From Streptomyces sp. NBC_01707 (GTDB lineage: Bacteria; Actinomycetota; Actinomycetes; Streptomycetales; Streptomycetaceae), in the NCBI RefSeq assembly GCF_041438805.1, contig NZ_CP109190.1, forward strand, positions 8,184,001 through 8,248,000: a stretch of 64,000 nucleotides of DNA, written 5' to 3'. The position numbers and the translations under genes are program-made. The notes under the pieces were generated by a model that did no database searches, had not been told where the DNA came from, and saw only the letters and a program-made list of their open reading frames with translations. Positions 1 through 64,000 of this stretch are shown here, piece by piece (position 1 is the first letter of the stretch; every line of letters starts with the position of its first letter).

Positions 1-42
1 GGGTCCGGCGCCTTTCACGGAGACCGGACCGAGCCCGGCGGG

Positions 43-96
43 CGGTGCGGGCCGTGGGGCCGGCGCGTACGCCTGACCACCACACGGCCCGCACCG
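43..96. terminator. Bidirectional hairpin terminator
   Basis: A perfect 14-bp inverted repeat (arms 43-56 and 83-96, CGGTGCGGGCCGTG type) lies just beyond the end of the minus-strand CBS gene at 103. There is no clear U-tract, as is usual in high-GC actinobacteria. It probably terminates the two-gene minus-strand operon. Confidence 0.6.
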
Positions 97-102
97 GCAC
101 CG

Positions 103-1122
103 TCAGCGTGCTTGCGGCCGTCCCACCAGCTCGCGCAGGACGTCCTCCATCGTGACCAGTCCGGCCAGCTTGTCGTCCTCGTCGAGCACCGCCGCGAGGT
201 GTGTGCGACTCCTTCGCAGTGCCGTCAGCACATCGTCGAGCGGTGTCGCGGCCCGCACCCGGGCGATCGGCCGCATGGCCGTCACCGGGAACGGGACATC
301 GCGCGGTGTGGCGTCCAGGGCGTCCTTCACATGGAGATAGCCCTGGATCCGCTGCTCGCTGTCCATCACCGGGAAACGCGAGAAACCCGACTCGTACGAG
401 AGCCGTTCCAGCTCCTCGGGTGTCGTCCCGACCCGGGTGTACACCACCTGGTCGACCGGCAGCACCACATCCCGTACCGGGCGGCGGCCCAGCTCCAGGG
501 CGTGCCGCAGACGCTCGGCGGCGCGGTCGTCGACGAGGCCGGCGTCACCGGCGTCCTTCACCAGACGGGCCAGTTCGTCGTCGGAGAACGTGGCGGACAC
601 CTCGTCCTTCGTCTCCACCCGCAGAAGTCTCAGCAGGGTGTTGGCGAAGGCGTTCACCGTGAAGATCACCGGGCGCAGCGCCCTGGCAAGGGTGACCAGC
701 GGCGGACCGAGTATCAGCGCGGTCCGTACCGGCTCCGCCAGCGCGATGTTCTTCGGCACCATCTCGCCGAGCAGCATGTGCAGATACGTCGCCACGGCCA
801 GTGCGATCACGAACGAGATCGGATGGACCAGTCCGTGCGGCACACCCACCACGTCGAAGACGGGCTCCAGCAGATGCGCGATGGCCGGTTCGGCGACGAT
901 ACCCAGGACCAGCGTGCACAGTGTGATGCCCAGCTGCGCCGCCGCGAGCAGCGCCGACACGTGCTCCAGACCCCAGATGACGCTCCGCGCCCGCCGGTTC
1001 CCGGCCTCGGCCTGGGGCTCGATCTGGCTGCGGCGTACGGAGATCAGCGCGAACTCGGCGCCGACGAAGAACGCGTTGGCGACCAGGGTCAGCAGACCGA
1101 TGAAGAGCTGGACGGCAGTCAT
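103..1122 (-). CDS. DUF21/CBS-domain membrane protein (CNNM/hemolysin-C family)
   Basis: A 339-aa integral membrane protein. The N-terminal DUF21 (CNNM) region has about three to four hydrophobic segments in the first 150 residues and the motif EMVPKNIAL typical of the family. A Bateman pair of CBS domains follows (about residues 215-335), ending in the usual LVTMEDVLRELVG. The C-terminal CorC_HlyC domain of its upstream partner is missing, so this is the short form. The family includes Mg2+ transport-associated proteins (MpfA, CorC-like); CBS domains usually sense adenine nucleotides. The start ATG overlaps the stop of the upstream paralogue by 4 bp (ATGA), so the two are translationally coupled and may act as a heteromer. 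The hemolysin label is historical; ion transport or its regulation is the better inference. Confidence 0.93.
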   Translation of the reverse strand: MTAVQLFIGLLTLVANAFFVGAEFALISVRRSQIEPQAEAGNRRARSVIWGLEHVSALLAAAQLGITLCTLVLGIVAEPAIAHLLEPVFDVVGVPHGLVHPISFVIALAVATYLHMLLGEMVPKNIALAEPVRTALILGPPLVTLARALRPVIFTVNAFANTLLRLLRVETKDEVSATFSDDELARLVKDAGDAGLVDDRAAERLRHALELGRRPVRDVVLPVDQVVYTRVGTTPEELERLSYESGFSRFPVMDSEQRIQGYLHVKDALDATPRDVPFPVTAMRPIARVRAATPLDDVLTALRRSRTHLAAVLDEDDKLAGLVTMEDVLRELVGRPQAR

Positions 1123-2456
1123 CGTCCGTCCTCCGTGACGTCGTCGGAGCCGGGCAGCGGTGCGTGCAGCAGCACCCGCGCCGCGCGGCGCCCCGAGGCG
1201 TCCGCCACATCGAGCCGCCAGCCCGCCAGCTCGATCGAGTCGCCCACGGCCGGGATCCGGCCCACCTCCGTGGCGATCAGCCCGGCGAGCGTCTCGTACG
1301 GTCCTTCCGGCACCCGCAGTCCGATGGTCCGCAGCTGGTCGGTGCGGGCGGCGCCGTCGGCCGACCAGAGGGTGCGTCCGTAGGCGTCCTCACCGGCCGG
1401 TGCGAGGTCCGGCGTCTCGTGCGGGTCGTGCTCGTCGCGTACCTCGCCGACCACTTCCTCGACGATGTCCTCCAGCGTGACGACTCCGGCCGTGCCGCCG
1501 TACTCGTCGATGACCACGGCCATCGCGAGCTTGCCCGACAGCCGGTCGAGCAGCCGGTCCACGGTGAGGGTCTCCGGTACGAGCAGGGGCTCGCGCAGCA
1601 TCTCCGACACGCGTGTGCGTGGCCTCTCCTCGGCCGGGATCGCCAGCACGTCCTTGATGTGCGCGACGCCGACGACGGTGTCGAGGCTGCCCCGGTAGAC
1701 AGGGAAGCGGGACAGTCCGGTCGCCCGGGTGGCGTTCGCGACGTCCTCGGCGGTCGCCTGCACCTCCAGCGCGGTGACCTGCACCCGTGGGGTCATCACA
1801 TTCTCCGCAGTCAGATCTGCGAGATTGAGGGTGCGGACGAAGAGTTCCGCGGTGTCCGCTTCCAGCGCGCCTGCCTTCGCGGAGTGACGGGCCAGCGCCA
1901 CCAGCTCCTGCGGGCTGCGGGCTGAGGCCAGCTCCTCGGTCGGTTCGAGACCGACGCGACGCACGATCCGGTTGGCCGTGTTGTTGAGGTGGCTGATGAA
2001 GGGCCGGAAGACCGCGGTGAAGGCCCGCTGCGGGGTGGCCACGGTCTTCGCCATGGCGAGTGGCGAGGAGATCGCCCAGTTCTTCGGGACGAGTTCACCG
2101 ACGACCATCAGGAACACCGTGGACAGTGCCGTTCCGAGCACCAGCGCCACCGAGGACGCCACACTCGGGGACAGCCCGGTCGCCTCGACCGGACCGCGGA
2201 TCAGTTTCGCGATCGAGGGTTCGGAGATCATGCCGACGACCAGGTTGGTGACGGTGATGCCGAGCTGTGCGCCGGAGAGCTGGAAGGTGAGGCTGCGAAC
2301 CGCCTTCATGGCGCTCGCCGCGCCCCGCTCGCCCTGCGCCACCGCCCTTTCCAGTTGACCGCGCTCGACGGTGGTCAGCGAGAATTCGGCCGCGACGAAG
2401 GCGCCGCAGGCGAGCGAGAGCAGTACCGCCACGAGCAGCAGGAGCACTTCGGTCAT
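1119..2456 (-). CDS. DUF21/CBS/CorC_HlyC membrane protein (CNNM family)
   Basis: A 445-aa membrane protein with the full family architecture: DUF21 transmembrane domain (residues 1-190, with ELVPKNWAIS), paired CBS domains (about 210-335, with YGGTAGVVTLEDIVEEVVG) and a C-terminal CorC_HlyC domain (about 350-435). The acidic linker RDEHDPHE after the CBS pair is typical. It is the first gene of a two-gene operon with the shorter paralogue, overlapping it by 4 bp. A role in Mg2+/divalent cation efflux or its control is inferred from the MpfA/CorC family; no toxin function should be assumed. Confidence 0.94.
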   Translation of the reverse strand: MTEVLLLLVAVLLSLACGAFVAAEFSLTTVERGQLERAVAQGERGAASAMKAVRSLTFQLSGAQLGITVTNLVVGMISEPSIAKLIRGPVEATGLSPSVASSVALVLGTALSTVFLMVVGELVPKNWAISSPLAMAKTVATPQRAFTAVFRPFISHLNNTANRIVRRVGLEPTEELASARSPQELVALARHSAKAGALEADTAELFVRTLNLADLTAENVMTPRVQVTALEVQATAEDVANATRATGLSRFPVYRGSLDTVVGVAHIKDVLAIPAEERPRTRVSEMLREPLLVPETLTVDRLLDRLSGKLAMAVVIDEYGGTAGVVTLEDIVEEVVGEVRDEHDPHETPDLAPAGEDAYGRTLWSADGAARTDQLRTIGLRVPEGPYETLAGLIATEVGRIPAVGDSIELAGWRLDVADASGRRAARVLLHAPLPGSDDVTEDGR

Positions 2457-2670
2457 CGGTTCACCTCCGTCCCATGATCGGGCAGGGAGAGGAGGATCGC
2501 TCGATGTCGGCGATGTCGGCTTCTACTGGGAGGCTCGCCCATGGGCGGACGCTCACACCTTTCGGGAGTACGGGTCGACGGTGTACCTATAGTAAAGGGT
2601 CGGCAAAGTCGCCCGCTCTGCGGGTGTTCGCCGACCGGCTCCGCGGCCTGCGAGGGCTGTCTGCCTGTGC

Positions 2671-3090
2671 CTACAGCGGTTTCACCCAGCGTCGCCAGTG
2701 ATCCTCGCGGTGGTAACCGGCGGCAGCCCAAGCGTGGTGCGCCCGCTCGTTGGCTTCCAGGACCATGGCGTCGACCCGTCGCCCGCCCAGGTCGATGAAT
2801 CGTTGTTCCGCTGCTGCCAGCAAGGCGGTGGCGATGCCTTGCCGACGGCAGTCCGGGTGTACGGCCAGCCGGTAGGCGGAGCATCGCCAACCGTCGAATC
2901 CGGCTATGACGGTTCCCGCGAGGAGACCGTCACGCTCGGCGAGGAGCAGGGCTTCGGGGTCTCTTGAGATGAGCCGGGCCACCCCGTCGTGGTCGTCGCT
3001 GATGCTGGTTCCTTCTGCGGCTTCGCTCCAGAAGTGCAGCACGGCGTCGATGTCCGAGAGGTCGGCGCAACGAATGTGGAGATCACTCAT
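2671..3090 (-). CDS. GNAT family N-acetyltransferase
   Basis: A 139-aa single-domain GNAT protein. The acetyl-CoA binding motif A reads RLAVHPDCRRQGIATALLAAAE (a V-x-P-xxR-x-Q-G-I/L-x-x-x-L pattern), followed by ALV-type beta-5 and the C-terminal AHHAWAAAGY motif. The substrate cannot be predicted; the short RimI-like form suits small molecules or N-terminal amines. ATG at 3090 is preferred over an upstream in-frame TTG at 3102; neither has a strong ribosome binding site. It is a single gene between the CBS operon and a divergent DNA ligase. Confidence 0.9.
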   Translation of the reverse strand: MSDLHIRCADLSDIDAVLHFWSEAAEGTSISDDHDGVARLISRDPEALLLAERDGLLAGTVIAGFDGWRCSAYRLAVHPDCRRQGIATALLAAAEQRFIDLGGRRVDAMVLEANERAHHAWAAAGYHREDHWRRWVKPL

Positions 3091-3207
3091 CGGGTGAGCC
3101 AATCAGAACGCCGGCCCGTTCGGCCAACGTTTTCCGCACCGAGGAATCGGGAGCCGCAGCCCGGACCGGTCCTGCGGAGTCATGCGCGGCGTTCGATCAT
3201 CGAAGGT

Positions 3208-4176
3208 ATGGCACCGAACCGCGGGCGCGCCCCTTTCGCGCCTCCGTCGATCGCACCGATGCTGGCCGTGCCGGGGCCGCTGCCGGTGCACGACGAGGAT
3301 TGGGCGTTCGAGGCCAAATGGGACGGTGCCCGCTGCGTCCTGACCGGTGCAGGCGACGGAACCGTGCGGCTGACCTCCCGGGCGGGCAACGACATCACCG
3401 TGACCTATCCCGAACTGCAGGCGCTGGGCGGGATCCTGCGTGGGCGGGGTGTCGTCCTCGACGGTGAGGTCGTGGTCCTGGACACCGAGGGGCGGCCCGA
3501 CTTCGGGTTGCTCCAGCGCCGGATGGGGGTGGTGAACGCACGCCACGCCACTCGCCTGGCACAGCGGACACCCGTCCAGCTCGTGGTCTTCGACGTGATG
3601 TTCCTGGACGGCCGCTCGCTGCTCAATTCCTCCTACCTCGAGCGACGTCAGGTCCTGTCGGGGCTGGGGCTGGCCGGTCCGCACTGGTCGGCGCCCGGAT
3701 ACGTGCGCGGACACGGTGCCCGGACGTGGGAAGCCGTGGTGCGCGAGCGCCTGGAAGGCGTGGTCGCCAAGAGGCTTTCCTCGCCGTACACGCCGGGGGT
3801 CCGCTCGCCGAACTGGCGCAAGACCAAGAGGGTCGAGACCTTGGACGTGGTCATCGGCGGCTGGACACGGAGGAGAGGCGCGGCCGGGGAGGTGCCGGGC
3901 GCGGTGCTGGTCGGCGTGGACGCGCCGGACGGCCTGCGCTACGCGGGTTCGGTGGGGTCGGGGATGTCCGAGCGTGAGCTGGGCGAACTGGCCGCCTATC
4001 TGGCGGTCCTCGCGCGCCCGACGTCTCCGTTCGCCGACCCGGTCCGGGTGGCGGACGCGCACTGGGTCGAGCCGCGACTGGTCGCGGAGGTCACCGCCTC
4101 GGAGTGGACCACGGCCGGCCGCCTGCGCCATCCGGTCTGGCAACGGCTACGGCCGGACCTGACCCGGCTGGACTGA
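3208..4176 (+). CDS. ATP-dependent DNA ligase (LigC/LigD-type ligase domain)
   Basis: A 322-aa ligase made of an adenylation domain plus OB fold, with no polymerase or phosphoesterase domain. The nucleotidyl-lysine motif I is KWDGAR (Lys about residue 37). Motif III DGEVVVLD, motif IV EGVVAKR and motif V NWRKTKR follow, and the OB domain contains DVVIGGWT. Such stand-alone ATP ligases supplement the essential NAD-dependent LigA in Streptomyces and are linked to non-homologous end joining or base excision repair. No Ku gene is visible nearby. ATG 3208 is chosen because homology begins there; an in-frame extension runs further upstream without family residues. Confidence 0.92.
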   Translation: MAPNRGRAPFAPPSIAPMLAVPGPLPVHDEDWAFEAKWDGARCVLTGAGDGTVRLTSRAGNDITVTYPELQALGGILRGRGVVLDGEVVVLDTEGRPDFGLLQRRMGVVNARHATRLAQRTPVQLVVFDVMFLDGRSLLNSSYLERRQVLSGLGLAGPHWSAPGYVRGHGARTWEAVVRERLEGVVAKRLSSPYTPGVRSPNWRKTKRVETLDVVIGGWTRRRGAAGEVPGAVLVGVDAPDGLRYAGSVGSGMSERELGELAAYLAVLARPTSPFADPVRVADAHWVEPRLVAEVTASEWTTAGRLRHPVWQRLRPDLTRLD

Positions 4177-4199
4177 CTACCGCTCGCGCGCAGCGTGAA

Positions 4200-4424
4200 T
4201 CAGGTGGCCTTGTACTGGTGGGCTTCGGCGCCCTGCCACTGGACCACGGCGCGGTTGTCGAGGATCCGTTTAGGGTCGGCCAGTCCGGCGTCGGCGAGGA
4301 ACACGATGAGGTCGTTGTCGCTGTGCGCGAGCCCGAGTCTCTCGTCGCGATTGTTGACGTGCACGGTTACGGGCCGGGCGCCGGACGGGGTGGGTGCGTG
4401 GATGGTGATCGGTGGTGTCGCCAT
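4200..4424 (-). CDS. Small hypothetical protein
   Basis: A 74-aa soluble protein with high coding-type composition and no signal or membrane segment. It contains the phrases VTVHVNNRDERLGLAHSDND and ILDNRAVVQWQGAEAH. I recognise no domain. It lies tail-to-tail with the DNA ligase and upstream of a decayed oxidoreductase fragment on the same strand. The strong GC3 pattern and clean start/stop suggest a real gene conserved in Streptomyces; function unknown. Confidence 0.65.
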   Translation of the reverse strand: MATPPITIHAPTPSGARPVTVHVNNRDERLGLAHSDNDLIVFLADAGLADPKRILDNRAVVQWQGAEAHQYKAT

Positions 4425-4584
4425 GACTCCAGGGTGGCCCCGCGCGACGGCGGGCGCATCCGGCCGGTGCAGAAGCGGGGGACCCGGTCCGCCGCGAGGA
4501 TCGGAGCGTGACGAACGGACCGCGTTCGGTGGCCGTTGATGCGCTCGGGCGTCGCCGCCTACCGGCGGTTCGCCGCAGCGCGGG

Positions 4585-4722
4585 AGATGCCGGCAGGCCC
4601 AGGTGGTCGGGGACCAGGATGACGTCGTATCCGAGCTGCTCCGCGCGGCGGCAGCGGGTCCGCCAGTCCGTCCCGCCGGCCGGCGTCAGCATGTTCACTC
4701 CGAATCGAAACGGCCTTGCCAT
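4585..4722 (-). pseudogene. N-terminal relic of an F420-dependent LLM-class oxidoreductase
   Basis: On the minus strand, starting at an ATG at 4722, about 46 codons read as the start of a luciferase-like monooxygenase: MARPFRFGVNM, then CRRAEQLGYDVILVPDHLG. This is the classic beta-1/alpha-1/beta-2 N-terminus of the family. After LPAS the similarity stops and the frame becomes Arg-rich shadow sequence. The full family is about 300 aa, so over 80% is gone. I see no further matching pieces between 4425 and 4585. It is a truncated, almost certainly non-functional remnant. Confidence 0.75.
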
Positions 4723-4815
4723 GACCTCTCCTCGCGCCGGGCTGATCGATGGACAGGCCACACACTCTGCCGAGGGAGAGCGTGGTCCGTATGTCGAACC
4801 GCTCCCCTTGCCTGT

Positions 4816-4835
4816 GCTAGCAATACCGCGCTAGC
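4816..4835. promoter_or_regulatory. Paired GCTAGC palindromes, candidate operator of the RHH/Fic-like operon
   Basis: Two identical GCTAGC palindromes (4816-4821 and 4830-4835), 14 bp apart, end 8 bp before the GTG start of the ribbon-helix-helix gene. RHH antitoxins usually bind short paired palindromes in their own promoter, so autoregulation is a reasonable inference. No experimental support is visible. Confidence 0.45.
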
Positions 4836-4843
4836 GTGTTGAT

Positions 4844-5071
4844 GTGCCCAAGACTCAGCTGAACGTACGAGTGGACGAGGCCACCGCCGAGGCCGCGCGG
4901 CAGCGCGCGCTGCAGAGGGGGATGAGCGTGAACCGCTACATAGAGGAGCTCGTCAAACAGGATGCGGGCGAAGTCGGACATACTTTTGTCGAAGCCGCTG
5001 CCGACTTCATGAAGCAGTACGAGTCGGTCTTCGCCGAAGAGTTCGGCCCGGAGCGCAAAGGCACCCGTTGA
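4844..5071 (+). CDS. Ribbon-helix-helix antitoxin-like protein
   Basis: A 75-aa protein. The N-terminal 45 residues fit a ribbon-helix-helix (Arc/MetJ/CopG-like) DNA-binding domain: LNVRVDEATAEAARQRA as strand and helix 1, then GMSVNRYIEELV as turn and helix 2. The C-terminal acidic tail (about 50-75, FVEAAADFMKQYESVFAEEFG) would wrap the partner. The GTG start directly precedes the PKTQLNVRV strand. Its stop overlaps the TTG start of the downstream Fic-like gene (TTGA), which is classic toxin-antitoxin coupling. It probably represses its own promoter and neutralises the downstream protein. Confidence 0.85.
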   Translation: MPKTQLNVRVDEATAEAARQRALQRGMSVNRYIEELVKQDAGEVGHTFVEAAADFMKQYESVFAEEFGPERKGTR

Positions 5072-5439
5072 ACCTCCGGATCGACCTTTCCTGGCTGCTC
5101 ATGGTCGCCGAGCACAAGACGCCCGGCGATCCTCAGGTCGTCGACTGGGGTGCGCTCGTCGCCGCGGTCGCCCGTCACGAGGCGGAGATCTTCGGCAGCC
5201 CCGTATACAGCGACCCGCACATCAGGGCCGCCGCGCTTCTGCAGTTGCTGCTCCATGTCCCGGCGCTGGAACACTCCAACGCGATGTTCGCCTCCGCCGT
5301 CGCCTACGGCTATCTCGTCGCCTCCGGACTGAAGGTCATCACTTCGCCCGAACAGGTGCGCGATCTGGCCCGGCTCGTCAAGGAGGGCAAGGCCGACGTC
5401 CGGGCCATCGCCGACGAGCTCCGCCAATGGAGCCTGTGA
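5068..5439 (+). CDS. Fic/Doc-like toxin component with a degenerate active-site motif
   Basis: A 123-aa helical protein matching the short Streptomyces group annotated as Fic-family toxin components: IDLSWLLMVAEHKTPGDPQVVDWGAL at the start and LLHVPALEHSNAMFASAVAYGYLVASG in the Fic-core position. The canonical Doc/Fic catalytic loop HxFx(D/E)GN(K/G)R is not present: the region reads HVPALEHSNAMF, so the ATP-binding Gly-Asn and Arg are missing. It starts at a TTG overlapping the antitoxin stop. Either this lineage has a different activity or it is an inactive Fic fold. The operon context supports a toxin-antitoxin or regulatory pair, but toxicity is unproven. Confidence 0.75.
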   Translation: MNLRIDLSWLLMVAEHKTPGDPQVVDWGALVAAVARHEAEIFGSPVYSDPHIRAAALLQLLLHVPALEHSNAMFASAVAYGYLVASGLKVITSPEQVRDLARLVKEGKADVRAIADELRQWSL

Positions 5440-5528
5440 CTCCTCCTCCTGCGCGGGGTTTCGACGAAGGAGCCGGCCGACGCACTGGCGGCGTTCGCGG
5501 ACAAGCTGGAACAGGAGGACCGAAGGGG

Positions 5529-6206
5529 TCAGTCCACCGCGGTCGTCCGGCGGGCCACGCCCAGCACGCACGCGGAGGTGGGGAGCCGGATCCCCCTCTT
5601 CGGCATCCTGACCCTGCGGTACTCCTCCACCACGAACCCGGCCCTCTCGATCGCGGCGAGCGTGTCCCGCGATGTGTGACACCCACCGCACACCATCGGC
5701 CACACCGTCCGGTCCAGTGCCCGCTGGGTCGTCGCCATGGCGCGGTCGTCGGCCCGTACGTGCTCGAAGAAACGCAGCTCCCCGCCGGGGCGCAGCACCC
5801 GGAGGATCTCCGCGAGCGAGCGTTCCACGTTCCGTACGCTGCACAGCACGAGTGACGCGACGGCCCCGTCGAACGCCTCGCTCTTCACCGGCAGGGCCTC
5901 CGCGGCGGCCGGCACGACATCCACCGGCATACCGGCACGCAGCGCGGACCGCAGCGCCAACTGCCGCAGGCACCACTCCGGTTCGATCGCCACCACTTCG
6001 GACACGGCCGGCGGGTAGTGGGCGAAGTTCAGGCCGTTCCCCGCGCCGATCTCGATGATGCGTCCCGACAGACCCGTGAGCAGATCCGCGCGGATCGCCG
6101 CCATGCCGGATCGGGTCTCGGCGGCCACGCTCATGCGGGCATAGACCCGGGCGAAGACCGGATGGTGCACCGCGTCCTTCGGGATCTTCGTGCTCCGCAG
6201 GCGCAT
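5529..6206 (-). CDS. Class I SAM-dependent methyltransferase
   Basis: A 225-aa Methyltransf_11-type enzyme. Motif I is IIEIGAGNGLNFAHYP (SAM-binding E/DxGxGxG), the acidic end of beta-2 is VVAIEPEW, motif II is EAFDGAVASLVLCSV, and post-motif II is EILRVLRPGGELRFFEHVR. A C-terminal Cys pair (CGGCHTSRDT) is seen in the wider UbiE/phospholipid-methyltransferase-like group. Start chosen at ATG 6206 (MRLRSTK); an upstream in-frame start exists at 6236. It lies 165 bp downstream of bioD on the same strand, but the sequence does not look like BioC, so a biotin role is not claimed. Substrate unknown. Confidence 0.88.
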   Translation of the reverse strand: MRLRSTKIPKDAVHHPVFARVYARMSVAAETRSGMAAIRADLLTGLSGRIIEIGAGNGLNFAHYPPAVSEVVAIEPEWCLRQLALRSALRAGMPVDVVPAAAEALPVKSEAFDGAVASLVLCSVRNVERSLAEILRVLRPGGELRFFEHVRADDRAMATTQRALDRTVWPMVCGGCHTSRDTLAAIERAGFVVEEYRRVRMPKRGIRLPTSACVLGVARRTTAVD

Positions 6207-6400
6207 GACAGACCTCCTCGACAGGACCGGCTCCACCGGGTCGGCTCCGCCGGACCGCTCGGCGCGGGCGGGCCGGACTCGCCCGAAACCGACCGGAGAA
6301 GCCCGACCGGCACAGTACGGCTACTTGGATTCTCCCCCGTCCCGCGCCGCTCAGGCGTGCAGCCGACGGCCGGATTTTCCGTCCGGCTCCGCTCCGCGGC

Positions 6401-7096
6401 TCAGTGAGCGGTCCGGATCCCGCCCAGCTCCGCCGCCAGCCAACTCGTGGCCCGGGTACGGAAGTCGGCCGGCGTCAGCGCCCCCGCCCCGGCGGGCACC
6501 ACGCCCACCAGCGGCGCACCCGCCACCACCGGAAGATCACTGAGATTGCAGCGCGCGGCCAGGTCCGGCTCGGCGGGCATGCTGCCCACCACCACCCCGA
6601 GGCACCCGAGCCCCCGTGCCCGCAGGGCCTCCGAGGTGAGCGCGGTCGTGTTGAGTGTGCCGAGTCCGGCAGACGTCACGACCAGAACCGGGGCGGCCAG
6701 CAGCCGGGCCGCGTCCGCGAGAGTGGCGCCTTCCTCGTCGAACCGTACGAGCAGCCCGCCCGCCCCCTCGACCAGCACCAGATCGTGCTCGGTCGCGAGT
6801 TTCTCGGCCGCTGCCGCGATCTGTTCCGGATGCACGGGAGCCATGCCCGCCCGCCGGGCCGCCGTGTCCGGCGCCAACGGCTCGGGGAACCGAGCCAGTT
6901 CGACGCCGGTGACCGCTTCGCCCGCCAGCCGGCGCACCTCGAAGACATCGCCCGGTTCCCCCGGCGCGACACCCGTCTGGGCCGGCTTGAGCACGGCCAC
7001 CGAACGTCCGGCGGCGACCGCCACAGCGGCCACCGCCGCCGTCACGACCGTCTTACCGATCTCCGTACCCGTGCCGCTCACTACCAGTACCGGCAT
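6401..7096 (-). CDS. bioD: Dethiobiotin synthetase BioD
   Basis: A 231-aa ATP-dependent dethiobiotin synthase, which closes the ureido ring of 7,8-diaminopelargonate with CO2 and ATP. The P-loop [19 protein letters not shown] (residues 5-23) is diagnostic, with the substrate/ATP residues of KPAQTG and the [11 protein letters not shown] motif following. ATG 7096 starts the conserved strand directly; it is 1 bp after the bioA stop, so bioBAD are one transcription unit. The final gene of the minus-strand biotin operon. Confidence 0.96.
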
Positions 7097-7097
7097 C

Positions 7098-8402
7098 TCA
7101 GCCCTCCCGCGCTGCGGCGCACACCGCACGGCAGATGCGCGCCAGATCGTCGTCGCCGGTCACATACGGCGGCATCGTGTAGATCAGGTCCCGGAACGGA
7201 CGCAGCCACACGCCCTCGCGGACCGCGGCCTCGGTGGCCGCAGCCATGTTCACGTCGTGATCGAGCTGTACGACGCCGATGGCGCCGAGGACACGTACGT
7301 CCCGTACACCCGCGATCGAACGCGCACCGGCAAGACCGTCCAGCAGCCCGTTCTCCAGCCGTTTGACCTCCTGCTCCCAGTCCTGGCCGAGCAGCAGATC
7401 GATCGAGGCGAGTGCGACGGCGGCAGCCAGTGGGTTGCCCATGAACGTCGGGCCGTGTGCCAGCACGGGCACCTCTCCGCGCGAGATGCCGTCCGCCACC
7501 CGTGAGGTGCACAGCGTGGCCGCCAGCGTGAGGTAGCCACCGGTCAGCGCCTTCCCGACGCACATGACGTCGGGAGAGATCCCGGCGTGTCCGGCGGCGA
7601 ACAGCTTCCCCGTACGCCCGAAACCGCTGGCGATCTCGTCGAACACCAGCAGCACGTCATGTGCGTCGCACGCCTCGCGCAGCGCCCGCAGATAAGCGGG
7701 GGAGTGGAACCGCATCCCGCCCGCACCCTGCACCACCGGCTCCACGATCACCGCGGCCAGCTCATCGGCATGGCGCGCGATCAGGTCCCGCAGGTGCCGT
7801 ACGTACGCCTCGTCCGGCTGCGTGTCGAAACCGCCGGGCGGCTCGTCGGCGAACACCTGCCGGGGCAGCGCGCCCGACCACAGCCCGTGCATCCCGCCCT
7901 CGGGGTCGCACACCGACATCGGCTGCCAGGTGTCCCCGTGATAGCCGCCGCGCCAGGTCAGCAGCCGCTTCTTGGCCGGCCTGCCGGTGGAATGCCAGTA
8001 CTGCAGGCACATCTTCACCGCGACCTCGACCGACACCGAACCGGAATCGGCGAGGAAGACGTGGCGCAGCGGCTCCGGCGTGATCTCGACCAGCCGGGCC
8101 GCCAGCCGCACGGCGGGCTCATGGGTGAGGCCGCCGAACATCACATGGCTCATCCGGTCCAGCTGGCCGCGCGCCGCCTCGTTGAGCACCGGATGGTTGT
8201 AGCCGTGCACCGCCGACCACCACGAGGACATGCCGTCGATCAACTCGTGCTGCCCATGCGCAGGTTCGGCGAGCCGGAGCCGCACCCCGGACGCGGACTC
8301 CACGATCAGCGGCTCCTGCCGGCCCGGCATCGGGCCGTACGGGTGCCAGACGTGGGCCCGGTCCAGGGTCCGCAGCTCTGCGGGGGAGAGAGGGTCAGGC
8401 AT
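7098..8402 (-). CDS. bioA: Adenosylmethionine-8-amino-7-oxononanoate aminotransferase BioA
   Basis: A 434-aa class III PLP aminotransferase converting KAPA to DAPA with SAM as amino donor. Family features: DRAHVWHPY near residue 15, [32 protein letters not shown], the PLP Asp in [15 protein letters not shown] and the Schiff-base Lys in [11 protein letters not shown]. The start at 8402 (MPDPLSP) matches family length; a longer open frame upstream is antisense-like composition. It overlaps the end of bioB by 8 bp and is followed by bioD after 1 bp, so the three are tightly coupled. Confidence 0.96.
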
Positions 8403-9579
8403 TGGGGGCGAGATCCGTCCCCGCGCCGCGTCGGCGAACCGCCACCAGATCCGTGCGCGCGGCCGGAGCCTCGGCGTCGACGACCGTGGGCCCGTCGGCC
8501 ACGTCACCACAGGGCGCACAGCCCGTGGAGTGTCCGCCGCAACCGCCGCCGGCCTCCGGTTCCGTCCCCGCTTCCGTGCGGTGCCGGGGCAGCGTCGTCG
8601 TACCCGCGCCCTCCACCTCGAAACCGGCGTCCGCGATCATGTCCAGATCGGCCTGCCCCGCCTGGCCCTCGCTGGTCAGATAGTCGCCCAGGAAGATCGA
8701 GTTGACCAGGTGCAGGGCGAGCGGCTGCATCGAGCGCAGATGCACCTCGCGGCCGCCTGCGAGCCGGACCTCGACATCCGGGCAGACGAACCGGACCATC
8801 GCCAGAATGCGCAGGCAGCGCTGCGGGGTGAGGTTCCACTCCTTGGCGAGCGGGGTGCCCTCGAACGGGATCAGGAAGTTCACCGGAACCGAGTCCGGGT
8901 CCAGCTCGCGCAGCGAGAAGACGACATCGACCAGATCGGTGTCGCTCTCCCCCATGCCGGCGATCAGACCGGAGCACGCGGAGAGCCCCGCCGCCTGCGC
9001 CTGCTGCACGGTCTCCACCCGGTCCGCATAGGTGTGGGTGGTGGTGATGTCCCCGTACGTCCCCTCCGACGTATTGAGGTTGTGGTTGTACGCGTCGGCG
9101 CCCGCCGACCGCAGACGGCCGGCCTGCCCCTCGGAGAGCAGACCCAGGCAGGCGCACACCTCGACGCCCTCGTTCTGCTCCTTGATCGCCTCGATCGTCT
9201 GCGACACCCTGTCGACGTCGCGGTCGGTCGGACCGCGGCCGCTCGCCACCAGACACACACGCTTGGCGCCGCCCGCCACCCCGGCGGCGGCGGCCTTCGA
9301 CGCCTCGTCCGGCTTCAGCCAGGTGTATTTGAGGATCTCGGCCTTCGAGCCGAGCCGCTGCGAGCAGTACGAGCAGTCCTCGGGGCAGAGCCCCGACTTG
9401 AGGTTGACCAGATAGTTCAGCTTCACCCGCCGGCCGAACCACTGGCGGCGTACCTTTCCGGCCGCGGTCACCACTTCGAGCAGATCGTCGTCGGAGGTCG
9501 CCAGCACGGCGAGCGCTTCTTCTCGGGTCGGCAGCTCGCGCCGCAGCCCCTTGTCCACCAGCGTGTTCAGGAGGTCCAT
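8395..9579 (-). CDS. bioB: Biotin synthase BioB with a cysteine-containing C-terminal tail
   Basis: A 394-aa radical-SAM enzyme inserting sulfur into dethiobiotin. The radical-SAM cluster motif is CPEDCSYC (about residues 65-72). Auxiliary-cluster ligands corresponding to E. coli Cys97, Cys128, Cys188 and Arg260 can be matched in [23 protein letters not shown] and VRLAGGRE, so it is a type I enzyme. Beyond the barrel there is a roughly 70-residue extension with [12 protein letters not shown], a three-Cys motif absent from E. coli BioB. It is the first gene of bioBAD, 144 bp from the divergent bioF. Start ATG 9579 has a GGAGG-like site upstream. Confidence 0.96.
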
Positions 9580-9645
9580 GGCGATGATCCTTGCCTACTC
9601 CACCGCCCTCAGCCAAGGAGGAACCGGACAACAGAGCCCACAGAG

Positions 9646-9665
9646 GGTGTGTGTATTGCCACACC
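9646..9665. promoter_or_regulatory. Inverted repeat in the bioB-bioF divergent promoter
   Basis: Arms GGTGTG (9646-9651) and CACACC (9660-9665) with an 8-bp spacer lie centrally in the 144-bp bioB-bioF intergenic region. A shared operator is plausible for a divergent biotin locus, but the repeat does not obviously match the BioQ or BirA operators I know, so the regulator is unassigned. Confidence 0.35.
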
Positions 9666-9723
9666 ATGCCCGGCTGCGCCCCCGGTTAGGGTCTGTGAGC
9701 TGCCTACAAAAGGGACCGTCGCC

Positions 9724-10866
9724 ATGCCCCTCGCCCCGTTCGACTGGATCGACGACGAGGCCCGCCGCCGTGCGGACGCCGGACTCGTCCGCACGCTCCG
9801 CCCCCGGCCCGCCGAACCGGAACTGCTGGACCTCGCGAGCAACGACTACCTGGGTCTCACCCGGCACCCCGAGGTGACCGCGGCCGCCGCCGAGGCCGCG
9901 CACCGGTGGGGTGCGGGCGCCACCGGCTCCCGGCTGGTCACCGGTTCCACCGAACTGCACGCCGGACTTGAACGCGAACTGGCCGCATTCTGCGGTTTCG
10001 AGGCGGCCCTGGTCCTCTCCTCCGGCTACGCGGCCAATCTCGCCGCGCTCACCGCCCTCACCGGCCGGGGCTCCCTGATCGTCTCCGACGCGGGCAACCA
10101 CGCCTCCATCGTCGACGGATGCCGGCTCTCCCGGGCCGAGACCGCCGTCGTACCGCATGCCGACCCCGAGGCCGTCGCGAAGGCGCTGCACGCGCACGAC
10201 GGCCGCGCCCTGGCCGTCACCGACTCGGTCTTCTCCGTCGACGGTGACGCCGCACCACTGCGCGGACTGGCCGATGTCTGTCGTGCGCGGGGGGCCGCGC
10301 TGCTCGTCGACGACGCGCACGGGCTGGGAGTGCTCGGTGAGGGCGGGCGCGGCGCGCTCGCCGCCGCCGGTCTCGCGGGCGGCGAGGGGATCGTCGCCAC
10401 AGCCACCCTCTCCAAGTCCCTGGGTAGCCAGGGCGGCGCGGTCCTCGGACCGGCCCGGGTGATCGACCATCTGGTCAACACGGCCCGTACGTTCATCTTC
10501 GACACCGGGCTCGCACCGGCCGCCGCGGGCGCCGCCCTCGCGAGCCTGCGTCTGCTGCGCCGCGAGCCGGAACGGGCAGGCAGGGCCCGTACGGTCGCCA
10601 CCGCCCTGTACGAACGGCTGACCGCCGCAGGGCTGACCGCGGTGCGTCCCGACGCGGCCGTCGTCTCTGTGCGGGCGCCTTCGGCGGACGCGGCGGTGCG
10701 CTGGGCGGCCGACTGCCGCACGGCCGGGATCGCGGTGGGCTGCTTCCGCCCGCCGTCGGTCCCGGACGGCATCTCGCGGCTGCGGCTCACGGCCCGCGCC
10801 GATCTGACGGAGGCGCAGATCGCGAACGCGGTGGAGACCGTCCTGCGGACGGCTCCGGCGGCCTGA
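9724..10866 (+). CDS. bioF: 8-amino-7-oxononanoate synthase BioF
   Basis: A 380-aa alpha-oxoamine synthase joining pimeloyl-ACP/CoA with alanine to give KAPA, the first dedicated biotin step. Motifs: LDLASNDYLGLTRHP, the Gly-rich GAGATGSRLVTGS, DAGNHASIVDGCRLS, VDDAHGLGVLGEGGRG and the PLP Lys in ATLSKSLGSQGG. ATG 9724 gives the normal family length. It is divergent from bioBAD, so all enzymes from KAPA to biotin are present; no bioC/bioH-type pimelate genes are recognisable in the window. Confidence 0.96.
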   Translation: MPLAPFDWIDDEARRRADAGLVRTLRPRPAEPELLDLASNDYLGLTRHPEVTAAAAEAAHRWGAGATGSRLVTGSTELHAGLERELAAFCGFEAALVLSSGYAANLAALTALTGRGSLIVSDAGNHASIVDGCRLSRAETAVVPHADPEAVAKALHAHDGRALAVTDSVFSVDGDAAPLRGLADVCRARGAALLVDDAHGLGVLGEGGRGALAAAGLAGGEGIVATATLSKSLGSQGGAVLGPARVIDHLVNTARTFIFDTGLAPAAAGAALASLRLLRREPERAGRARTVATALYERLTAAGLTAVRPDAAVVSVRAPSADAAVRWAADCRTAGIAVGCFRPPSVPDGISRLRLTARADLTEAQIANAVETVLRTAPAA

Positions 10867-10899
10867 CCGGAGCCGCGAAACGGCCGGTGAGCCGGCCCG

Positions 10900-11106
10900 T
10901 CAGTCGGCCGTGCCGTCGGTCAGGCCGGAGACGAACGACTTCCAGGCCGCCGCCGAGAACCGCAGCGGCGGCCTGGACACGTCCTTGGAGTCCCGCACGG
11001 CAAGCCGCTCCGGGCCGAACGGAGCTGCTTCCACGCAGTTGTTCATCCCTGTGCTGCGGCTGCTGCGCCGCCACCGTAACTCGTGCTCTGCGAGGCAATC
11101 GGACAT
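10900..11106 (-). CDS. DUF397 protein (WhiJ-module small partner)
   Basis: A 68-aa DUF397 protein. Hallmarks are LRWRRSSRSTGMNNCVEAAPF, VRDSKDVSRPPLRFSAAAWKSFV. Such proteins accompany Scr1/WhiJ-type XRE regulators and HATPase proteins in many Streptomyces paralogous clusters, where they are thought to modulate the regulator, in effect like an antitoxin/toxin-like pair (known context; mechanism partly inferred). Start ATG 11106 begins the conserved domain. It lies 83 bp downstream of the XRE gene on the same strand. Confidence 0.9.
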   Translation of the reverse strand: MSDCLAEHELRWRRSSRSTGMNNCVEAAPFGPERLAVRDSKDVSRPPLRFSAAAWKSFVSGLTDGTAD

Positions 11107-11189
11107 CGGGCCCCCTCGGGCAGTCTGAGGTTCCTGGTGCCCCTCCCGGCAAGCTTCGCCCCGTCGGGCGAACAGTGCCGGTCGCGGCA

Positions 11190-12047
11190 CTAACCGTCGC
11201 GGTCGATCGCGGCGATCAGGTCCAACGAGTGCTCCGGCGACAGCGCGTGTGCCTGCAAAGTGCAGAAGGCCGAGCTGTACGCCTCAAGGTCTTCTTTCCG
11301 TTCCAGGTAGAGGCTACTCGTCAAGTGGTCGAGAACGACCACATCCAGATCAGAAGTGTTCGGAAAGGAGAAGATAATGAAAGGTCCGGTGAGTCCCATG
11401 TATCCACCCACTGAGAACGGCAACAACTGCAGCTCTACATGGGGGAGTTGGGCGACCCGGATCAGATGGCGCAGCTGATTGCGCATCACCCGGCGCCCGC
11501 CGACCTCGCGCCGCAGCACCGCCTCGTCGAGCACCGCGGTCAGCCGTAGCGGCGGCTCGGTACGGAGCACCCCCTGCCGGGCCAGCCGCACTTCCACCAG
11601 CGAGTCCAGCTGGCCGGCGGGCAGTCCGTCCAGCGACGCACGGGTCACCGCACGCGCGTAATCGGCGGTCTGCAGGAGCCCCGGCACCACCGAGGTCTCC
11701 AGCGTGCGGGCGGTTCGGGCCTGGGACTCCAGACTGATGAAGTCCCGGTACTGGGGCGGGATGAGACCGCGGTAGGCGTGCCACCAGCCGGTTCCGCCGC
11801 CGCCCGCCGAGCCCGCGAGCGTCTCGAGTAGCGTCCGCAACTGCGGGTCGTCCAGACCGTAGGCATCCAGCAGTCGGCTCACATCGGCCGGTTTCACACC
11901 GCTGGTACCGGTCTCGATCCGGCTCACCTTCGACTGATGCCAGCCGAGCAGCTGTGCAGCGTCACGACTCGTCAGTCCGGACGTGTGGCGCAGACTCCGC
12001 AGCTCCTCCCCGAGCTTGCGGCGGCGCACCGTGGGACCGTGCTGCAT
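11190..12047 (-). CDS. Scr1-family XRE regulator (WhiJ-like, DUF5753)
   Basis: A 285-aa regulator. The N-terminal XRE helix-turn-helix spans about residues 9-65 (ELRSLRHTSGLTSRDAAQLLGWHQSKVSRIETG), and the rest is the DUF5753 effector domain (YRDFISLESQARTARTLETSVVPGLLQTADYARAV; VRLARQGVLR; PHVELQLLPFSVGGYMGLTGPFIIFSFP). This is the WhiJ/Scr1 group that controls development and antibiotic production in Streptomyces together with DUF397 partners. ATG 12047 is favoured over an upstream in-frame start. It is co-oriented with the DUF397 gene and divergent from the HATPase gene. Confidence 0.93.
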   Translation of the reverse strand: MQHGPTVRRRKLGEELRSLRHTSGLTSRDAAQLLGWHQSKVSRIETGTSGVKPADVSRLLDAYGLDDPQLRTLLETLAGSAGGGGTGWWHAYRGLIPPQYRDFISLESQARTARTLETSVVPGLLQTADYARAVTRASLDGLPAGQLDSLVEVRLARQGVLRTEPPLRLTAVLDEAVLRREVGGRRVMRNQLRHLIRVAQLPHVELQLLPFSVGGYMGLTGPFIIFSFPNTSDLDVVVLDHLTSSLYLERKEDLEAYSSAFCTLQAHALSPEHSLDLIAAIDRDG

Positions 12048-12251
12048 GCGCGGCCTCCCTCCCTCTCGTGCCGAGGGGCCATCTTGCCGCCCATGTGCGT
12101 TATTCCGGGCCATAGTTCACCGCTTCGAGCGACAGATATATGCATATCTTGGTGGATCGCCGTCACGGAGGGCCGGATCAGTGGCAGTCTGGCGCGAAGC
12201 GCATCCCGGGTCGATCGCGGGTCGGTCCGGGCGGGAAAAGGACGGCTCGCC

Positions 12252-12683
12252 ATGGCAGACCATCAAGAAGCACGTGTCACTCTGCCGAGCGAGCCGCTCT
12301 CGGTCTCCTCGGCCCGGAGATACGTGGCGGAAGTGCTCGCCGACTGGGGTCTCCCCGATGACACGGAGACTGCCGACACCATCCGGCTCATCGTCTCCGA
12401 GCTCACCACCAACGCCGTCCAGCACACCTTCGGCCAGTCGCCCACCTTCACGGTGGACCTGCGGCTGGAGCGGGAGGAACAGCTGCATCTCGGGGTGACG
12501 GACAGTCACCCCCGCTGGCCCCAGCGACTGCCCGCTGCCGTGCGGCAGGACAACGGGCGCGGCATGGTGATCATTCGCTGCCTGGCCAAGGAGTGCGGGG
12601 GACGGCTCACGGTCACGCCGACCGCCGAAGGGGGCAAGACCGTCTGGATCGAGCTCCCCTGGACGTTCCCCGTCCAGACCTGA
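12252..12683 (+). CDS. HATPase_c (anti-sigma-like) ATP-binding protein
   Basis: A 143-aa RsbW/SpoIIAB-like single-domain ATP-binding protein. The N box is IRLIVSELTTNAVQHT, the G1 box is LGVTDSHPRWP (Asp retained, Gly partially altered) and G2 is QDNGRGMVIIRCLA. It lacks a phosphoacceptor His, so it is an anti-sigma-like or regulatory kinase. It completes the standard WhiJ/AbaA-like trio with the divergent XRE and DUF397 genes. ATG 12252 gives the compact family length. Confidence 0.9.
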   Translation: MADHQEARVTLPSEPLSVSSARRYVAEVLADWGLPDDTETADTIRLIVSELTTNAVQHTFGQSPTFTVDLRLEREEQLHLGVTDSHPRWPQRLPAAVRQDNGRGMVIIRCLAKECGGRLTVTPTAEGGKTVWIELPWTFPVQT

Positions 12684-13302
12684 CCACCGTCCTCGCAGAC
12701 CCTGACTCATGCCCGGCCCGGCCCGGACGTCGCGTCGCCGGTGGCGGTAGCGATGGCGTCGTCGGCCGTCGCCGTGCATGGTCACTGAGCGGCCCTCCCG
12801 AAGCCGTCGCGCGGCAGTGCGCACAGCGTCGCGGCCGGCCCACTCGCCGAGGTGCGCCACAGCGATGGTCCGCCGGACAGGCGCGGTTTCCCCGTCGCGT
12901 GGACGGGTGCGTCGGCGCCATCGCGGCGACCGTCTCAGGCACCACCGCCGTGCCGATCCCCGCATCGACCGGGGCGCAGGTCGGCCCTGGACCGGTACCC
13001 GCACACCAATGGCGGATGTCACCCCCCCCGCCTCGGCCGGAGTGTTCTCCACTCCGCGGCGGGGTGTACGTCCTCCACCTCGGGATCAGCGCTCTGCACG
13101 CGGCGCCGCGCCGCACCACGGACGGGGCTCCGACGCGGGGCGGGCCGGTGGGCCTTCCGTGACCGGATCAGGACGCGTGCTGCGCCGAGGGCGGCTGCGG
13201 CGCGCAGCGCGCACCGCGCCGGGGACGGTGCTGGCCACCGGCACCCTGCTGCCCCGGGCCGACGGAGGTGACCGGCCACCTGAAAGGCGGAGGACGCGGA
13301 GG
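12684..13302. other. 619-bp gap without a recognisable gene
   Basis: Several open frames cross this stretch on both strands, but all translate to Arg/Pro/Gly-rich sequence without any domain or motif I recognise, and none shows the clean GC3 signature of the flanking genes. A minus-strand segment near 12780-12900 (RTIAVAHLGEWAGRDAV) is the least random-looking piece and could be debris of a lost gene. I call no gene here. Confidence 0.5.
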
Positions 13303-13776
13303 TCAGCGGACCCGTCCGTACCAGACACTCCGCGTCCAGATCTTCTCCAGCCGCACCACGGAACCGGTCTTCGGCGAGTGCCAGATTCTGCCCCTACCGG
13401 CGTAGATCCCTACGTGGTAGACGCCGCGCCCCCAGTGGAAGAAGACCAGATCGCCACGGCGTCGCTGCGAGGCCGAGATGTGCCGGGTCTTGTTGTACTG
13501 CTGCTGGGCCGTGCGGGGGAGCTTCTTGCCCACCCTTTTGAACACGTACATCGTCAGACCCGAACAGTCGAAGCGGTGGGGGCCTGTGGCCCCGTACCGG
13601 TACGGCGATCCCTTCTTCGACGCGGCGATGTTGAGCGCCTTCGTGGAATGAGCCGCGGCCTGGGCTTCGACCACAGCGCCGGGGGCGATCACGGAGCCGC
13701 CGACGGCGGCGAGCGTCAGAACCGTGGCGGTGCCGGCCCGGGTGAGCAGAGACGGGACATGAACCTGCGCAGTCAT
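13303..13776 (-). CDS. Secreted NlpC/P60 peptidoglycan hydrolase
   Basis: A 157-aa exported protein: an N-terminal signal peptide (about residues 1-41, hydrophobic TVLTLAAVGGSVIAPGAVV then AQAAA) followed by a single NlpC/P60 domain. The catalytic Cys is in FDCSGLTMYVF, the His in GVYHVGIYAG and the third residue is the His of IWHSPKTG. It should cleave D-Glu-meso-DAP type bonds in peptide stems. Start ATG 13776. Its 5' region on the minus strand carries a probable c-di-AMP riboswitch, which fits known control of Streptomyces cell-wall hydrolases during sporulation or germination. Confidence 0.93.
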   Translation of the reverse strand: MTAQVHVPSLLTRAGTATVLTLAAVGGSVIAPGAVVEAQAAAHSTKALNIAASKKGSPYRYGATGPHRFDCSGLTMYVFKRVGKKLPRTAQQQYNKTRHISASQRRRGDLVFFHWGRGVYHVGIYAGRGRIWHSPKTGSVVRLEKIWTRSVWYGRVR

Positions 13777-13784
13777 GCGCAACC

Positions 13785-13978
13785 CTTCGTCAGCCGCCTG
13801 TGAAGGATGACCTGTCGGGTTCGGGCTGGCGAAGTTGCCCGGCCGCACTCGGCGGCTTCACCCCGAGGGTCGACCGGATGTCCGGTCGACCCGTTGTGCT
13901 CGGGTCCTCCACTCCTGCCGATCCACCTCTGTCGACCAGGCATCCGGGCGGCGGCAGGACTCGGCGTCCGCCCGAACC
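13785..13978 (-). promoter_or_regulatory. Probable c-di-AMP riboswitch (ydaO/yuaA leader)
   Basis: Read on the minus strand, the leader of the NlpC/P60 gene contains the ordered conserved blocks of actinobacterial ydaO riboswitches: GAGTCCTGCCGCC (about 13950-13962), GACAGAGGTGGAT (about 13921-13935), CCGAGCACAACGGGTCGACC, GGGGTGAAGCCGCC (about 13850-13865), and near the 3' end CCCGAACCCGACAGGTCATCC and CACAGGCGG. Paired arms GGTCGACCGGACATCCGGTCGACC form an internal stem. It is known that these switches bind c-di-AMP and turn off cell-wall hydrolase genes in Streptomyces. Boundaries are approximate; a covariance-model search was not possible here. Confidence 0.8.
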
Positions 13979-14279
13979 GCCCCGCCGCGGTGGCGGGGGC
14001 TTGTCGTCCCACGGATCTTGACTCACCGAGTGCCGGATTTCCTAGGATTCACTGCGATATGGAAGTTTCGTCGTGATTGACCCGTACGGGTGGGTACAGT
14101 CGCACCGTGAACCCGGCCGGTCTCCCCGACCGGTCCCGTACCAGCGGCGGAATGGCAGACTCCGTTCACCGGCCACTCCGGGGGCGCAAGTTGAACAATC
14201 CCTCGCGCGGGGGACCTCCTACGCCGAACGAGCGAGGAATTTTGATCAGGCCGCCGGGCGTGTCGCGGAAGGGAGTTGA
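13979..14279. other. Intergenic stretch upstream of the riboswitch
   Basis: About 300 bp with locally lower GC (14030-14070) that should contain the minus-strand promoter of the riboswitch/NlpC transcript. Short palindromes such as CCCGTACGGG (14081-14090) are present. No coding sequence with family similarity is visible. Confidence 0.4.
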
Positions 14280-14588
14280 TCAACTCGTCTGGGCAGGGGG
14301 CACGGTGACCCGTCGGGCCCGTCGTTCCCCGTCCAACACGCGGAGCGCTCGCGCCAAGGTGGCGGCGTGGATCTGCGCTTCACCGCGCTCGTGCATCGAC
14401 GCGAGTGCGTTCCGCAGGGCGACGGCCCGCGAGGCGAGTGCCTGCGCGGCGCGCAGCGCGCCGTAGGTGTCGCTGCCGTGTGCGGGGTTGATCCGCCCCA
14501 ACTGGTCGAGCACTTCCAGATAACAGTCGATGAACTCGGCCTCGGCGCGCGTCAGTGCGGGCAGCGGCGGGAACTCCGGTGGCTGCAT
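14280..14588 (-). CDS. Hypothetical protein coupled to the ClpP paralogue
   Basis: A 102-aa soluble, strongly helical protein (EAEFIDCYLEVLDQLGRI; ALRAAQALASRAVALRNALASMHERGEAQIHAATLARALRVLD) that begins 7 bp after the clpP-like stop, so it is co-transcribed and probably co-translated. No known domain is recognised. Its tight linkage suggests an accessory or adaptor-like role with the ClpP paralogue (inference). Start ATG 14588 (MQPPEFP) is chosen because upstream frame is antisense to clpP sequence. Confidence 0.75.
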   Translation of the reverse strand: MQPPEFPPLPALTRAEAEFIDCYLEVLDQLGRINPAHGSDTYGALRAAQALASRAVALRNALASMHERGEAQIHAATLARALRVLDGERRARRVTVPPAQTS

Positions 14589-14595
14589 CGGGTGT

Positions 14596-15231
14596 TCACC
14601 TCGCGGCGTTCGGCGGGAGCGACTTCTTGCGGTTCTCCAGAACGTGGTCCACCAGGCCGTACGCCTTGGCGCCCGGGGCGTCGAGGATGAGATCGCGCTC
14701 GATGTCCGCGGCGATCCGCTCGGCAGTTCGCCCGGTGTGACGGGCCAGCAGGCGGGTGAGCTGCTCACGGATGCGGATCAGTTCCCGTGCCTCGATCTCC
14801 AGATCGGACGGCTGGCCCTGCAGCGCCTCGGGAAGCGCGGGCTGCTGCACGACGACCCTGGCACCGGGGAGGGCGTGCCGCCGGCCGGGGGCGCCCGCGG
14901 CGAGCAGCAGGGCCGCGCTGGAACCGGCCTGTCCGAGGCAGAAGGTCTCCACCTCGCAGGTGAGGTACTCCATCGTGTCGTAGATCGCCGCCATGGCGTC
15001 GAACGATCCGCCGGGGGAGTTGATGTAGAGGGAGATGGGCCGGTCGGGTGCCGCGTGTTCCAGGTACATGAACTGCGCGATCAGGTCGGTGGCGGCGGTG
15101 TCGTCGACCGGAGTGCCGAGGAAGACGATCCGCTCGGCGAGCAGCTTGGAGTACGGGTCGAGGGTGCGGGTCCCGTCGGTCGTGCGTTCGGTGAACTCGG
15201 GCAGTACGTAACGGGCGGCAGGGCGGAACAT
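14596..15231 (-). CDS. ClpP-family protease subunit lacking the catalytic His
   Basis: A 211-aa ClpP homologue: [29 protein letters not shown], and the nucleophile region [16 protein letters not shown] with Ser104 in the catalytic position. The catalytic Asp is kept in IERD (residue 180). The catalytic His, normally in R-V-M-I-H-Q-P, is Gln129 here (ARVVVQQP; codon CAG). With Ser and Asp but no His, the subunit should be poorly active or inactive alone, and may form mixed rings with another ClpP. Start ATG 15231. It is divergent from a Phd/YefM antitoxin gene and followed by a coupled helical protein. It belongs to the accessory, not the housekeeping, clpP group of Streptomyces. Confidence 0.92.
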
Positions 15232-15292
15232 GGTGAAGCCTCTCCTCCGGTGTCTGCGTCTGCGTGCGGCCTGCACAAGCGTCTGTAAAAAA

Positions 15293-15307
15293 TGTACAGG
15301 ACGTACA
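15293..15307. promoter_or_regulatory. TGTACA-type operator between clpP-like and antitoxin genes
   Basis: TGTACAGGACGTACA forms a perfect inverted repeat (arms TGTAC 15293-15297 and GTACA 15303-15307). The hexamer TGTACA at 15293-15298 is identical to the core recognised by E. coli YefM at its own promoter, and a second copy with one change (CGTACA) follows. It lies 20 bp before the antitoxin start and 62 bp before the clpP-like start, so it could control both. Confidence 0.65.
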
Positions 15308-15326
15308 GAAGGTTATGATGGGGACT

Positions 15327-15611
15327 ATGGCCTACGAGATTCCGGTGACGCAAGCCCGAGCTGAGCTCGCCGAACTGATCAACCGCGTCGTCTACGGCGG
15401 CGAGCGAGTCGTGGTGACCCGGCACGGCAAGCCGCTGGTGGCGCTCGTTTCGGCCGCTGACCTGGAGCGACTCGAGAAGGAAGAAGCGGCTGCCGAGGAG
15501 CAGGTGATCAGCTCGGTCTCCTCGATCGGCTCCGCCGCATCCGCTCCGGGCGAACGGCGGCGCTTCGGCATCGCGGCGGAACACCGGGGGCGGACGGACC
15601 CGGGCAACTGA
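15327..15611 (+). CDS. Phd/YefM-family antitoxin, no toxin partner
   Basis: A 94-aa Phd/YefM antitoxin: IPVTQARAELAELINRVVYGGERVVVTRHGKPLVALVSAADLERLE is the complete N-terminal DNA-binding/dimerisation fold. The C-terminal tail (about 50-94) would normally neutralise a RelE/Doc-type toxin, but no toxin gene follows: a double terminator begins 76 bp downstream. ATG 15327 is used; a nearby ATG at 15315 is possible. A TGTACA operator sits just upstream. It may be an orphan antitoxin recruited as a repressor of itself and of the divergent clpP-like gene (inference). Confidence 0.9.
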   Translation: MAYEIPVTQARAELAELINRVVYGGERVVVTRHGKPLVALVSAADLERLEKEEAAAEEQVISSVSSIGSAASAPGERRRFGIAAEHRGRTDPGN

Positions 15612-15686
15612 CGGTATGTGACCTGTGGTGAGCTCGCTCGGCGCCCTCGCCGCGGCGCGAGTGCGTGCTCCCCGCCCCGGCGGCAA

Positions 15687-15789
15687 CACGGCGTCACCCG
15701 GCGCCGGGACGCCCGGTGACGCCGTGAGTCCATGACGCGTGGAGCAGAAGAGCCGCGCACCCCCGTCCGCTACAGCGGGGGTGCGCGGC
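15687..15789. terminator. Tandem hairpin terminators
   Basis: Two consecutive hairpins: arms CACGGCGTCACC 15687-15698 / GGTGACGCCGTG 15715-15726, and a 14-bp perfect repeat 15752-15765 / 15776-15789 (GCCGCGCACCCCCG type). They separate the convergent antitoxin and membrane-protein genes and should work in both directions. Confidence 0.75.
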
Positions 15790-15805
15790 GGTTCGGGAGG
15801 GGCGC

Positions 15806-16798
15806 TCAGCCCGCGAGGGCCGCTGCCGGAGCGCCGGGTGCGGGGGCCGTAGCCGCGGGTGGCGTCCGGCGTCGGCCACCGATGAGGACCGCGGTCAGTC
15901 CGACCGCCGCCCACAGGCCGAGTGTCAGCGCCGCGTCGCCTGCCGCACCGCCGTCGAAGAAGGCGACGGACCGCAGCAGTGACCCGCCCGCCCCCGGCGG
16001 CAGCAACTGCCCGATGACGCCGAGCGGCTGAGGCAGCAGCTCAGGTGCGCTGGTGACGCCGGAGAACGGGTTGCCCAGCAGCACCATCAGCAGGGCGCCG
16101 ATCCCGACCCCGGACGGGCCGATCAGTGCGGCAAGCCCGGCCACGGTCGCGCCGATGGCCAGCACGGTGAGCGCGAGCGCCCCGGCCTCGGTCCACCAGT
16201 CACCCGTGATCGCCCCGAGCCAGTTGTCCGTGAGGGTCGCGGCGGCGATCCCGACGAGCGCGGCGACGCCGATCAGCGCCCCGGCGGCGCGGCCGCCGCG
16301 CAGCCTCAGCAACGTGACGGCGGATCCCGCGGCGACGCCCGCGATCGCCAGTGGCAGGATGCTCGCGCCGAGCGCGCTGCCTCGCGGATCCCCGGCAGGA
16401 GCCGCCACGACATCCGTGACCCGCACCTGGCTGCCGGCCAGGTCCTGAGTGGTGACGGCCTCACGGAGCAGCTGGGCCACCATCGGGCTCGCCGCCGAGG
16501 CGGTCAGCAGCTGCGGCCCCTTCGGTGTGATCACGACCGCGCCGTATACGACCCGGTCCTCGATGGCGGCGCGGGCCGCGGTCCCGTCACCGAAGCGGTG
16601 GATCTCGAAGGCGTCCCCGTGCCGCTCGAACTGCTGCTGGACGCGATCGGCGGCCGGTGCGGAACCCGCGATGCCCACCGGGAGGTGCCGTGGGGCGATC
16701 CGGGCGGCGGGCCAGGCGAAGGCCCAGAGCGCGAGGGTCACCACCAGGGGGATCAGGAGGACGACCGCCACCATGCGGCGGTTCGGGGTGGCGGGCAT
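15806..16798 (-). CDS. ABC-2/YhgE-like multi-pass membrane protein
   Basis: A 330-aa membrane protein with one N-terminal segment (about residues 9-28), an extracytoplasmic domain (about 30-160; APRHLPVGIAGSAPAADRVQQQFE...VVYGAVVITPKGPQLLTASAAS) and about five to six C-terminal segments (160-310). This layout matches the DUF3533/YhgE/Pip and ABC-2 permease-like group. No ATPase gene is adjacent. The divergent TetR gene shares a 105-bp promoter region with two CGTTCGTTTTA repeats, so it is probably TetR-controlled and may act in drug or lipid export (inference). Confidence 0.85.
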   Translation of the reverse strand: MPATPNRRMVAVVLLIPLVVTLALWAFAWPAARIAPRHLPVGIAGSAPAADRVQQQFERHGDAFEIHRFGDGTAARAAIEDRVVYGAVVITPKGPQLLTASAASPMVAQLLREAVTTQDLAGSQVRVTDVVAAPAGDPRGSALGASILPLAIAGVAAGSAVTLLRLRGGRAAGALIGVAALVGIAAATLTDNWLGAITGDWWTEAGALALTVLAIGATVAGLAALIGPSGVGIGALLMVLLGNPFSGVTSAPELLPQPLGVIGQLLPPGAGGSLLRSVAFFDGGAAGDAALTLGLWAAVGLTAVLIGGRRRTPPAATAPAPGAPAAALAG

Positions 16799-16825
16799 GG
16801 AGGGCCTCGATTCAAAGAGAAGGAT

Positions 16826-16893
16826 CGTTCGTTTTACGGGTGGTCACACTGTCCTCCGGTGCGGTGCCTTGTCAAGAAGGAACGTTCGTTTTA
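16826..16893. promoter_or_regulatory. Two CGTTCGTTTTA repeats, candidate TetR operators
   Basis: Identical 11-bp repeats at 16826-16836 and 16883-16893 lie between the membrane-protein gene and tetR, one near each start. The right copy extends to AACGTTCGTT, a short palindrome (AACG-TT-CGTT, 16881-16890); the left has ATCG-TT-CGTT. One site per divergent promoter is the pattern expected for local TetR autoregulation. Confidence 0.65.
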
Positions 16894-16903
16894 GATTGAG
16901 GCC

Positions 16904-17524
16904 ATGGCTCGCGTATCCCAGGCTCACCTCGACGCCCGCCGTCGGCAGATCCTCGACGGCGCCGCACGCTGCTTCGCGCGGAAGGGCTTCCACGGCACCT
17001 CCATGCAGGACGTACTGCATGAGGTCGGGCTCTCGGCGGGTGCGGTCTACCGCTACTTCAGCGGCAAGGACGATCTCATCGCGGCCATCGCCGGAGAGGC
17101 GGTCGGCAGTGTCCGGCAGGCGTTCGAGGAGGCGGCCCGGGTCAGCCCGTCACCCACCCCCGACGTGCTGATCGGTCGTGTGACGCGGACGCTTTTCAGC
17201 GGCGAAAGCCGCGGAATGGACCGACGGGCCTATGCCGGGCTGATCGTGCAGGTGTGGTCCGAGACCCTGCGCAGCGAGCGGCTGGCCGCCACCCTCGGCG
17301 AGGCCTACGAAGGGCTGCGCCTGGCCTGGGCGGAGCTGGTCGAGGTCTACCGCGAGGCCGGCATCCTGGCCGCCGACGTGCCGTCCGATCATGTGGCCCG
17401 CACCCTGATCGCCACCGCCCAGGGATTCATCGTGCAGCTGGCGCTGTTCGGGGACGCCGCGCCCGGGGTGCTGGAGAACGGCCTGCGCGGCCTGATGTCC
17501 ATGGACCTGCAAGAGATCAGTTAA
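16904..17524 (+). CDS. TetR/AcrR family transcriptional regulator
   Basis: A 206-aa TetR regulator. The helix-turn-helix is near residues 10-58 (RRQILDGAARCFARKGFHGTSMQDVLHEVGLSAGAVYRYFSGKDDLI), and the C-terminal ligand-binding domain is alpha-helical. It is divergent from the YhgE-like membrane protein with two candidate operators between them, so repression of that gene and of itself is the simplest model. Ligand unknown. Confidence 0.93.
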   Translation: MARVSQAHLDARRRQILDGAARCFARKGFHGTSMQDVLHEVGLSAGAVYRYFSGKDDLIAAIAGEAVGSVRQAFEEAARVSPSPTPDVLIGRVTRTLFSGESRGMDRRAYAGLIVQVWSETLRSERLAATLGEAYEGLRLAWAELVEVYREAGILAADVPSDHVARTLIATAQGFIVQLALFGDAAPGVLENGLRGLMSMDLQEIS

Positions 17525-17663
17525 CGCGCCGGAAAAACTTCCGCCCTAACGTGCAATACCTCGGTGTGAGACACCGGTCCTGAGTTCAACAGTCTGTTGA
17601 GCGCAGTTGGTGTCTCGCTGCGCCCAGCACCGGTACTGGGCGGACGACTGTGAGGTGGAAGCG

Positions 17664-17966
<303 letters not shown>

Positions 17967-17979
17967 CGGGGCGCCGCCG

Positions 17980-18291
17980 ATGATTCCCGGAGAGATCCTC
18001 CACGCGGACGGGCCGGTGCCGCTCAACCCGGGCCGCCCGGTCACCCGCCTCACCGTCCTCAACGCCGCCGACCGGCCCGTCCAGGTCGGCTCGCACTACC
18101 ATTTCGCCGAGGCCAACCCCGGCCTCGAATTCGACCGCCGGGCCGCCCACGGCCTGCGGCTGAACATCGCCGCCGGGACCGCGGTCCGCTTCGAGCCCGG
18201 CATTCCCGTCGACATCGAACTCGTGCCCCTCGCCGGACTGCGCATCGTCCCGGGGCTGCGCGGCGAGACCGGAGGTGCCCTCGATGGCTGA
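17980..18291 (+). CDS. ureB: Urease subunit beta
   Basis: A 103-aa Ure[78 protein letters not shown]. All are diagnostic of the beta subunit. ATG 17980 matches the usual N-terminus; an upstream in-frame ATG at 17950, overlapping ureA, is possible. The gene ends inside the start of ureC (8-bp overlap). Confidence 0.95.
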
Positions 18292-20005
18292 GCTCAACCG
18301 CGCCGTGTACGCCGACCTGTTCGGGCCGACCACCGGCGACCGCGTCCGGCTCGCCGACACCGATCTGCTCGTCGAGATCGAGGAGGACCGCTCCGGTGGC
18401 CCCGGACTCGCCGGTGACGAGGCCGTGTTCGGCGGGGGAAAGGTGATCCGCGAATCGATGGGCCAGGCGCGCACCACGCGCGCCGAAGGGGCTCCCGACA
18501 CCGTCATCACGGGCGCCGTCATCATCGACCACTGGGGCATCGTCAAGGCGGACATCGGCATCCGCGACGGCCGGATCACCGGCATCGGCAAGGCCGGCAA
18601 CCCGGACACGATGGACGGCGTCCACCCCGACCTCGTCATCGGTCCGGAGACCGAGATCATCGCGGGCAACGGCAAGTTCGTGACGGCGGGGGCCGTCGAC
18701 GCGCACGTCCACTTCATCTCACCGACCATCGTCGACCAGGCGCTCTCCGCCGGTGTCACCACGCTCGTCGGCGGCGGCACCGGCCCGGCCGAGGGTACGA
18801 AGGCCACCACGGTCACGCCGGGCGCCTGGCACCTCGCCCGGATGTTCGACTCGCTGGAGGCCTACCCCGTCAACATCGGACTGCTCGGCAAGGGCAACAC
18901 GATGTCCGGCGACGCTCTGCGGGCCCAACTGCGTGGCGGAGCGCTCGGATTCAAGATCCATGAGGACTGGGGGGCCACCCCGGCCGTCATCGACGCCTGT
19001 CTGAACGTGTGCGAGGAGAGCGGCGCTCAGCTCGCCATCCACACGGACACCCTCAACGAAGCCGGCTTCGTGGGGGACACCCTTGCCGCGATCGCCGGGC
19101 GCTCCATCCACGCGTACCACACCGAAGGCGCCGGCGGCGGGCACGCGCCGGACATCATCACCGTGGTCTCGGAGCCGTACATCCTGCCCAGCTCCACCAA
19201 CCCCACCCGGCCGCACACCGTCAACACCATCGAGGAACACCTCGACATGCTGATGGTCTGCCACCACCTCAACCCGGCCGTCCCGGAGGACCTGGCCTTC
19301 GCCGAGTCGCGGATCCGGCCGTCCACCATCGCCGCCGAGGACATCCTCCACGACCTCGGAGCGATCTCGATCATCTCCTCCGACTCGCAGGCGATGGGCC
19401 GCGTCGGCGAAGTCGTCCTGCGCACCTGGCAGACCGCCCATGTGATGAAGAAGCGCCGCGGCCCGCTGCCCGGCGACGGGCGGGCCGACAACCACCGGGT
19501 GCGTCGATATGTCGCCAAATACACCATCAACCCGGCCGTGGCCCAGGGTCTCGACCAGGAGATCGGTTCCGTCGAGACCGGCAAGCTCGCGGACCTGGTG
19601 CTGTGGGACCCGGCCTTCTTCGGCGTCAAGCCGCAGACCGTCATCAAGGGCGGACAGATCGCATACGCGCAGATGGGCGACGCCAACGCGTCCATCCCCA
19701 CCCCGCAGCCGGTGATGCCCCGGCCGATGTTCGGCGCTCTCGGCCGGGCGCCCGCCGCCAACTCGCTCAACTTCGTGGCGAGCGCTGCCGTCGAGGACGG
19801 GCTGCCGGAGCGCCTGGGACTCGGCAAACGCTTCGTGCCGATCACCAGCACCCGGAGGGTCACCAAGGCGGACATGCGGGAGAACGACGCGCTGCCGCGG
19901 GTCCAGGTCGACCCGGACAGCTTCGCCGTGACCATCGACGGCGAACCGGTCGAACCCGCGCCGGCCGTCGAACTCCCCATGTCCCAGCGCTACTTCCTCT
20001 TCTGA
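18284..20005 (+). CDS. ureC: Urease subunit alpha (catalytic)
   Basis: A 573-aa catalytic subunit. Ni ligands and catalytic residues are present: DAHVHFI, the carbamylated Lys in [33 protein letters not shown] (Ni His), and the mobile-flap region [22 protein letters not shown] with the catalytic His. Nickel centre Asp is in [14 protein letters not shown]. It hydrolyses urea to ammonia and carbamate. ATG 18284 is preceded by GGAGG inside ureB. Full length, no defects seen. Confidence 0.97.
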
Positions 20006-20018
20006 GACGGGCCATGTG

Positions 20019-20681
20019 ATGAACCGCGCAGCACTGCTCGTCCTGGCTGACGGCCGGTTCCCCGCCGGGGGGCACGCCCACTCCGGTGGCGCCGAGCCGG
20101 CCGTCGAGGCGGGACGTATCCGTGACGTCGAGGACCTCGCCGCCTTCTGCCGGGGCCGCCTGCACACCACCGGACTCACCTCCGCCGCACTCGCCGCGGC
20201 GGCCGCCCACGGCCTCGACCCGCTCGCGCTCGACGAGGCCGCCGATGTCCGCACCCCGTCACCCGCACTGCGCGCGGTCGCGCGCAAGCTCGGCCGTCAG
20301 CTGATGCGGGCCGCCCGTGCCACCTGGCCCAGCCCTGAACTCGCCGCACTCGCGGAGGCCCGGCCGCGCGGCGCCCACCAGCCCGTCGTGCTCGGCCTCA
20401 CCGCACGCGCGGCGGGTCTCGGCCCCGAGGACGCCGCGCACTGCGTCGCGTACGAAACAGTCAGCGGACCGGCCACCGCGGCGGTCCGGCTGCTGTCTCT
20501 GAACCCCTTCGAGGTCACGGCCGTCCTCGCCCGCCTCGCGCCCGAACTCGACCGGGTCGCCGAACAGGCCGCCGCCGCCGTTCACCACGGCATCGACGCG
20601 CTGCCCGCCGCCTCCGCGCCTCTGCTCGACGTCACCGCCGAAGCGCACGCCGCCTGGCCGGTCCGCCTGTTCGCCTCATAG
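20019..20681 (+). CDS. ureF: Urease accessory protein UreF
   Basis: A 220-aa Ure[28 protein letters not shown] at the N-terminus is diagnostic. It is all-helical and works with UreD and UreG as the GTPase-coupled nickel insertion complex. The start is the ATG of GTGATG at 20019. It lies 13 bp after ureC. A dedicated ureE is not present, which is normal in Streptomyces urease operons. Confidence 0.94.
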
Positions 20682-20721
20682 GGCCGAAAGCCCGCACCAC
20701 ACCCCTCAGGAGCCGCACCCC

Positions 20722-21399
20722 ATGCACCTCGACCACTCCCACGACGGCCCGGCCGCCATCGGCGCCGACGCCGCACGCGCCGACGGCACCCGCCGCGCCC
20801 TGCGCATCGGGCTCGGCGGCCCCGTCGGCTCCGGCAAGACGGCGACCGTCGCAGCGCTCTGCCGCACGCTGCGCGACCAGCTGTCCATCGCCGTCGTCAC
20901 CAATGACATCTACACCCGCGAGGACGCCGCGTTCCTGCTGCGCAACGCCGTGCTGCCGCCCGAGCGCATCCAGGCCGTCGAGACCGGCGCCTGCCCGCAC
21001 ACCGCCATCCGCGACGACATCTCGGCCAACCTCGAAGCCGTCGAGGACCTGGAGGACACCGTCGGCCCGCTCGATCTGATCCTCGTCGAGTCCGGCGGTG
21101 ACAACCTCACCGCCACCTTCTCCAAAGGCCTGGTCGACGCCCAGATCTTCGTCATCGATGTGGCGGGCGGTGACGACATCCCGCGCAAGGGCGGCCCCGG
21201 TGTCACCACCTCCGACCTCCTCGTGATCAACAAGACCGACCTCGCCCCGTACGTCGGCTCCGATCTGGACCGGATGGCCCGGGACGCCGCGGAGCAGCGC
21301 GGCACCCTCCCCGTCGCCCTCACCTCCCTCACCTCCGCCGAGGGCGTCAAGCCCGTCGCGGACTGGGTACGGGCGCAGCTCGCCGTCTGGACCGCATGA
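20722..21399 (+). CDS. ureG: Urease accessory GTPase UreG
   Basis: A 225-aa SIMIBI GTPase: P-loop [17 protein letters not shown], the Cys-Pro-His nickel motif in [13 protein letters not shown], the switch motif [16 protein letters not shown] and the [10 protein letters not shown] guanine motif. An N-terminal His-containing segment (MHLDHSHDG) may bind metal. GTP hydrolysis drives nickel delivery to apo-urease. It overlaps ureD by 4 bp. Confidence 0.96.
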
Positions 21400-22160
21400 G
21401 CGTCCACGCGACCGCCCGGGTCACCGCCGTCCCCGACGGTCGCGGCGCCACGGTTCTCCCGGTCCTCGAGAGCGACGGGCCGCTCGCCCTGCGCCGGACC
21501 AGGGCCACCGGCGCCCCGTCCGCCCGGGTCACCGTCGTCGGCGCGATGAGCGCACCGCTGGGCGGCGACCGTCTCGCCATCGAGGCGCGGGTCGAGGACG
21601 GTGCCCGGCTCACCGTGGACTCCGCGGCGGCGACCGTGGCGCTGCCCGGACCCCGACCGGATGTCCGATCCGCCACTTACGACATCGCGTTGACGGTGGG
21701 GGAGAGGGCGGAGCTCAACTGGCTCCCGGAACAGCTCATTTCGGCGCGGGGCAGCGAGCTGCACATGACCACCAGGGCCGAACTCGCCGACACCGCAAGG
21801 CTGGTGCTTCGCGAGGAACAGATCCTCGGGCGCCACGGAGAGACCACCGGCACCCTCATCAGCCGCCTCACCGTCCGCCGCGCCGGGCGCCCGCTTCTCG
21901 ATCAGCAGGTGGCGTACGGACCGGGGGCGCCCGGCGGCTGGGACGGTGCCGCCGTGCTGGGCGGACATCGTGCGGTCGGCCAGCTCCTCGTCGTGGACCC
22001 GGCGTTCGAGGACAAGTGCCCTGATACGAGGCTGCTGGGGCCGACCGCCGTTCTCACCCGGCTGGTCGGCCCCGCGATCCTGGTGACCGCCGTGGCCCCC
22101 GACGCACGACAGCTGCGCAGCGTCCTGGACGGTGCGCTGGACGAGGTGTCGGCGGGCTGA
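21396..22160 (+). CDS. ureD: Urease accessory protein UreD
   Basis: A 254-aa UreD/UreH scaffold: [80 protein letters not shown]. The last gene of ureABCFGD, starting within the ureG stop (ATGA). It binds apo-UreABC and recruits UreF-UreG. It is shorter and more divergent than enterobacterial UreD, as usual in actinobacteria. Confidence 0.92.
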
Positions 22161-22328
22161 CGCGGTCGCGCACCGCTCAGCGGGACACGGGTGTCCGGTT
22201 ATCGATTCGGTAAAGAAGTGCGTGTACGCCCTGTTCTCAGGAACCTCACAGGCGACAGGATCCGCGGGAGGTCTCGAAGTGAACTGCGCCGCCGATCGCG
22301 GCGCTTCAGACAATGGGGGAGGTTCCAC

Positions 22329-23906
22329 TTGAGACGCACAGCAGTGCTCGGCTCGGCCGGCACTCTGATCGCGGGCACGCTCATAGCGGGCGCGATAGCC
22401 GCACCGACGGCCACAGCCGACGGCCGCCACCACAGCGGTTCGGAGGCACGCGGCGTCCAGATCGCCGCCGCACGTGCGGCCCACACCGGCATCGACTGGA
22501 AGGACTGCCCGGCCGACTGGGCCCTGTCCACTCCGATCCAGTGCGGCTGGGTGACCGTACCGCTGGACTACGCCAAGCCCCACGGCAAGCAGATCAAGCT
22601 CGCCGTCGACCGGCACGTCAGCACCGGTACGAAGGCGGAGCGGCAGGGCGCGCTGCTCTACAACCCGGGCGGCCCCGGCGGCTCCGGGCTGCGGTTCCCC
22701 ACCCGGATCACCAACAAGAACCCGCTGTGGACGAAGGCCGCGAAGGCGTACGACTTCGTCGGCTTCGACCCCCGCGGTGTCGGCCACTCGGCGCCGATCT
22801 CCTGCGTCGACCCGCAGGAGTTCGTGAAGGCCCCGAAGGCCGACCCGGTACCCGACAGCGAGGCCGACAAGCGCGCCCAGCGCAAGCTCGCCGCCGAGTA
22901 CGCGGACGGCTGCGCCGAGCGCAGCGGTGACATGCTGCCGCACATGACGACGCCGAACACCGCACGCGACCTGGATGTCATCCGCGCCGCGCTCGGTGAG
23001 AAGAAGCTCAACTTCCTGGGCGTCTCCTACGGCACCTACCTGGGGGCGGTCTACGGCACGCTGTTCCCGGACCACGTCCGGCGCATGATCGTCGACAGCG
23101 TGGTCAACCCGGCGAAGGACAACATCTGGTACGAGGCCAACCTCAACCAGGACATCGCCTTCCAGCAGCGCTGGGAGGACTGGACGGCGTGGGTGGCCAA
23201 GAACGACGCGGCCTTCCACATCGGCACCACGCCTGCCCAGGTCGAGCAGGAGTGGCTGAAGCTGCGCGCTTCGGCCAAGAAGAGCCCGATCGGCGGCGTC
23301 GTCGGACCCGCCGAGCTCATCGGCTTCTTCCAGAACGCGCCGTACTACGACTCCACCTGGGTCCTCGTCGCCCAGACCTGGAGCGACTACCGGGCGGGCG
23401 ACACCCAGGCGCTGGTCGACGCCGCGGGCCCCGACATGTCGGATCTCGCGGGGAACGCCTCCTCGGAGAACGGCAACGCCGTGTACACGGCTGTCGAGTG
23501 CGCGGACGCCAAGTGGCCCACCAGCTGGCAGAAGTGGGACCGCGACAACACCCGGCTGCACAAGGACTACCCGTTCATGACCTGGGCCAACGCCTGGATG
23601 AACCTGCCCTGTGCGACCTGGTCGGCCAAGCAGCAGACCCCGCTGGAGGTCAAGACCGGCAAGGGCCTGCCGCCGGTGCTGATCGTGCAGTCCACGCGTG
23701 ACGCCGCCACTCCGTACGAGGGTGCCGTCGAGCTGCACAAGCGTTTCAAGGGCTCGCGTCTGATCACCGAGAAGGACGCCGGCTCGCACGGTGTCACGGG
23801 CCTGGTCAACCCCTGCATCAACGACCGGGTGGACAACTACCTGCTCACCGGGCAGACCGACCGGCAGGACGTGACGTGCGCCCCGCACGCGACCCCGAAG
23901 CCGTAG
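22329..23906 (+). CDS. Secreted tripeptidyl-aminopeptidase-type alpha/beta hydrolase
   Basis: A 525-aa exported serine hydrolase of the SlpD/E-Tap group. A signal peptide spans about residues 1-36 (LRRTAVLGSAGTLIAGTLIAGAIAAPTATA). Oxyanion region LLYNPGGPGGSG, nucleophile elbow LGVSYGTYLG, and the C-terminal TAP-like domain (PPVLIVQSTRDAATPYEGAVELHKRF, then SHGVTG with the catalytic His). It likely removes tripeptides from N-termini of secreted proteins or peptides. TTG 22329 has a GGGGGAGG ribosome binding site; longer upstream readings would spoil the signal peptide. A strong terminator follows. Confidence 0.93.
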   Translation: MRRTAVLGSAGTLIAGTLIAGAIAAPTATADGRHHSGSEARGVQIAAARAAHTGIDWKDCPADWALSTPIQCGWVTVPLDYAKPHGKQIKLAVDRHVSTGTKAERQGALLYNPGGPGGSGLRFPTRITNKNPLWTKAAKAYDFVGFDPRGVGHSAPISCVDPQEFVKAPKADPVPDSEADKRAQRKLAAEYADGCAERSGDMLPHMTTPNTARDLDVIRAALGEKKLNFLGVSYGTYLGAVYGTLFPDHVRRMIVDSVVNPAKDNIWYEANLNQDIAFQQRWEDWTAWVAKNDAAFHIGTTPAQVEQEWLKLRASAKKSPIGGVVGPAELIGFFQNAPYYDSTWVLVAQTWSDYRAGDTQALVDAAGPDMSDLAGNASSENGNAVYTAVECADAKWPTSWQKWDRDNTRLHKDYPFMTWANAWMNLPCATWSAKQQTPLEVKTGKGLPPVLIVQSTRDAATPYEGAVELHKRFKGSRLITEKDAGSHGVTGLVNPCINDRVDNYLLTGQTDRQDVTCAPHATPKP

Positions 23907-23919
23907 TCGGCTGAGCGAA

Positions 23920-23961
23920 GGGGACGGGCGGCCGGAAGATCATCAACGGCCGCCCGTCCCC
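23920..23961. terminator. Strong bidirectional terminator
   Basis: A perfect 15-bp inverted repeat (arms 23920-23934 GGGGACGGGCGGCCG and 23947-23961) with a 12-nt loop, between the convergent hydrolase and epimerase-like genes. Confidence 0.85.
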
Positions 23962-23990
23962 CCGTACGGCTCGGTTGCCGACCCTCGGCC

Positions 23991-25049
23991 CTACCGCGCC
24001 CGCCGTTCCCGGTCATACCGCTCCAGCCAGGCGTCCTCCGCCTCATAGTTGAAGAGTCCCTCGCCGTATGCCCGCAGCATCGCCGGGAAGGCGTCCCGCC
24101 AGTCCCGGCCGTCCAGCTGCCCGATGAGCCACTCGACGGTCTCCGGCAGCGACTCCACGTAACCCGTCACCGGCCGGTAGCCGAGCTCCTTCCCGGCGGC
24201 AGTCATGTCGTACACGATGGGATGCGCACTGCTCCACGGCGTATCGCCGACGTCGCCCACCGGCGGCGCTCCGTCCACCAACACCGTCTCCGTCTCCAGG
24301 CCGAGCACGCGGTCGACGGCCGACGCGATCTCCGCGATCGTGGGCGCCTGAGGATCGGCCGCATTGAGCACCCTCGACCCGGGCTGCGCGGCGGCGAGCC
24401 GGATCAGTTCGGCCACGTTGGACACGTGGACCGGATGGAAGCGACTCGTGCCGTTGTACGCGAGCACCCGTCGTCCGCGCCCGTCCAGCAGCCGCTTCAC
24501 GAAATACAGCTCGCGGGGCGAGCGGCAGTGCGGGCCATGGATCGCACCTGCCCGCAGCAGCGTCACCGGCAGGGCGTCCCCCGCCGCCAGCAGATCCCGC
24601 TCCAGCCGGATCTTCCTGGTGCCGTACGTCGCGTCCCCCGGCGCCACCGTGCGCTGTGTCTCCGGGATCGGCACCGGGTACCGCGGGGCACCGTCGGGCT
24701 CGCCCTGGGTGTCGAAGCTGCGGCCACGATCGTCCTCGTACACCGCACCGCTGGAGATGACGACCGCCGAACCTATCCGGTCGGCGAGCCCGGTCAGCTG
24801 CCGGGCGTGCTGCTCGCCGTACGCCACCATGTCGACGAGTACGTCACAGCCGTCGCCCAGCGCGGCGGCGAGCGCCCCCTCCTCGTCCCGGTCCAGGGTC
24901 GCCGTCCGTACGCCGTCGGCCCACTGCTCGTCCCGCGCACCGCCGCGCGAGACCGCCGTCACCTCCCAGCCGTCCTCGACGAGCGTCCGCACCGCGGCCC
25001 GCCCGATCTGTCCCGTCGCTCCAAGAATCCATGCGTGCCCTTTGCCCAT
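23991..25049 (-). CDS. NAD(P)-dependent extended-SDR (epimerase/reductase) protein
   Basis: A 352-aa extended SDR. The Rossmann motif is ILGATGQIGRAAVRTL near the N-terminus; the active-site pair is YGTRK (YxxxK) with an upstream Ser in VISSGAVYE. FHPVHVSNVAELI is the typical epimerase-like region. Substrate unknown; a reductase or isomerase acting on a sugar- or isoflavone-type substrate is possible. Single gene, 65 bp downstream of the acyltransferase. Confidence 0.88.
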   Translation of the reverse strand: MGKGHAWILGATGQIGRAAVRTLVEDGWEVTAVSRGGARDEQWADGVRTATLDRDEEGALAAALGDGCDVLVDMVAYGEQHARQLTGLADRIGSAVVISSGAVYEDDRGRSFDTQGEPDGAPRYPVPIPETQRTVAPGDATYGTRKIRLERDLLAAGDALPVTLLRAGAIHGPHCRSPRELYFVKRLLDGRGRRVLAYNGTSRFHPVHVSNVAELIRLAAAQPGSRVLNAADPQAPTIAEIASAVDRVLGLETETVLVDGAPPVGDVGDTPWSSAHPIVYDMTAAGKELGYRPVTGYVESLPETVEWLIGQLDGRDWRDAFPAMLRAYGEGLFNYEAEDAWLERYDRERRAR

Positions 25050-25114
25050 GGGAGGAACGCTAGGCGGAGGCGGCCCCGTCGGGCCATGCCGGTTCGCCGA
25101 TCGCGGATTCGCGG

Positions 25115-25825
25115 TCAGCGTCGCAGTCTCGGGAACTTCTTCGTCTGTCCGGCCTGCGCGGCCTTCACCTTGACCGCGTACTCGTCGACGTACTCCTGAC
25201 CGGAGAGCCCGAGGATCGCGTACATGATCTCGTCGGTGACCGCCCGGATCGCCGCCTTCTGATTCTCCATCCCGGCGTAGCGGGCGAAGTCCAGCGGCTC
25301 ACCGAAGCGGATGGTGACCTGCTTGATCCGCGGTACGACCTTGCCGGGAGGCTGGATCTCGAACGTACCGACCATCGCGCACGGCACCACCGGCACCTGG
25401 GCCTTGATCGCCATCACCGCGACACCGACCTTGCCCTTGTAGAGCCGGCCGTCGTGCGAACGGGTCCCCTCCGGATAGATCCCGAGCAGCTCGCCCTTGT
25501 TCAGCACCCCGAGGCCTTCCCGGATCGCGGCCTGCCCCGCTTCCTTGCCGGACCGGTCCACCGGGATCTGTCCGGCGCTGCGGAAGAACGCGGCGGTGAG
25601 CCGCCCCTTCAGCCCCGGGCCGGTGAAGTACTCCGCCTTGGCAAGGAAGGTGATGCGCCGCTTGATGATCGCGGGCATCAGGAAATGGTCGGAGAACGAC
25701 AGATGGTTGCCGGCGACGATCGCCGCGCCCTCCTCCGGAATGTGCTCCAGTCCCTCGATCCTGGGCCGGAACAGCAACCGCAGCAACGGCCCCAGAATGA
25801 CGTATTTGAGCACGTAATAGAACAC
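25115..25825 (-). CDS. PlsC-type 1-acylglycerol-3-phosphate acyltransferase
   Basis: A 236-aa lysophospholipid acyltransferase: N-terminal hydrophobic segment (YYVLKYVILGPLLRLLF), motif I NHLSFSDH (HX4D), motif II FFRSAGQIPVDR, motif III LGIYPEGTRSHDG and motif IV VPVVPCAMVGT. It makes phosphatidate or a related glycerolipid at the membrane. ATG 25825. It lies upstream of the SDR gene; their functional link is unclear. Confidence 0.94.
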   Translation of the reverse strand: MFYYVLKYVILGPLLRLLFRPRIEGLEHIPEEGAAIVAGNHLSFSDHFLMPAIIKRRITFLAKAEYFTGPGLKGRLTAAFFRSAGQIPVDRSGKEAGQAAIREGLGVLNKGELLGIYPEGTRSHDGRLYKGKVGVAVMAIKAQVPVVPCAMVGTFEIQPPGKVVPRIKQVTIRFGEPLDFARYAGMENQKAAIRAVTDEIMYAILGLSGQEYVDEYAVKVKAAQAGQTKKFPRLRR

Positions 25826-26022
25826 GGGGCGGCTCCAAGCTCTGCCGGATCAGCTCCAGGGCTGCATTCTGCCAGGTCAGCGAAGATCTCAGGGAGGACA
25901 GCCTATGTGCAGCCGCCGTCACATGTAACCGTCTGCGGGCGGGTCGATACCGACCCTCCGCCGACCGCGCTGGCAAGGTGTCGGCCCGGTGCCGCATGGG
26001 AGTCGGTGCGGGCCGGGGTCGG

Positions 26023-26124
26023 AACCACGAGATGGCCGCACCGGGCACGTGCGTGGCGCAGGATGTTCAAGTGCCCGATGTGGGAAGGATCGTGGGCGCC
26101 CGGCGCGAAGTCCTTGCGATACGC
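26023..26124 (-). pseudogene. Relic of a cytidylyltransferase/adenylyltransferase
   Basis: A minus-strand frame encodes FAPGAHDPSHIGHLNILRHARARCGHLVV. This matches the N-terminus of the nucleotidyltransferase family with the signature G-x-F/Y-D-x-x-H-x-G-H-x-x-x-L-x-x-A-R. The motif is altered at one site (AHDPSH for AYDLFH) and similarity ends after about 34 residues, where the intact family needs about 140. It lies just upstream of, and antisense-adjacent to, the exopolysaccharide genes that usually accompany such enzymes. It is a decayed fragment. Confidence 0.7.
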
Positions 26125-26348
26125 CTTGCTCAGTGGCACAGGTGCCGCGATCGATGATGTCCCCTTGTGCGCACTCCTTTGCGGAGATGTGCGGACTTTG
26201 ACGATAGCGTCCATGCTCGGTGCAGGAAGGGTGAACAATTGGGGTGCGTCCTGGCTCACTGCCGAGCAGTGCGCGGGACCGGGGGGTCCCGTGAGGCGCG
26301 AACACACCGGGGAGGCCGCCGAGGCGGCCGGGGGGAAGGTTTCGTCGC
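26125..26348. promoter_or_regulatory. Upstream region of the exopolysaccharide operon
   Basis: Together with 25826-26022 this forms a roughly 520-bp gap. Apart from the cytidylyltransferase relic, I see no gene. TTTGACG at about 26197-26203 followed by an AT-richer spacer could be a -35 element for the plus-strand glycosyltransferase operon, and GGGGGAAGG at about 26332-26340 is the ribosome binding site of the first gene. Confidence 0.4.
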
Positions 26349-27704
26349 GTGACACATACCCACGACGAGCGTCGTGACCGGAGCGGTACGGCGGTCGGTC
26401 CGGTGGTGCCGGTTCCGGTGCAGCGCACCGACGAGCCGGACATCGACGGGAACGCCGGCAAGGAGAGCGAAGTCGGGTCCTCCGGACGCAGGTTGCTCCT
26501 GGTGTCCACCAACTACGCGCCCGAGCACACCGGTATCGGCCCCTATGCCACCGGCATCGCCGAGCACTGGGCGCGGCGCGGCCACGACACCCATGTCCTC
26601 GCCGGGCTCCCGCACTACCCGTCCTGGCGCCTCGACCCCGCCTACCGCACGGTGTGGCGGGCGACCGAGCAGCGCGCCGGAGTCACCGTGCACCGCAGGC
26701 GGCACAGCGTCCCACCGCGCCAGAGCGCCCTGCGCAGGGCCCTGTTCGAGAGCTCGATACTCGCCCACGGCCTGGTCGCGCCGCCCCGCACCGGCCGCCT
26801 CGACGCCGTACTCGCCCAACTGCCCAGCCTCGCCGGGGGCGTGCTCGGCGTCCGCGTCGCCGCCCGGTACCGGGCACCGTACGTGCCGGTCGTGCAGGAC
26901 CTCATGGGGGCCGCCGCCGCGCAGTCGGGTATCCAGGGCGGTGGCCGCGCCGCCGAGCTGGCCGAGCGCGCGGAGTCCTGGGTGCTGCGGCGTGCCACGC
27001 TGGTCGGCGTCATCCACGAGACGTTCGTCGAGCGGGTGCGGGCCATGGGTGTCGACCCCGGACGCATACGCCTGGTGCCCAACTGGTCGCACATACAGGC
27101 CCCTTCGGCGCCACGCGAGCGTACCCGCGAGCGGCTCGGCTGGCGGCCGGAGCAGACCGTGGTCCTGCACTCCGGGAACATGGGCCTCAAGCAGGGCCTG
27201 GAGGTACTGGTGGACGCAGCCCGCCGCGACCCGGCCACCCGGATCGTCCTGATGGGCGACGGCAACCAGCGCGAGCACCTCGCCGCACTCGCCGAGGGGC
27301 TGCCCAACCTGGAGTTCCTGCCGCCGGTGGACGACGCCGACTTCCCGGACGTCCTGGCCGCCGCCGACGTCCTCGCGGTGACCCAGCGCGCCTCCGTCCT
27401 CGACATGAGCGTCCCCTCCAAGCTCACCTCCTACTTCGCGGCGGGCCGCCCGGTGGTCGCCTCGGTCGCTGCCGAAGGTGGTACGGCCCGCGAAGCGCTG
27501 CGATCAGGTGCCGCAATGCTTGTGGAACCGGAGAATCCTGATCAGTTCCTGTCAGCGGTGCGTAGACTCGCCGCAGATCCGAAGATGGCGGACGAGTTGG
27601 GCGCGGCGGGTCCGCGCCATGTAGCGGCCCATCTGTCACGGGAGGCGGGTCTCGCGCGCATCGACGCGCTGATCGACGAGGCAATGGGGGGACTTGGAAG
27701 GTGA
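26349..27704 (+). CDS. GT4-family glycosyltransferase (WcaI-like)
   Basis: A 451-aa GT-B fold enzyme. After a roughly 45-residue charged N-terminal extension, the acceptor domain begins LLLVSTNYAPEHTGIGPYATGIAEHWARRGHDTHVLAGLPHYPSW, very like WcaI. The donor domain has VVLHSGNMGLKQGLEVLVDAA, MGDGNQREHL, and LPPVDDADFPDVLAAADVLAVTQ. The terminal EPENPDQF is the usual acidic donor-binding stretch. It should add a sugar to a lipid-linked intermediate at the cytoplasmic face. GTG 26349 follows a strong ribosome binding site. It overlaps the next gene by 4 bp (GTGA). First gene of a three-gene operon. Confidence 0.92.
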   Translation: MTHTHDERRDRSGTAVGPVVPVPVQRTDEPDIDGNAGKESEVGSSGRRLLLVSTNYAPEHTGIGPYATGIAEHWARRGHDTHVLAGLPHYPSWRLDPAYRTVWRATEQRAGVTVHRRRHSVPPRQSALRRALFESSILAHGLVAPPRTGRLDAVLAQLPSLAGGVLGVRVAARYRAPYVPVVQDLMGAAAAQSGIQGGGRAAELAERAESWVLRRATLVGVIHETFVERVRAMGVDPGRIRLVPNWSHIQAPSAPRERTRERLGWRPEQTVVLHSGNMGLKQGLEVLVDAARRDPATRIVLMGDGNQREHLAALAEGLPNLEFLPPVDDADFPDVLAAADVLAVTQRASVLDMSVPSKLTSYFAAGRPVVASVAAEGGTAREALRSGAAMLVEPENPDQFLSAVRRLAADPKMADELGAAGPRHVAAHLSREAGLARIDALIDEAMGGLGR

Positions 27705-29392
27705 ACGAGACACACGTTCCCGTCCGGGGGGAGGACGAGCCGGAGCAGTTGCGTGAGCAGTTCCGCCAACTCCTGCGCTACCGGTGGCTGATAGGTGGCG
27801 GTGTCGGCATCGGACTGCTGGCCGGCGCCTGGCTCGGCGTCACCGGCGCCGACAGCTACGCCGCCACCACCGACATCGTGCTCCGCGCGCCCACGAGCGA
27901 CCCCTTCGCGCCGACGCTCTCCGGCGACAAGGCGCTCAACATGGGTTCCGAGCGGCAGACGGCCCTCAGCCGCTCGGTCGCGCAAGGCGCCGCGAAGCAG
28001 CTCGGGATGAGCGCGGACGAGGTGGACCAGCTCCAGAGCGGGCTCCAGGTCACCAACCCGCCGCAGACCCTCGTGCTGCACTTCACGTACAACGCGTCCG
28101 ACCCGAAGGAGGCGGCGCGCCGCGCCAACGCCCTCACCACGTCGTACATCGACATGCGCAAGGACCAGTGGGAGTCCGTCCGCGACTCGATGCTCAAGAG
28201 CCTGCAGGACCAGCTCAATCCGGTCGCCAAGCAGAACGACGAGCTCTCCCGGCAGATCAAGCAGCTTCCCGACGGATCAGCAGCGGACTCCGCCTACGCG
28301 GTGCAGGCCAACCTGCTCAACCGCATCACCGACCTCCGCAGCAAGATCACCAGCCTGAAGGCGCTCGACATGACGCCCGGCAACGTGATCCGCAACGCCA
28401 CGGCCCCCTCCTCGTCCGACGGGCCCGGGCTGCCGCTGTCACTCGGTCTCGGCGGCCTCGTCGGCGTCGGTCTCGGCCTGCTCGGCGCCTGGGTGCGGCT
28501 CGTCTTCGACCCGGCGCCCCGCTCGGCCGGTGACGTCGCCCGCGCCGTCCGCGGTCCCGTCCTCGGCGCGCTGCCCCGCGGCTCGGCGGGAACCCTGGTG
28601 GTCGGACACACCGACTCCCGGGCGGCCGAGGAGTATCGCTCGATCGCCTTCCGCCTCGCTTACGACGAGCGCTTCGCCGACCGGCGCCGACTGCTCGTCG
28701 TCGCCCCGCGCGGCTCCATGGGGTCGAGTGTCGCCGTCGCGGTCAACCTCGCCGCCTCGTTCGCCGAGACCGGCAAGAACGTCCTGCTGGTCGAGGCCGA
28801 CCTGCGCACCCCGTCGCTCTCCGAGCGGCTCGACGTGTCCGTCGCCTCCCGGCCCCGCTGGAGCCGTACCGGCGAGCACGCCGAGGGCGAGTGGCCGAGC
28901 AGAGGACAACTCCTCTTCGACGCGGGCGAGTCGGGATCCTTCGGGCTCGTCCCCGGCGAACGCGTGCGCAACGTTCCGCGCGCGCTGACCTCCGCCCGGA
29001 CCACCCGGCTGATCGCCGAGGCAGACGATCCGGACGCCACCGTCGTGGTCGTGGCCCCGCCCGTCCTCGCGTACGCCGACGCCCTCGCGCTCGTCGACCG
29101 GGTCGACGGCGTGCTCATCGTCTGCGACCCGCGAACCGTGCACCGCGCCGACCTGATGCGTATCCGCGAACTGATCGTCGGTGCCGGCGGTACCGTTCTC
29201 GGTGCGGTGACGCACACCGACTCCAAGAGGGACCGGACGCCCGCCGCCCGCCGTGGCAGCAGACGCCGGGCCTCCAAGGGCCAGCCGGCCCCCACTCCCG
29301 AGCCGAGCAACACCCCCGAACCCGAGCGGCACTTCGACGGCGACGGCAGCGACACGGTCGCGCTGCGCACCGTCCGCTCGGGGGACCGGTGA
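27701..29392 (+). CDS. Wzz/Wzc-like polysaccharide co-polymerase with degenerate ATPase motifs
   Basis: A 563-aa protein. The N-terminal Wzz domain has a membrane segment at about 27-47 (LIGGGVGIGLLAGAWLGV), a periplasmic-side helical region with coiled-coil (about 130-215) and a second membrane segment at about 242-265. A cytoplasmic BY-kinase-like domain follows (about 310-520). Its Walker A reads APRGSMGSSVAVAVN where GxGKST is expected, so Lys is missing; Walker A' VLLVEADLRTP is kept; the Walker B Asp is absent (VVVVAPPVLAYADAL). No tyrosine cluster lies at the C-terminus, which is instead Lys/Arg/Pro rich. It probably regulates chain length or export without kinase activity. Confidence 0.9.
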   Translation: MNETHVPVRGEDEPEQLREQFRQLLRYRWLIGGGVGIGLLAGAWLGVTGADSYAATTDIVLRAPTSDPFAPTLSGDKALNMGSERQTALSRSVAQGAAKQLGMSADEVDQLQSGLQVTNPPQTLVLHFTYNASDPKEAARRANALTTSYIDMRKDQWESVRDSMLKSLQDQLNPVAKQNDELSRQIKQLPDGSAADSAYAVQANLLNRITDLRSKITSLKALDMTPGNVIRNATAPSSSDGPGLPLSLGLGGLVGVGLGLLGAWVRLVFDPAPRSAGDVARAVRGPVLGALPRGSAGTLVVGHTDSRAAEEYRSIAFRLAYDERFADRRRLLVVAPRGSMGSSVAVAVNLAASFAETGKNVLLVEADLRTPSLSERLDVSVASRPRWSRTGEHAEGEWPSRGQLLFDAGESGSFGLVPGERVRNVPRALTSARTTRLIAEADDPDATVVVVAPPVLAYADALALVDRVDGVLIVCDPRTVHRADLMRIRELIVGAGGTVLGAVTHTDSKRDRTPAARRGSRRRASKGQPAPTPEPSNTPEPERHFDGDGSDTVALRTVRSGDR

Positions 29393-30693
29393 CCGCCGCG
29401 GAGGAAGAGCTGCCGTACGAGAAGCCGTCCGACCCGCCGCGCACCCCGCGGCGGTCGGCGGCCGCCCTCGCCTCGGTGCTCGACCAGGCGGCGTCGAGCC
29501 TCACCAACATCGCCGTGCTGGTGATCGCCGCCCGCGTCTCCACCGTGCACGGCTTCGCCACCTTCTCGATGGTGTACCTCACCTTCACGGTGCTGCTCGG
29601 CCTCAACATGGCGTACGTCGGCCAGGCCGTCGTCCTCACCCGGGGCGACACCGGCGCCGCCTGCCGGTCCGCGATCACCTTCACCTCCCTCGCATCCTGC
29701 ATCGTCGGGGTCCTGCTCGCCACCGTCGGCGCGGTCACCGGCGCCGTCACCGGCGGCTGGGCCGGACCCGGTGGAGCCTTCCTCGCCCTCGGGCTCGTGC
29801 TGCCCCTGGTCCTCGTGCAGGACGGGCTGCGGTACGCGTTCTCCACCCTGCGTCGCCCCGGCCTGGCCCTGGCCGCCGACACCTTGCGTCTGGTGTGCGT
29901 GGTGCCCGCTCTGCTGCTCCAGCCCCGGCACGCCGCGCCCGGACTCCTCGTGGCGGTGTGGGGTGTGTCGGCCGCCCCGGCGCTGCTGCTCGGCCTGCGC
30001 CTGCTGTGGCCCCATGTCCGCGGCTCGCGGGCGGACCTGCGGCCCTACGTGCGCCGGGGCCACCTCGGACAGCGCTTCGTCGTGGAGTTCGCCGTCGGCA
30101 ACGCCTCCAGCCAGCTCGCCGTGCTCGGCCTCGGCCTGTTCGCCGCCCCGCTCGCGGTCGGTGCCCTGCGCGGCGCCACCACGCTCTTCGGGCCGCTCAA
30201 CGTGCTCTTCAACTCGGTCAACGCCTTCGGGCCGCCGCTGCTCAACCGGCTCGGCGGCCGTCGCGCCACCACCCGCGCCACCGCGCTGCTCGGCCTCGTG
30301 CTCAGCGCCGTCGGCCTCGCCTGGGGACTCGTGCTGTACGCACTTCCCGACCACGTCGGGCGCCAACTTCTGGGCGACACATGGCAGTTGACCGCAACCC
30401 TGTTGCCCGCCTCGGGCGCCCAGTACGCGGTGATGGGCCTGGGCACCTGCGCCCTCGTGACCCTGCGCGTGCTCAGACCGCGCGCCACCCTGTCGGTGCA
30501 GGTGGTGTTCTCGCTGCTCGCGGTCGTCCTCATGCTCGCCGGATACCTGCTGACCGGCTCGGCGCTCGGAGCGGCCTGGGGTCTGGCCGCGGGCTCTGCA
30601 CTGAAGGCGGTCGCGGCCTGGACCCGGGTCGCGCGCCTGAGGGTGGAGGAGGCCACCCCGACGGCAGCGGTACCGGTGGTCCCCGCGAACTGA
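29389..30693 (+). CDS. Wzx-like polysaccharide flippase (MOP superfamily)
   Basis: A 434-aa integral membrane protein with about 12 transmembrane segments distributed from residue 28 to 420 (AAALASVLDQAASSLTNIAVLVIAARVS at the first). This matches the Polysacc_synt/MOP fold that flips lipid-linked repeat units. The GTG start at 29389 overlaps the stop of the Wzz-like gene (GTGA), so the glycosyltransferase, co-polymerase and flippase are one operon. A terminator hairpin follows at 30707-30738. Confidence 0.88.
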   Translation: MTAAEEELPYEKPSDPPRTPRRSAAALASVLDQAASSLTNIAVLVIAARVSTVHGFATFSMVYLTFTVLLGLNMAYVGQAVVLTRGDTGAACRSAITFTSLASCIVGVLLATVGAVTGAVTGGWAGPGGAFLALGLVLPLVLVQDGLRYAFSTLRRPGLALAADTLRLVCVVPALLLQPRHAAPGLLVAVWGVSAAPALLLGLRLLWPHVRGSRADLRPYVRRGHLGQRFVVEFAVGNASSQLAVLGLGLFAAPLAVGALRGATTLFGPLNVLFNSVNAFGPPLLNRLGGRRATTRATALLGLVLSAVGLAWGLVLYALPDHVGRQLLGDTWQLTATLLPASGAQYAVMGLGTCALVTLRVLRPRATLSVQVVFSLLAVVLMLAGYLLTGSALGAAWGLAAGSALKAVAAWTRVARLRVEEATPTAAVPVVPAN

Positions 30694-30706
30694 ACGTCAC
30701 CGCGTC

Positions 30707-30738
30707 GGGAGCGGAGCGCACGACGCGCGGCCGCTCCC
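30707..30738. terminator. Hairpin terminator between convergent genes
   Basis: Arms GGGAGCGG (30707-30714) and CCGCTCCC (30731-30738) with a GC-rich loop lie between the convergent flippase and polymerase-like genes. Confidence 0.6.
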
Positions 30739-30757
30739 CAGGGCCTCGGTCCTCCGG

Positions 30758-32260
30758 TCAGCGCAGCCCCGGCGCCCGGTCCTGGCGGAACGTGGTGATC
30801 AGGGCGATGCAGAACACCGCGATGGCCACGCGCCCTGATGCCTGGAGCAGGGGCCCCCGCAGCAGGATGAACGAGTAGCCGGCGACCAGCGGCACGGCCA
30901 GGGCGATCAGACTGCCCGGCCGGGCACTGCGCACCGCGCGGCGGGCGTAGCGCCGGTCGACACGTGCCGCCGCGTATCCCATGGCCACGAACCCCGCCAC
31001 CATCCCGACCGGGCCGAAGTCGATCCACAGCTCGGCCCACACCGGCGACGAGAGGTTCGTGTTCGTCGCACCCATCCACTGGCCGACCATGACCCCGGTG
31101 TCCATCGGCTTGCCGGGCCACACCGAGCGGGGGACCGCGAACAACACCGAGCCGGCCATCTGGCGGCCGAAGGTGTGACCGCTGCCCGAACGGACGTAAG
31201 TGATGGTGTTGGCGAACATGCCGACCTGGTCGTAGTCCTTGAGGGCCAGCGGCTCCAGCGGTGAAGTGGTCTGCACCGGACGGAAGTTCGCGTCGTCGTA
31301 TCGGAAGCGGTCCGCGAACGGGAAGACGACCAGCGCCACGATCACGCCCAGGCTGAGCGCGACCCGGTAGAAGGCCGCGCTCACCGGGAAGACGGTGAAC
31401 AGCAGCGAGAAGAGGACGGTGAGGAACCAGAAACGCGGGTTGGAGATCGGGTTGTTGACCACCGCGTTCAGCGCGGCCAGCGCCCCCCAGACCGCGATGA
31501 TCACCACGGAACGGCGGGCCCGCCGCGAGGTCACCAGCCAGCGCGTGTACGCCAGCCAGGCGATGAGGGCGGGCACGGTGCCGAAGCCGCGCACGATGGC
31601 CTGTCCGGCCTGCGAGTCCGCCTGGGAGAGCCCCGCCTCCTGGACACTGCTGATGATCTCCTGGCGGCTCGTGAAGAAGACCGCGGGACCGCCCAGCTTG
31701 ACGACGAGGAGCGCCGAGCCGAGGAAGGCCAGGAGGGTCAGCAGGTACAGGCGCCGGCGGTGCACCAGCGCCGGCCGCAGCTTGTCCTCCCGCTTCCGCT
31801 CGGGCCGCTGGCGTGCCAACAGGGTGCCGATGTCGAACGCGACACAGCCGATCAGGACGAGCGCGACCGCCTCCGTCAGATCGGTGCGCGCACCCACCAC
31901 AGGTGTCGGCGTGCGGCCGAGCACCGCCTGCGCGAGTGGTGCCACGCCCATCGCCATGTAGACGAACAGCCAGAACGAACCGGCGAGCAGCTTGCGCCGG
32001 CTGGAGAGGATCATCGCCGAGAGCCGGATGCCGGCGTACATGGTGAGCGCGAGCTGGAGCCACAGCGCCGAGTCGTGCAGACCGGTGCCGGGCTGGACCA
32101 GCACGAGCAACGGCAGGAACACCGCGAAACCGAGGACGAGCGGCACCGACAACGCGCGGGAGAGGAGCGTGCGCGGCCGGAAGGGCGGCACCGCCACCTG
32201 TCGGCCCGGCTCCGATGACACGGGGGTACTGCTCGTGCCCCGGTCGATCTGCTGCGTCAT
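30758..32260 (-). CDS. O-antigen polymerase/ligase-like membrane protein (Wzy type)
   Basis: A 500-aa membrane protein with about 11-12 hydrophobic segments (first at about 33-53, last near 460-480) and a large central extracytoplasmic loop (about 330-390; FADRFRYDDANFRPVQTTSPLEPL). The layout fits Wzy-like oligosaccharide repeat-unit polymerases, which show little sequence conservation. It is encoded opposite to the surrounding genes and would polymerise units delivered by the flippase. ATG 32260. Assignment rests on topology and context. Confidence 0.75.
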   Translation of the reverse strand: MTQQIDRGTSSTPVSSEPGRQVAVPPFRPRTLLSRALSVPLVLGFAVFLPLLVLVQPGTGLHDSALWLQLALTMYAGIRLSAMILSSRRKLLAGSFWLFVYMAMGVAPLAQAVLGRTPTPVVGARTDLTEAVALVLIGCVAFDIGTLLARQRPERKREDKLRPALVHRRRLYLLTLLAFLGSALLVVKLGGPAVFFTSRQEIISSVQEAGLSQADSQAGQAIVRGFGTVPALIAWLAYTRWLVTSRRARRSVVIIAVWGALAALNAVVNNPISNPRFWFLTVLFSLLFTVFPVSAAFYRVALSLGVIVALVVFPFADRFRYDDANFRPVQTTSPLEPLALKDYDQVGMFANTITYVRSGSGHTFGRQMAGSVLFAVPRSVWPGKPMDTGVMVGQWMGATNTNLSSPVWAELWIDFGPVGMVAGFVAMGYAAARVDRRYARRAVRSARPGSLIALAVPLVAGYSFILLRGPLLQASGRVAIAVFCIALITTFRQDRAPGLR

Positions 32261-32382
32261 GGCGCCCCCGCCCCGAAAGAGATCCCCGGCGCAGTGTAAC
32301 GAGCGCTCGCCCGTGGTGAACGGTCAGCTATTAGAGTGTGGCGAAGTAGCGTCTGGGGAGGCGCTTTTGGGGGGATGGATCG

Positions 32383-32922
32383 ATGCGTGATCTCCCGGCC
32401 TTCACACTGGCCGGATACGACAAGGGGCGCGGGATACTCGTCCAGGCGCTCTGGTTCGCGGTGATGAACACCGTCTTCATGGCGTGGTTCACCCCGGCCC
32501 GGGTCAGGACGGCGCTGCTGCGGGCCTTCGGCGCCGAGATCGGCACGGGGGTGCTCATCCGGCACCGGGTGCGCGTGCTCTGGCCGTGGAAGCTGACGGT
32601 CGGCGACCACACCTGGATCGGCGAGGGGGCGTGGATCCTCAACCTGGAGCCGGTCACCCTCGGCGCCCATGTGTGCCTGTCCCAGGAGGCCATGCTGTGC
32701 ACCGGCAGCCACGACCACCGCGCCGCCGACTTCCGTTACCGCAACGCACCGATCACCGTCGACGACGGAGCCTGGGTAGCGACCCGGGCCATGGTCCTCG
32801 CCGGGGTGAAGGTCGGCCGCTGCGCCGTCGTGGGTGCGGGCGCGGTCCTTCACAAGGACCTGCCCGAGTTGACCCTGCACACCGCCGACAACCGGCGCCG
32901 ACCCGTCGAGGAGCCCGCGTGA
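32383..32922 (+). CDS. WcaF-like hexapeptide-repeat O-acetyltransferase
   Basis: A 179-aa left-handed beta-helix acyltransferase. Hexapeptide repeats run through about 45-160 (IGTGVLIRHRVRVLWPWKLTVGDHTWIGEGAWILNLEPVTLGAHVCLSQEAMLCTGSHD and APITVDDGAWVATRAMVLAGVKVGRCAVVGAGAVLHKDLP). The family acetylates sugars in colanic acid and capsule synthesis, so it likely decorates this polymer. ATG 32383 has a GGGGGG ribosome binding site. It overlaps the next glycosyltransferase by 4 bp. Confidence 0.92.
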   Translation: MRDLPAFTLAGYDKGRGILVQALWFAVMNTVFMAWFTPARVRTALLRAFGAEIGTGVLIRHRVRVLWPWKLTVGDHTWIGEGAWILNLEPVTLGAHVCLSQEAMLCTGSHDHRAADFRYRNAPITVDDGAWVATRAMVLAGVKVGRCAVVGAGAVLHKDLPELTLHTADNRRRPVEEPA

Positions 32923-34028
32923 GAGTGCTGCACGCGGTCACCCTGCACAGCCCCACCCACGCCTTCGGCGGCCCGGTCCGGGTCGCCCTCAACCTCTGCA
33001 AGGGACTGCGGGAACGCGGGCACGACGCCCGGCTCACCGCCCTCGCCGACGGCTTCCAGGGGCCGCTGCCCGAGGAGGTGGAGGGCGTGCCCGCCCGCCT
33101 CCACCAGGCCCGCAGGATCCTGCCGTTGGGGTTCAGCGGCCTGACCTCGCCGTCCCTGCTCGCCGGCGCCCACCGTCTCGTGCGGCAGGCCGACGTCGTC
33201 CATGTGCATCTGGCCCGCGACCTGGTGACCTTGCCGGTGGCGCTCGCCGCGCTACATGCCGGGAAGCCGCTGGTCCTCCAGACGCACGGCATGGTCGACC
33301 CGAGCGAGCGGCGCTCGGCCAGGGTTCTCGACGCGGTCGCGGTGCGGCGGGTGCTGCGCGGTGCCACCGCCGTCCTGCACCTCACCACGCGTGAACTGCG
33401 GGACCTGGAGGCCGTGGTGGGCGGGACGGGCCTCGCCCGCGCCGTCCGCCTGGTGAACGGCGTGCCCGCGCAGCCCGAGGGCCCGGCACCGGAGGGACCG
33501 CCGCGCGTCCTGTACGCGGCCCGGCTCCAGGCCCGCAAACGCCCCGTCGACCTGGTGGAGGCGGCCCCCGCGATCCTGGCCCGGCACCCCGAGGCCACGT
33601 TCGTCGTGGCGGGCCCCGACGAGGGCGAACTCGACGCGGTGCGGCGGCGGATCGACGAGCTGGGACTCGCGGCGCGGGTGAGCTGCCCGGGACCGCTCGA
33701 CGGGCCACGCATGACCGAGGAGTTGCGAAGGGCGCACGTGTACGTCCTGCCGTCGGTGGACGAGCCGTTCCCGATGTCGGTCCTGGAGTCGATGGCCGTG
33801 GGCACGCCGGTAGTGGTGACCGACTCCAACGGTCTGGCCCGCGACGTGGACCGGGCCGGCGCCGGCCGGGTGGTGACGGGAGCCGACGGCATCGCCCCGG
33901 CGGTGCTCGACCTGCTGGACCCGGCCGCCCGGCGCGCCGCGTCGGAGGCGGCCCGCAAGCTCACCGCCGAGACGTTCGCCATGGACGCCGTCCTCGGCAC
34001 ACTCCTCGACGTGTACGAGCGGGCGTAA
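32919..34028 (+). CDS. GT4-family glycosyltransferase
   Basis: A 369-aa GT-B enzyme: VRVLHAVTLHSPTHAFGGPVRVALNLCKGLRERGHDARLTAL at the N-terminus and the GT4 donor motif with LPSVDEPFPMSVLESMAVGTPVVVTDSNGLARDV (E-x7-E) at about 270-305. GTG 32919 overlaps the acetyltransferase stop (GTGA), so the two are coupled. The stop codon TAA forms the left edge of the MITE-like element at 34028. Confidence 0.92.
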   Translation: MRVLHAVTLHSPTHAFGGPVRVALNLCKGLRERGHDARLTALADGFQGPLPEEVEGVPARLHQARRILPLGFSGLTSPSLLAGAHRLVRQADVVHVHLARDLVTLPVALAALHAGKPLVLQTHGMVDPSERRSARVLDAVAVRRVLRGATAVLHLTTRELRDLEAVVGGTGLARAVRLVNGVPAQPEGPAPEGPPRVLYAARLQARKRPVDLVEAAPAILARHPEATFVVAGPDEGELDAVRRRIDELGLAARVSCPGPLDGPRMTEELRRAHVYVLPSVDEPFPMSVLESMAVGTPVVVTDSNGLARDVDRAGAGRVVTGADGIAPAVLDLLDPAARRAASEAARKLTAETFAMDAVLGTLLDVYERA

Positions 34029-34184
34029 GGGCTGTCCCGTCATCCCCGGCGGGCGCACGACGGCAGCTACGGCACCTCGCCGCGTCGTCGCAACGCCCGA
34101 ATACGACCGGTACGAAGACGCCCCTCCGCCTCGCGGTGCACCGCACCCGACGCGGCGATCCACCAGGGATTACGGGACAGCCCT
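34028..34184. mobile_element. MITE-like inverted-repeat element
   Basis: A 157-bp intergenic element bounded by perfect 13-bp terminal inverted repeats, AGGGCTGTCCCGT (34028-34040) and ACGGGACAGCCCT (34172-34184); the match extends inward to about 22 bp with two mismatches. It has no coding capacity. Its interior resembles small repeats I recall as widespread between Streptomyces genes, but I could not search for copies. It abuts the stop codon of the glycosyltransferase gene. No clear target-site duplication is visible. Confidence 0.6.
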
Positions 34185-34203
34185 CGGCAACAAGGGTCCC
34201 GGT

Positions 34204-34239
34204 CGTTCGGGTCGGTGCGGACCCGCGCCGACCCGAACG
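34204..34239. terminator. Terminator of the lipoprotein gene
   Basis: A 12-bp inverted repeat, CGTTCGGGTCGG (34204-34215) / CCGACCCGAACG (34228-34239), lies 8 bp beyond the end of the minus-strand lipoprotein gene. Confidence 0.7.
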
Positions 34240-34246
34240 GCAACCG

Positions 34247-34936
34247 CTACGCGGGGAGCCAGGCGTAGCAGCCCGAGGAGACGAACGTACGGGTCCCGGA
34301 CGGGATCTTGGCGGTGACCTTCTTCGGGGCGTCCGGGCCGGGGCCCGAGGCCAGCACCTTGTCGTCCGCGCCCAGTGCCTTCCAGGTGCAGCCCTCGGCG
34401 CTGGTCAGCGCACGGTAGGTGCCCGGCGCAGGCTTCTTGCGCGTGCCGTCGGCGAAGCCCGTCGCGGCCTTGTCCAGCAGCGGCTTCTGCTTCGGGCACA
34501 GATGGGCGATCGCGTCGTCGGCGGACGGCAGGTCCCCGGCGATGAGCGCGCCGATCGCGGCGTCCTTGTCGTGGGTGGCGGTGCGCTCGATGCGCTGACA
34601 GGTCTCCTGCCCGACCTGGAGCACGGCTGCCGGGTCCATGTTCTTCGGCACACGGCCGTGCAGGAACTTCCTCTCCTTGGCGGTGAAGGAACCGGTCGCC
34701 GGGGTGAGCTTCGCGTCGGGCAGGACCGGGCCCTTGGAGGGGCTCGACGACGCCTGGGGAACCGGGCTCGCCTGGTCGTCCGGGACACCGGCCGCCTGGT
34801 CGTCGGAGATGCCCCGCGTCGGTTTCGCTGCCGCGTCGGTACCGCCGTCCGAGCTGCAGCCGGAGAGCGTGAGGAGCGCGATGAGGGCGCCGGCGGCGGC
34901 CCCGCGCCGGAGGGACCGGAGAGTACGAGTGTGCAT
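34247..34936 (-). CDS. Putative lipoprotein
   Basis: A 229-aa protein with a lipoprotein signal: MHTRTLRSLRRGAAAGALIALLTLSGC, where LSGC is the lipobox (Cys about 27). A low-complexity Ser/Pro/Asp linker leads to a helical region with two conserved Cys (GQETCQRIE, AHLCPKQ) and a C-terminal beta domain (PGTYRALTSAEGCTWKALG ... SSGCYAWLP). The terminal domain resembles those of other Streptomyces surface lipoproteins but I cannot name it. It is encoded after the large beta-propeller/LamG gene on the same strand, separated from it by a hairpin. Confidence 0.85.
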   Translation of the reverse strand: MHTRTLRSLRRGAAAGALIALLTLSGCSSDGGTDAAAKPTRGISDDQAAGVPDDQASPVPQASSSPSKGPVLPDAKLTPATGSFTAKERKFLHGRVPKNMDPAAVLQVGQETCQRIERTATHDKDAAIGALIAGDLPSADDAIAHLCPKQKPLLDKAATGFADGTRKKPAPGTYRALTSAEGCTWKALGADDKVLASGPGPDAPKKVTAKIPSGTRTFVSSGCYAWLPA

Positions 34937-34974
34937 GGTGGCTCCTGCGGCCCGAGCGGGCCGGGTATGAAGGC

Positions 34975-35000
34975 GGGCCCGCACACGAAGGTGCGGGCCC
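34975..35000. terminator. Hairpin terminator
   Basis: A 10-bp inverted repeat GGGCCCGCAC / GTGCGGGCCC (34975-34984 and 34991-35000) lies between the two minus-strand secreted-protein genes and should end the upstream 907-aa gene's transcript. Confidence 0.65.
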
Positions 35001-35064
35001 GGGTGGGGTGGGCGGGGTGCCGGGCGCACTGCCCGGCACACCGCCGACGGGGACGCCGTGAGGG

Positions 35065-37788
35065 TTACGGCGCCCCGAAGGTCAGCACCAGCTGCGGGGT
35101 GTTCTCCGCGGCCGAGGCCTCACTGGACCACACCCACAGCGCGTCCGTCCCGGTGCTCGTGAGCGCCAGGTCGTAGCTGCCTCCCAGAGCGGGAGAGAGC
35201 GCCGAGGTGTTGAGCGTCGCCGAGTAGACCGTCGACAGGTCGGTGGCCCCGCTGAGGGTGCCGACCGAGGTCGAGGACAGGGCGGGCTTGGAGGCGAAGG
35301 TGGTCCCCGCCTCCGTCCAGCTTCCGGTCACCGGCCGTACGGCGTAGTCGTCCGTGCTGCCCGCACTGCTCAGCGTGGTCGTCTTCACCGCGAGCCGCGC
35401 GCTCTTGAGCACGGTCCCGGCCGGGGCCGCAGGCAGGTCGAAGCGCAGATACGTCTCGTACGCCGCGCTGCCGCGCACCGCCAGCGAACTGGAGGTGCCG
35501 TAGTTGGTGCTCGCGGCACCGGCGTTGACGTACGTGTCGTCCGTGGCGCGGACCGTCTGCACGCTGTCGGCCGGGGCCGTGGCCAGGGTGTAGTGGCTCT
35601 GCACCTGGGCCGCGCTCAGCACCGACGGGTAGATCGCGGTCTCGTCGATCTGCCCGGCGAAGTAGTTGCTGGACGGCTGGTTCGGCCAGCCGTTGAGGTT
35701 GTCGCCGCCGACGTGCCAGTAGCCGCTGTAGGCCTGGCTGTTGGACTCGGCGAGCGTGCCGATCTGGGTGCCGTCCACGTACAGCGCCAGCCCGGAGGAG
35801 CCCTGGGTGGCGACGACGTGGTGCCAGGCACCGTTGTTGTAGCTGTTGGGTGTGGTGATGGTGCGGGCCGTGCCCGTCCACACGCCGAAGACCAGCCGGC
35901 CGTCGTTGCGCATGTAGACGTGCTTGTCGTAATTTCCGCTGGCCCGTGTGGTGTTGTCGCCGAACCCGACGAGCTTGCCGCCACTGGTCGTGGTCGTCTT
36001 GAACCAGGTCTCGATCGAGTACTGACTCGGCACCGTGGTGCGCTTGTCGCTGTAGACGATCTGGTCGCTGCCGTCGAAACCGATGGCGGTGGACGGACCG
36101 GTCACGGCGGCCGGAGTCTGGCGCAACGAGGGCCCGTTGACGTGGATGCCGCTCTGGTCGCCGGGCGAGGTGTCGCCGACGAACGGAGTGGCGGACTCGT
36201 CGTAGCGCCAGTACAGGTTCGCGCCGTCGTCGAGCACCTTCGCCGGGTACTTCTGGGCGGAGGTCGGCACCGTCACCGAGGCCGTGGCGGACAGCGCGGA
36301 GGCGTTGCCCGCCCCGTCGGTCGCGGTCACCCGGTAGCTGTAGGTGGAACCGGCCGTGACATTGGTGTCGGTGAATGACAGCTGCGGACGCGACCACTCC
36401 ACGGAGTCGCCGTCGACCGTGTACACCGGCGTGGAACCGCCGTTGCGGTACACCTTGTACGTCAGCTTGGTGTCGTCCGTGTCGAGGCTCGCGCGCCAGC
36501 GCACGTGGGCCTCGGTCGGCTTGACCGACTCCGCGCCGACCGAGGGCACCGTCGGCGCACCGACGTCCGGGGTCGCCGCGAAGCGCGTCAGGCCCTGGGC
36601 CGCCGAGCCGTTGACGGTGGTGAACTCGCCGCCGACCCACATGTACTTGTTGTCGGAGGTCTCGGAGACTGCCATGGCGCGCGGGCCGATGCCCTCGCCC
36701 AGACCGTCGTTGGTGTCCGGGAACCAGCCGAGCTTGTTGGTGCCGGTGGTCGGCTCCGCGAGCAGGTGGTGACGGCGCCCGTCGGGGTATTCGCCGACGC
36801 TGGAGCAGTCGTGCGCGTGCGAGGCGCTGTACACCACGTCCTGGTACGACTTGACGGCCTGGGTGGCGCCCAGGCAGGTGTCGCGCCAGCGCTGGTTCAG
36901 CGTGGACAGGTCCAGCGCGATGCGGCCGTCGAAGACGCCGCCGCCGGTGCCCTCGTTGCCGGTGTAGAAGCCGGTGGCGTCCGTGTCGAGAGCCTTGACC
37001 ACCGAGTTGTTCTCGATGAATCCCGGGTAGGTGCGGACGTTGGCGCCCGTGGCGGAGTCGACGACGGCCAGGGCGTGCGAGTTCGCGCCGTTGACGGTGA
37101 AGAAGTCACCGCCGAGGATCACGTTGTCGCCGTCCGGGGTGACCGCGACGGCCCGTCCGGGCTCGTCGACGTCAGCCTGGAAGGGCTTGACGGCGCCGCT
37201 GGTGGCGTCCACCGCCGCGTACCGCGCGTGCGCGCTGCCGCCGACCGAGGTGAAGTCGCCGCCCAGGTACACGGTGTCGCCGGTGACCGCGAGCGTGCGC
37301 ACGGTGGCGGAGACGCTCGGGTGGAAGTTCGCCTTGGGCGTGCAGGTGGCGATGTCGATCGCGGCGAGGCTGCTGACCGGCGTGCCGTTGACCGCGCCGA
37401 AGTAGCCGCCCGCGTACAGCGTCTTCTTGTCCGGCGACACGGCGAGCGCGCGCACCGTCGCGCTGCCGCTGCCGATCGTGAAGGACAGGTTGCAGGACGT
37501 CGGGTTCCCGGTCGCCGCGTTCAGCGCGACGAAGTTCACCGCGTTCTGCGCGGTCCCGCTGCCCCCGTCCGGCGGACGCACCTGCGAGAAGGTGCCGCCG
37601 GCGAAGACGGTGCCGCCCGCCTCCGCCAGTGCCCACACGATGCCGTTGGTCTGCCAGGTCGGCAGGTCGTCGGCGGTGAAGGCGATGGGCGGGGTCAGCG
37701 CGACGGCCGGCTGCGGCAGGGCCACCAGGCCCAGGCCCGCCGCGGTGGACAGGACGAGAGCGGCGCTGAGCCCTCTGGATCTTTGCAT
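35065..37788 (-). CDS. Large secreted beta-propeller/FnIII/LamG/DNRLRE protein
   Basis: A 907-aa exported protein. Signal peptide at about 1-30 (AALVLSTAAGLGLVALPQPAVA). Residues about 35-405 carry repeated GGxFxxVNG units (GGTFSQV, GGYFGAVNG, GGDFTSVGG, GGDFFTVNG, GGEFTTVNG), a DUF5122/delta-60-type beta-propeller. A fibronectin type III domain (about 415-505) is followed by a LamG/concanavalin-like domain (about 560-715) and a DNRLRE/CBM96-like domain (about 730-907; DDTYVNAGAASTNYGTSSSL ... YETYLRFDLP). No catalytic signature is clear, so it is probably a polysaccharide-binding surface protein of this locus. ATG 37788; an upstream in-frame extension lacks a signal. Confidence 0.88.
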   Translation of the reverse strand: MQRSRGLSAALVLSTAAGLGLVALPQPAVALTPPIAFTADDLPTWQTNGIVWALAEAGGTVFAGGTFSQVRPPDGGSGTAQNAVNFVALNAATGNPTSCNLSFTIGSGSATVRALAVSPDKKTLYAGGYFGAVNGTPVSSLAAIDIATCTPKANFHPSVSATVRTLAVTGDTVYLGGDFTSVGGSAHARYAAVDATSGAVKPFQADVDEPGRAVAVTPDGDNVILGGDFFTVNGANSHALAVVDSATGANVRTYPGFIENNSVVKALDTDATGFYTGNEGTGGGVFDGRIALDLSTLNQRWRDTCLGATQAVKSYQDVVYSASHAHDCSSVGEYPDGRRHHLLAEPTTGTNKLGWFPDTNDGLGEGIGPRAMAVSETSDNKYMWVGGEFTTVNGSAAQGLTRFAATPDVGAPTVPSVGAESVKPTEAHVRWRASLDTDDTKLTYKVYRNGGSTPVYTVDGDSVEWSRPQLSFTDTNVTAGSTYSYRVTATDGAGNASALSATASVTVPTSAQKYPAKVLDDGANLYWRYDESATPFVGDTSPGDQSGIHVNGPSLRQTPAAVTGPSTAIGFDGSDQIVYSDKRTTVPSQYSIETWFKTTTTSGGKLVGFGDNTTRASGNYDKHVYMRNDGRLVFGVWTGTARTITTPNSYNNGAWHHVVATQGSSGLALYVDGTQIGTLAESNSQAYSGYWHVGGDNLNGWPNQPSSNYFAGQIDETAIYPSVLSAAQVQSHYTLATAPADSVQTVRATDDTYVNAGAASTNYGTSSSLAVRGSAAYETYLRFDLPAAPAGTVLKSARLAVKTTTLSSAGSTDDYAVRPVTGSWTEAGTTFASKPALSSTSVGTLSGATDLSTVYSATLNTSALSPALGGSYDLALTSTGTDALWVWSSEASAAENTPQLVLTFGAP

Positions 37789-38025
37789 GAACCCCCCGGC
37801 TTCCGGGCCCGGTGGCGGGCCCTCTGCCTCGACGAGCCCGCCGGGGTCCCCGGGATCCGTACGGGCTGCATGAACGTGTTTGCTCGCGAACCATACGAGT
37901 ACATGACACGCGATGGAGCGCACTTGACTCATCTAGTAGGAAATTCCCGTGTGTTCATGATGATCCCGCGCTTACCGGACGTCCGCTTCCGGTACGCGCG
38001 GTCGCCCTTCTGCGCGCATCCGGCG

Positions 38026-39039
38026 TCAGCGGTCGATGCGCACGGCGGCGCCCGCGAGCTGGTCCTCCACCTGCCGCACATCGGCGTCGACCATGATCCG
38101 TGCGAGCTCCTCGACCAGGGTGCCGGGCCGCCAGCCCAACGTCTCGCGCGCCTTGGACGCGTCCCCGATCAGTGCGTCGACCTCGCTGGGACGCTCGTAC
38201 TTGGGGTCGTAGCGCACGTACTCGTTCCAGTCGAGGTCGGCGTGGGCGAACGCGGTCTCCATGAACTGCCGCACGGTGGCCGGGACTCCGGTGGCGACCA
38301 CGTAGTCCGTCGGCTCGTCGTGCTGGAGCATCCGCCACATCGCCTCGACGTACTCGGGTGCGTACCCCCAGTCGCGGACCGCGTCCAGGTTGCCGAGGTA
38401 GAGACGGTCCTGGAGACCGGCCTTGATCCGGGCGACGGCGCGGGTGATCTTGCGGGTCACGAAGGTCTCGCCACGGCGCGGGGACTCATGGTTGAAGAGG
38501 ATGCCGTTCACCGCGAACATCCCATAGGCCTCACGGTAGTTGACGGTGGTCCAGTACGCGAAGACCTTCGCGGCACCGTACGGGCTGCGCGGGTGGAAGG
38601 GGGTGTCCTCGTTCTGCGGGGGCGGCGTGGAGCCGAACATCTCCGAGGACGACGCCTGGTAGATGCGGGTCTCCACCCCGCTCGCCCGGATCGCCTCCAG
38701 CAACCGCAGCGTGCTCAGGCCGGTCACGTCGCCGGTGTAGAGCGGTGCGTCGAAGGAGACTCGCACATGGGACTGGGCGCCCAGGTTGTATACCTCGTCC
38801 GGCTGTATCTCGCGCAGCAGGTTCACCAGCGCCACCCCGTCGGAGAGGTCGGCGTGATGCAGCACGAGGCGTCGCTCGGCCTCCTGGGGACCCTGATAGA
38901 TGTGGTCGATCCGCTCGGTGTTGAAGCTGGACGACCGCCGTACCAGGCCGTGCACCCGGTATCCCTTCGACAGCAGCAGTTCCGCCAGGTACGAGCCGTC
39001 CTGCCCGGTGACACCGGTGATCAGCGCGGTCTTGGTCAT
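38026..39039 (-). CDS. gmd: GDP-mannose 4,6-dehydratase
   Basis: A 337-aa extended [23 protein letters not shown] (NADP-binding), [26 protein letters not shown], the active site YGAAK, and the GDP-mannose-binding [17 protein letters not shown]. It converts GDP-mannose to GDP-4-keto-6-deoxymannose, the precursor of fucose, rhamnose (D) or other deoxy sugars. A divergent neighbour was once GDP-fucose synthase but is now broken, so the 4-keto product must be used by another enzyme or left unused. Confidence 0.95.
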
Positions 39040-39185
39040 GCGGGTTCCCCTCCCTGCCGGACCCGCCCCGGGGACGGATCCGGTTCGTGCGCCCGTCGAT
39101 CGCGGGACGCATGTCGTGAACTGCTCGAAACAAAGTCAGAGTTGGCGGTTCGGGACGTGCTGATCATGGCGGCGCGCTGGATGAT

Positions 39186-39445
39186 CCGGACCACGACCGC
39201 CCGCTGCTGCCCGAAAGCGCCCGTGCGTTCGTCGCCGGCCACCGCGTCCTGGTGAGCTCTGCTGTGGCCCGCCGGCTCGCCGCCGCCGGGCGCGCGGTGC
39301 TCACCCGTGCCCGCGCCGAACCGGACCTGCGCGACGCCGCGCGCACCGCGGCCGAACTGGCCACCCTGCGCCCCGACACGGTGGAGCTCGCCGCCCCGAG
39401 GGTCGGCGGATCATGGCCAACGGCGCCCCTGATCCGCCGGACCGG
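39186..39445 (+). pseudogene. Frameshifted relic of GDP-L-fucose synthase
   Basis: Translation of 39186-39409 gives PDHDRPLLPESARAFVAGHRVLVSSAVARRL, then TRARAEPDLRDAARTAAELATLRPDTVELAAPRVGG. This follows the N-terminus of WcaG/Fcl enzymes (F-V-A-G-H-R-G-M-V-G-S-A; L-D-L-R-D; V-x-L-A-A-A-x-V-G-G). The glycine dinucleotide-binding motif is damaged (GHRVLVSS). At about 39408-39410 the reading frame shifts: the continuation IMANGAPDP is in the +1-shifted frame. Similarity then ends; about 200 catalytic residues are missing. It is divergent from the intact gmd. Confidence 0.75.
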
Positions 39446-39507
39446 CTGGTTCACGGACCCCGGCGCGCGGCGCGCGCCGGGGCACTGTGCGGCCACGTGC
39501 GGCGCTC

Positions 39508-39696
39508 TCAGGACGCCCCGCGGCCGTCGACGACGGCGCGGAACGTGCGGGACATGACGACGTCCACGCTGGTGATCGACCGGTTGTCGACGTAACTGAG
39601 ATCGAGCTGGACGGTCTCGTCCCAGGACCGGTCGGAGCGTCCGTCGATCTGCCGCAGCACGGTCATGCCCGGTCGTTCGTCCGGCCGCCGCCACTC
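39508..39696 (-). pseudogene. C-terminal relic of an initiating sugar transferase
   Basis: The minus-strand frame ends with RPGMTVLRQIDGRSDRSWDETVQLDLSYVDNRSI and a final SRTFRAVVDGRGAS. This matches the C-terminus of polyprenyl-phosphate sugar-1-phosphate transferases (RPGITGLWQVSGRS; VxLDLxYVENWS; L-x-RTxxAVLxGxGAY). The upstream catalytic core and membrane segments are absent. It appears to be the tail of a lost initiating glycosylphosphotransferase of the polysaccharide locus. Confidence 0.75.
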
Positions 39697-40108
39697 GACG
39701 GGCGTGTGGTGCGCCACCCCGTCGCCCCGGCGGGACTTGAGGCCCATCCACAGTGAGGACGCGCGTGGCTGCGAGCGCGCCTTCGGTGATCTTTTGGATT
39801 CAGCGGCCTGAACATCCCACATGTACCCCCCCAGGCACGTTCTGCGGCACGAGCTGCCGGATGTCGCGAACACATATACGGCGAACATGCGGCGCGATGG
39901 TGAACAGTACGGCAAACTTGTGGGCACATGGGGGCGTTTATGTGAACGTCACCGAGAAGTGTCGAGCCGTGCGAAGTCCCGTACGGCGCCATCTGGTTGA
40001 TCTTGTGCGTGGTGACGGTCGCACGGAAAGTGATACGCAGGTCGAACGTGCTGGCTACAGTGTGCGCCTGGCGCGGAAGGGGCCGCGCCGCGTCCATGTG
40101 GGGAGTGC
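39697..40108. other. Upstream region of the LCP gene
   Basis: About 410 bp with lower GC than the surroundings (especially 39860-39950) and no recognisable gene. TACAGT at 40056-40061 is a plausible -10 element, and GTGGGGAG at about 40098-40105 is the ribosome binding site for the LCP gene at 40109. Confidence 0.4.
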
Positions 40109-41281
40109 ATGGTGGGGGACAGGAACACGGCCGAGACCGAAGCGACGGACCTGGACGAAGCGGGGGAGCGGGAGGCAGCGGCGGGCGGAACCGGTCCGGT
40201 GGCATCCGACCCGGTGTCCGACGTCCGCGATCCGTCAATCATTCCTTCGCAAAAGGGAGTTGATGCCGCCGGAATATCGCGGACGCAGCCCCGGCGTGGC
40301 AGGAACCGCACACGTCGGGTGCTCCTCGGGGCGCTCGCACTGCTCGCTGTGGGACTGCTCATGGTGGGCGGGAGTGCCTGGTGGGCCGTCGACCACTACA
40401 CCGGGAAGGTCGACCGTATCTCCGGTGTCTTCCCGACGAAGGTCCCCGCGGCCGCGCAGCCGGCACCCTCCGAGGGTGGCCAGACCTTCCTCCTCGTCGG
40501 CGTCGACAGCCGCTCCGCCCTGCCGACCACGGGTCGTGACGCCAAAGCCCCCGAGTGGAAGTACGGTGCCCAGCGCAGTGACACGATGATGCTGGTCCAC
40601 CTCCCGGCCGACCACTCCGGCGCGTACGTCGTCTCGCTGCCCCGTGACGCGTGGGTGGACATCCCCGGACACGGCAAGGCCAAGCTCAACGCCGCCTTCT
40701 CCTGGGGCGGACCGCCGCTGCTCATCGACACCGTGCAGCGGCTGACCAAGGTGCGCGTCGACCATCTCGCCGTCATCGACTGGGACGGTTTCAAGAAGCT
40801 CACCGACTCCGTCGGCGGAGTGGACCTCGTCGTGGACGGCGCCGACCGCCACATGAACGGAACGCAGGCCCTGGTCTACGTGCGTGAGCGTTATCACCTC
40901 GCCCGCGGCGACTTCGACCGCACGCACCGTCAGCAGTACTTCCTGCGGACGCTGCTGGCGAAGGTCATGCGGCCGTCCACCTTCTCCAACCCCGTCAAGG
41001 CCACCGAGGTGCTGGACGACCTCACCGCCGCCGTGAGCGTCGACGACCGGCTCGGCGACGGCGACCTGCGTGACCTGCTGTGGGACAACAAGGAGGTAAG
41101 GCCCGGGGACATCGTCTTCATGAACGCTCCCGCCAAGGGGACCGGAATGATCTCCGGTCAGTCCGTGGTCCTCCTGGATTCCGTCGCGGGCCCTCAGCTG
41201 TGGCGGGCCATGCGCGAGGACGCCCTCGACGACTACCTGCAGTCGCACGATGCCGACCGGCTCGGCGCCACGACTCCCTGA
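40109..41281 (+). CDS. LytR-CpsA-Psr (LCP) family glycopolymer ligase
   Basis: A 390-aa type II membrane protein. The acidic cytoplasmic N-terminus is followed by a membrane segment at about 70-92 (VLLGALALLAVGLLMVGGSAWWAV) and the LCP domain (about 125-355): LVGVDSRS, RSDTMMLVHLPADHSGAYVVSLPRDAWVDIPGHGKAKLNAAF, TDSVGGVDLVVDG, NGTQALVYVRERYHLARGDFDRTHRQQ. Conserved Asp and Arg residues of the phosphotransferase site are present. LCP proteins attach polyprenyl-linked glycopolymers to peptidoglycan, so it fits the final step for the polymer made here. Confidence 0.94.
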   Translation: MVGDRNTAETEATDLDEAGEREAAAGGTGPVASDPVSDVRDPSIIPSQKGVDAAGISRTQPRRGRNRTRRVLLGALALLAVGLLMVGGSAWWAVDHYTGKVDRISGVFPTKVPAAAQPAPSEGGQTFLLVGVDSRSALPTTGRDAKAPEWKYGAQRSDTMMLVHLPADHSGAYVVSLPRDAWVDIPGHGKAKLNAAFSWGGPPLLIDTVQRLTKVRVDHLAVIDWDGFKKLTDSVGGVDLVVDGADRHMNGTQALVYVRERYHLARGDFDRTHRQQYFLRTLLAKVMRPSTFSNPVKATEVLDDLTAAVSVDDRLGDGDLRDLLWDNKEVRPGDIVFMNAPAKGTGMISGQSVVLLDSVAGPQLWRAMREDALDDYLQSHDADRLGATTP

Positions 41282-41390
41282 CGGACGGCGGCCGCCGGAA
41301 TTGCCCGCCCGGTGACGTTTCGCCGCACAATGGGCCGCAGGTGCACTAGAGTCCCCACCGGCGGCCCACCGGAGTCCGCGGAGGACACCC

Positions 41391-42899
41391 ATGACGGATC
41401 ATCCCGCTCTTCGAACGTACCGGCACCGGAGGCCGTCGGGCCGACGGCGGCGCGCCGCACTCGGTGCCCTGTTCGGCCTGCTGCTGATCGGACTGATCGC
41501 CGGCACCGGCCTGGCCCGTGACCGGGAAGACGCATCCCGAGCCGAGCGGACGGGCGCCGAGGCGCTTCCTTTCGACCTGCCGACCGCGGATGTGCTCCGT
41601 GACAGCCCGCATCTGGTCTTCGCGCACTACTTTCCGCCGTATCCGCTCTCCCTCGACAATCAGCCCGCCGAGCACGACTACTACGCCCGCAACTACCTCA
41701 CGCCGCAAGGTGAGCAGGGCAGGCACGGGGCCTACGGAGGACTGCTGCGCGACCGGCCGCTGCCCGTTCAGCCGTCCGGCGGCGACTGGCGACTCGCCAA
41801 CCTGGAACGGGAGGTGCGGACCGCCCGGGCCGCCGGCCTCGACGGATTCACTGTCGACATCCTCTCCTTGACCGGCACCAACCGGCAGCGCGTCGACATG
41901 CTGCTGCGCGCGGCGCATCGCGTCGATCCGGGCTTCCGCATCGTTCTGATGCCGGACATGACCTCCCTGCACACCGACCCGCGTACCCTCGCCGACGAGT
42001 TGGCCCGGCTCGCCGCGTCATCGTCCGCATACCGGCTGGCCGACGGACGCCTCGTGGTCTCCCCGTTCAAGGCCGAGGCCCAGGACCCTGCCTGGTGGGG
42101 TCAAGTCGTCGCGCGCCTGCGCGACCACGGCATCGGCACCGCGCTCGTCCCGGTCTTCCTGGACTTCCGTGCCAACGCCGAGAGGTTCGCGCCGATCAGC
42201 CACGCCTTCTCGTCCTGGGGCAACCGCAGCTACACCGGCCAGGACAACGTTCCCGGCGACATTCAGCTCGCCCACTCCCTGGGAAAGAAGTGGATGCAGG
42301 CCGTGTCCGTGCAGGACGCCCGGCCCAACCAGGGTGTCTACGACGAGGCGGGGAACACCGCCACCCTGCGGTCGACCTGGAACCACGCCATCTCCGACGG
42401 TGCGGACTGGGTGCAGCTCACCACCTGGAACGACTACTCGGAAGGCAGCCAGTTCGCCCCCTCACTGCACAACGGCCACACGTATCTGGACATCTCCTCC
42501 TACTACCTCACCCGCTTCAAGACCGGAGCTTGGCCGCAGATCGTCCGCGACACCGTGTACGTCACCTCTCGCATCCAGTTCACCGATGCCGGCAGTGCCT
42601 CGCTTCAGCCCCGACTGATGCGCCCGCGTCCGGGCACCGCGTCCCCGCGCGACCAGGTGGAGGTGCTCACCTTTCTGACCGCGCCCGCCACGGTCTCCGC
42701 GCGCGTGGGCACCGTGCCGCACACCTACCGTGTTCCCGTCGGCGTGCACGCCCGGGGCCTGCCGCTGAGCCCCGGTCGCACCGAGGCCGTGGTGCGCCGC
42801 GCGGGGACCACCGTCGCCGCAGTCACGACCCGCTTTCCGGTGCGTCGTACGGTCACCGTGCAGGACCTTCAGTACTACGCGGTCTCCAGCGGCCGATGA
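41391..42899 (+). CDS. GH71-type endo-1,3-alpha-glucanase
   Basis: A 502-aa protein with an N-terminal membrane anchor or uncleaved signal (about residues 20-42, AALGALFGLLLIGLIAGTGLA). The catalytic region matches GH71 mutanase-type enzymes: LVFAHYFPPYPLS, AARAAGLDGFTVDIL (acidic candidate), VLMPDMTS, and WVQLTTWNDYSEGSQFAPS with the Asp-x-x-Glu pair. A C-terminal beta domain (about 400-502) may bind glycan. It likely trims an alpha-1,3-linked glucan, suggesting polymer remodelling beside its synthesis and attachment genes. It starts 109 bp after the LCP gene. Confidence 0.88.
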   Translation: MTDHPALRTYRHRRPSGRRRRAALGALFGLLLIGLIAGTGLARDREDASRAERTGAEALPFDLPTADVLRDSPHLVFAHYFPPYPLSLDNQPAEHDYYARNYLTPQGEQGRHGAYGGLLRDRPLPVQPSGGDWRLANLEREVRTARAAGLDGFTVDILSLTGTNRQRVDMLLRAAHRVDPGFRIVLMPDMTSLHTDPRTLADELARLAASSSAYRLADGRLVVSPFKAEAQDPAWWGQVVARLRDHGIGTALVPVFLDFRANAERFAPISHAFSSWGNRSYTGQDNVPGDIQLAHSLGKKWMQAVSVQDARPNQGVYDEAGNTATLRSTWNHAISDGADWVQLTTWNDYSEGSQFAPSLHNGHTYLDISSYYLTRFKTGAWPQIVRDTVYVTSRIQFTDAGSASLQPRLMRPRPGTASPRDQVEVLTFLTAPATVSARVGTVPHTYRVPVGVHARGLPLSPGRTEAVVRRAGTTVAAVTTRFPVRRTVTVQDLQYYAVSSGR

Positions 42900-42984
42900 A
42901 CTCCTCGAAAGCTTCCGAAAGGGCCCACCGTCCGGCATCGCTCGATGGCGCGCACGCCGCTCACGCGGGCATGGGAGCGTGATG

Positions 42985-43018
42985 TCGGTTCCTTCCCTCA
43001 TCGAGGCGAAGGAACCGA
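42985..43018. terminator. Terminator of the glucanase gene
   Basis: An 11-bp perfect repeat, TCGGTTCCTTC (42985-42995) / GAAGGAACCGA (43008-43018), lies 86 bp past the glucanase stop. Confidence 0.75.
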
Positions 43019-43451
43019 TTCCAGCATGATCAGTACCGGGCAGGTGCGCTCCGCCGTCGCAGGCGACACGTCGAGGGCGACGCGGTGAACCGAGGATTCG
43101 CCCCGGCCGAGCGCCCTCGCCGGATACGGATCGTGGCGCCGGACTCGGACCGACGGACGGTCCCCTACGACGGGAGCGGCGTGGACCGGCTCACCTGACG
43201 GCCCACGCGACACACCGGGACCTCCGACGGCCACGCGGAACCGGTGCCGTCGACCGTACGCGCCACGCCGGAACTGTCTCGCGGCGCCGGGGCGCGTAGC
43301 GGCCCGCGTGATGCGCTGCGCGAACGAGACGCCGCCCCGGCGGAACGGGGCGAAGGTACCGGCCGGGATCCCGATGGGGCGCTGCCGTTCGGCCGGACGG
43401 GTCGTCCCGGACCTGCTGGGTCCGCCCGTCGCACCGGAAAAAAGTTTCCGC
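43019..43451. other. 433-bp stretch without a confident gene
   Basis: Open frames here give Arg/Pro-rich translations. One minus-strand segment near 43019-43110 reads ERTCPVLIMLESV and faintly resembles the end of a universal stress protein (A-x-C-P-V-x-V), but nothing upstream supports it. I see no complete gene. Confidence 0.45.
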
Positions 43452-43610
43452 TCAGGTGTCGCGCGTGGCGGCCATCCCCAGGGTGATGAGCCCGAGCACC
43501 ACCCAGCCGAACCAGAGCCAGCCGTTGCTCCCCAGCGCCACTGTGTAGGCGGTGACCGCCACCAGGGCCCCGACGGTGAGCATCCCCATCGTCTTCGTGG
43601 ATCCGGACAT
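43452..43610 (-). CDS. Small two-pass membrane protein
   Basis: A 52-aa ORF below common length cutoffs: it starts MSGSTKTMGMLTVGALVAV and ends LGLITLGMAATRDT. It has two hydrophobic segments (about 9-26 and 31-48) with a Trp-rich turn (NGWLWFGW). Start ATG 43610 and stop TGA 43452. It lies 66 bp upstream of the ctaG-like gene on the same strand, so they are probably co-transcribed, perhaps in cytochrome oxidase assembly (inference). Codon use is typical GC3-rich coding. Confidence 0.8.
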   Translation of the reverse strand: MSGSTKTMGMLTVGALVAVTAYTVALGSNGWLWFGWVVLGLITLGMAATRDT

Positions 43611-43676
43611 GCGCGCACCCTCCTTGTCGGCCGCGCGGCCGTGGACCCCATCGTCACCCGGAAGGTGCGTCCACCG

Positions 43677-44627
43677 CTACTGTCCGCGCGCCTGCAACGA
43701 GGCGAGGTAGGCGTTGTACGCCTTCAGCTCCTGGTCGCCGTCCCGGTCGGCGGCGCGGTCCGCGCGCCGCGCCGTCCGCTGCTCCGACCGGTACCACTGG
43801 AAGACCAGCGCGATCAGCACCAGCACCGAGGGGATCTCACTGAACGCCCAGGCGATGCCGCCCGCCCAGTTCTGGTCGCTCAGCGCGTCGATGCCGAGCG
43901 AGGCCGGTGGATGCTTGTACGTCTCCACCATCGGCGAGGTCGCCATCATCAGCGCGATGCCGAAGAACGCGTGGAACGGCATTCCGGCGAACAGTTCCAG
44001 CATCCGCATCACGTAGCCGGGCCGGTGCGGTCCCGGGTCGACGCCCATGATCGGCCAGAAGAAGACCAGGCCGACCGCGAGGAAGTGCACCATCATCGCG
44101 AGGTGGCCGGTCTTCGAACCCATCAGGAAGTCGAACAGCGGGGTGAAGTAGAGCGCGTACAGGCTGGCGATGAAGAGCGGGATGGTGAACACCGGATGCG
44201 TGATGATCTTCATGTACCGGCTGTGCAGCAGCATGAGCAGCAGCTCGCGCGGGCCCTTCCGGCCCCGGCCCGCGACCGGCAGGGCGCGCAGCGCCAGTGT
44301 CACCGGGGCGCCCAGCAGCAGCAGGATCGGCGACAGCATGCTGATCACCATGTGCTGCACCATGTGCACGCTGAACATGACCATGCCGTAGTCGTTGAGC
44401 CTGGTGCACATGACCAGGGCGATGGTCAGCACCCCGATGACGAAGAAGACCGTCCGGCCGACCGGCCAGCTGTCGCCGCGTCTGCGCAGCCGCAGCACGC
44501 CGTACCCGTACAGGCCGAGCGCCAGGACGCAGCCGATCAGGAAGAACGGGTCCGCGGAGAATGGGAGCCCACGTCCCAGCGTGAACGGCGGCAGATCCAT
44601 GTTCATGCCGTGCCCGCTGTGATCCAT
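43677..44627 (-). CDS. CtaG-like cytochrome c oxidase assembly membrane protein
   Basis: A 316-aa multi-pass membrane protein with about seven segments, of the Caa3_CtaG family. Family markers include DPFFLIGCVLALGLYGYGVLRL, MVMFSVHMVQHMVISMLSPILLLLGAPVTLALRAL and FHAFFGIALMMATSPM. The His residues near HMVQHM and FHAFFG may bind copper. An N-terminal His/Met-rich start (MDHSGHGMNMDLP) also suggests metal binding. It assembles the Cu centre of cytochrome c oxidase in Gram-positives. Confidence 0.93.
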   Translation of the reverse strand: MDHSGHGMNMDLPPFTLGRGLPFSADPFFLIGCVLALGLYGYGVLRLRRRGDSWPVGRTVFFVIGVLTIALVMCTRLNDYGMVMFSVHMVQHMVISMLSPILLLLGAPVTLALRALPVAGRGRKGPRELLLMLLHSRYMKIITHPVFTIPLFIASLYALYFTPLFDFLMGSKTGHLAMMVHFLAVGLVFFWPIMGVDPGPHRPGYVMRMLELFAGMPFHAFFGIALMMATSPMVETYKHPPASLGIDALSDQNWAGGIAWAFSEIPSVLVLIALVFQWYRSEQRTARRADRAADRDGDQELKAYNAYLASLQARGQ

Positions 44628-44686
44628 CTGTTCACTCCCGCTGGGGACGTCCCCGTTTCGTGCCGGTTGTCCCGACCAGAGTAGAA

Positions 44687-44718
44687 CTGCCCCCGGCCGC
44701 AGCTGCGGCCGGGGGCAG
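44687..44718. terminator. Perfect palindromic terminator of pfkA
   Basis: A continuous 32-bp palindrome with 16-bp arms (44687-44702 and 44703-44718, CTGCCCCCGGCCGCAG type) lies 20 bp downstream of the minus-strand pfkA stop. Confidence 0.85.
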
Positions 44719-44738
44719 TCGTCAGGATCCGGGGTTGC

Positions 44739-45764
44739 TCAGAGCACGCACTCGGCCTCGGCGTACCGCTCGGCCGGGACCGTCTTCAGCGTCTCCACGG
44801 CCTGAGCCAGCGGCACCATCGTGATGTCCGTGCCGCGCAGCGCCGTCATCATGCCGAACTCGCCGCGGTGCGCCGCCTCGACCGCGTGCCAGCCGAAGCG
44901 GGTCGCCAGGACCCTGTCGTACGCGGTCGGGGTGCCACCGCGCTGCACATGGCCGAGTATCACCGGGCGGGCCTCCTTGCCGAGGCGCTGCTCCAGCTCG
45001 ATGGAGAGCTGGGTGGCCACTCCGGCGAACCGCTCGTGGCCGTAGATGTCCTTGGTGCCCTGCTCGAACTCCATGGACCCGGCGCGCGGCTTGGCGCCCT
45101 CGGCGACCACGACGATCGCGAACTTCTTGCCCGCCGAGAAGCGCTTGCCGACCAGCTCGGTCAGTTCGTCCATGTCGAAGGGGCGCTCCGGCACGACGAT
45201 GGCGTGCGCACCGGCCGCCATGCCCGAGTGCAGGGCGATCCAGCCGGTGTGGCGGCCCATGACCTCCACGATCAGCACCCGCTGGTGCGATTCGGCGGTG
45301 GTCTTCAGCCGGTCGAGGGCCTCGGTGGCGACACCGACCGCGGTGTCGAAGCCGAACGTCACATCGGTCGACGCGATGTCGTTGTCGATGGTCTTCGGTA
45401 CGCCGACGATCGGCAGCCCCGCCTCGGAGAGCAGATTGGCCGCCTTCAGCGTGCCCTCGCCGCCGATCGGGATGATCGCGTCGAGACCGAGATCGGCGAC
45501 ATGGCCCTTGGCCTGTTTGACGCCGCCCCGCAGATGTGCGGGCTGGACCCGGGAGGAGCCGAGGATGGTGCCGCCGCGGGCGAGAATGCCACCGACCGCG
45601 TCGAGGTCGAGCTTGCGGTAGTCGCACTCGAGGAGGCCCTTCCACCCGTCGTGGAAGCCGATGACCTCGTCGCCGTGGTCGACCACCGCGCGGTGCACGA
45701 CGGAACGGATGACGGCATTGAGGCCGGGGCAGTCGCCGCCGGAGGTGAGCACACCAATTCGCAT
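44739..45764 (-). CDS. pfkA: ATP-dependent 6-phosphofructokinase
   Basis: A 341-aa actinobacterial-type PFK: RIGVLTSGGDCPGLNAVIRS, LGSSR, IPIGGEGTLKAA, GVPKTIDNDI, VEVMGRHTGWIALHS, HVQRGGTPTAYDR. The GGEGT motif has Gly at the position where PPi-dependent enzymes carry Asp, so it uses ATP. It commits fructose-6-phosphate to glycolysis. ATG 45764 gives the normal 341 residues; the longer upstream frame is non-homologous. Confidence 0.96.
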   Translation of the reverse strand: MRIGVLTSGGDCPGLNAVIRSVVHRAVVDHGDEVIGFHDGWKGLLECDYRKLDLDAVGGILARGGTILGSSRVQPAHLRGGVKQAKGHVADLGLDAIIPIGGEGTLKAANLLSEAGLPIVGVPKTIDNDIASTDVTFGFDTAVGVATEALDRLKTTAESHQRVLIVEVMGRHTGWIALHSGMAAGAHAIVVPERPFDMDELTELVGKRFSAGKKFAIVVVAEGAKPRAGSMEFEQGTKDIYGHERFAGVATQLSIELEQRLGKEARPVILGHVQRGGTPTAYDRVLATRFGWHAVEAAHRGEFGMMTALRGTDITMVPLAQAVETLKTVPAERYAEAECVL

Positions 45765-45822
45765 TGCCCGGGAAACCTTTGCAACGTGGGCCGACGACCG
45801 GACCACGTCGTCCGGTTGGATC

Positions 45823-45852
45823 CCCGCCACCCTACCGGCGCAGGGTGGCGGG
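45823..45852. terminator. Terminator downstream of gatD
   Basis: An 11-bp perfect repeat, CCCGCCACCCT (45823-45833) / AGGGTGGCGGG (45842-45852), lies between gatD and pfkA, both on the minus strand. Confidence 0.7.
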
Positions 45853-45904
45853 ACCGAACCAGGCGTCCGCCTGATGGACTCCGCTCAGCTGAGCGAATGG
45901 CCCG

Positions 45905-46633
45905 TCATGCGGGCTGGGTCGCCGAGGCGATGCGCTCGGCGCGCAGTGCCTCGTACCAACGGTCGTCCGTCGGCGGCAGCGCGTTGACGTCGAGGGCCAG
46001 CTTCAGCAGCAGGTCCGCGATCATCGGGTTACGGGCCATCACGGGCCCGTGCATGTACGTGCCGAAGACCGTGTCGTTGTACGCGCCCTCGGTGCCGTCA
46101 CCCGTGCCGTTGCCCCGGCCGAACTGCACCCGGGCGAACGGCCGAGCCGTCGGACCCAGATGGGTGACGCCCTGGTGGTTCTCGAAACCGGTCAGCGGCG
46201 GCAGGCCCAGCTGCGGGTCGATGTCGGCCAGTACGTCACCGACGCACCTGGCTCCCTCGCCGCGGGTGGAGACCACGTCGAGCAGCCCCAGGCCGGGCTC
46301 GCGCTCACCGAGGTCGTTGATGAACTCATGGCCGAGGATCTGGTAGCCGGCGCAGACCGAGAAGATGATCGCGCCGTTGGACGCGGCCCGGCTGAGACCG
46401 CCGTCGCGGCGCAGCCGTTCCGCGGCGAGCCGCTGCGGCCGGTCCTCACCGCCCCCGATCAGATAGATGTCGCCGGACGTCGGGATCGGCTGGTCGCTGC
46501 GGACGTCGACGCGCTGCACGTCGAGACCGCGCTGCCGGGCCCGGCGCTCCACGACCAGCGCGTTGCCCTGGTCGCCGTAGGTGCTCAGCAGGTCGGGGTA
46601 GACCCAGACCAGACGCAGACCGTTGTTGCTCAT
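45905..46633 (-). CDS. gatD: Lipid II isoglutaminyl synthase glutaminase subunit GatD
   Basis: A 242-aa class I (triad) glutamine amidotransferase of the CobQ/GatD type. The nucleophile is in SVCAGYQILGHEF, the oxyanion IGGGEDRPQ, and the catalytic His in TYMHGPVMARNP. It releases ammonia from glutamine and passes it to MurT, which amidates the D-Glu alpha-carboxyl of lipid II. Start ATG 46633. It follows murT by 34 bp on the same strand. Confidence 0.95.
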   Translation of the reverse strand: MSNNGLRLVWVYPDLLSTYGDQGNALVVERRARQRGLDVQRVDVRSDQPIPTSGDIYLIGGGEDRPQRLAAERLRRDGGLSRAASNGAIIFSVCAGYQILGHEFINDLGEREPGLGLLDVVSTRGEGARCVGDVLADIDPQLGLPPLTGFENHQGVTHLGPTARPFARVQFGRGNGTGDGTEGAYNDTVFGTYMHGPVMARNPMIADLLLKLALDVNALPPTDDRWYEALRAERIASATQPA

Positions 46634-46667
46634 GCTTCGTCCTCTCCGGAGGTGGCCGGGGCCGGGG

Positions 46668-47906
46668 TCAGTTGCCGACACGGCGGCGCAGGTCCTGGAA
46701 GGCGGTGTAGTTGGCGATGACCTCGATACGGCCGGGCGGGGCCTGCTGCACGGCCTCGTCGAGGCTCTCGCAGACCCGGAAGTCGAGACCGGCCACTTCG
46801 AGGCGCACCGCGAGGTCCAGCTTGCGGTCACCGAGCACGAAGATCGGGTGGCCCGCGAGCTGGGTGTAGTCGACGTCCCACAGCCAGGAGGTGTCGGTGC
46901 CGTCAGCGCCTCGGGCGTTGACGGAGAGGATCACCGGCGTGGGCGGCGGGTCGATCAGGGAAAACGTTTCGAGCCAGCCCGCCGGGTTCTTCGCCAGCAG
47001 GAGCCGCAGCTCACGGCCGAGGAAGGTGACCACGTCGTAGCGGCCGGCGACGGCCTGCACCTGATACATGCGCTCCAGCGCGACCTGCGGAGGCACCCCG
47101 AAGACGGCGGCGACGGCGGCCGAACTGGTGGCGTTCGCCTTGTTCGCGCGGCCGGGCAGCTGCAGATGGATCGGCCACGCCGAACCGTGCGGGTCCAGGA
47201 CGTAGTCGCCGTGCAGCACCCAGCTCGGCGCGGGGCGGCGGAAGCCGCACTCGCCGCAGAACCAGTCGTCGCCGGGGCGCTGCATCACACCGCCGCAGGA
47301 CGGGCAGGACCAGGCGTCGTCCTTCCACGCCTGACCGGCCGCGACCCACACCACGTTGGTGGAGGAGGACGCCGCCCAGACGATCAGCGGGTCGTCGGCG
47401 TTGGCGACGATCACGGCCTTCGAGCCGGACAGTCCTTCACGCCACTTCTCGGCCAGCATCCGGGTCTCCGCGGCGCGGTCCAACTGGTCGCGCGAGAGGT
47501 TGAGCAGCGCGATCACCTTGGGCGTCGTGTCCCGCGCGACACCGGCGAGGTACTTCTCGTCGACCTCGATCACGCCGTACTTCGCGTCCGAGCCACCGGC
47601 CAGGGCGGAGGTGATGCCCGCGGGCATGTTGGCGCCGAGCGCGTTCGACACAACCGGGCCGGCGGCCCGCAGCGCCTCGGCGATCAGCCGGGTCGTCGTC
47701 GTCTTGCCGTTCGTCGCCGACACGAGGATCACGTCCAGGTGCTGCGCCAGTCGCCCCAGCAGGTCGGGGTCGAGCTTGAGCGCCACCCGGCCGCCGATCA
47801 CCGATCCGCTGCCGCGCCCCGCAGCGCGCGACACCGCCGCAGCGGCCTTGCCCGCCGTCACCGCCAGCTTGGCCCGCGGCGACAACGGCTCCGTGTTGCC
47901 TGCCAT
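46668..47906 (-). CDS. murT: Lipid II isoglutaminyl synthase subunit MurT
   Basis: A 412-aa Mur-ligase-family protein. The ATP loop is SATNGKTTTTRLIAEAL, then the central NLSRDQLDR and a Cys4 zinc ribbon insertion CPSCGG ... CGECG (about 215-240) that is specific to MurT. The C-terminal DUF1727 domain contains WDVDYTQL and ANYTAFQDLR. With GatD it makes D-isoglutamine in peptidoglycan, needed for efficient cross-linking. ATG 47906. Confidence 0.96.
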   Translation of the reverse strand: MAGNTEPLSPRAKLAVTAGKAAAAVSRAAGRGSGSVIGGRVALKLDPDLLGRLAQHLDVILVSATNGKTTTTRLIAEALRAAGPVVSNALGANMPAGITSALAGGSDAKYGVIEVDEKYLAGVARDTTPKVIALLNLSRDQLDRAAETRMLAEKWREGLSGSKAVIVANADDPLIVWAASSSTNVVWVAAGQAWKDDAWSCPSCGGVMQRPGDDWFCGECGFRRPAPSWVLHGDYVLDPHGSAWPIHLQLPGRANKANATSSAAVAAVFGVPPQVALERMYQVQAVAGRYDVVTFLGRELRLLLAKNPAGWLETFSLIDPPPTPVILSVNARGADGTDTSWLWDVDYTQLAGHPIFVLGDRKLDLAVRLEVAGLDFRVCESLDEAVQQAPPGRIEVIANYTAFQDLRRRVGN

Positions 47907-47999
47907 CGTCCTAGATCCTCCTTGCATCGGTCCGCGCCCAGCCTATCGATGTCCGGCGCGGCGACCGCACCACGGCACCACCAGGAACGTGGAGGTCAC

Positions 48000-48566
48000 G
48001 TGGAACGTACTCTTACGGCCATGCGAAACCGTCCGATCCCCGGCAGTTCCGGACTCGTCCGTGCCCTGACCCTGCTCGGCGACCCGGTGCTCCACGGTGC
48101 CTGCGAGGAGGTCACCGACTTCGGGCCCTCGCTCGCCCGGCTGGTCGAGGACATGTTCGCCACGATGTACGCGGCGCAGGGGGTCGGGCTGGCCGCCAAC
48201 CAGATCGGCGTGCCGCTGCGGGTGTTCGTCTACGACTGTCCGGACGACGAAGACGTCCGTCACCTCGGGCATCTCGTCAATCCGGAACTCGTCGAGGTGG
48301 ACGGCATCACCGTACGCGGACCGGAAGGCTGTCTCTCACTGCCCGGCCTCGAGGCCGCCACCCCGCGGTTCGACCATGCGGTCGTCGAGGGCGTGAACGT
48401 CGAGGGGGAGCCGGTACGGGTCGACGGCACCGGCTGGTTCGCGCGCTGTCTGCAGCACGAATGCGACCACCTCGAAGGCTCCGTCTACACGGACCGGCTG
48501 ACCGGGCTGCGCCGGGCGAGGGCGCTGCGCGCGGCCCGCCGGGCGCCGTGGGGACGTACCGACTGA
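48000..48566 (+). CDS. def: Peptide deformylase
   Basis: A 188-aa PDF. Motif 1 is GVGLAANQIG (residues 61-70), motif 2 EGCLS with the metal-binding Cys111, and motif 3 QHECDHLEG with metal His153/His157 and catalytic Glu154. It removes the formyl group from nascent N-termini. GTG 48000 is chosen because GGAGG stands 7 bp upstream; an in-frame ATG at 48021 has no ribosome binding site. Streptomyces usually carry several def paralogues; this need not be the major one. Confidence 0.94.
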   Translation: MERTLTAMRNRPIPGSSGLVRALTLLGDPVLHGACEEVTDFGPSLARLVEDMFATMYAAQGVGLAANQIGVPLRVFVYDCPDDEDVRHLGHLVNPELVEVDGITVRGPEGCLSLPGLEAATPRFDHAVVEGVNVEGEPVRVDGTGWFARCLQHECDHLEGSVYTDRLTGLRRARALRAARRAPWGRTD

Positions 48567-48605
48567 CCGCGACCGTGCGCCCGACAGCGTCTCGGCCGGC
48601 GGACG

Positions 48606-49256
48606 TCAGAAACCGGGACCGCCCGGACGGTCGCCCACGGCGGCCAGCCTGCCCCACAGCAGATCGGCCAGGCTGCGCACCAACTGAGCGCGTGAGCAAG
48701 GGCGTTCACTCAGCCACCAGTCGCCCGCGGCATGCATCATGCCGACGATGCCGTGGCCCCAGATGCGGGCCATCTCCTGGCTGTCCGGCCCCAGGTCCAC
48801 CCGCTCGGCGATCACCAGGGCAAGCTCCTCGCCGAGCCGGCGCAACAGCGGAGCGGAGTGCCGCCCGACGTCGAAGCCCTGCTCGGTGGAGGGCGCCGCG
48901 TCGTCGGACGGGTGCATCAGGAAGCGGTAGACCTGCGGGCGGGCCTCGATCGCCGCGAGATAGGTGTCGAGCGTCGCCTCGACCCGCTGTCGGCGTTCGG
49001 CGGGGGCGTCGAGCGCCGCCCGCAGTGCGCTCAGCAGGGCGTCGGTGTGGCGCTTGGCGAGCGCGCGGTAAAGGCCGCCCTTGTCGCCGAAGTGCCGGTA
49101 CAGAATGGGCTTGGTGATCCCCGCCTCGGCCGCGATGGCGTTCATCGACGCCTTGGGCCCGTCCCTGAGCACCACGCGGTCGGCGGCCTCCAGCAGCTCC
49201 CTGCGGCGCTGTTCGGCCGCGGTCCGCTGTCGCTCGGCCTGTCGTGTGGTCTCCAT
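48606..49256 (-). CDS. TetR family regulator
   Basis: A 216-aa TetR protein with helix-turn-helix at about 18-62 (RRRELLEAADRVVLRDGPKASMNAIAAEAGITKPILYRHFGDKGGLYRAL) and a TetR_C domain carrying WWLSERPCSRAQLV. It is divergent from an acyl-CoA dehydrogenase with several GTTAC/GTAAC repeats between them, so it likely senses an acyl-CoA or related lipid and represses that gene (inference). ATG 49256. Confidence 0.93.
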   Translation of the reverse strand: METTRQAERQRTAAEQRRRELLEAADRVVLRDGPKASMNAIAAEAGITKPILYRHFGDKGGLYRALAKRHTDALLSALRAALDAPAERRQRVEATLDTYLAAIEARPQVYRFLMHPSDDAAPSTEQGFDVGRHSAPLLRRLGEELALVIAERVDLGPDSQEMARIWGHGIVGMMHAAGDWWLSERPCSRAQLVRSLADLLWGRLAAVGDRPGGPGF

Positions 49257-49301
49257 GTCGCCTCTCCCCACCCCTGGCCGTGCATATGGCCATGCGCGTC
49301 C

Positions 49302-49408
49302 GTTACGCACGCGCAACGTAACACTCTGCCCAGCGGTGGTGCCGAACGGAGCCCGACCGGTTGACACAGGCTACTAGTCGGTAACAGACTGCCGTTACCG
49401 CAAGTAAC
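49302..49408. promoter_or_regulatory. GTTAC/GTAAC operator cluster between tetR and acyl-CoA dehydrogenase
   Basis: Three overlapping or adjacent inverted repeats: GTTAC 49302-49306 / GTAAC 49318-49322; CGGTAAC 49379-49385 / GTTACCG 49394-49400; and GTTAC 49394-49398 / GTAAC 49404-49408. TTGACA at 49361-49366 could be the -35 of the plus-strand promoter, and the two right-hand repeats then overlap the -10/start region, an arrangement suited to repression. Confidence 0.6.
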
Positions 49409-49441
49409 GACTTGTTTTTACGGTAATGCATGGAGGGGAAC

Positions 49442-50668
49442 ATGGCCGAGTTCACGCTCGAGCTCAACGACGACCAGAAGCAGGTCCGTGACTGGCTTCA
49501 CGGTTTTGCCGCGGATGTCATCCGCCCGGCCGCTGCCGAGTGGGACGAGCGTGAGGAGACGCCCTGGCCCGTCATCCAGGAGGCGGCCAAGGTCGGCATC
49601 TACTCCCTCGACTTCTACGCCCAGCAGTTCTTCGACCCGACGGGGCTCGGCATCCCGATGGCGATGGAGGAGTTGTTCTGGGGCGACGCGGGCATCGCCC
49701 TGTCGATCGTCGGTACGGGCCTGGCGGCCGTCGGCGTCCTCGCCAACGGCACCGAGGAGCAGATAGGCACCTGGATCCCTCAGATGTACGGCGACGCGAA
49801 CGATGTGAAGGTCGCCGCCTTCTGCTCGTCCGAGCCGGACGCGGGCTCGGACGTCGCCTCCATGCGGACCCGGGCTGTGTACGACCAGGCCAAGGACGAG
49901 TGGGTGCTGAACGGCACCAAGACCTGGGCGACCAACGGCGGCATCGCCAATGTCCATGTCGTCGTCGCCGTGGTCGACGCGGAGCTCGGTTCCAAGGGCC
50001 ACGCCTCCTTCATCGTGCCGCCGAACACCCCCGGCCTCTCGCAGGGCCAGAAGTTCAAGAAGCACGGCATCCGGGCCTCGCACACGGCGGAGGTCGTCCT
50101 GGAGGACGTCCGGGTCCCCGGGCACTGCCTGCTCGGCGGCAAGGAGAAGCTGGACCAGCGCATGGCGCGGGCCCGTGAACGCGCGCAGTCCGGCGGCGAG
50201 CGTGTGAAGAACGCGGCGATGGCCACGTTCGAGGCGTCCCGCCCGGCGGTCGGCGCGATGGCGGTCGGCACCGCCCGGGCGGCGTACGAGGTGGCGCTCG
50301 ACTACGCCAGGACCCGTACCCAGTTCGGCCGGCCGATCATCGACAACCAGGGCATCGCGTTCCAGCTCGCGGACATGCGTACGCAGATCGACGCGGCCCG
50401 GCTGCTGGTCTGGCGCGCCTCCTGGATGGCGACCACGGGCAAGCCGTTCGAGTCTGCGGAGGGCTCGATGTCCAAGCTGTACGCGAGTGAGACGGCGAAG
50501 AAGGTCACCGCGCAGGCGATCCAGATCCTCGGCGGCAACGGCTTCACCCGGGAGTACCCGGTCGAGCGGATGCACCGGGACGCGGCGATCTACACCATCT
50601 TCGAGGGCACGAGCGAGATCCAGCGCCTGGTGATCGCGCGCACGCTGTCGGGCATGCCGATTCGCTAG
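49442..50668 (+). CDS. Acyl-CoA dehydrogenase
   Basis: A 408-aa flavoprotein: CSSEPDAGSDVASMRT and NGTKTWATNGGIANV (FAD/substrate region), then RTRTQFGRPIIDNQGIAFQLADM, QILGGNGFTREYPVERMHRDA and IYTIFEGTSEIQRLVIART, where the Glu is the catalytic base. It performs alpha,beta-oxidation of an acyl-CoA in fatty acid or branched-chain catabolism. ATG 49442 follows GGAGGGG. It is divergent from the TetR gene that probably controls it. Confidence 0.95.
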   Translation: MAEFTLELNDDQKQVRDWLHGFAADVIRPAAAEWDEREETPWPVIQEAAKVGIYSLDFYAQQFFDPTGLGIPMAMEELFWGDAGIALSIVGTGLAAVGVLANGTEEQIGTWIPQMYGDANDVKVAAFCSSEPDAGSDVASMRTRAVYDQAKDEWVLNGTKTWATNGGIANVHVVVAVVDAELGSKGHASFIVPPNTPGLSQGQKFKKHGIRASHTAEVVLEDVRVPGHCLLGGKEKLDQRMARARERAQSGGERVKNAAMATFEASRPAVGAMAVGTARAAYEVALDYARTRTQFGRPIIDNQGIAFQLADMRTQIDAARLLVWRASWMATTGKPFESAEGSMSKLYASETAKKVTAQAIQILGGNGFTREYPVERMHRDAAIYTIFEGTSEIQRLVIARTLSGMPIR

Positions 50669-50717
50669 CGCGGTGCCGCGTGAGCGGGGGTGGTCTGCGG
50701 GGCCTCCGGCCCCTCTG

Positions 50718-50743
50718 TCCTCAATCGCCGGACGGGTTTGATT
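50718..50743. repeat. REP-like Streptomyces intergenic repeat
   Basis: The segment CCTCAATCGCCGGACGGG with flanking bases resembles a short GC-rich repeat I recall as common between Streptomyces genes, often with TTGA following. It lies just downstream of the acyl-CoA dehydrogenase. Copy number in the genome cannot be seen from this window. Confidence 0.45.
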
Positions 50744-50808
50744 CCGCGCCCGGTGGGCTTGTCGAGGTCGGTCCGGCGGGGCTGAATTCCGTGCCCGGCC
50801 GGGTCAGG

Positions 50809-50843
50809 GTGCCGGGCGGGCTGAACTTCAGCCCGCCCGGCAC
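50809..50843. terminator. Very strong bidirectional terminator
   Basis: A 17-bp perfect inverted repeat with a single-base centre (arms 50809-50825 and 50827-50843, GTGCCGGGCGGGCTGAA type) lies between the convergent acyl-CoA dehydrogenase and glutathione-peroxidase genes. Confidence 0.85.
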
Positions 50844-50854
50844 GATGCGCCCCG

Positions 50855-51343
50855 TCAGGCGGGGAGCAGGGCCTCGATCGCCGTCACGAGCTCCGGGTCC
50901 TCCGGCTCCGTGCGGGGGCGGATGCGGGCCACCGGCTCGCCGGCCGGGGAGATCAGGAACTTCTCGAAGTTCCACTGGACGTCGCCCGCTTCGCCGTCCG
51001 CGTCCGCGAGCTGCGTCAGTTCCGCGTACAGCGGGTGCCGTCCGTCACCGTTCACGTCGACCTTGGCCAGCAGCGGGAAGCTGACCCCGTACGTCGTCGA
51101 GCAGAACGTCTGGATCTCTTCCGCGCTCCCCGGCTCCTGGCCCGCGAACTGGTTGCACGGCACGCCGAGCACGGTGAATCCACGGTCCCCGTACGTCTTC
51201 TGAAGCCGCTCCAGGCCTGCGTACTGCGGAGTGAGCCCGCACCGGGACGCGACGTTCACCAGCAGGACCGCCTGGCCGCGATACGTGCCGAGGGTGGTCG
51301 GCTCTCCGGTCAGCGTGTGAAGGGGAATGTCGTACAGAGTCAT
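50855..51343 (-). CDS. Glutathione peroxidase family (thioredoxin-type) peroxidase
   Basis: A 162-aa GPx: VLLVNVASRCGLTPQY carries the peroxidatic Cys, GVPCNQFAGQEPGSAEEI holds the second Cys and catalytic Gln, and VQWNFEKFLISP the Trp/Asn. Non-selenocysteine GPx with this Cys pattern usually takes electrons from thioredoxin, which suits a mycothiol-producing actinobacterium lacking glutathione. ATG 51343. Confidence 0.94.
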   Translation of the reverse strand: MTLYDIPLHTLTGEPTTLGTYRGQAVLLVNVASRCGLTPQYAGLERLQKTYGDRGFTVLGVPCNQFAGQEPGSAEEIQTFCSTTYGVSFPLLAKVDVNGDGRHPLYAELTQLADADGEAGDVQWNFEKFLISPAGEPVARIRPRTEPEDPELVTAIEALLPA

Positions 51344-51430
51344 GAGGGTGTCTCCTTGTAAGTGTCTTATCCGGTGCAAGCGGCTTTCCCGGTCATTGTT
51401 ATGCCCACGGCCTCAGCGGCACGAAGCCGG

Positions 51431-51994
51431 CTACCCGGCCGCCCGAATCGCCTTGTAGTAGAACGTGGTCGGCTTCAAGGTCCCGGCCGGGTCGCCGGCG
51501 TAGTCCGGAATGGTTCCGCACTCGGTCCAGCCGGCCGCACGGTAGAGCCGTTCGGCGGAGCTTCCGGTCTCGGTGTCCAGGACCAGCAGCGTCAGACCGG
51601 CCTCGGCCGCCGCGCCCTCGGCCACGGCCAGCAGCGAGCGTCCGAGCCCCTGGCCCCGCATCGACGGGCGCACCATCACCTTGCTGATCTCGGCGCGATG
51701 ACGGGCGTTCGGCAACGGGGCCGGTTTCAGGCCGATGGTTCCCGCCACCCGCTCACCGTCCCGGGCGATCCAGACGAGCTGGTCGCCCGCGTCGACCGCG
51801 GCGGCACGCCCCCGCCACCAGTCGGCGGCCGCACCGCGGTCGAGCGGCGCCAGGAATCCCACCGAGGCACCGCCGTCCACGGTCTCCACCAGGAGAGCTG
51901 CCAGCTCGTCGGCGTACGTGATCAGCTCGGGTCCGGAGACGGAGACGATCTCGATGTGAGGAGTTGAAGCGGCGAAGTGGGTGGCTTCGGTCAT
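51431..51994 (-). CDS. GNAT family N-acetyltransferase
   Basis: A 187-aa GNAT. The acetyl-CoA motif is ISKVMVRPSMRGQGLGRSLLAVAEGAAAEAGLTLLVLDTETGSSAERLYRAAGW, the last stretch matching PhnO/YhhY-like enzymes. It starts 14 bp after the XRE-cupin gene on the same strand, so it is the second gene of that operon and its substrate may be the regulator's ligand (inference). ATG 51994. Confidence 0.92.
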   Translation of the reverse strand: MTEATHFAASTPHIEIVSVSGPELITYADELAALLVETVDGGASVGFLAPLDRGAAADWWRGRAAAVDAGDQLVWIARDGERVAGTIGLKPAPLPNARHRAEISKVMVRPSMRGQGLGRSLLAVAEGAAAEAGLTLLVLDTETGSSAERLYRAAGWTECGTIPDYAGDPAGTLKPTTFYYKAIRAAG

Positions 51995-52008
51995 GACTCG
52001 GGTCCTTT

Positions 52009-52590
52009 TCACGGCAGAACGATCATCACGGCGTAGCGGACCGGGCTGGGGCCCGGGCAGTGGAAGTGCGAAGGGCCGCGCAGCCGGAACCGCAGACAGT
52101 CGCCCTCGCGCACGGTGTGCACGGTGTTCTCGACGGTGATTTCCACCGTTCCCTCCAGTACCCAGATGTGCTGTTCCAGACCGGGCACCGGCGCCTGTTC
52201 GTATGCGATTCCGGCGCCCGCGTCGAGCGTCCCCTCGATGATCTCGGCACATAGGCCGGCATGCGGCGGCGAGACCGAGCGGCGCACGAAGCCGGACGCC
52301 TCGTCCCGCCACACCGGCTGACGCGCGGCGCGCACCAGCTGCGGGGGCTCCGCCTCCACCTCCGTCAGCAACCGTGACATCGTCCGCTCGTAGACCGCGC
52401 ACAACCGCCCGAGCTGGGAGGCGGTCGGGCTCAGCTCGCCGCGCTCCAGGCGCGACAGCGTCGACCGGCTGACGCCGCTGCGCCGGGACAGCTCGTCCAG
52501 GGACCAGCCGTGCTCGGTGCGCAGCTCACCCAGCCGGGCGGCCAGCCGGGCATCGACCGACGTCGGTTCCACCCCTTCGGTCTCTCTCAC
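52009..52590 (-). CDS. XRE-cupin transcriptional regulator
   Basis: A 193-aa regulator: XRE helix-turn-helix at about 12-68 (LGELRTEHGWSLDELSRRSGVSRSTLSRLERGELSPTASQLGRL) and a C-terminal cupin_2 domain (about 115-190; GLEQHIWVLEGTVEITVENTVHTVREGDCLRF) that could bind a small ligand. GTG 52590 gives the compact family length. It heads an operon with the GNAT gene and is divergent from the DUF7144-type membrane gene, 146 bp away; control of both is possible. Confidence 0.92.
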   Translation of the reverse strand: MRETEGVEPTSVDARLAARLGELRTEHGWSLDELSRRSGVSRSTLSRLERGELSPTASQLGRLCAVYERTMSRLLTEVEAEPPQLVRAARQPVWRDEASGFVRRSVSPPHAGLCAEIIEGTLDAGAGIAYEQAPVPGLEQHIWVLEGTVEITVENTVHTVREGDCLRFRLRGPSHFHCPGPSPVRYAVMIVLP

Positions 52591-52736
52591 ATAGGAGATG
52601 GTATCCCTGATCTGAGAGAGATTGTGGGTGGGATCGGCCGGAATGCCGAGGGAGAACCGTCGTGCCACGCTGAGACGGGGGATCGCGCCGGTCCGGCCTG
52701 CTCGGCCGGACCGCTCCGTCACCCAAGGAGACCGAC

Positions 52737-53183
52737 ATGGCCACTGATGCCACCAAGCCCGGAGCGGGCACCGCCGGACCTGCCCCATGGCATGGGCCCA
52801 CGTCCGGTACCACCGTCCTCGCGGCAGCCCTGATGATCTTCGGTGGAGCGATGGCGATCCTCGAGGGGATCGCGGCCATCGCCAGGGACGACCTGTTCGT
52901 CGCGACACGTCACTACGTCTTCCAGTTCAGCCTGGCGGGCTGGGGCTGGGTCCACCTCATCCTGGGCATCGTCATCGTCCTGGCCGGCTGCGCCGTGCTC
53001 ACCGGAGCCCTGTGGGCGCGCTACTTCGGTGTTCTGGTCGCCGGGCTGGGCGCGATCGCCAACTTCCTGTGGGTGCCGTACTACCCCTTGTGGGCCATGG
53101 CGCTGGTGGCCGTCAACATCTTCATCGTCTGGGCGCTGTGCACGGGCATGCACCGCGAAGCAGGGCAAAGCTCGACGCCCTGA
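52737..53183 (+). CDS. Four-pass membrane protein (DUF7144-like)
   Basis: A 148-aa protein with a short polar N-terminus (ATDATKPGAGTAGPAPWHG) and four membrane segments (about 27-48, 66-88, 93-112, 116-137). The phrases FGGAMAILEGIAAIARDDLFV and LAGWGWVHLILGIVIVLAGCAVL are typical of a family common in Streptomyces near stress or redox genes; function unknown. ATG 52737 follows an AAGGAGA ribosome binding site. Confidence 0.88.
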   Translation: MATDATKPGAGTAGPAPWHGPTSGTTVLAAALMIFGGAMAILEGIAAIARDDLFVATRHYVFQFSLAGWGWVHLILGIVIVLAGCAVLTGALWARYFGVLVAGLGAIANFLWVPYYPLWAMALVAVNIFIVWALCTGMHREAGQSSTP

Positions 53184-53278
53184 CCCGCCTGTGCCCGGCG
53201 GGTGGCGACCGTTACGCGTTACGGCAGTCGGCCCTGTCCCGGGTGAGGAATCGCGACTCGCCGCCTAGTGTGCGAGTC

Positions 53279-54814
53279 ATGCCGGAGAGCGCAACGTCCC
53301 AGGGAGGCGCGGCGGGGCGCGAGAGCGAGATGGCCCCGGCGCTCGACCCCCGCCGCTGGCAGGCACTTGCCGTGTGCCTGGTGGCGGGCTTCATGACGCT
53401 GTTGGACGTGTCCATCGTCAACGTCGCCCTGCCGTCGATCCGCAACGACCTGCGGAGCCCGGAATCCGATCTGCAGTGGGTCCTGTCCGGCTACTCCCTC
53501 GCCTTCGGGCTCCTCCTCATCCCCGCCGGGCGGCTGGGCGACGCCCGGGGGCGCCGTGAGGTGTTCCTTGCGGGGCTGGCCGTGTTCACGCTGGCTTCGG
53601 TGGCCTGCGGAGCCGCCCCGTCCAGCTTCTGGCTGGTGGTCGCCCGGGTGGTTCAGGGCCTCGGCGGAGCCTTGATCTCGCCACAGATCTCCGCGTTGAT
53701 CCAGCAGATGTTCTCCGGCCAGGAGCGGGGCCGCGCCTTCGGCATGTTCAGCACGGTGGTCGCCATCTCCACCGCCGTCGGCCCCCTGCTGGGCGGGCTG
53801 CTGATCCAGGCGGCGGGACGGGAGGGAGGCTGGCGTTGGGTGTTCTTCGTCAACCTGCCGCTCGGCCTCGTCTGCTTCCTGCTCGCCCGGCGCCTACTCC
53901 CGGACACACCGGCAGCGGGCCGCGTACGGCCGAGGGACCTCGATCCCGTCGGCGTACTCCTCCTCGGTGCGGGCGTGCTGGCCCTGCTGCTGCCCTTCAT
54001 CCAGGCACAGCAGTGGTCCGGCGACGGGAAGTGGCTGCTGGTGGCCGTGGCCGTGGTGCTGCTCGGCGTCTTCGCCTGCTGGGAGGCCCGGTGCGGCGGG
54101 CGTGGAACCGTGCCCGTCCTGGACATGTCGCTGTTCCGGATGCACTCCTACTGGCTGGGCTGTCTGCTGAGCCTGCTGTACTTCGCCGGATTCACCTCGA
54201 TCTTCTTCATCAGCACCCTCTACCTCCAGGCCGGACTGCACTGCACCGCCCTCGAGGCCGGACTGGCCATCACACCGTTCGCTCTTGGGGCGGCGGCCGC
54301 CGCCGGGCCAGGTGGCCGGATGGTAGGCCGCTACGGGCGACCGCTGGTCGCCGTGGGCCTGTCCATGGTGGTCGTCGGTCTCGGCGGCACCGTGTTCGCC
54401 GTGCACCTGGTCCCGGGTAGCGGTGTCGCCTGGGCGATGGCGGCCCCGCTGCTCCTGGCGGGTGTGGGCAGCGGCCTCGTCATCGCCCCGAACCTGACCC
54501 TGACCCTGTCGCAGGTGCCGGTGGTCGGCGGCGGGAGCGCCGCGGGCACGCTCCAGACCGGCCAGCGCGTCGGCTCGGCGATCGGGATCGCCGCGGTCGG
54601 CTCGGTCTTCTTCGCGCGGCTTCCCGCCGCCGGCTGGAGGAGCGCGTTCGACAGCGGGCTCATCGTCTCCGCCGCCTTCGTGCTGGGCGCTCTCGTCCTG
54701 GCGCTGACCGATGTGGGGATCTCCCGGCGGAACGCGCGACGTACCCACGGCCTGTCCGTCCCCGGCCCGTCCGACTGGAAGGGAGACCACGATGAGCCCC
54801 CCCACCGGCAGTGA
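53279..54814 (+). CDS. MFS drug exporter (EmrB/QacA, DHA2 type)
   Basis: A 511-aa transporter with 14 predicted membrane segments. DHA2 signatures: FMTLLDVSIVNVALPSIRNDL (motif D1), GRLGDARGRREVF (motif A), ARVVQGLGGALISPQISALI (motif C-like start), and STAVGPLLGGLLIQ (motif C). It exports hydrophobic drugs or metabolites by proton antiport. ATG 53279. Its 3' end overlaps the start of the next gene by 23 bp, so export and GHR-type detoxification are coupled. Confidence 0.93.
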   Translation: MPESATSQGGAAGRESEMAPALDPRRWQALAVCLVAGFMTLLDVSIVNVALPSIRNDLRSPESDLQWVLSGYSLAFGLLLIPAGRLGDARGRREVFLAGLAVFTLASVACGAAPSSFWLVVARVVQGLGGALISPQISALIQQMFSGQERGRAFGMFSTVVAISTAVGPLLGGLLIQAAGREGGWRWVFFVNLPLGLVCFLLARRLLPDTPAAGRVRPRDLDPVGVLLLGAGVLALLLPFIQAQQWSGDGKWLLVAVAVVLLGVFACWEARCGGRGTVPVLDMSLFRMHSYWLGCLLSLLYFAGFTSIFFISTLYLQAGLHCTALEAGLAITPFALGAAAAAGPGGRMVGRYGRPLVAVGLSMVVVGLGGTVFAVHLVPGSGVAWAMAAPLLLAGVGSGLVIAPNLTLTLSQVPVVGGGSAAGTLQTGQRVGSAIGIAAVGSVFFARLPAAGWRSAFDSGLIVSAAFVLGALVLALTDVGISRRNARRTHGLSVPGPSDWKGDHDEPPHRQ

Positions 54815-55781
54815 GCCGGACGGCAACGCAGCGTACGGACACAAGCCGTTCAAGCGGTCCAGGAGCCACTTCGCCGACCGGATCACGGCCGACGGCCGCG
54901 ACGGCTGGCCGGTCGAGCCGGACCGCTACCGGCTGGTCGTCAGTCGTGCCTGTCCCTGGGCGAGCCGGGCACTCGTCTCCCGGCGACTCCTCGGCCTGGA
55001 GGACGCCCTGTCGCTCGCCGTGGCCGACCCGATCCAGGACGACCGCAGCTGGCGCTTCACCCTCGACGAGGGCGGCCGCGACCCGGTGCTCGGTATCGCA
55101 TATCTCAGCGAGGCGTACGAGGCGCGCGAACCCGGCTACGCCGGTGGTGTCAGCGTGCCCGCGATCGTGGACGTGCCCAGCGGGAAGCTCGTCACCAACG
55201 ACTTCCAGCAGATCACCCTGGACTTCGCGACCGAGTGGACCGCGCTGCACCGGCCCGGAGCTCCCGATCTCTACCCCGAACGGCTGCGGGACGAGATCGA
55301 CGAGGTGATGGGCGGTGTCTACCGCGACGTGAACAACGGCGTGTACCGGGCCGGATTCGCCAGCGGCCAGGAGGAGTACGAAGCCGCGTACCACGATGTG
55401 TTCCGGAGACTCGACCTGGTCTCCGAACGCCTCAGGGGCCAGCGCTACCTGGTGGGGGACACGCTCACCGAGGCCGACATCCGGCTGTTCACCACACTCG
55501 TGCGCTTCGACGCCGTCTACCACGGGCACTTCAAGTGCAACCGCGCGAAGCTGACCGAGAACCCGGTGCTCTGGGCCTACGCCAGAGACCTGTTCCAGAC
55601 CCCCGGATTCGGCGACACCGTGGACTTCGACCACATCAAGCAGCACTACTACCGGGTGCACACGGGCATCAACCCCACCGGCATCGTGCCCCTGGGCCCC
55701 GACCTCTCCGACTGGCGGACGCCGCACCATCGCGAGCAGCTCGGCGGCCGCCCTTTCGGCGACGGCACCCCACCCGAGTAG
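54792..55781 (+). CDS. Glutathionyl-hydroquinone reductase-like (Xi-class GST/ECM4) protein
   Basis: A 329-aa Xi-class GST-fold protein: YRLVVSRACPWASRALVSRRLLGLE with active Cys54 (C-P-W motif), VSVPAIVDVPSGKLVTNDFQQI, RYLVGDTLTEADIRLFTTLVRFDAVYHGHFKCN and HYYRVHTGINPTGIVPLGP. Such enzymes reduce glutathionyl- (in actinobacteria possibly mycothiolyl-) hydroquinones. The ATG at 54792 has a GGAAGGGAG site inside the mfs gene. Coupling to an exporter suggests quinone detoxification. Confidence 0.92.
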   Translation: MSPPTGSEPDGNAAYGHKPFKRSRSHFADRITADGRDGWPVEPDRYRLVVSRACPWASRALVSRRLLGLEDALSLAVADPIQDDRSWRFTLDEGGRDPVLGIAYLSEAYEAREPGYAGGVSVPAIVDVPSGKLVTNDFQQITLDFATEWTALHRPGAPDLYPERLRDEIDEVMGGVYRDVNNGVYRAGFASGQEEYEAAYHDVFRRLDLVSERLRGQRYLVGDTLTEADIRLFTTLVRFDAVYHGHFKCNRAKLTENPVLWAYARDLFQTPGFGDTVDFDHIKQHYYRVHTGINPTGIVPLGPDLSDWRTPHHREQLGGRPFGDGTPPE

Positions 55782-55834
55782 GGGCTACGGACCGGTCGAA
55801 CGACGATCTCCACCGGTGGTACCGATACCGGGGC

Positions 55835-55873
55835 CGTGTCCGACCCCTCCTACGGCTGGAGGGGGTCGGGACA
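55835..55873. terminator. Imperfect hairpin at the convergent gene ends
   Basis: GTGTCCGACCCCTCC pairs with GGAGGGGGTCGGGACAC (55835-55873, two bulges) and overlaps the 3' end of the minus-strand lipoprotein gene, facing the GHR-like gene. Confidence 0.5.
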
Positions 55874-56440
55874 CGAGTCGTCCGACTGCGTCATGGTCCA
55901 TCCGTCCCCGACCACGTGGACGCTCGTCTGCGCGAGGGAGCGTTGCGTATCGACGGTAGGAGCCGCAGTGGCACCGTCCCGATTCGCGTCTCCGGCCGGC
56001 GCGGCAGACGGCAGAGTCACGTGAGCCACCGTGCACACCAACTGCCGCATGGCCAGGCGGCTGAGGGGAGGGACATCCTTGGGGAGCTGGATGGAGAAGG
56101 TCCTGTCGTCGCCGATGGCCACTTTCGGTGTACCCGTCAGAGGGGGCAGCTCCGTGGTGGCCGCCACGGCCTCGCTCGTGGTCGGTCCGTCGAACAGCAG
56201 CCGCACGACGGCCCCGAAGTCCCCGGCGTCGCCGATCTTGCGGAGATAAGGCGTCAGATCACCCTTGTGCAGGAAATAGACGGGGATGACGGTTGGCACC
56301 GAGGACTTTGGACTGGGAGAGACCATGCCGCTCGCCGGTGCGCCGGCCTGGATGACGTCGGAGGGCGGGACTCCGCACGCCGAGAGTGTGAGCGCGGCCG
56401 TGAGTCCGGCCAGCAGCGCCGCCACGCGCGAGCGCCTCAC
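55850..56440 (-). CDS. GerMN-like lipoprotein of the two-component operon
   Basis: A 196-aa lipoprotein: a short signal ends in LTLSACG (lipobox Cys about 23). A GerMN-like domain follows (VPVYFLHKGDLTPYLRKIG ... VVRLLFDGPTTSEAVAATTELP) with later LAMRQLVCTVAHVTLPS. The GTG start overlaps the kinase stop (GTGA). The order regulator, kinase, lipoprotein resembles the AfsQ1-Q2 and CseA/B/C systems, in which the lipoprotein tunes signalling at the cell surface; such a role is inferred. Confidence 0.88.
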   Translation of the reverse strand: MRRSRVAALLAGLTAALTLSACGVPPSDVIQAGAPASGMVSPSPKSSVPTVIPVYFLHKGDLTPYLRKIGDAGDFGAVVRLLFDGPTTSEAVAATTELPPLTGTPKVAIGDDRTFSIQLPKDVPPLSRLAMRQLVCTVAHVTLPSAAPAGDANRDGATAAPTVDTQRSLAQTSVHVVGDGWTMTQSDDSCPDPLQP

Positions 56441-58032
56441 CGGGCACCCCCGGTGGCGTCGTCGGCGGCCGCGGAGTCGCGGTGCAGGGGGAGTTCGACC
56501 GTGAACACCGCGCCGCCCCCGGGCAGGTTCGCCGCACTGATGTGTCCGCCGTGCAGGTGCACGTTCTCCGCCGTGATGGCCAGGCCCAGCCCGCTGCTCT
56601 CGCTTCTGGTCCGTGTGGTGCTCGCCTTGTAGAAGCGTTCGAAGATGTGCGGCATGGCTTCTTCGGTAATCCCCGGTCCGTTGTCGGTCACCTCGATGAC
56701 GGCCCACGCCATGTCCGCCCGCTCCTTCCTCACGCCCATGCCCAGCCGCACCGGCGGTGCTCCGTGCCACAGCGCGTTGCCGACCAGGTTGGCGATCACC
56801 ACGTCGAGCCGGCGCGGGTCCACGCGCGTCCTGAGCACGCCCGGTCGGGGCAGGCGGGTCTCCACCTGGCCCTGCCATCCCCGAGAGGCGAGGGTGTGCT
56901 GTACGAACTCGGCCAAGTCGATCTCGTCCAGGTTGAGTTCCGCCGCGCCCGCGTCAAAGCGGGAGATCTCCATCAGGTCGTTGACCAGCACGCTCAGTCG
57001 ACTGGTGCCCTCGCTGATGAGCTGCAAGGCCTCACCGGTCTCCCGGTCCAGGCGCAGCGCCTTCTCGTCCAGCACGTCGGTGACCGCCGACATCGCCGCC
57101 AGCGGCGTGCGGAGCTCGTGGGAGACGTCCGCGACGAAGCGGCGCGCCTGGGCCTCCAGGCGGCGCAACTCCGCGACCGACTCCTCCAGTGCTGCCGCCG
57201 TGTGGTTGAAGGACTGCGAGAGGTCGGCCAGTTCGTCGGAGCCGTTGACGGCGAGCCGCACGTCGAGGTGCCCCTCGGCCATCCGCCGCGTGGCCCGGCG
57301 CAACGCCCGCACGGGACGGAGAACGCCGCGCGCGGCCAGCAGCGCCAGGACGACGGCGAGGCCCAGCGCCACCAGGGTGGCGTGCTCGATGGCGCTGACC
57401 GTCGCTTCGACGTAGGCCTGTTCGGTGTTCTGCGGCACCACCAGGTACATCACGAGCCCCGAGAGCTTGGACTCCGTGCCCTCGCCGGAGTTGTACGTGA
57501 CCGGCATTCCGACGACGAGAAAGGGATGCCCGTCGGTGCTCACCCGCTGGAACACCGCGGCACGTGTGGTTCCAACGGACCGGCGCAGTTCCGGGCTCAG
57601 CTTGGTGGAGACGTCACCCGGCGAGTAGGCGCGGAGGCTGCGGTACGTGGCCATTACCTGCCACCCTTGTGACTGGTTGGCGTGGAGCACCTGGTCCACC
57701 GCCGCCTGCAAGTCAGACCGGCTCGGCGTCAGGGGAGTGTAGACGGCCACGGCGTCGACGCTGGTCCGGAACTGCCGGATGACGGCGTCCTGGCTCTGTT
57801 GCAGCACCCCCGTGCGTGCCTCCCGGAAGGCGAGGGCTCCGGTGCTCAGGGCGCCGGCCACGGCGACCAGGGCGAAGGCCACCACCAGGCGGGAGCGGAG
57901 GCCTCGCAGCGCAAGCGGTGCCTGCGCCAGGACCGTCCGAAGGTACCCCGTCGGCCTGGATCCCTGCCCGGCTGCGACGGCCTCGCCTTTCCGTACGCCT
58001 TCTCGCGCCCGTACGGATCCCTGGCCACTCAC
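56437..58032 (-). CDS. AfsQ2-like sensor histidine kinase
   Basis: A 531-aa kinase. Membrane segment 1 is at about 47-68 and segment 2 at about 225-245, bounding a roughly 150-residue sensor domain; HAMP about 245-297 (VLRPVRALRRATRRMAEGHLDVRL). The DHp H box is FVADVSHELRTPLAAMSAV (phosphoacceptor His), and the ATPase domain has N box VIANLVGNALWHG, G1 VIEVTDNGPGI, F box IFERFY and G2 SSGLGLAI. GTG start at 58032 overlaps the regulator stop (GTGA). Ligand unknown; likely an envelope or nutritional stress cue. Confidence 0.95.
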   Translation of the reverse strand: MSGQGSVRAREGVRKGEAVAAGQGSRPTGYLRTVLAQAPLALRGLRSRLVVAFALVAVAGALSTGALAFREARTGVLQQSQDAVIRQFRTSVDAVAVYTPLTPSRSDLQAAVDQVLHANQSQGWQVMATYRSLRAYSPGDVSTKLSPELRRSVGTTRAAVFQRVSTDGHPFLVVGMPVTYNSGEGTESKLSGLVMYLVVPQNTEQAYVEATVSAIEHATLVALGLAVVLALLAARGVLRPVRALRRATRRMAEGHLDVRLAVNGSDELADLSQSFNHTAAALEESVAELRRLEAQARRFVADVSHELRTPLAAMSAVTDVLDEKALRLDRETGEALQLISEGTSRLSVLVNDLMEISRFDAGAAELNLDEIDLAEFVQHTLASRGWQGQVETRLPRPGVLRTRVDPRRLDVVIANLVGNALWHGAPPVRLGMGVRKERADMAWAVIEVTDNGPGITEEAMPHIFERFYKASTTRTRSESSGLGLAITAENVHLHGGHISAANLPGGGAVFTVELPLHRDSAAADDATGGAR

Positions 58033-58733
58033 TGGATACCGAAGCGGTAACCGAAGCCGCGAACCGTCTGGATGTACCGGGGATCCCCGCCCAGCTCCCC
58101 GAGCTTGCCGCGCAGTCGCTTCACGCAGGCGTCCACGAGTCGTATGTCGCCGTGGTAGCTGTGCTCCCAGACCGCTTCCAGCAACTGCTGGCGGCTGAAC
58201 ACCTGTCGCGGCGAGGCCGACAGGGTCAGCAGCAGCCGAAGCTCGGAGGGGGCGAGCGCGATCGGTTCACCGCGGTGTTTCACCACCAGTCCGGCCCGGT
58301 CGATGACCAGCTCGCCGTGCGACTCGGCCCTGGGGCGGACGGCGTCGGAGACCGACGCGTCCTGCCTGCGCAGCACGGCCCGTATTCGCGCGTCGAGCAC
58401 CCGGGCCTGCACGGGCTTGACCACGTAGTCGTCCGCGCCGGCCTCCAGCCCCACGACCACGTCGATGTCGTCCCCCTTGGCGGTCACCATGATGATCGGC
58501 ACCTGGTCGCGATCCCTGATCCGCCGACATACGTCGAGGCCGGAGATGCCGGGCAGCATGAGGTCCAGCACGACGACGTCCGGATGGAAGGAGCGGAGCT
58601 GTTCCAATCCCTCTTCACCCGTTCCGGCGGCGAATACGTCATGCCCCTGATGGCGCAGCGCCAGTTGGACGGCCTTGCGGACATCTGGGTCATCTTCGAC
58701 AAGTAGGACTCGTGGCACTTTGACAGTATGCAC
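58029..58733 (-). CDS. AfsQ1-like OmpR-family response regulator
   Basis: A 234-aa OmpR/PhoB regulator. The receiver domain (about 8-120) has acidic pocket VEDD, phospho-Asp in VVVLDLMLPGISG, and VTAKGDDIDVVVGLEAGADDYVVKP, which is close to AfsQ1 wording. The winged-helix domain (about 145-230) includes SRQQLLEAVWEHSYHGDIRLVDACVKRLRGKLG and RGFGYRFG. Start GTG 58733; an alternative GTG at 58718 (MPRVLLVEDD) is also plausible. A GTGAT-n6-GTAAC site lies 48 bp upstream, suggesting autoregulation. Confidence 0.95.
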   Translation of the reverse strand: MHTVKVPRVLLVEDDPDVRKAVQLALRHQGHDVFAAGTGEEGLEQLRSFHPDVVVLDLMLPGISGLDVCRRIRDRDQVPIIMVTAKGDDIDVVVGLEAGADDYVVKPVQARVLDARIRAVLRRQDASVSDAVRPRAESHGELVIDRAGLVVKHRGEPIALAPSELRLLLTLSASPRQVFSRQQLLEAVWEHSYHGDIRLVDACVKRLRGKLGELGGDPRYIQTVRGFGYRFGIQ

Positions 58734-58780
58734 AGATCGTGTTCGGTAACTGTTCTGGGGGAGGGGCCGTCCTGGGAGCT

Positions 58781-58796
58781 GTTACAGAAGGATCAC
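58781..58796 (-). promoter_or_regulatory. AfsQ1-type site upstream of the response regulator
   Basis: On the minus strand the sequence is GTGAT-CCTTCT-GTAAC, matching the known S. coelicolor AfsQ1 consensus GTnAC-n6-GTnAC at nine of ten defined positions (one C-to-T). It is 48 bp before the regulator start, a good position for autoregulation. Confidence 0.6.
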
Positions 58797-58902
58797 AACG
58801 GACGGGGACGGGTGGGCGGTCTCCGCTCGGCGTGCGGTCGGGCAAAGAGTCCTGTCGAACCGGCCTGCGGGCGCAAACGACGCGAGCTGCCGGAAAGTTG
58901 CT

Positions 58903-58957
58903 CGTTACTCTTTCGTGATGATCCGAACCAATGGCGATCATCTGACCTGACCAGTCT
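58903..58957 (+). promoter_or_regulatory. Duplicated promoter block, copy 1, upstream of the DUF3152 gene
   Basis: Contains GTTAC-TCTTTC-GTGAT (58904-58919), again AfsQ1-like, then TCCGAACCAATGGCGATCA and CCAGTCT (58951-58957). A 7-bp inverted repeat, GATGATC 58917-58923 / GATCATC 58936-58942, lies inside. The whole 55-bp block is repeated with identical spacing at 59977-60031 (about 75% identity). It sits 9-63 bp before the DUF3152 start. Confidence 0.6.
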
Positions 58958-58965
58958 CAGCTGCC

Positions 58966-59880
58966 ATGTATTCGGCACGAGAGCGGGAATCCGCACCGCC
59001 CACCAGCAGCGCCGTGGCCTCCGTCCGCGTTGGCCGTCAGCACCGGTCATCCCATCGCGGTGGCCGTCGGCGGCGCTCCGCCCCCCGCCGGGGCCGTCCG
59101 GGCCGCCGGGGCTATCTGGTCGGCGTGCTGGTGGCCGCCGGACTGCTCGGCGCCACGGTGTTCTTCTTGGACGGCGGACGAAGCGGCGCGTCGAGCGGTG
59201 CACCGCGCCCGCGGAGCACGGTCGTCACCCGCACCCCGACGCCCACGCCCACGCGCTCGCCGAAGCCGACCCCGACGCCTACCCCCACCCCCACCGAGAT
59301 CGATGTCCCCTCGAGGGGCACCGGCACGTTCGTCACCGCACGTGCCGGTGGCGAGAAGGTCGGCCATGGTTCGCATCTGCTCCGCTACGTGGTGGAGGTC
59401 GAGACCGGGCTCGACATCCAGCCCGCCCAAGCGGCGAACGAGATCGCCGACATACTCGCCGCCCCCCGGGGCTGGACCCACAACGGGGTTTCCTCGTTCC
59501 AGTTGGTGAGTGCGGGGGAGCCCTACGACCTCAAGGTGAAGATCGCGACACCGGGAACGGCGGACGCCCTGTGCTGGGAGGGCATCCACCAGGACACCGA
59601 AGGCGAATACAACTGCGAGATTCCCAACGGGGTGGTCGTGAACCTCAAGCGCTGGGTGAAGGGCTCGCCCACCTTCGGCGGTCCGATCAGTGACTACCGG
59701 GCGCTGATCATCAATCACGAGATCGGGCACGCTCTGGGCCACCCGCACATGGCCTGCGCGGGGCCCGGGCAACTGGCCCCCGTCATGATGCAACAGATCA
59801 AGGGCCTGCACGGATGCATCGCCAACGCCTGGCCCTACGACAAGAGCGGTCACTTCGTCTCCGGGCCGCACGCGAGGTGA
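58966..59880 (+). CDS. Membrane-anchored DUF3152 zincin-like protein
   Basis: A 304-aa protein. Arg/Ser-rich cytoplasmic N-terminus, membrane segment at about 50-68 (GYLVGVLVAAGLLGATVFFL), a Thr/Pro repeat stalk (about 85-112) and the DUF3152 domain (about 118-300). The metzincin-like motif NHEIGHALGHPH (His251, Glu252, His255, His259) indicates a zinc metalloprotease fold facing outside. The family is actinobacterial and its substrate is unknown. It is divergent from the response regulator and carries an AfsQ1-like site, so it is probably a target of that system. Confidence 0.93.
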   Translation: MYSARERESAPPTSSAVASVRVGRQHRSSHRGGRRRRSAPRRGRPGRRGYLVGVLVAAGLLGATVFFLDGGRSGASSGAPRPRSTVVTRTPTPTPTRSPKPTPTPTPTPTEIDVPSRGTGTFVTARAGGEKVGHGSHLLRYVVEVETGLDIQPAQAANEIADILAAPRGWTHNGVSSFQLVSAGEPYDLKVKIATPGTADALCWEGIHQDTEGEYNCEIPNGVVVNLKRWVKGSPTFGGPISDYRALIINHEIGHALGHPHMACAGPGQLAPVMMQQIKGLHGCIANAWPYDKSGHFVSGPHAR

Positions 59881-59976
59881 ACCGGCGGCGACCGGGCGCC
59901 CCTGACGGTGCGCACTCGGATCGCGGCGCTTCGCTGCCCGGGTCGGGGCCACACCTGGCGGGGGGCCGGAAACCGG

Positions 59977-60031
59977 CGTTACAGCTTGGTCATGGTCCGA
60001 ACCAGTGGCCATCACCTGCGGACACCAGTCT
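59977..60031 (+). promoter_or_regulatory. Duplicated promoter block, copy 2, upstream of the lipoprotein-ABC operon
   Basis: Contains GTTAC-AGCTTG-GTCAT (59978-59993), then TCCGAACCAGTGGCCATCA (from 59996) and CCAGTCT (60025-60031). It shares the same spacing as copy 1 at 58903. It lies about 190 bp before the lipoprotein start, so the transcript would carry a long leader or the start lies further upstream. Confidence 0.6.
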
Positions 60032-60221
60032 TGGACCCAGTGACAACGCCCCGGTCTTCAGAGCCGGCGGGTGACTCTCACATCGCAGTGCTCCGGTGCG
60101 GAGAAAGCCGGATGCCGGCGGTGCGAGCAGCGGGGGGCGGCGCCTCTCGATCCCAAGCTCCCCACGGCTTCCCCACGGCCTGTCACGGGACATCAACACC
60201 CTCTCGATCGGATGGAAGAGA

Positions 60222-61145
60222 ATGTCTGGATCCCGCACTGTTCGGAAACTGGCCGTAGCGGTCAGTCTGCTGCCGCTGCTGGCGGCCTGTGACACCGAGG
60301 CGGCTTCTCACTCGGCGGACGACGGGAAGGCCCCGGCCGGATCGTCGGGGCAACTCGACGTTCCCGCGGACGCCGGCGCGGACCTCAAGAAGCAGTACCT
60401 CATGGAGAACGCGATCGCGTCCTGCATGAGGAAGCAGGGGTTCGCCTATACCCCCGAACCTCCCATGGATGTGGCGTCCTCCTGGGCCCATGACGGAGCG
60501 GACTTCGAACTGACCAAGAAGTTCCGGCAGAAATACGGCTTCGGCTACTCCGCGGCGGTTGTCTACCCCGACGACCCCCAGGTGCCGGGCAGTGAGGCGG
60601 CGACCAAGCCCTCGGCCAACGCGGAGTACGTCGCCACGCTCACTCCCGCGCAGAAGACCGCCTACGACAAGGCGCTGGGAGGCCCCCCGGACCCGAAGGT
60701 CGGCGAAAAGGACTGGAGCGGTTGCATGGGAACGGCCGACAAGAAGGCCTACGGCTCCGCATCGGCCCAGGAGCGGAGCGCCACAGCCGCTTCCCGGAAC
60801 CAGGCGAACGCGCAGGCACTCAACGGTGATCAGAAGCTGGTCGGCCTGGCGCAGTCGTACGCCTCGTGCCTGAAGAGGGACGGCATCCCCGTCACGACCA
60901 CGCAACCGACCAGCATCGGGGAAATGGTGAAGCTCCAGGCGGCCATGTCCGCTCCCGTCGGCGTCCGTGGGTCGGGCGTCGCCGCGGAAGGGACCTCCGA
61001 GAAACCCATGAGCAAGGAAGAGGCTCTGCCGCTGCTCACCAAGGAAATCGACCTGGCGATGAAAGACCTGGAGTGCGGCAAGGACTTCCGGGCCGCCTAC
61101 TTCCCGAAGTTCCTGAAGGCGCCGGGTTCCACCGGTGCGGGGTGA
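60222..61145 (+). CDS. Putative lipoprotein of the ABC export operon
   Basis: A 307-aa lipoprotein: MSGSRTVRKLAVAVSLLPLLAACD, with LAAC as the lipobox (Cys about 23). The mature part is soluble, with paired Cys motifs (ASCMRKQGFAY, SGCMGTADK, ASCLKRDGIPV, LECGKDFRA). No family name is recognised; similar Cys-containing lipoproteins sit beside MacAB-like ABC operons in Streptomyces. ATG 60222 follows GGAAGAG. Its 3' and 5' ends are duplicated in the next small ORF. It lies under the second copy of the promoter block. Confidence 0.88.
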   Translation: MSGSRTVRKLAVAVSLLPLLAACDTEAASHSADDGKAPAGSSGQLDVPADAGADLKKQYLMENAIASCMRKQGFAYTPEPPMDVASSWAHDGADFELTKKFRQKYGFGYSAAVVYPDDPQVPGSEAATKPSANAEYVATLTPAQKTAYDKALGGPPDPKVGEKDWSGCMGTADKKAYGSASAQERSATAASRNQANAQALNGDQKLVGLAQSYASCLKRDGIPVTTTQPTSIGEMVKLQAAMSAPVGVRGSGVAAEGTSEKPMSKEEALPLLTKEIDLAMKDLECGKDFRAAYFPKFLKAPGSTGAG

Positions 61146-61447
61146 GACAGCGCCGGAACCGGGTGAGCAGCGGTCCCCAGCAGTCGGGGAGAACAGCTCC
61201 GCCCACAACGACGGCACCGGACCGTTCGCGATCTGTTCTGCCGTTGGCACCACCCGCTCTCGCAATCGAATGGAAGAAAATGTCTGGATCCCGCACCGTT
61301 CGGCAACCGGCCGTAGCGGTGAATCCGTTGCCACTGTTCATCCAGGACATCACCTCGGCGATGCAGGGCCTGGAGCGCGGCCAGGAGTTCCGGACCGTCC
61401 GCTTCCCGGAGTTCCTGAAGGGCTCGTTCCACGGAGGCGCCGGATGA
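61142..61447 (+). pseudogene. Scar of a collapsed tandem duplication (adaptor start plus deleted lipoprotein copy)
   Basis: The first part (61142-61196, GTGAGACAGCGCCGGAA and on) repeats the start of the adaptor gene at 61444. From ATG 61280 a 55-codon ORF repeats the lipoprotein signal (MSGSRTVRQPAVAVNPLPL) and then jumps to the lipoprotein C-terminus (GQEFRTVRFPEFLKGSFHGGAG), omitting about 756 bp in frame. The lipobox Cys is lost (FIQD instead of LAAC). It therefore looks like a nonfunctional or at least non-lipidated fragment. Its stop overlaps the adaptor ATG exactly as in the parent copy. Confidence 0.85.
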
Positions 61448-62844
61448 GGCAGCGCCGGAAGCGTGAGAGCAGCCGTCCCAGGCAGTTGGGGATCATCGTT
61501 GCCGCGGTGGCGTTGGTAGGAGTGGCCGGTTGGTTCGCCGGTTCGCAGATGCAGTCGCCGGCGGATGCGGCTGCCGCACATCAGGCGCCGAAGGCCGGAC
61601 CGGTCACCGCCGCGGTCGAGCGGCGTTCGCTGACCGCGAGTGTGGTGGCCCAGGGCTCGGTGGAGTTCGCCTCACCGCGGAGTCTGCTCCTGGCCGGGCC
61701 GGTCGGCCCTCCGGACGGCGGCTCCGGGGCATCCGGCTCCACCGACGACGTCGTCCAGCGAGTCACCAAGGCACCGGCCGCCGGGTCGGAGGTGAAGGAG
61801 GGCGATGTGTTGATGCAGGTGAGCGGCCGACCGGTTCTGGTGCTGCGTGGATCGGTACCGATGTACCGCACCCTGGGTCCCGGCACGTCCGGGGACGACG
61901 TCAAGCAGCTCGAACAGGCCCTGGCTCGGCTCGGTTTCGACTCCGGTGGCACCAACGGGACGTATGGGCAGGGGGACGCGGCGGCGGTGAGCCGCTGGTA
62001 CAAGAGCAAGGGTTTTCACGCGCAGGAGCCCGGTGTCGCGGACAAACAGCAGCTGGGAACGCTTGAAGCGGCTGTGACCAGCGCGCAGCAGGCCCTGCTC
62101 GCGGCCAGGAATCCGGGCAGCGGCTCCGGGGGATCGGGCAGCGGCACCGGCGGTGAATCCGGAAGGCTGCAGCTCAAGGCGGCGCAGCAGCAGTTGGACG
62201 CGGCCAACGCCGCGCTCCTGGCCTTCCAGGCCGGCTACGGGACCAAAGTCCCCGCGGGTGAGGTCGTCTTCCTGCCGGATCTGCCGGCCCGGTTGGACAA
62301 GGTGTCCGTGAAGATCGGTGACACCCCGTCCGGACCGGTCGGCACCGTGACCAGCTCCAAGGTCGTGGTGCAGGCCGTGGTTCCGAGCAACGATGCCAAG
62401 TTGCTCCACAAGGGCATGACAGCGCAGGTGGAGACCCCCGACGGCGACAAGGTGCAGGGGGAACTGGTGGCGCTCGGCGGCGATGTGCCGAAGAACGATG
62501 CGGGGAACGGTGAAAACCCGGCGGGCACGTCGGGTGGCGGAGGTGATGATGCGTCGGCCCCCGTACCGGTGCAGATTTCCGTCCCGTCGGGCGAACTGAC
62601 CAAGAAGGCCAACGGGTCCGCGAAGGTGACCGTCAAGGTGGGCGCGTCGGACTCTGACGTGTTGACGGTGCCCGTCGCCGCACTCCACACATCGGCCGAC
62701 GGGCAGGCCAAGGTGCAGGTCCTGCGCGGCAGCAAAGTGGTGGATGTCGCCGTCAAGGCGGGCCTCTCCGCGGAGGGACAGGTGGAGGTCACGCCGTCCG
62801 GTGACGCCCTGAAGGAGGGCGATCAAGTGGTGGTCGGACAATGA
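61444..62844 (+). CDS. HlyD/MacA-like membrane-fusion adaptor with peptidoglycan-binding domain
   Basis: A 466-aa protein. A membrane segment lies at about 15-36 (LGIIVAAVALVGVAGWFAGS), then a lipoyl/barrel-hybrid region, a PG_binding_1 domain (about 150-200; GTSGDDVKQLEQALARLGFDSGGTNGTYGQGDAAAVSRWY), a coiled-coil-prone Ala/Gln stretch (about 205-260), and a beta-barrel and membrane-proximal domain (about 265-466). This is the Gram-positive MacA-like adaptor that couples to MacB-type ABC exporters. It overlaps the ATPase gene by 4 bp. Confidence 0.92.
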   Translation: MRQRRKRESSRPRQLGIIVAAVALVGVAGWFAGSQMQSPADAAAAHQAPKAGPVTAAVERRSLTASVVAQGSVEFASPRSLLLAGPVGPPDGGSGASGSTDDVVQRVTKAPAAGSEVKEGDVLMQVSGRPVLVLRGSVPMYRTLGPGTSGDDVKQLEQALARLGFDSGGTNGTYGQGDAAAVSRWYKSKGFHAQEPGVADKQQLGTLEAAVTSAQQALLAARNPGSGSGGSGSGTGGESGRLQLKAAQQQLDAANAALLAFQAGYGTKVPAGEVVFLPDLPARLDKVSVKIGDTPSGPVGTVTSSKVVVQAVVPSNDAKLLHKGMTAQVETPDGDKVQGELVALGGDVPKNDAGNGENPAGTSGGGGDDASAPVPVQISVPSGELTKKANGSAKVTVKVGASDSDVLTVPVAALHTSADGQAKVQVLRGSKVVDVAVKAGLSAEGQVEVTPSGDALKEGDQVVVGQ

Positions 62845-63563
62845 CGGAGCTGCCGATGTCCGTCGTACCCGACACCGACACCGTCATCCAACTGGTCTCC
62901 GTCGACCGGACCTTCGACTCCGAACCGCCGGTGCATGCGCTGCGGGACGTGAACATGACCGTCCGGCGTGGCGAGCACCTGTCGATCGTCGGCCCGTCCG
63001 GTTCCGGCAAGTCGACTCTGCTCAACACCCTGGGACTGCTTGACCGCCCCACCTCGGGCGCCTACTGGCTCGACGGCGTGGAGACCAAGACGCTCGGTGA
63101 CCTGGAGCGCACCTCGCTGCGCGGCAGCCGGATCGGATTCGTCTTCCAGTCCTTCCATCTGCTGCCCTACCGGACGGTGGACGAGAACGTCATGCTGGCC
63201 GAGGCCTACCGTCGGCCGCTCCCCGGGCGCGGCCGTGCCGGCCGCCGCACCAGGGCCGAGGAGGCGCTGGAACGGGTGGGCCTGGCGCACCGGTTCGGCT
63301 TCCGGCCGGACAGGCTCTCCGGTGGTGAAAGGCAGCGTGTGGCGATCGCCCGCGCGCTGATGAGCGAGCCCGCTCTGCTGCTCTGCGACGAGCCCACCGG
63401 CAATCTCGACAGCGAGAACACCGAGTCGGTGCTGGACCTCTTCGACGAACTGCGCGACCAGGGCATGACTCTGGTCGTGATCACCCATGAAGAGGCGGTC
63501 AGCAAGCGGGCCAACAGGCGGGTCAGGATCAGCGACGGACGGCTGACGGAGGAGAACCGATGA
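62841..63563 (+). CDS. MacB/LolD-type ABC transporter ATP-binding protein
   Basis: A 240-aa ATPase. Walker A GPSGSGKSTLLN, Q loop FVFQSFHLLPYRTV, signature LSGGERQRVAIARAL, Walker B ALLLCDEPTGNLDSENT and the H-loop VVITHEEA are all intact. It belongs to the LolD/MacB/FtsE family that drives FtsX-type permeases. It overlaps the adaptor and the permease by 4 bp each (ATGA), so all are made together. Confidence 0.96.
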   Translation: MTELPMSVVPDTDTVIQLVSVDRTFDSEPPVHALRDVNMTVRRGEHLSIVGPSGSGKSTLLNTLGLLDRPTSGAYWLDGVETKTLGDLERTSLRGSRIGFVFQSFHLLPYRTVDENVMLAEAYRRPLPGRGRAGRRTRAEEALERVGLAHRFGFRPDRLSGGERQRVAIARALMSEPALLLCDEPTGNLDSENTESVLDLFDELRDQGMTLVVITHEEAVSKRANRRVRISDGRLTEENR

Positions 63564-64000
63564 GGGCCCGAGCACGCGTCCTGGAGCCGGCGGCCCCGCT
63601 GGATCAGGCAGACCGGGTGGACCCGCGGATCGCCGACCGGTACGCCGGCGGGCGGCACACCACCCGCCGGGGGCGTGCACGGCGCCGCGGCAGGGCCAGG
63701 GTCATCGAGCGTCCCCGGATGGACTTCCGGGACCTGTGGACCGAGGCGCTGGCGGGGGTGCTCGCCCGTCCGATGCGCTCCGCCCTGACCACACTGGGCA
63801 CGGTTCTGGGCATCACCACCCTGGTCATCACCATCGGGATCTCGGCCACGGCGGGCAATCAGATCGTCGGCCGGTTCGACGCTCTCACCGCCACCTCGGT
63901 CACGGTGGTGGTACCCCCGCCGCCGCCGTCGGCCGACCCTGTGCCGCTCGTGGACTGGTCGGGTGTCGACGCGGTCCGGCGGCTCGCCGGAGTCGATTCG
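63560..64000 (+). CDS. FtsX/MacB-type ABC transporter permease (5' part only)
   Basis: The first 147 codons of a permease; the gene runs off the window. After an Arg-rich N-terminus of about 55 residues, DFRDLWTEALAGVLARPMRSALTTLGTVLGITTLVITIGISATAGNQIVGRFDALTATSVTVVV matches the first membrane helix and following segment of the MacB_PCD/FtsX family. It completes the lipoprotein-adaptor-ATPase-permease export operon. Confidence 0.9.
   Translation, partial: MRARARVLEPAAPLDQADRVDPRIADRYAGGRHTTRRGRARRRGRARVIERPRMDFRDLWTEALAGVLARPMRSALTTLGTVLGITTLVITIGISATAGNQIVGRFDALTATSVTVVVPPPPPSADPVPLVDWSGVDAVRRLAGVDS

Follow-up and report, generated by a model that had tools for sequence, protein, structure and literature searches.

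A repeated promoter-like block may tie a paralogue of the AfsQ1 two-component system to a putative surface metzincin and an exporter operon in Streptomyces

The window, that is the whole stretch of 64,000 bases analysed here, corresponds to G000:C1:8184001-8248000 of a Streptomyces chromosome, the genus being assigned from its relatives; related genomes and loci are denoted by G and L numbers. Its features are listed in Table 1. A three-gene operon, encoding a response regulator, a sensor kinase and a small putative lipoprotein, is divergently oriented from a DUF3152 gene, behind which lie the putative lipoprotein gene lipoB and genes for a MacA-like adaptor, an ABC ATPase and a MacB-like permease. 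The regulator has both a receiver domain and a winged-helix Trans_reg_C domain and thus belongs to the OmpR/PhoB family. It scores below the cut-offs of the CseB model NF041733 (265.8 bits against 350) and the MtrA model NF040689 (230.9 bits against 300) and is assigned to neither. Its reading frame is open from 58733; the GTG given in Table 1 is the preferred and most likely start, because relatives keep an ATG/GTG-CCACG start at that place. The start of the third gene was placed by its GTGA overlap with the kinase stop codon, and its product has no match in Pfam or NCBIfam. Searches of the same two collections revealed no protein family for LipoB, and a PDB sequence search with the MacA-like protein gave no match at E 0.01. 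The full frame of the permease, read in L095, comprises 451 aa. Between lipoB and the MacA-like gene lies a decayed second lipoB copy (61199-61444). Its end can still be recognised (33% over 85 residues), and by eye the start region is seen to be duplicated as well, suggesting that lipoB was probably duplicated and that the second copy then decayed.

Table 1. Genes and candidate regulatory elements at the locus (window coordinates)
Feature	Position	Strand	Remarks
Small putative lipoprotein gene, third in operon, afsQ3 position	55850..56440	-	LSACG lipobox-like stretch
Sensor histidine kinase gene	56437..58032	-	HAMP, HisKA, HATPase_c domains
OmpR/PhoB-family response regulator gene	58029..58718	-	Response_reg 1.6e-31, Trans_reg_C 3.5e-25; 229 aa from GTG 58716-58718
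-10-like CATACT	58725..58730	-	6 bp before regulator start codon; TACACT in most relatives; putative function
Site 1, GTGAT-n6-GTAAC, facing regulator gene	58781-58796	-	first base 78 bp before start codon
Site in front of DUF3152, GTTAC-n6-GTGAT	58904-58919	+	
Block A, candidate DUF3152 promoter	58904..58957	+	half-sites at +0, +11, +22, +33; CAGTCT +48; ATG +62
DUF3152 gene	58966..59880	+	N-terminal hydrophobic segment, Pro/Thr-rich linker, metzincin-type domain (HEIGHALGHPH, VMMQQ)
Site in front of lipoB operon, GTTAC-n6-GTCAT	59978-59993	+	
Block B, candidate lipoB/MacAB-like operon promoter	59978..60031	+	register of block A; CAGTCT +48, then putative leader of ~180 bases
lipoB, putative lipoprotein gene	60222..61145	+	LLAAC lipobox-like
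MacA/HlyD-like adaptor gene with peptidoglycan-binding domain	61444..62844	+	PG_binding_1 1.1e-05; RND_mfp 5.7e-06, below cut-off
ABC ATPase gene, LolD/MacB type	62841..63563	+	ABC_tran 8.4e-35; LolD and MacB models below cut-off
MacB-like permease gene	63560..64000, continuing to ~64916	+	MacB_PCD 1.4e-04 on in-window piece, below cut-off

An earlier, sequence-only reading of this DNA had pointed to three AfsQ1-like sites and to a 55-bp block with identical internal spacing around two of them. Both observations are borne out: each of the three sites has a single mismatch to GTnAC-n6-GTnAC, and the direct repeat 58903-58957/59977-60031 is identical at 41 of 55 positions (75%) without a gap. 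When the two intergenic stretches were dinucleotide-shuffled 2000 times, the best match over 55 bases had a mean of 28.4 and a maximum of 35, never reaching 41; among 190 other window stretches it did not exceed 33. The AfsQ1-type motif itself is not enriched, with 16 occurrences at one mismatch or fewer in the 64-kb window against 21.7 expected, and counting motifs was dropped as evidence on its own because it stays at chance level. As the bare motif is at chance while the repeat and its conservation across genomes are above it, conservation decides. An inverted repeat noticed by eye in block A (GATGATC/GATCATC) was also dropped, its first arm being lost in most aligned rows. An Rfam search of the region gave no family above the cut-off and two matches far below it, and a simple scan of 58600-60400 detected no intrinsic terminator and no consensus sigma-70 promoter.

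To assess conservation, named genomes were scanned with the DUF3152 protein and the best 80 of 170 loci retained; block A was compared over 40 loci, namely the window, the G172 locus and the 38 nearest (L013-L050). The block is kept before DUF3152 in 35 of these, without any indel and with its first G 62 bp before the ATG. The score used to pick blocks in this comparison rewards a start codon at +62; a search without that term returned the same distance at every pattern-matching locus where the DUF3152 match starts with residue 1. Over 26 non-redundant rows, the mean frequency of the top base is 0.79 in the block against 0.46 at 60 to 11 bases upstream, and the edge of conservation is sharp, two bases before GTTAY. 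At the DUF3152 genes of the remaining five loci (L029, L037, L042, L049, L050) the block is absent; four of these five genomes still carry a regulator at 73-82% identity. At L049 a lipoB-type block (L049:4168-4221) precedes the DUF3152 gene by about 530 bases, and the same genome has an 82% regulator without a site in the 300 bases upstream.

Site 1 (GTGAT-like-n6-GTAAC) is kept in 28 of 33 loci that have the regulator beside the zincin gene and is missing in L040, L043, L046, L047 and L048. All three sites are conserved in related genomes, site 1 and block A each with the exceptions named. The distance of site 1 to the regulator start is 76-79 bp in 25 of the 33, and in L073, L075 and L080 it is 56-57 bp, closer by about two turns of the helix; its distance to the zincin gene, unlike that to the regulator, varies among loci. 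At the regulator start, most relatives keep TACACT, six bases and then ATG or GTG, where the window has CATACT.

The architecture of the block was derived from an alignment of 44 copies. Among its 33 DUF3152 rows, GTNAY is found at +0 in 31 and at +11 in all 33, ATCAY at +33 in 27 and CAnnnT at +48 in 32. The corresponding counts for the 11 lipoB rows are 10, 10, 3 and 10, with ATGAA as the fourth half-site in six of them. The half-sites thus follow the 11-bp register of PhoB-type promoters, and no consensus -35 stands at the expected place in the aligned blocks. The AfsQ1-like sites named in the sequence-only reading are present, but the conserved block extends beyond them and has the look of a complete promoter: four half-sites at 11-bp intervals, a 10-bp gap, CAnnnT as the presumable -10 element, about 8 bp, and ATG. 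The short distance between the -10 and the start codon points to a leaderless zincin mRNA; the lipoB leader would here be about 180 bases long.

The register was examined in 31 more distant regulator loci that had not been used in finding it, the sites being picked solely by the first half-site pair and a start codon 59-64 bases further on. ATCAY is present at +33 in 23 of the 31 and CAnnnT at +48 in 25, these denominators including three loci without a candidate (L139, L141, L202), two whose candidates look like chance picks (L142, L143) and one that is off register by one (L213). In an offset control with the 18 best test loci, RTCAY occurs at +33 in 15 and CAnnnT at +48 in 17, against at most 7 at other offsets; this maximum of 7 falls at +44, one further 11-bp step. 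Some distant relatives have an extra ATCAC at +44, touching the -10, which could point to repression, and in L205-L208, L210 and L211 GTCCA serves as both the second and the third half-site. The half-site at +33 fits a direct reading (ATCAY as a degenerate GTNAY) as well as an inverted one (RTGAT), and in L219-L222 it belongs to an opposite-strand GTGAT-n6-GTGAT.

A close lipoB is found in nine distinct loci (window, G172, L019, L022, L024, L025, L032, L036, L038), and all nine carry the block upstream of it. The alignment of orthologous loci proposed along with the earlier reading thus finds the block conserved at both genes. In L024 and L032 the lipoB match is partial and not accompanied by a MacA match, and the distance from block to lipoB is variable, ranging from 117 to 244 bp. 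Since close lipoB genes occur in just 9 of the 40 loci, the exporter arm is limited to some lineages. The 420 bases upstream of seven more distant lipoB homologues (L102-L108, ~44-54% identical) contain no full site, and their short fetched flanks contain no regulator; two of them, L105 and L106, show a 7-of-8 site. In G068 (L109/L203), lipoB and a MacA gene are the immediate divergent neighbours of a regulator that is 79-80% identical, and the promoter of lipoB there reads GTTGC, ATCAC, GGCCA and ATCAC at +0/+11/+22/+33, followed by CAGCCT at +48 and ATG at +62. Block B is intact at L014:6077-6130 with no lipoB operon behind it, while in Streptomyces sp. JH14 (L013:6018-6709) a deletion runs from inside block B to inside macB, leaving macB residues 228-451 (98% identical) and sparing zincin and regulator, the rest of the exporter operon being gone. 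Block B is also truncated in L015.

For genome-wide searches, profile R1 was built from the 44 blocks, omitting the near-identical DUF3152 blocks of L021 and L024 and the lipoB block of L025; L100, which was included, is the same genome as L025, and L073, L075, L080 and later loci were reserved for the register test. In the genome of the window the profile has two full matches (E 5e-13 and 3e-12), the next one being partial at E 0.22. The idea of one compact regulon is upheld to the extent that the full block precedes just two promoters genome-wide; the lineage-limited exporter arm and the weakness of autoregulation, discussed below, detract from it. Among 246 genomes of the genus, searched with stricter filters that lose weak matches, a strong block (E <= 1e-8) is present in 10, and all 10 have the regulator at >=73% identity. 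Conversely, the regulator is present at >=82% in 10 of the 246, of which nine have a strong block and one, G045, a weak block (3.8e-4); weak matches in this search (E 1e-4 to 0.01) are mostly partial. This sample overlaps the named loci (G133 = L025 and, judged by equal coordinates, G087 = L026, G125 = L018, G132 = L043, G045 = L049).

Co-occurrence of block and regulator is partly plain linkage: DUF3152 lies in the flanks of 26 of 29 fetched regulator loci (73-93% identical), the exceptions being L202, L203 and L213. More telling are the unlinked cases L018, L019, L031 and L039, in which the zincin gene keeps its block with no regulator in the fetched flanks, while the regulator (73-77%) is encoded elsewhere; L019 keeps both blocks, one at the zincin gene and one at lipoB. 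DUF3152 genes whose products are about 41-59% identical to that of the window also adjoin distant regulators of the clade (L204-L212, L214-L222, L073, L075, L080), so that the pairing of regulator and metzincin looks old in the genus. L140 (G250) and L141 (G247) each have a DUF3152 gene beside the regulator and a second, unlinked one, both with sites nearby; the L140 site is in register, and at L141 no start codon stands in the expected place.

The DUF3152 protein of the window has a metzincin fold, with an HExxHxxGxxH zinc site and a Met-turn. Zinc ligands and M165/M166 are invariant across 54 aligned DUF3152 proteins, and the strict HExxHxxGxxH occurs in 63 of 90 extracted domains. Fold and zinc site are common to snapalysin and karilysin; sequence identity to these is only 13-19%, and DUF3152 adds an N-terminal hydrophobic segment and a linker. 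We infer a putative membrane-anchored extracellular protease. In the open-licence literature we found nothing that joins DUF3152 with Streptomyces, and DUF3152 by itself appears there in work on mycobacterial adhesins.

The same genome carries a separate AfsQ1-type locus, L094, whose regulator is 61% and whose kinase is 43% identical to its counterpart in the window. The locus also has a lipoprotein-like gene, a SigE-family sigma gene in divergent orientation and a site, GTCAC-n6-GTCAC, that is perfect. This gene arrangement is the one given for AfsQ1/Q2/Q3-sigQ in published passages (PMC9739842, PMC6988585). The third-gene protein of the window and the AfsQ3-position protein of L094 are 25% identical (E 0.094). 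In a tree of 67 regulators, L094 and L144 form their own branch (100/96), apart from 63 rows that include the window regulator and L093 (96/95), although long branches meet here and the placing is unsure. With 61% identity and a separate branch, the regulator does not qualify as an AfsQ1 orthologue, and the gene divergent from it is DUF3152 rather than the ECF sigma gene sigQ. Judged by its sequence, the window system is a paralogue of AfsQ1, a sister system to AfsQ1-sigQ.

AfsQ1-type promoters were collected from the upstream regions of 15 regulators plus L094 and L144 (17 in total; the sigma gene was scanned at L094 alone). Fifteen of the 17 read GTGAC-n6-GTGAC-n6-nGGAC (or CAGAC)-n6-ATGAA-n10-CAnnCT, which is the half-site and -10 register of the window block in other letters; L224 and L225 have no site. 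A start codon occupies the matching position in only 1 of the 15 promoters, that of L094, so the leaderless part is not common to them. Overall, the locus resembles AfsQ1/AfsQ2/AfsQ3-sigQ (Streptomyces coelicolor SCO4907/4906/4905/4908) in its gene order of regulator, kinase and putative lipoprotein, its divergent target, its operator-like sites one mismatch away from GTnAC-n6-GTnAC, its half-site register and CAnnnT at +48. It differs in half-site letters, in the second site before the regulator and in its targets, a metzincin and, in some lineages, an exporter, where AfsQ1 has an ECF sigma factor.

Two further known systems are close to that of the window. In PhoB promoters, the last repeat lies 10 bp from the -10. 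The Pho box of PhoB/PhoP, like the window block, is read by an OmpR/PhoB-type regulator and consists of 11-nucleotide direct repeats arranged head to tail, as described in part of PMC4415409. It differs in half-site sequence, and the window regulon is local, with two promoters and non-phosphate genes. CseB, of the CseB/CseC/CseA-SigE system, is the nearest NCBIfam regulator model to the window regulator, with a score below its cut-off; CseA is a lipoprotein proposed, in a passage of PMC6593405, to dampen the signal of that system. No sigE-type gene lies beside the regulator in the window.

Sites, register, spacing, conservation, gene families and paralogy, all read at the sequence level, are best explained by a two-component system similar to AfsQ1/AfsQ2 yet distinct from it that runs a small local regulon, an interpretation we regard as likely. 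On receiving a signal, the kinase would phosphorylate the OmpR/PhoB-type regulator, which would then bind half-sites repeated in tandem every 11 bp (GTTAY-n6-GTNAY-n6-half-n6-ATCAY). A gap of 10 bp separates the last of them from a weak putative -10 (CAnnnT) downstream, and the bound regulator may replace the missing -35, by analogy with class II activation by PhoB. In this way it would switch on a leaderless mRNA of the membrane-anchored extracellular metzincin, while the second promoter copy would drive the lipoB/MacA/ABC/MacB exporter operon and the simpler upstream site would let the regulator tune its own operon. That the neighbouring regulator acts as an activator is, in our estimation, probable. 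Autoregulation appears to be the weakest part of the model, because site 1 sits 63-78 bp upstream of the regulator start and 5 of 33 loci lack it. AfsQ1 is reported, in part of PMC6988585, to activate sigQ but not its own operon, which favours activation here and leaves autoregulation least certain.

Binding by another protein has to be weighed against this model. What we take to be the recognition helix is nearly alike in the window regulator and in AfsQ1-type regulators (RLVDACVQRLRAKV against RLVDACVKRLRGKL), so that cross-binding is possible, and the promoters could be served mainly by the true AfsQ1 or by another GTnAC-reading OmpR-family regulator such as MtrA, with the neighbour as one of several readers. 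AfsQ1-type promoters share the register of the window block, and AfsQ1 and MtrA are described in parts of PMC6988585 and PMC13189361 as reading GTnAC-type repeats with 5-6 bp spacers. The letters, on the other hand, are class-specific, with GTGAC/GTGAC/nGGAC or CAGAC/ATGAA in 15 of 17 AfsQ1-type loci against GTTAY/GTGAY/.../ATCAY here. Moreover, an AfsQ1-like regulator (59-62%) is present in all 16 genomes checked, yet the strong block is found in just 10 of 246 and tracks the other regulator, and G251 (L037), the sole genome of the 16 lacking the closer regulator, has no block at its DUF3152 gene. We consider control mainly by AfsQ1 or MtrA improbable.

The neighbouring regulator might also repress these promoters by covering the -35/-10 region until a signal relieves repression. 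Autoregulation by repression is common, and the half-site at +33 (and at +44 in some distant relatives) overlies the promoter; the lack of a recognisable -35, however, argues that transcription probably requires an activator, in the main clade 10 bp separate the final conserved half-site from the -10, and the same register precedes sigQ, reported in a passage of PMC6988585 as activated by AfsQ1. Repression is accordingly an unlikely mode of action. Very improbable is a recent duplication devoid of function, or conservation that merely reflects coding or RNA structure. The genome has just two full copies of the block, and block B stands without its operon in L014 and is truncated in L013 and L015, which speaks for such a reading; yet both block classes are kept with class-specific letters across many species (11 lipoB and 33 DUF3152 rows), the conserved elements lie 11 bp apart, and no Rfam family reaches the cut-off.

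Preferring activation by the neighbouring regulator, we propose that the promoter of an AfsQ1-paralogue system drives an anchored metzincin and a lineage-limited exporter instead of a sigma factor. No description of this regulon was found in the open-licence literature; new here, as far as sequence comparison goes, are the layout of the promoter and its agreement with that of AfsQ1-type promoters. They would provide a sequence-level rule for the position that an AfsQ1-type regulator has to occupy if transcription is to start, making targets of such regulators findable by register instead of by a weak motif, and they tie the zinc protease-like DUF3152 and the exporter to a specific sensor, a first handle on the function of both. 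More speculatively, and rather doubtfully, the arrangement of four 11-bp half-sites, 10 bp and CAnnnT might be a portable, spacing-locked and regulator-dependent promoter chassis of Streptomyces AfsQ1-type regulators, on which paralogous kinase-regulator pairs swap cargo (sigma factor, leaderless surface metzincin, MacAB-like exporter), with the metzincin trimming the kinase, its lipoprotein or an exported peptide and so closing a feedback loop at the cell surface.

The genome also contains a third regulator-kinase-lipoprotein operon of this type (L093:3423-6069), the regulator of which is 67-68% identical to that of the window and is preceded by only a weak site (GTGATCGTTGGGATAC); the gene adjoining this operon is presumably MurJ-like.
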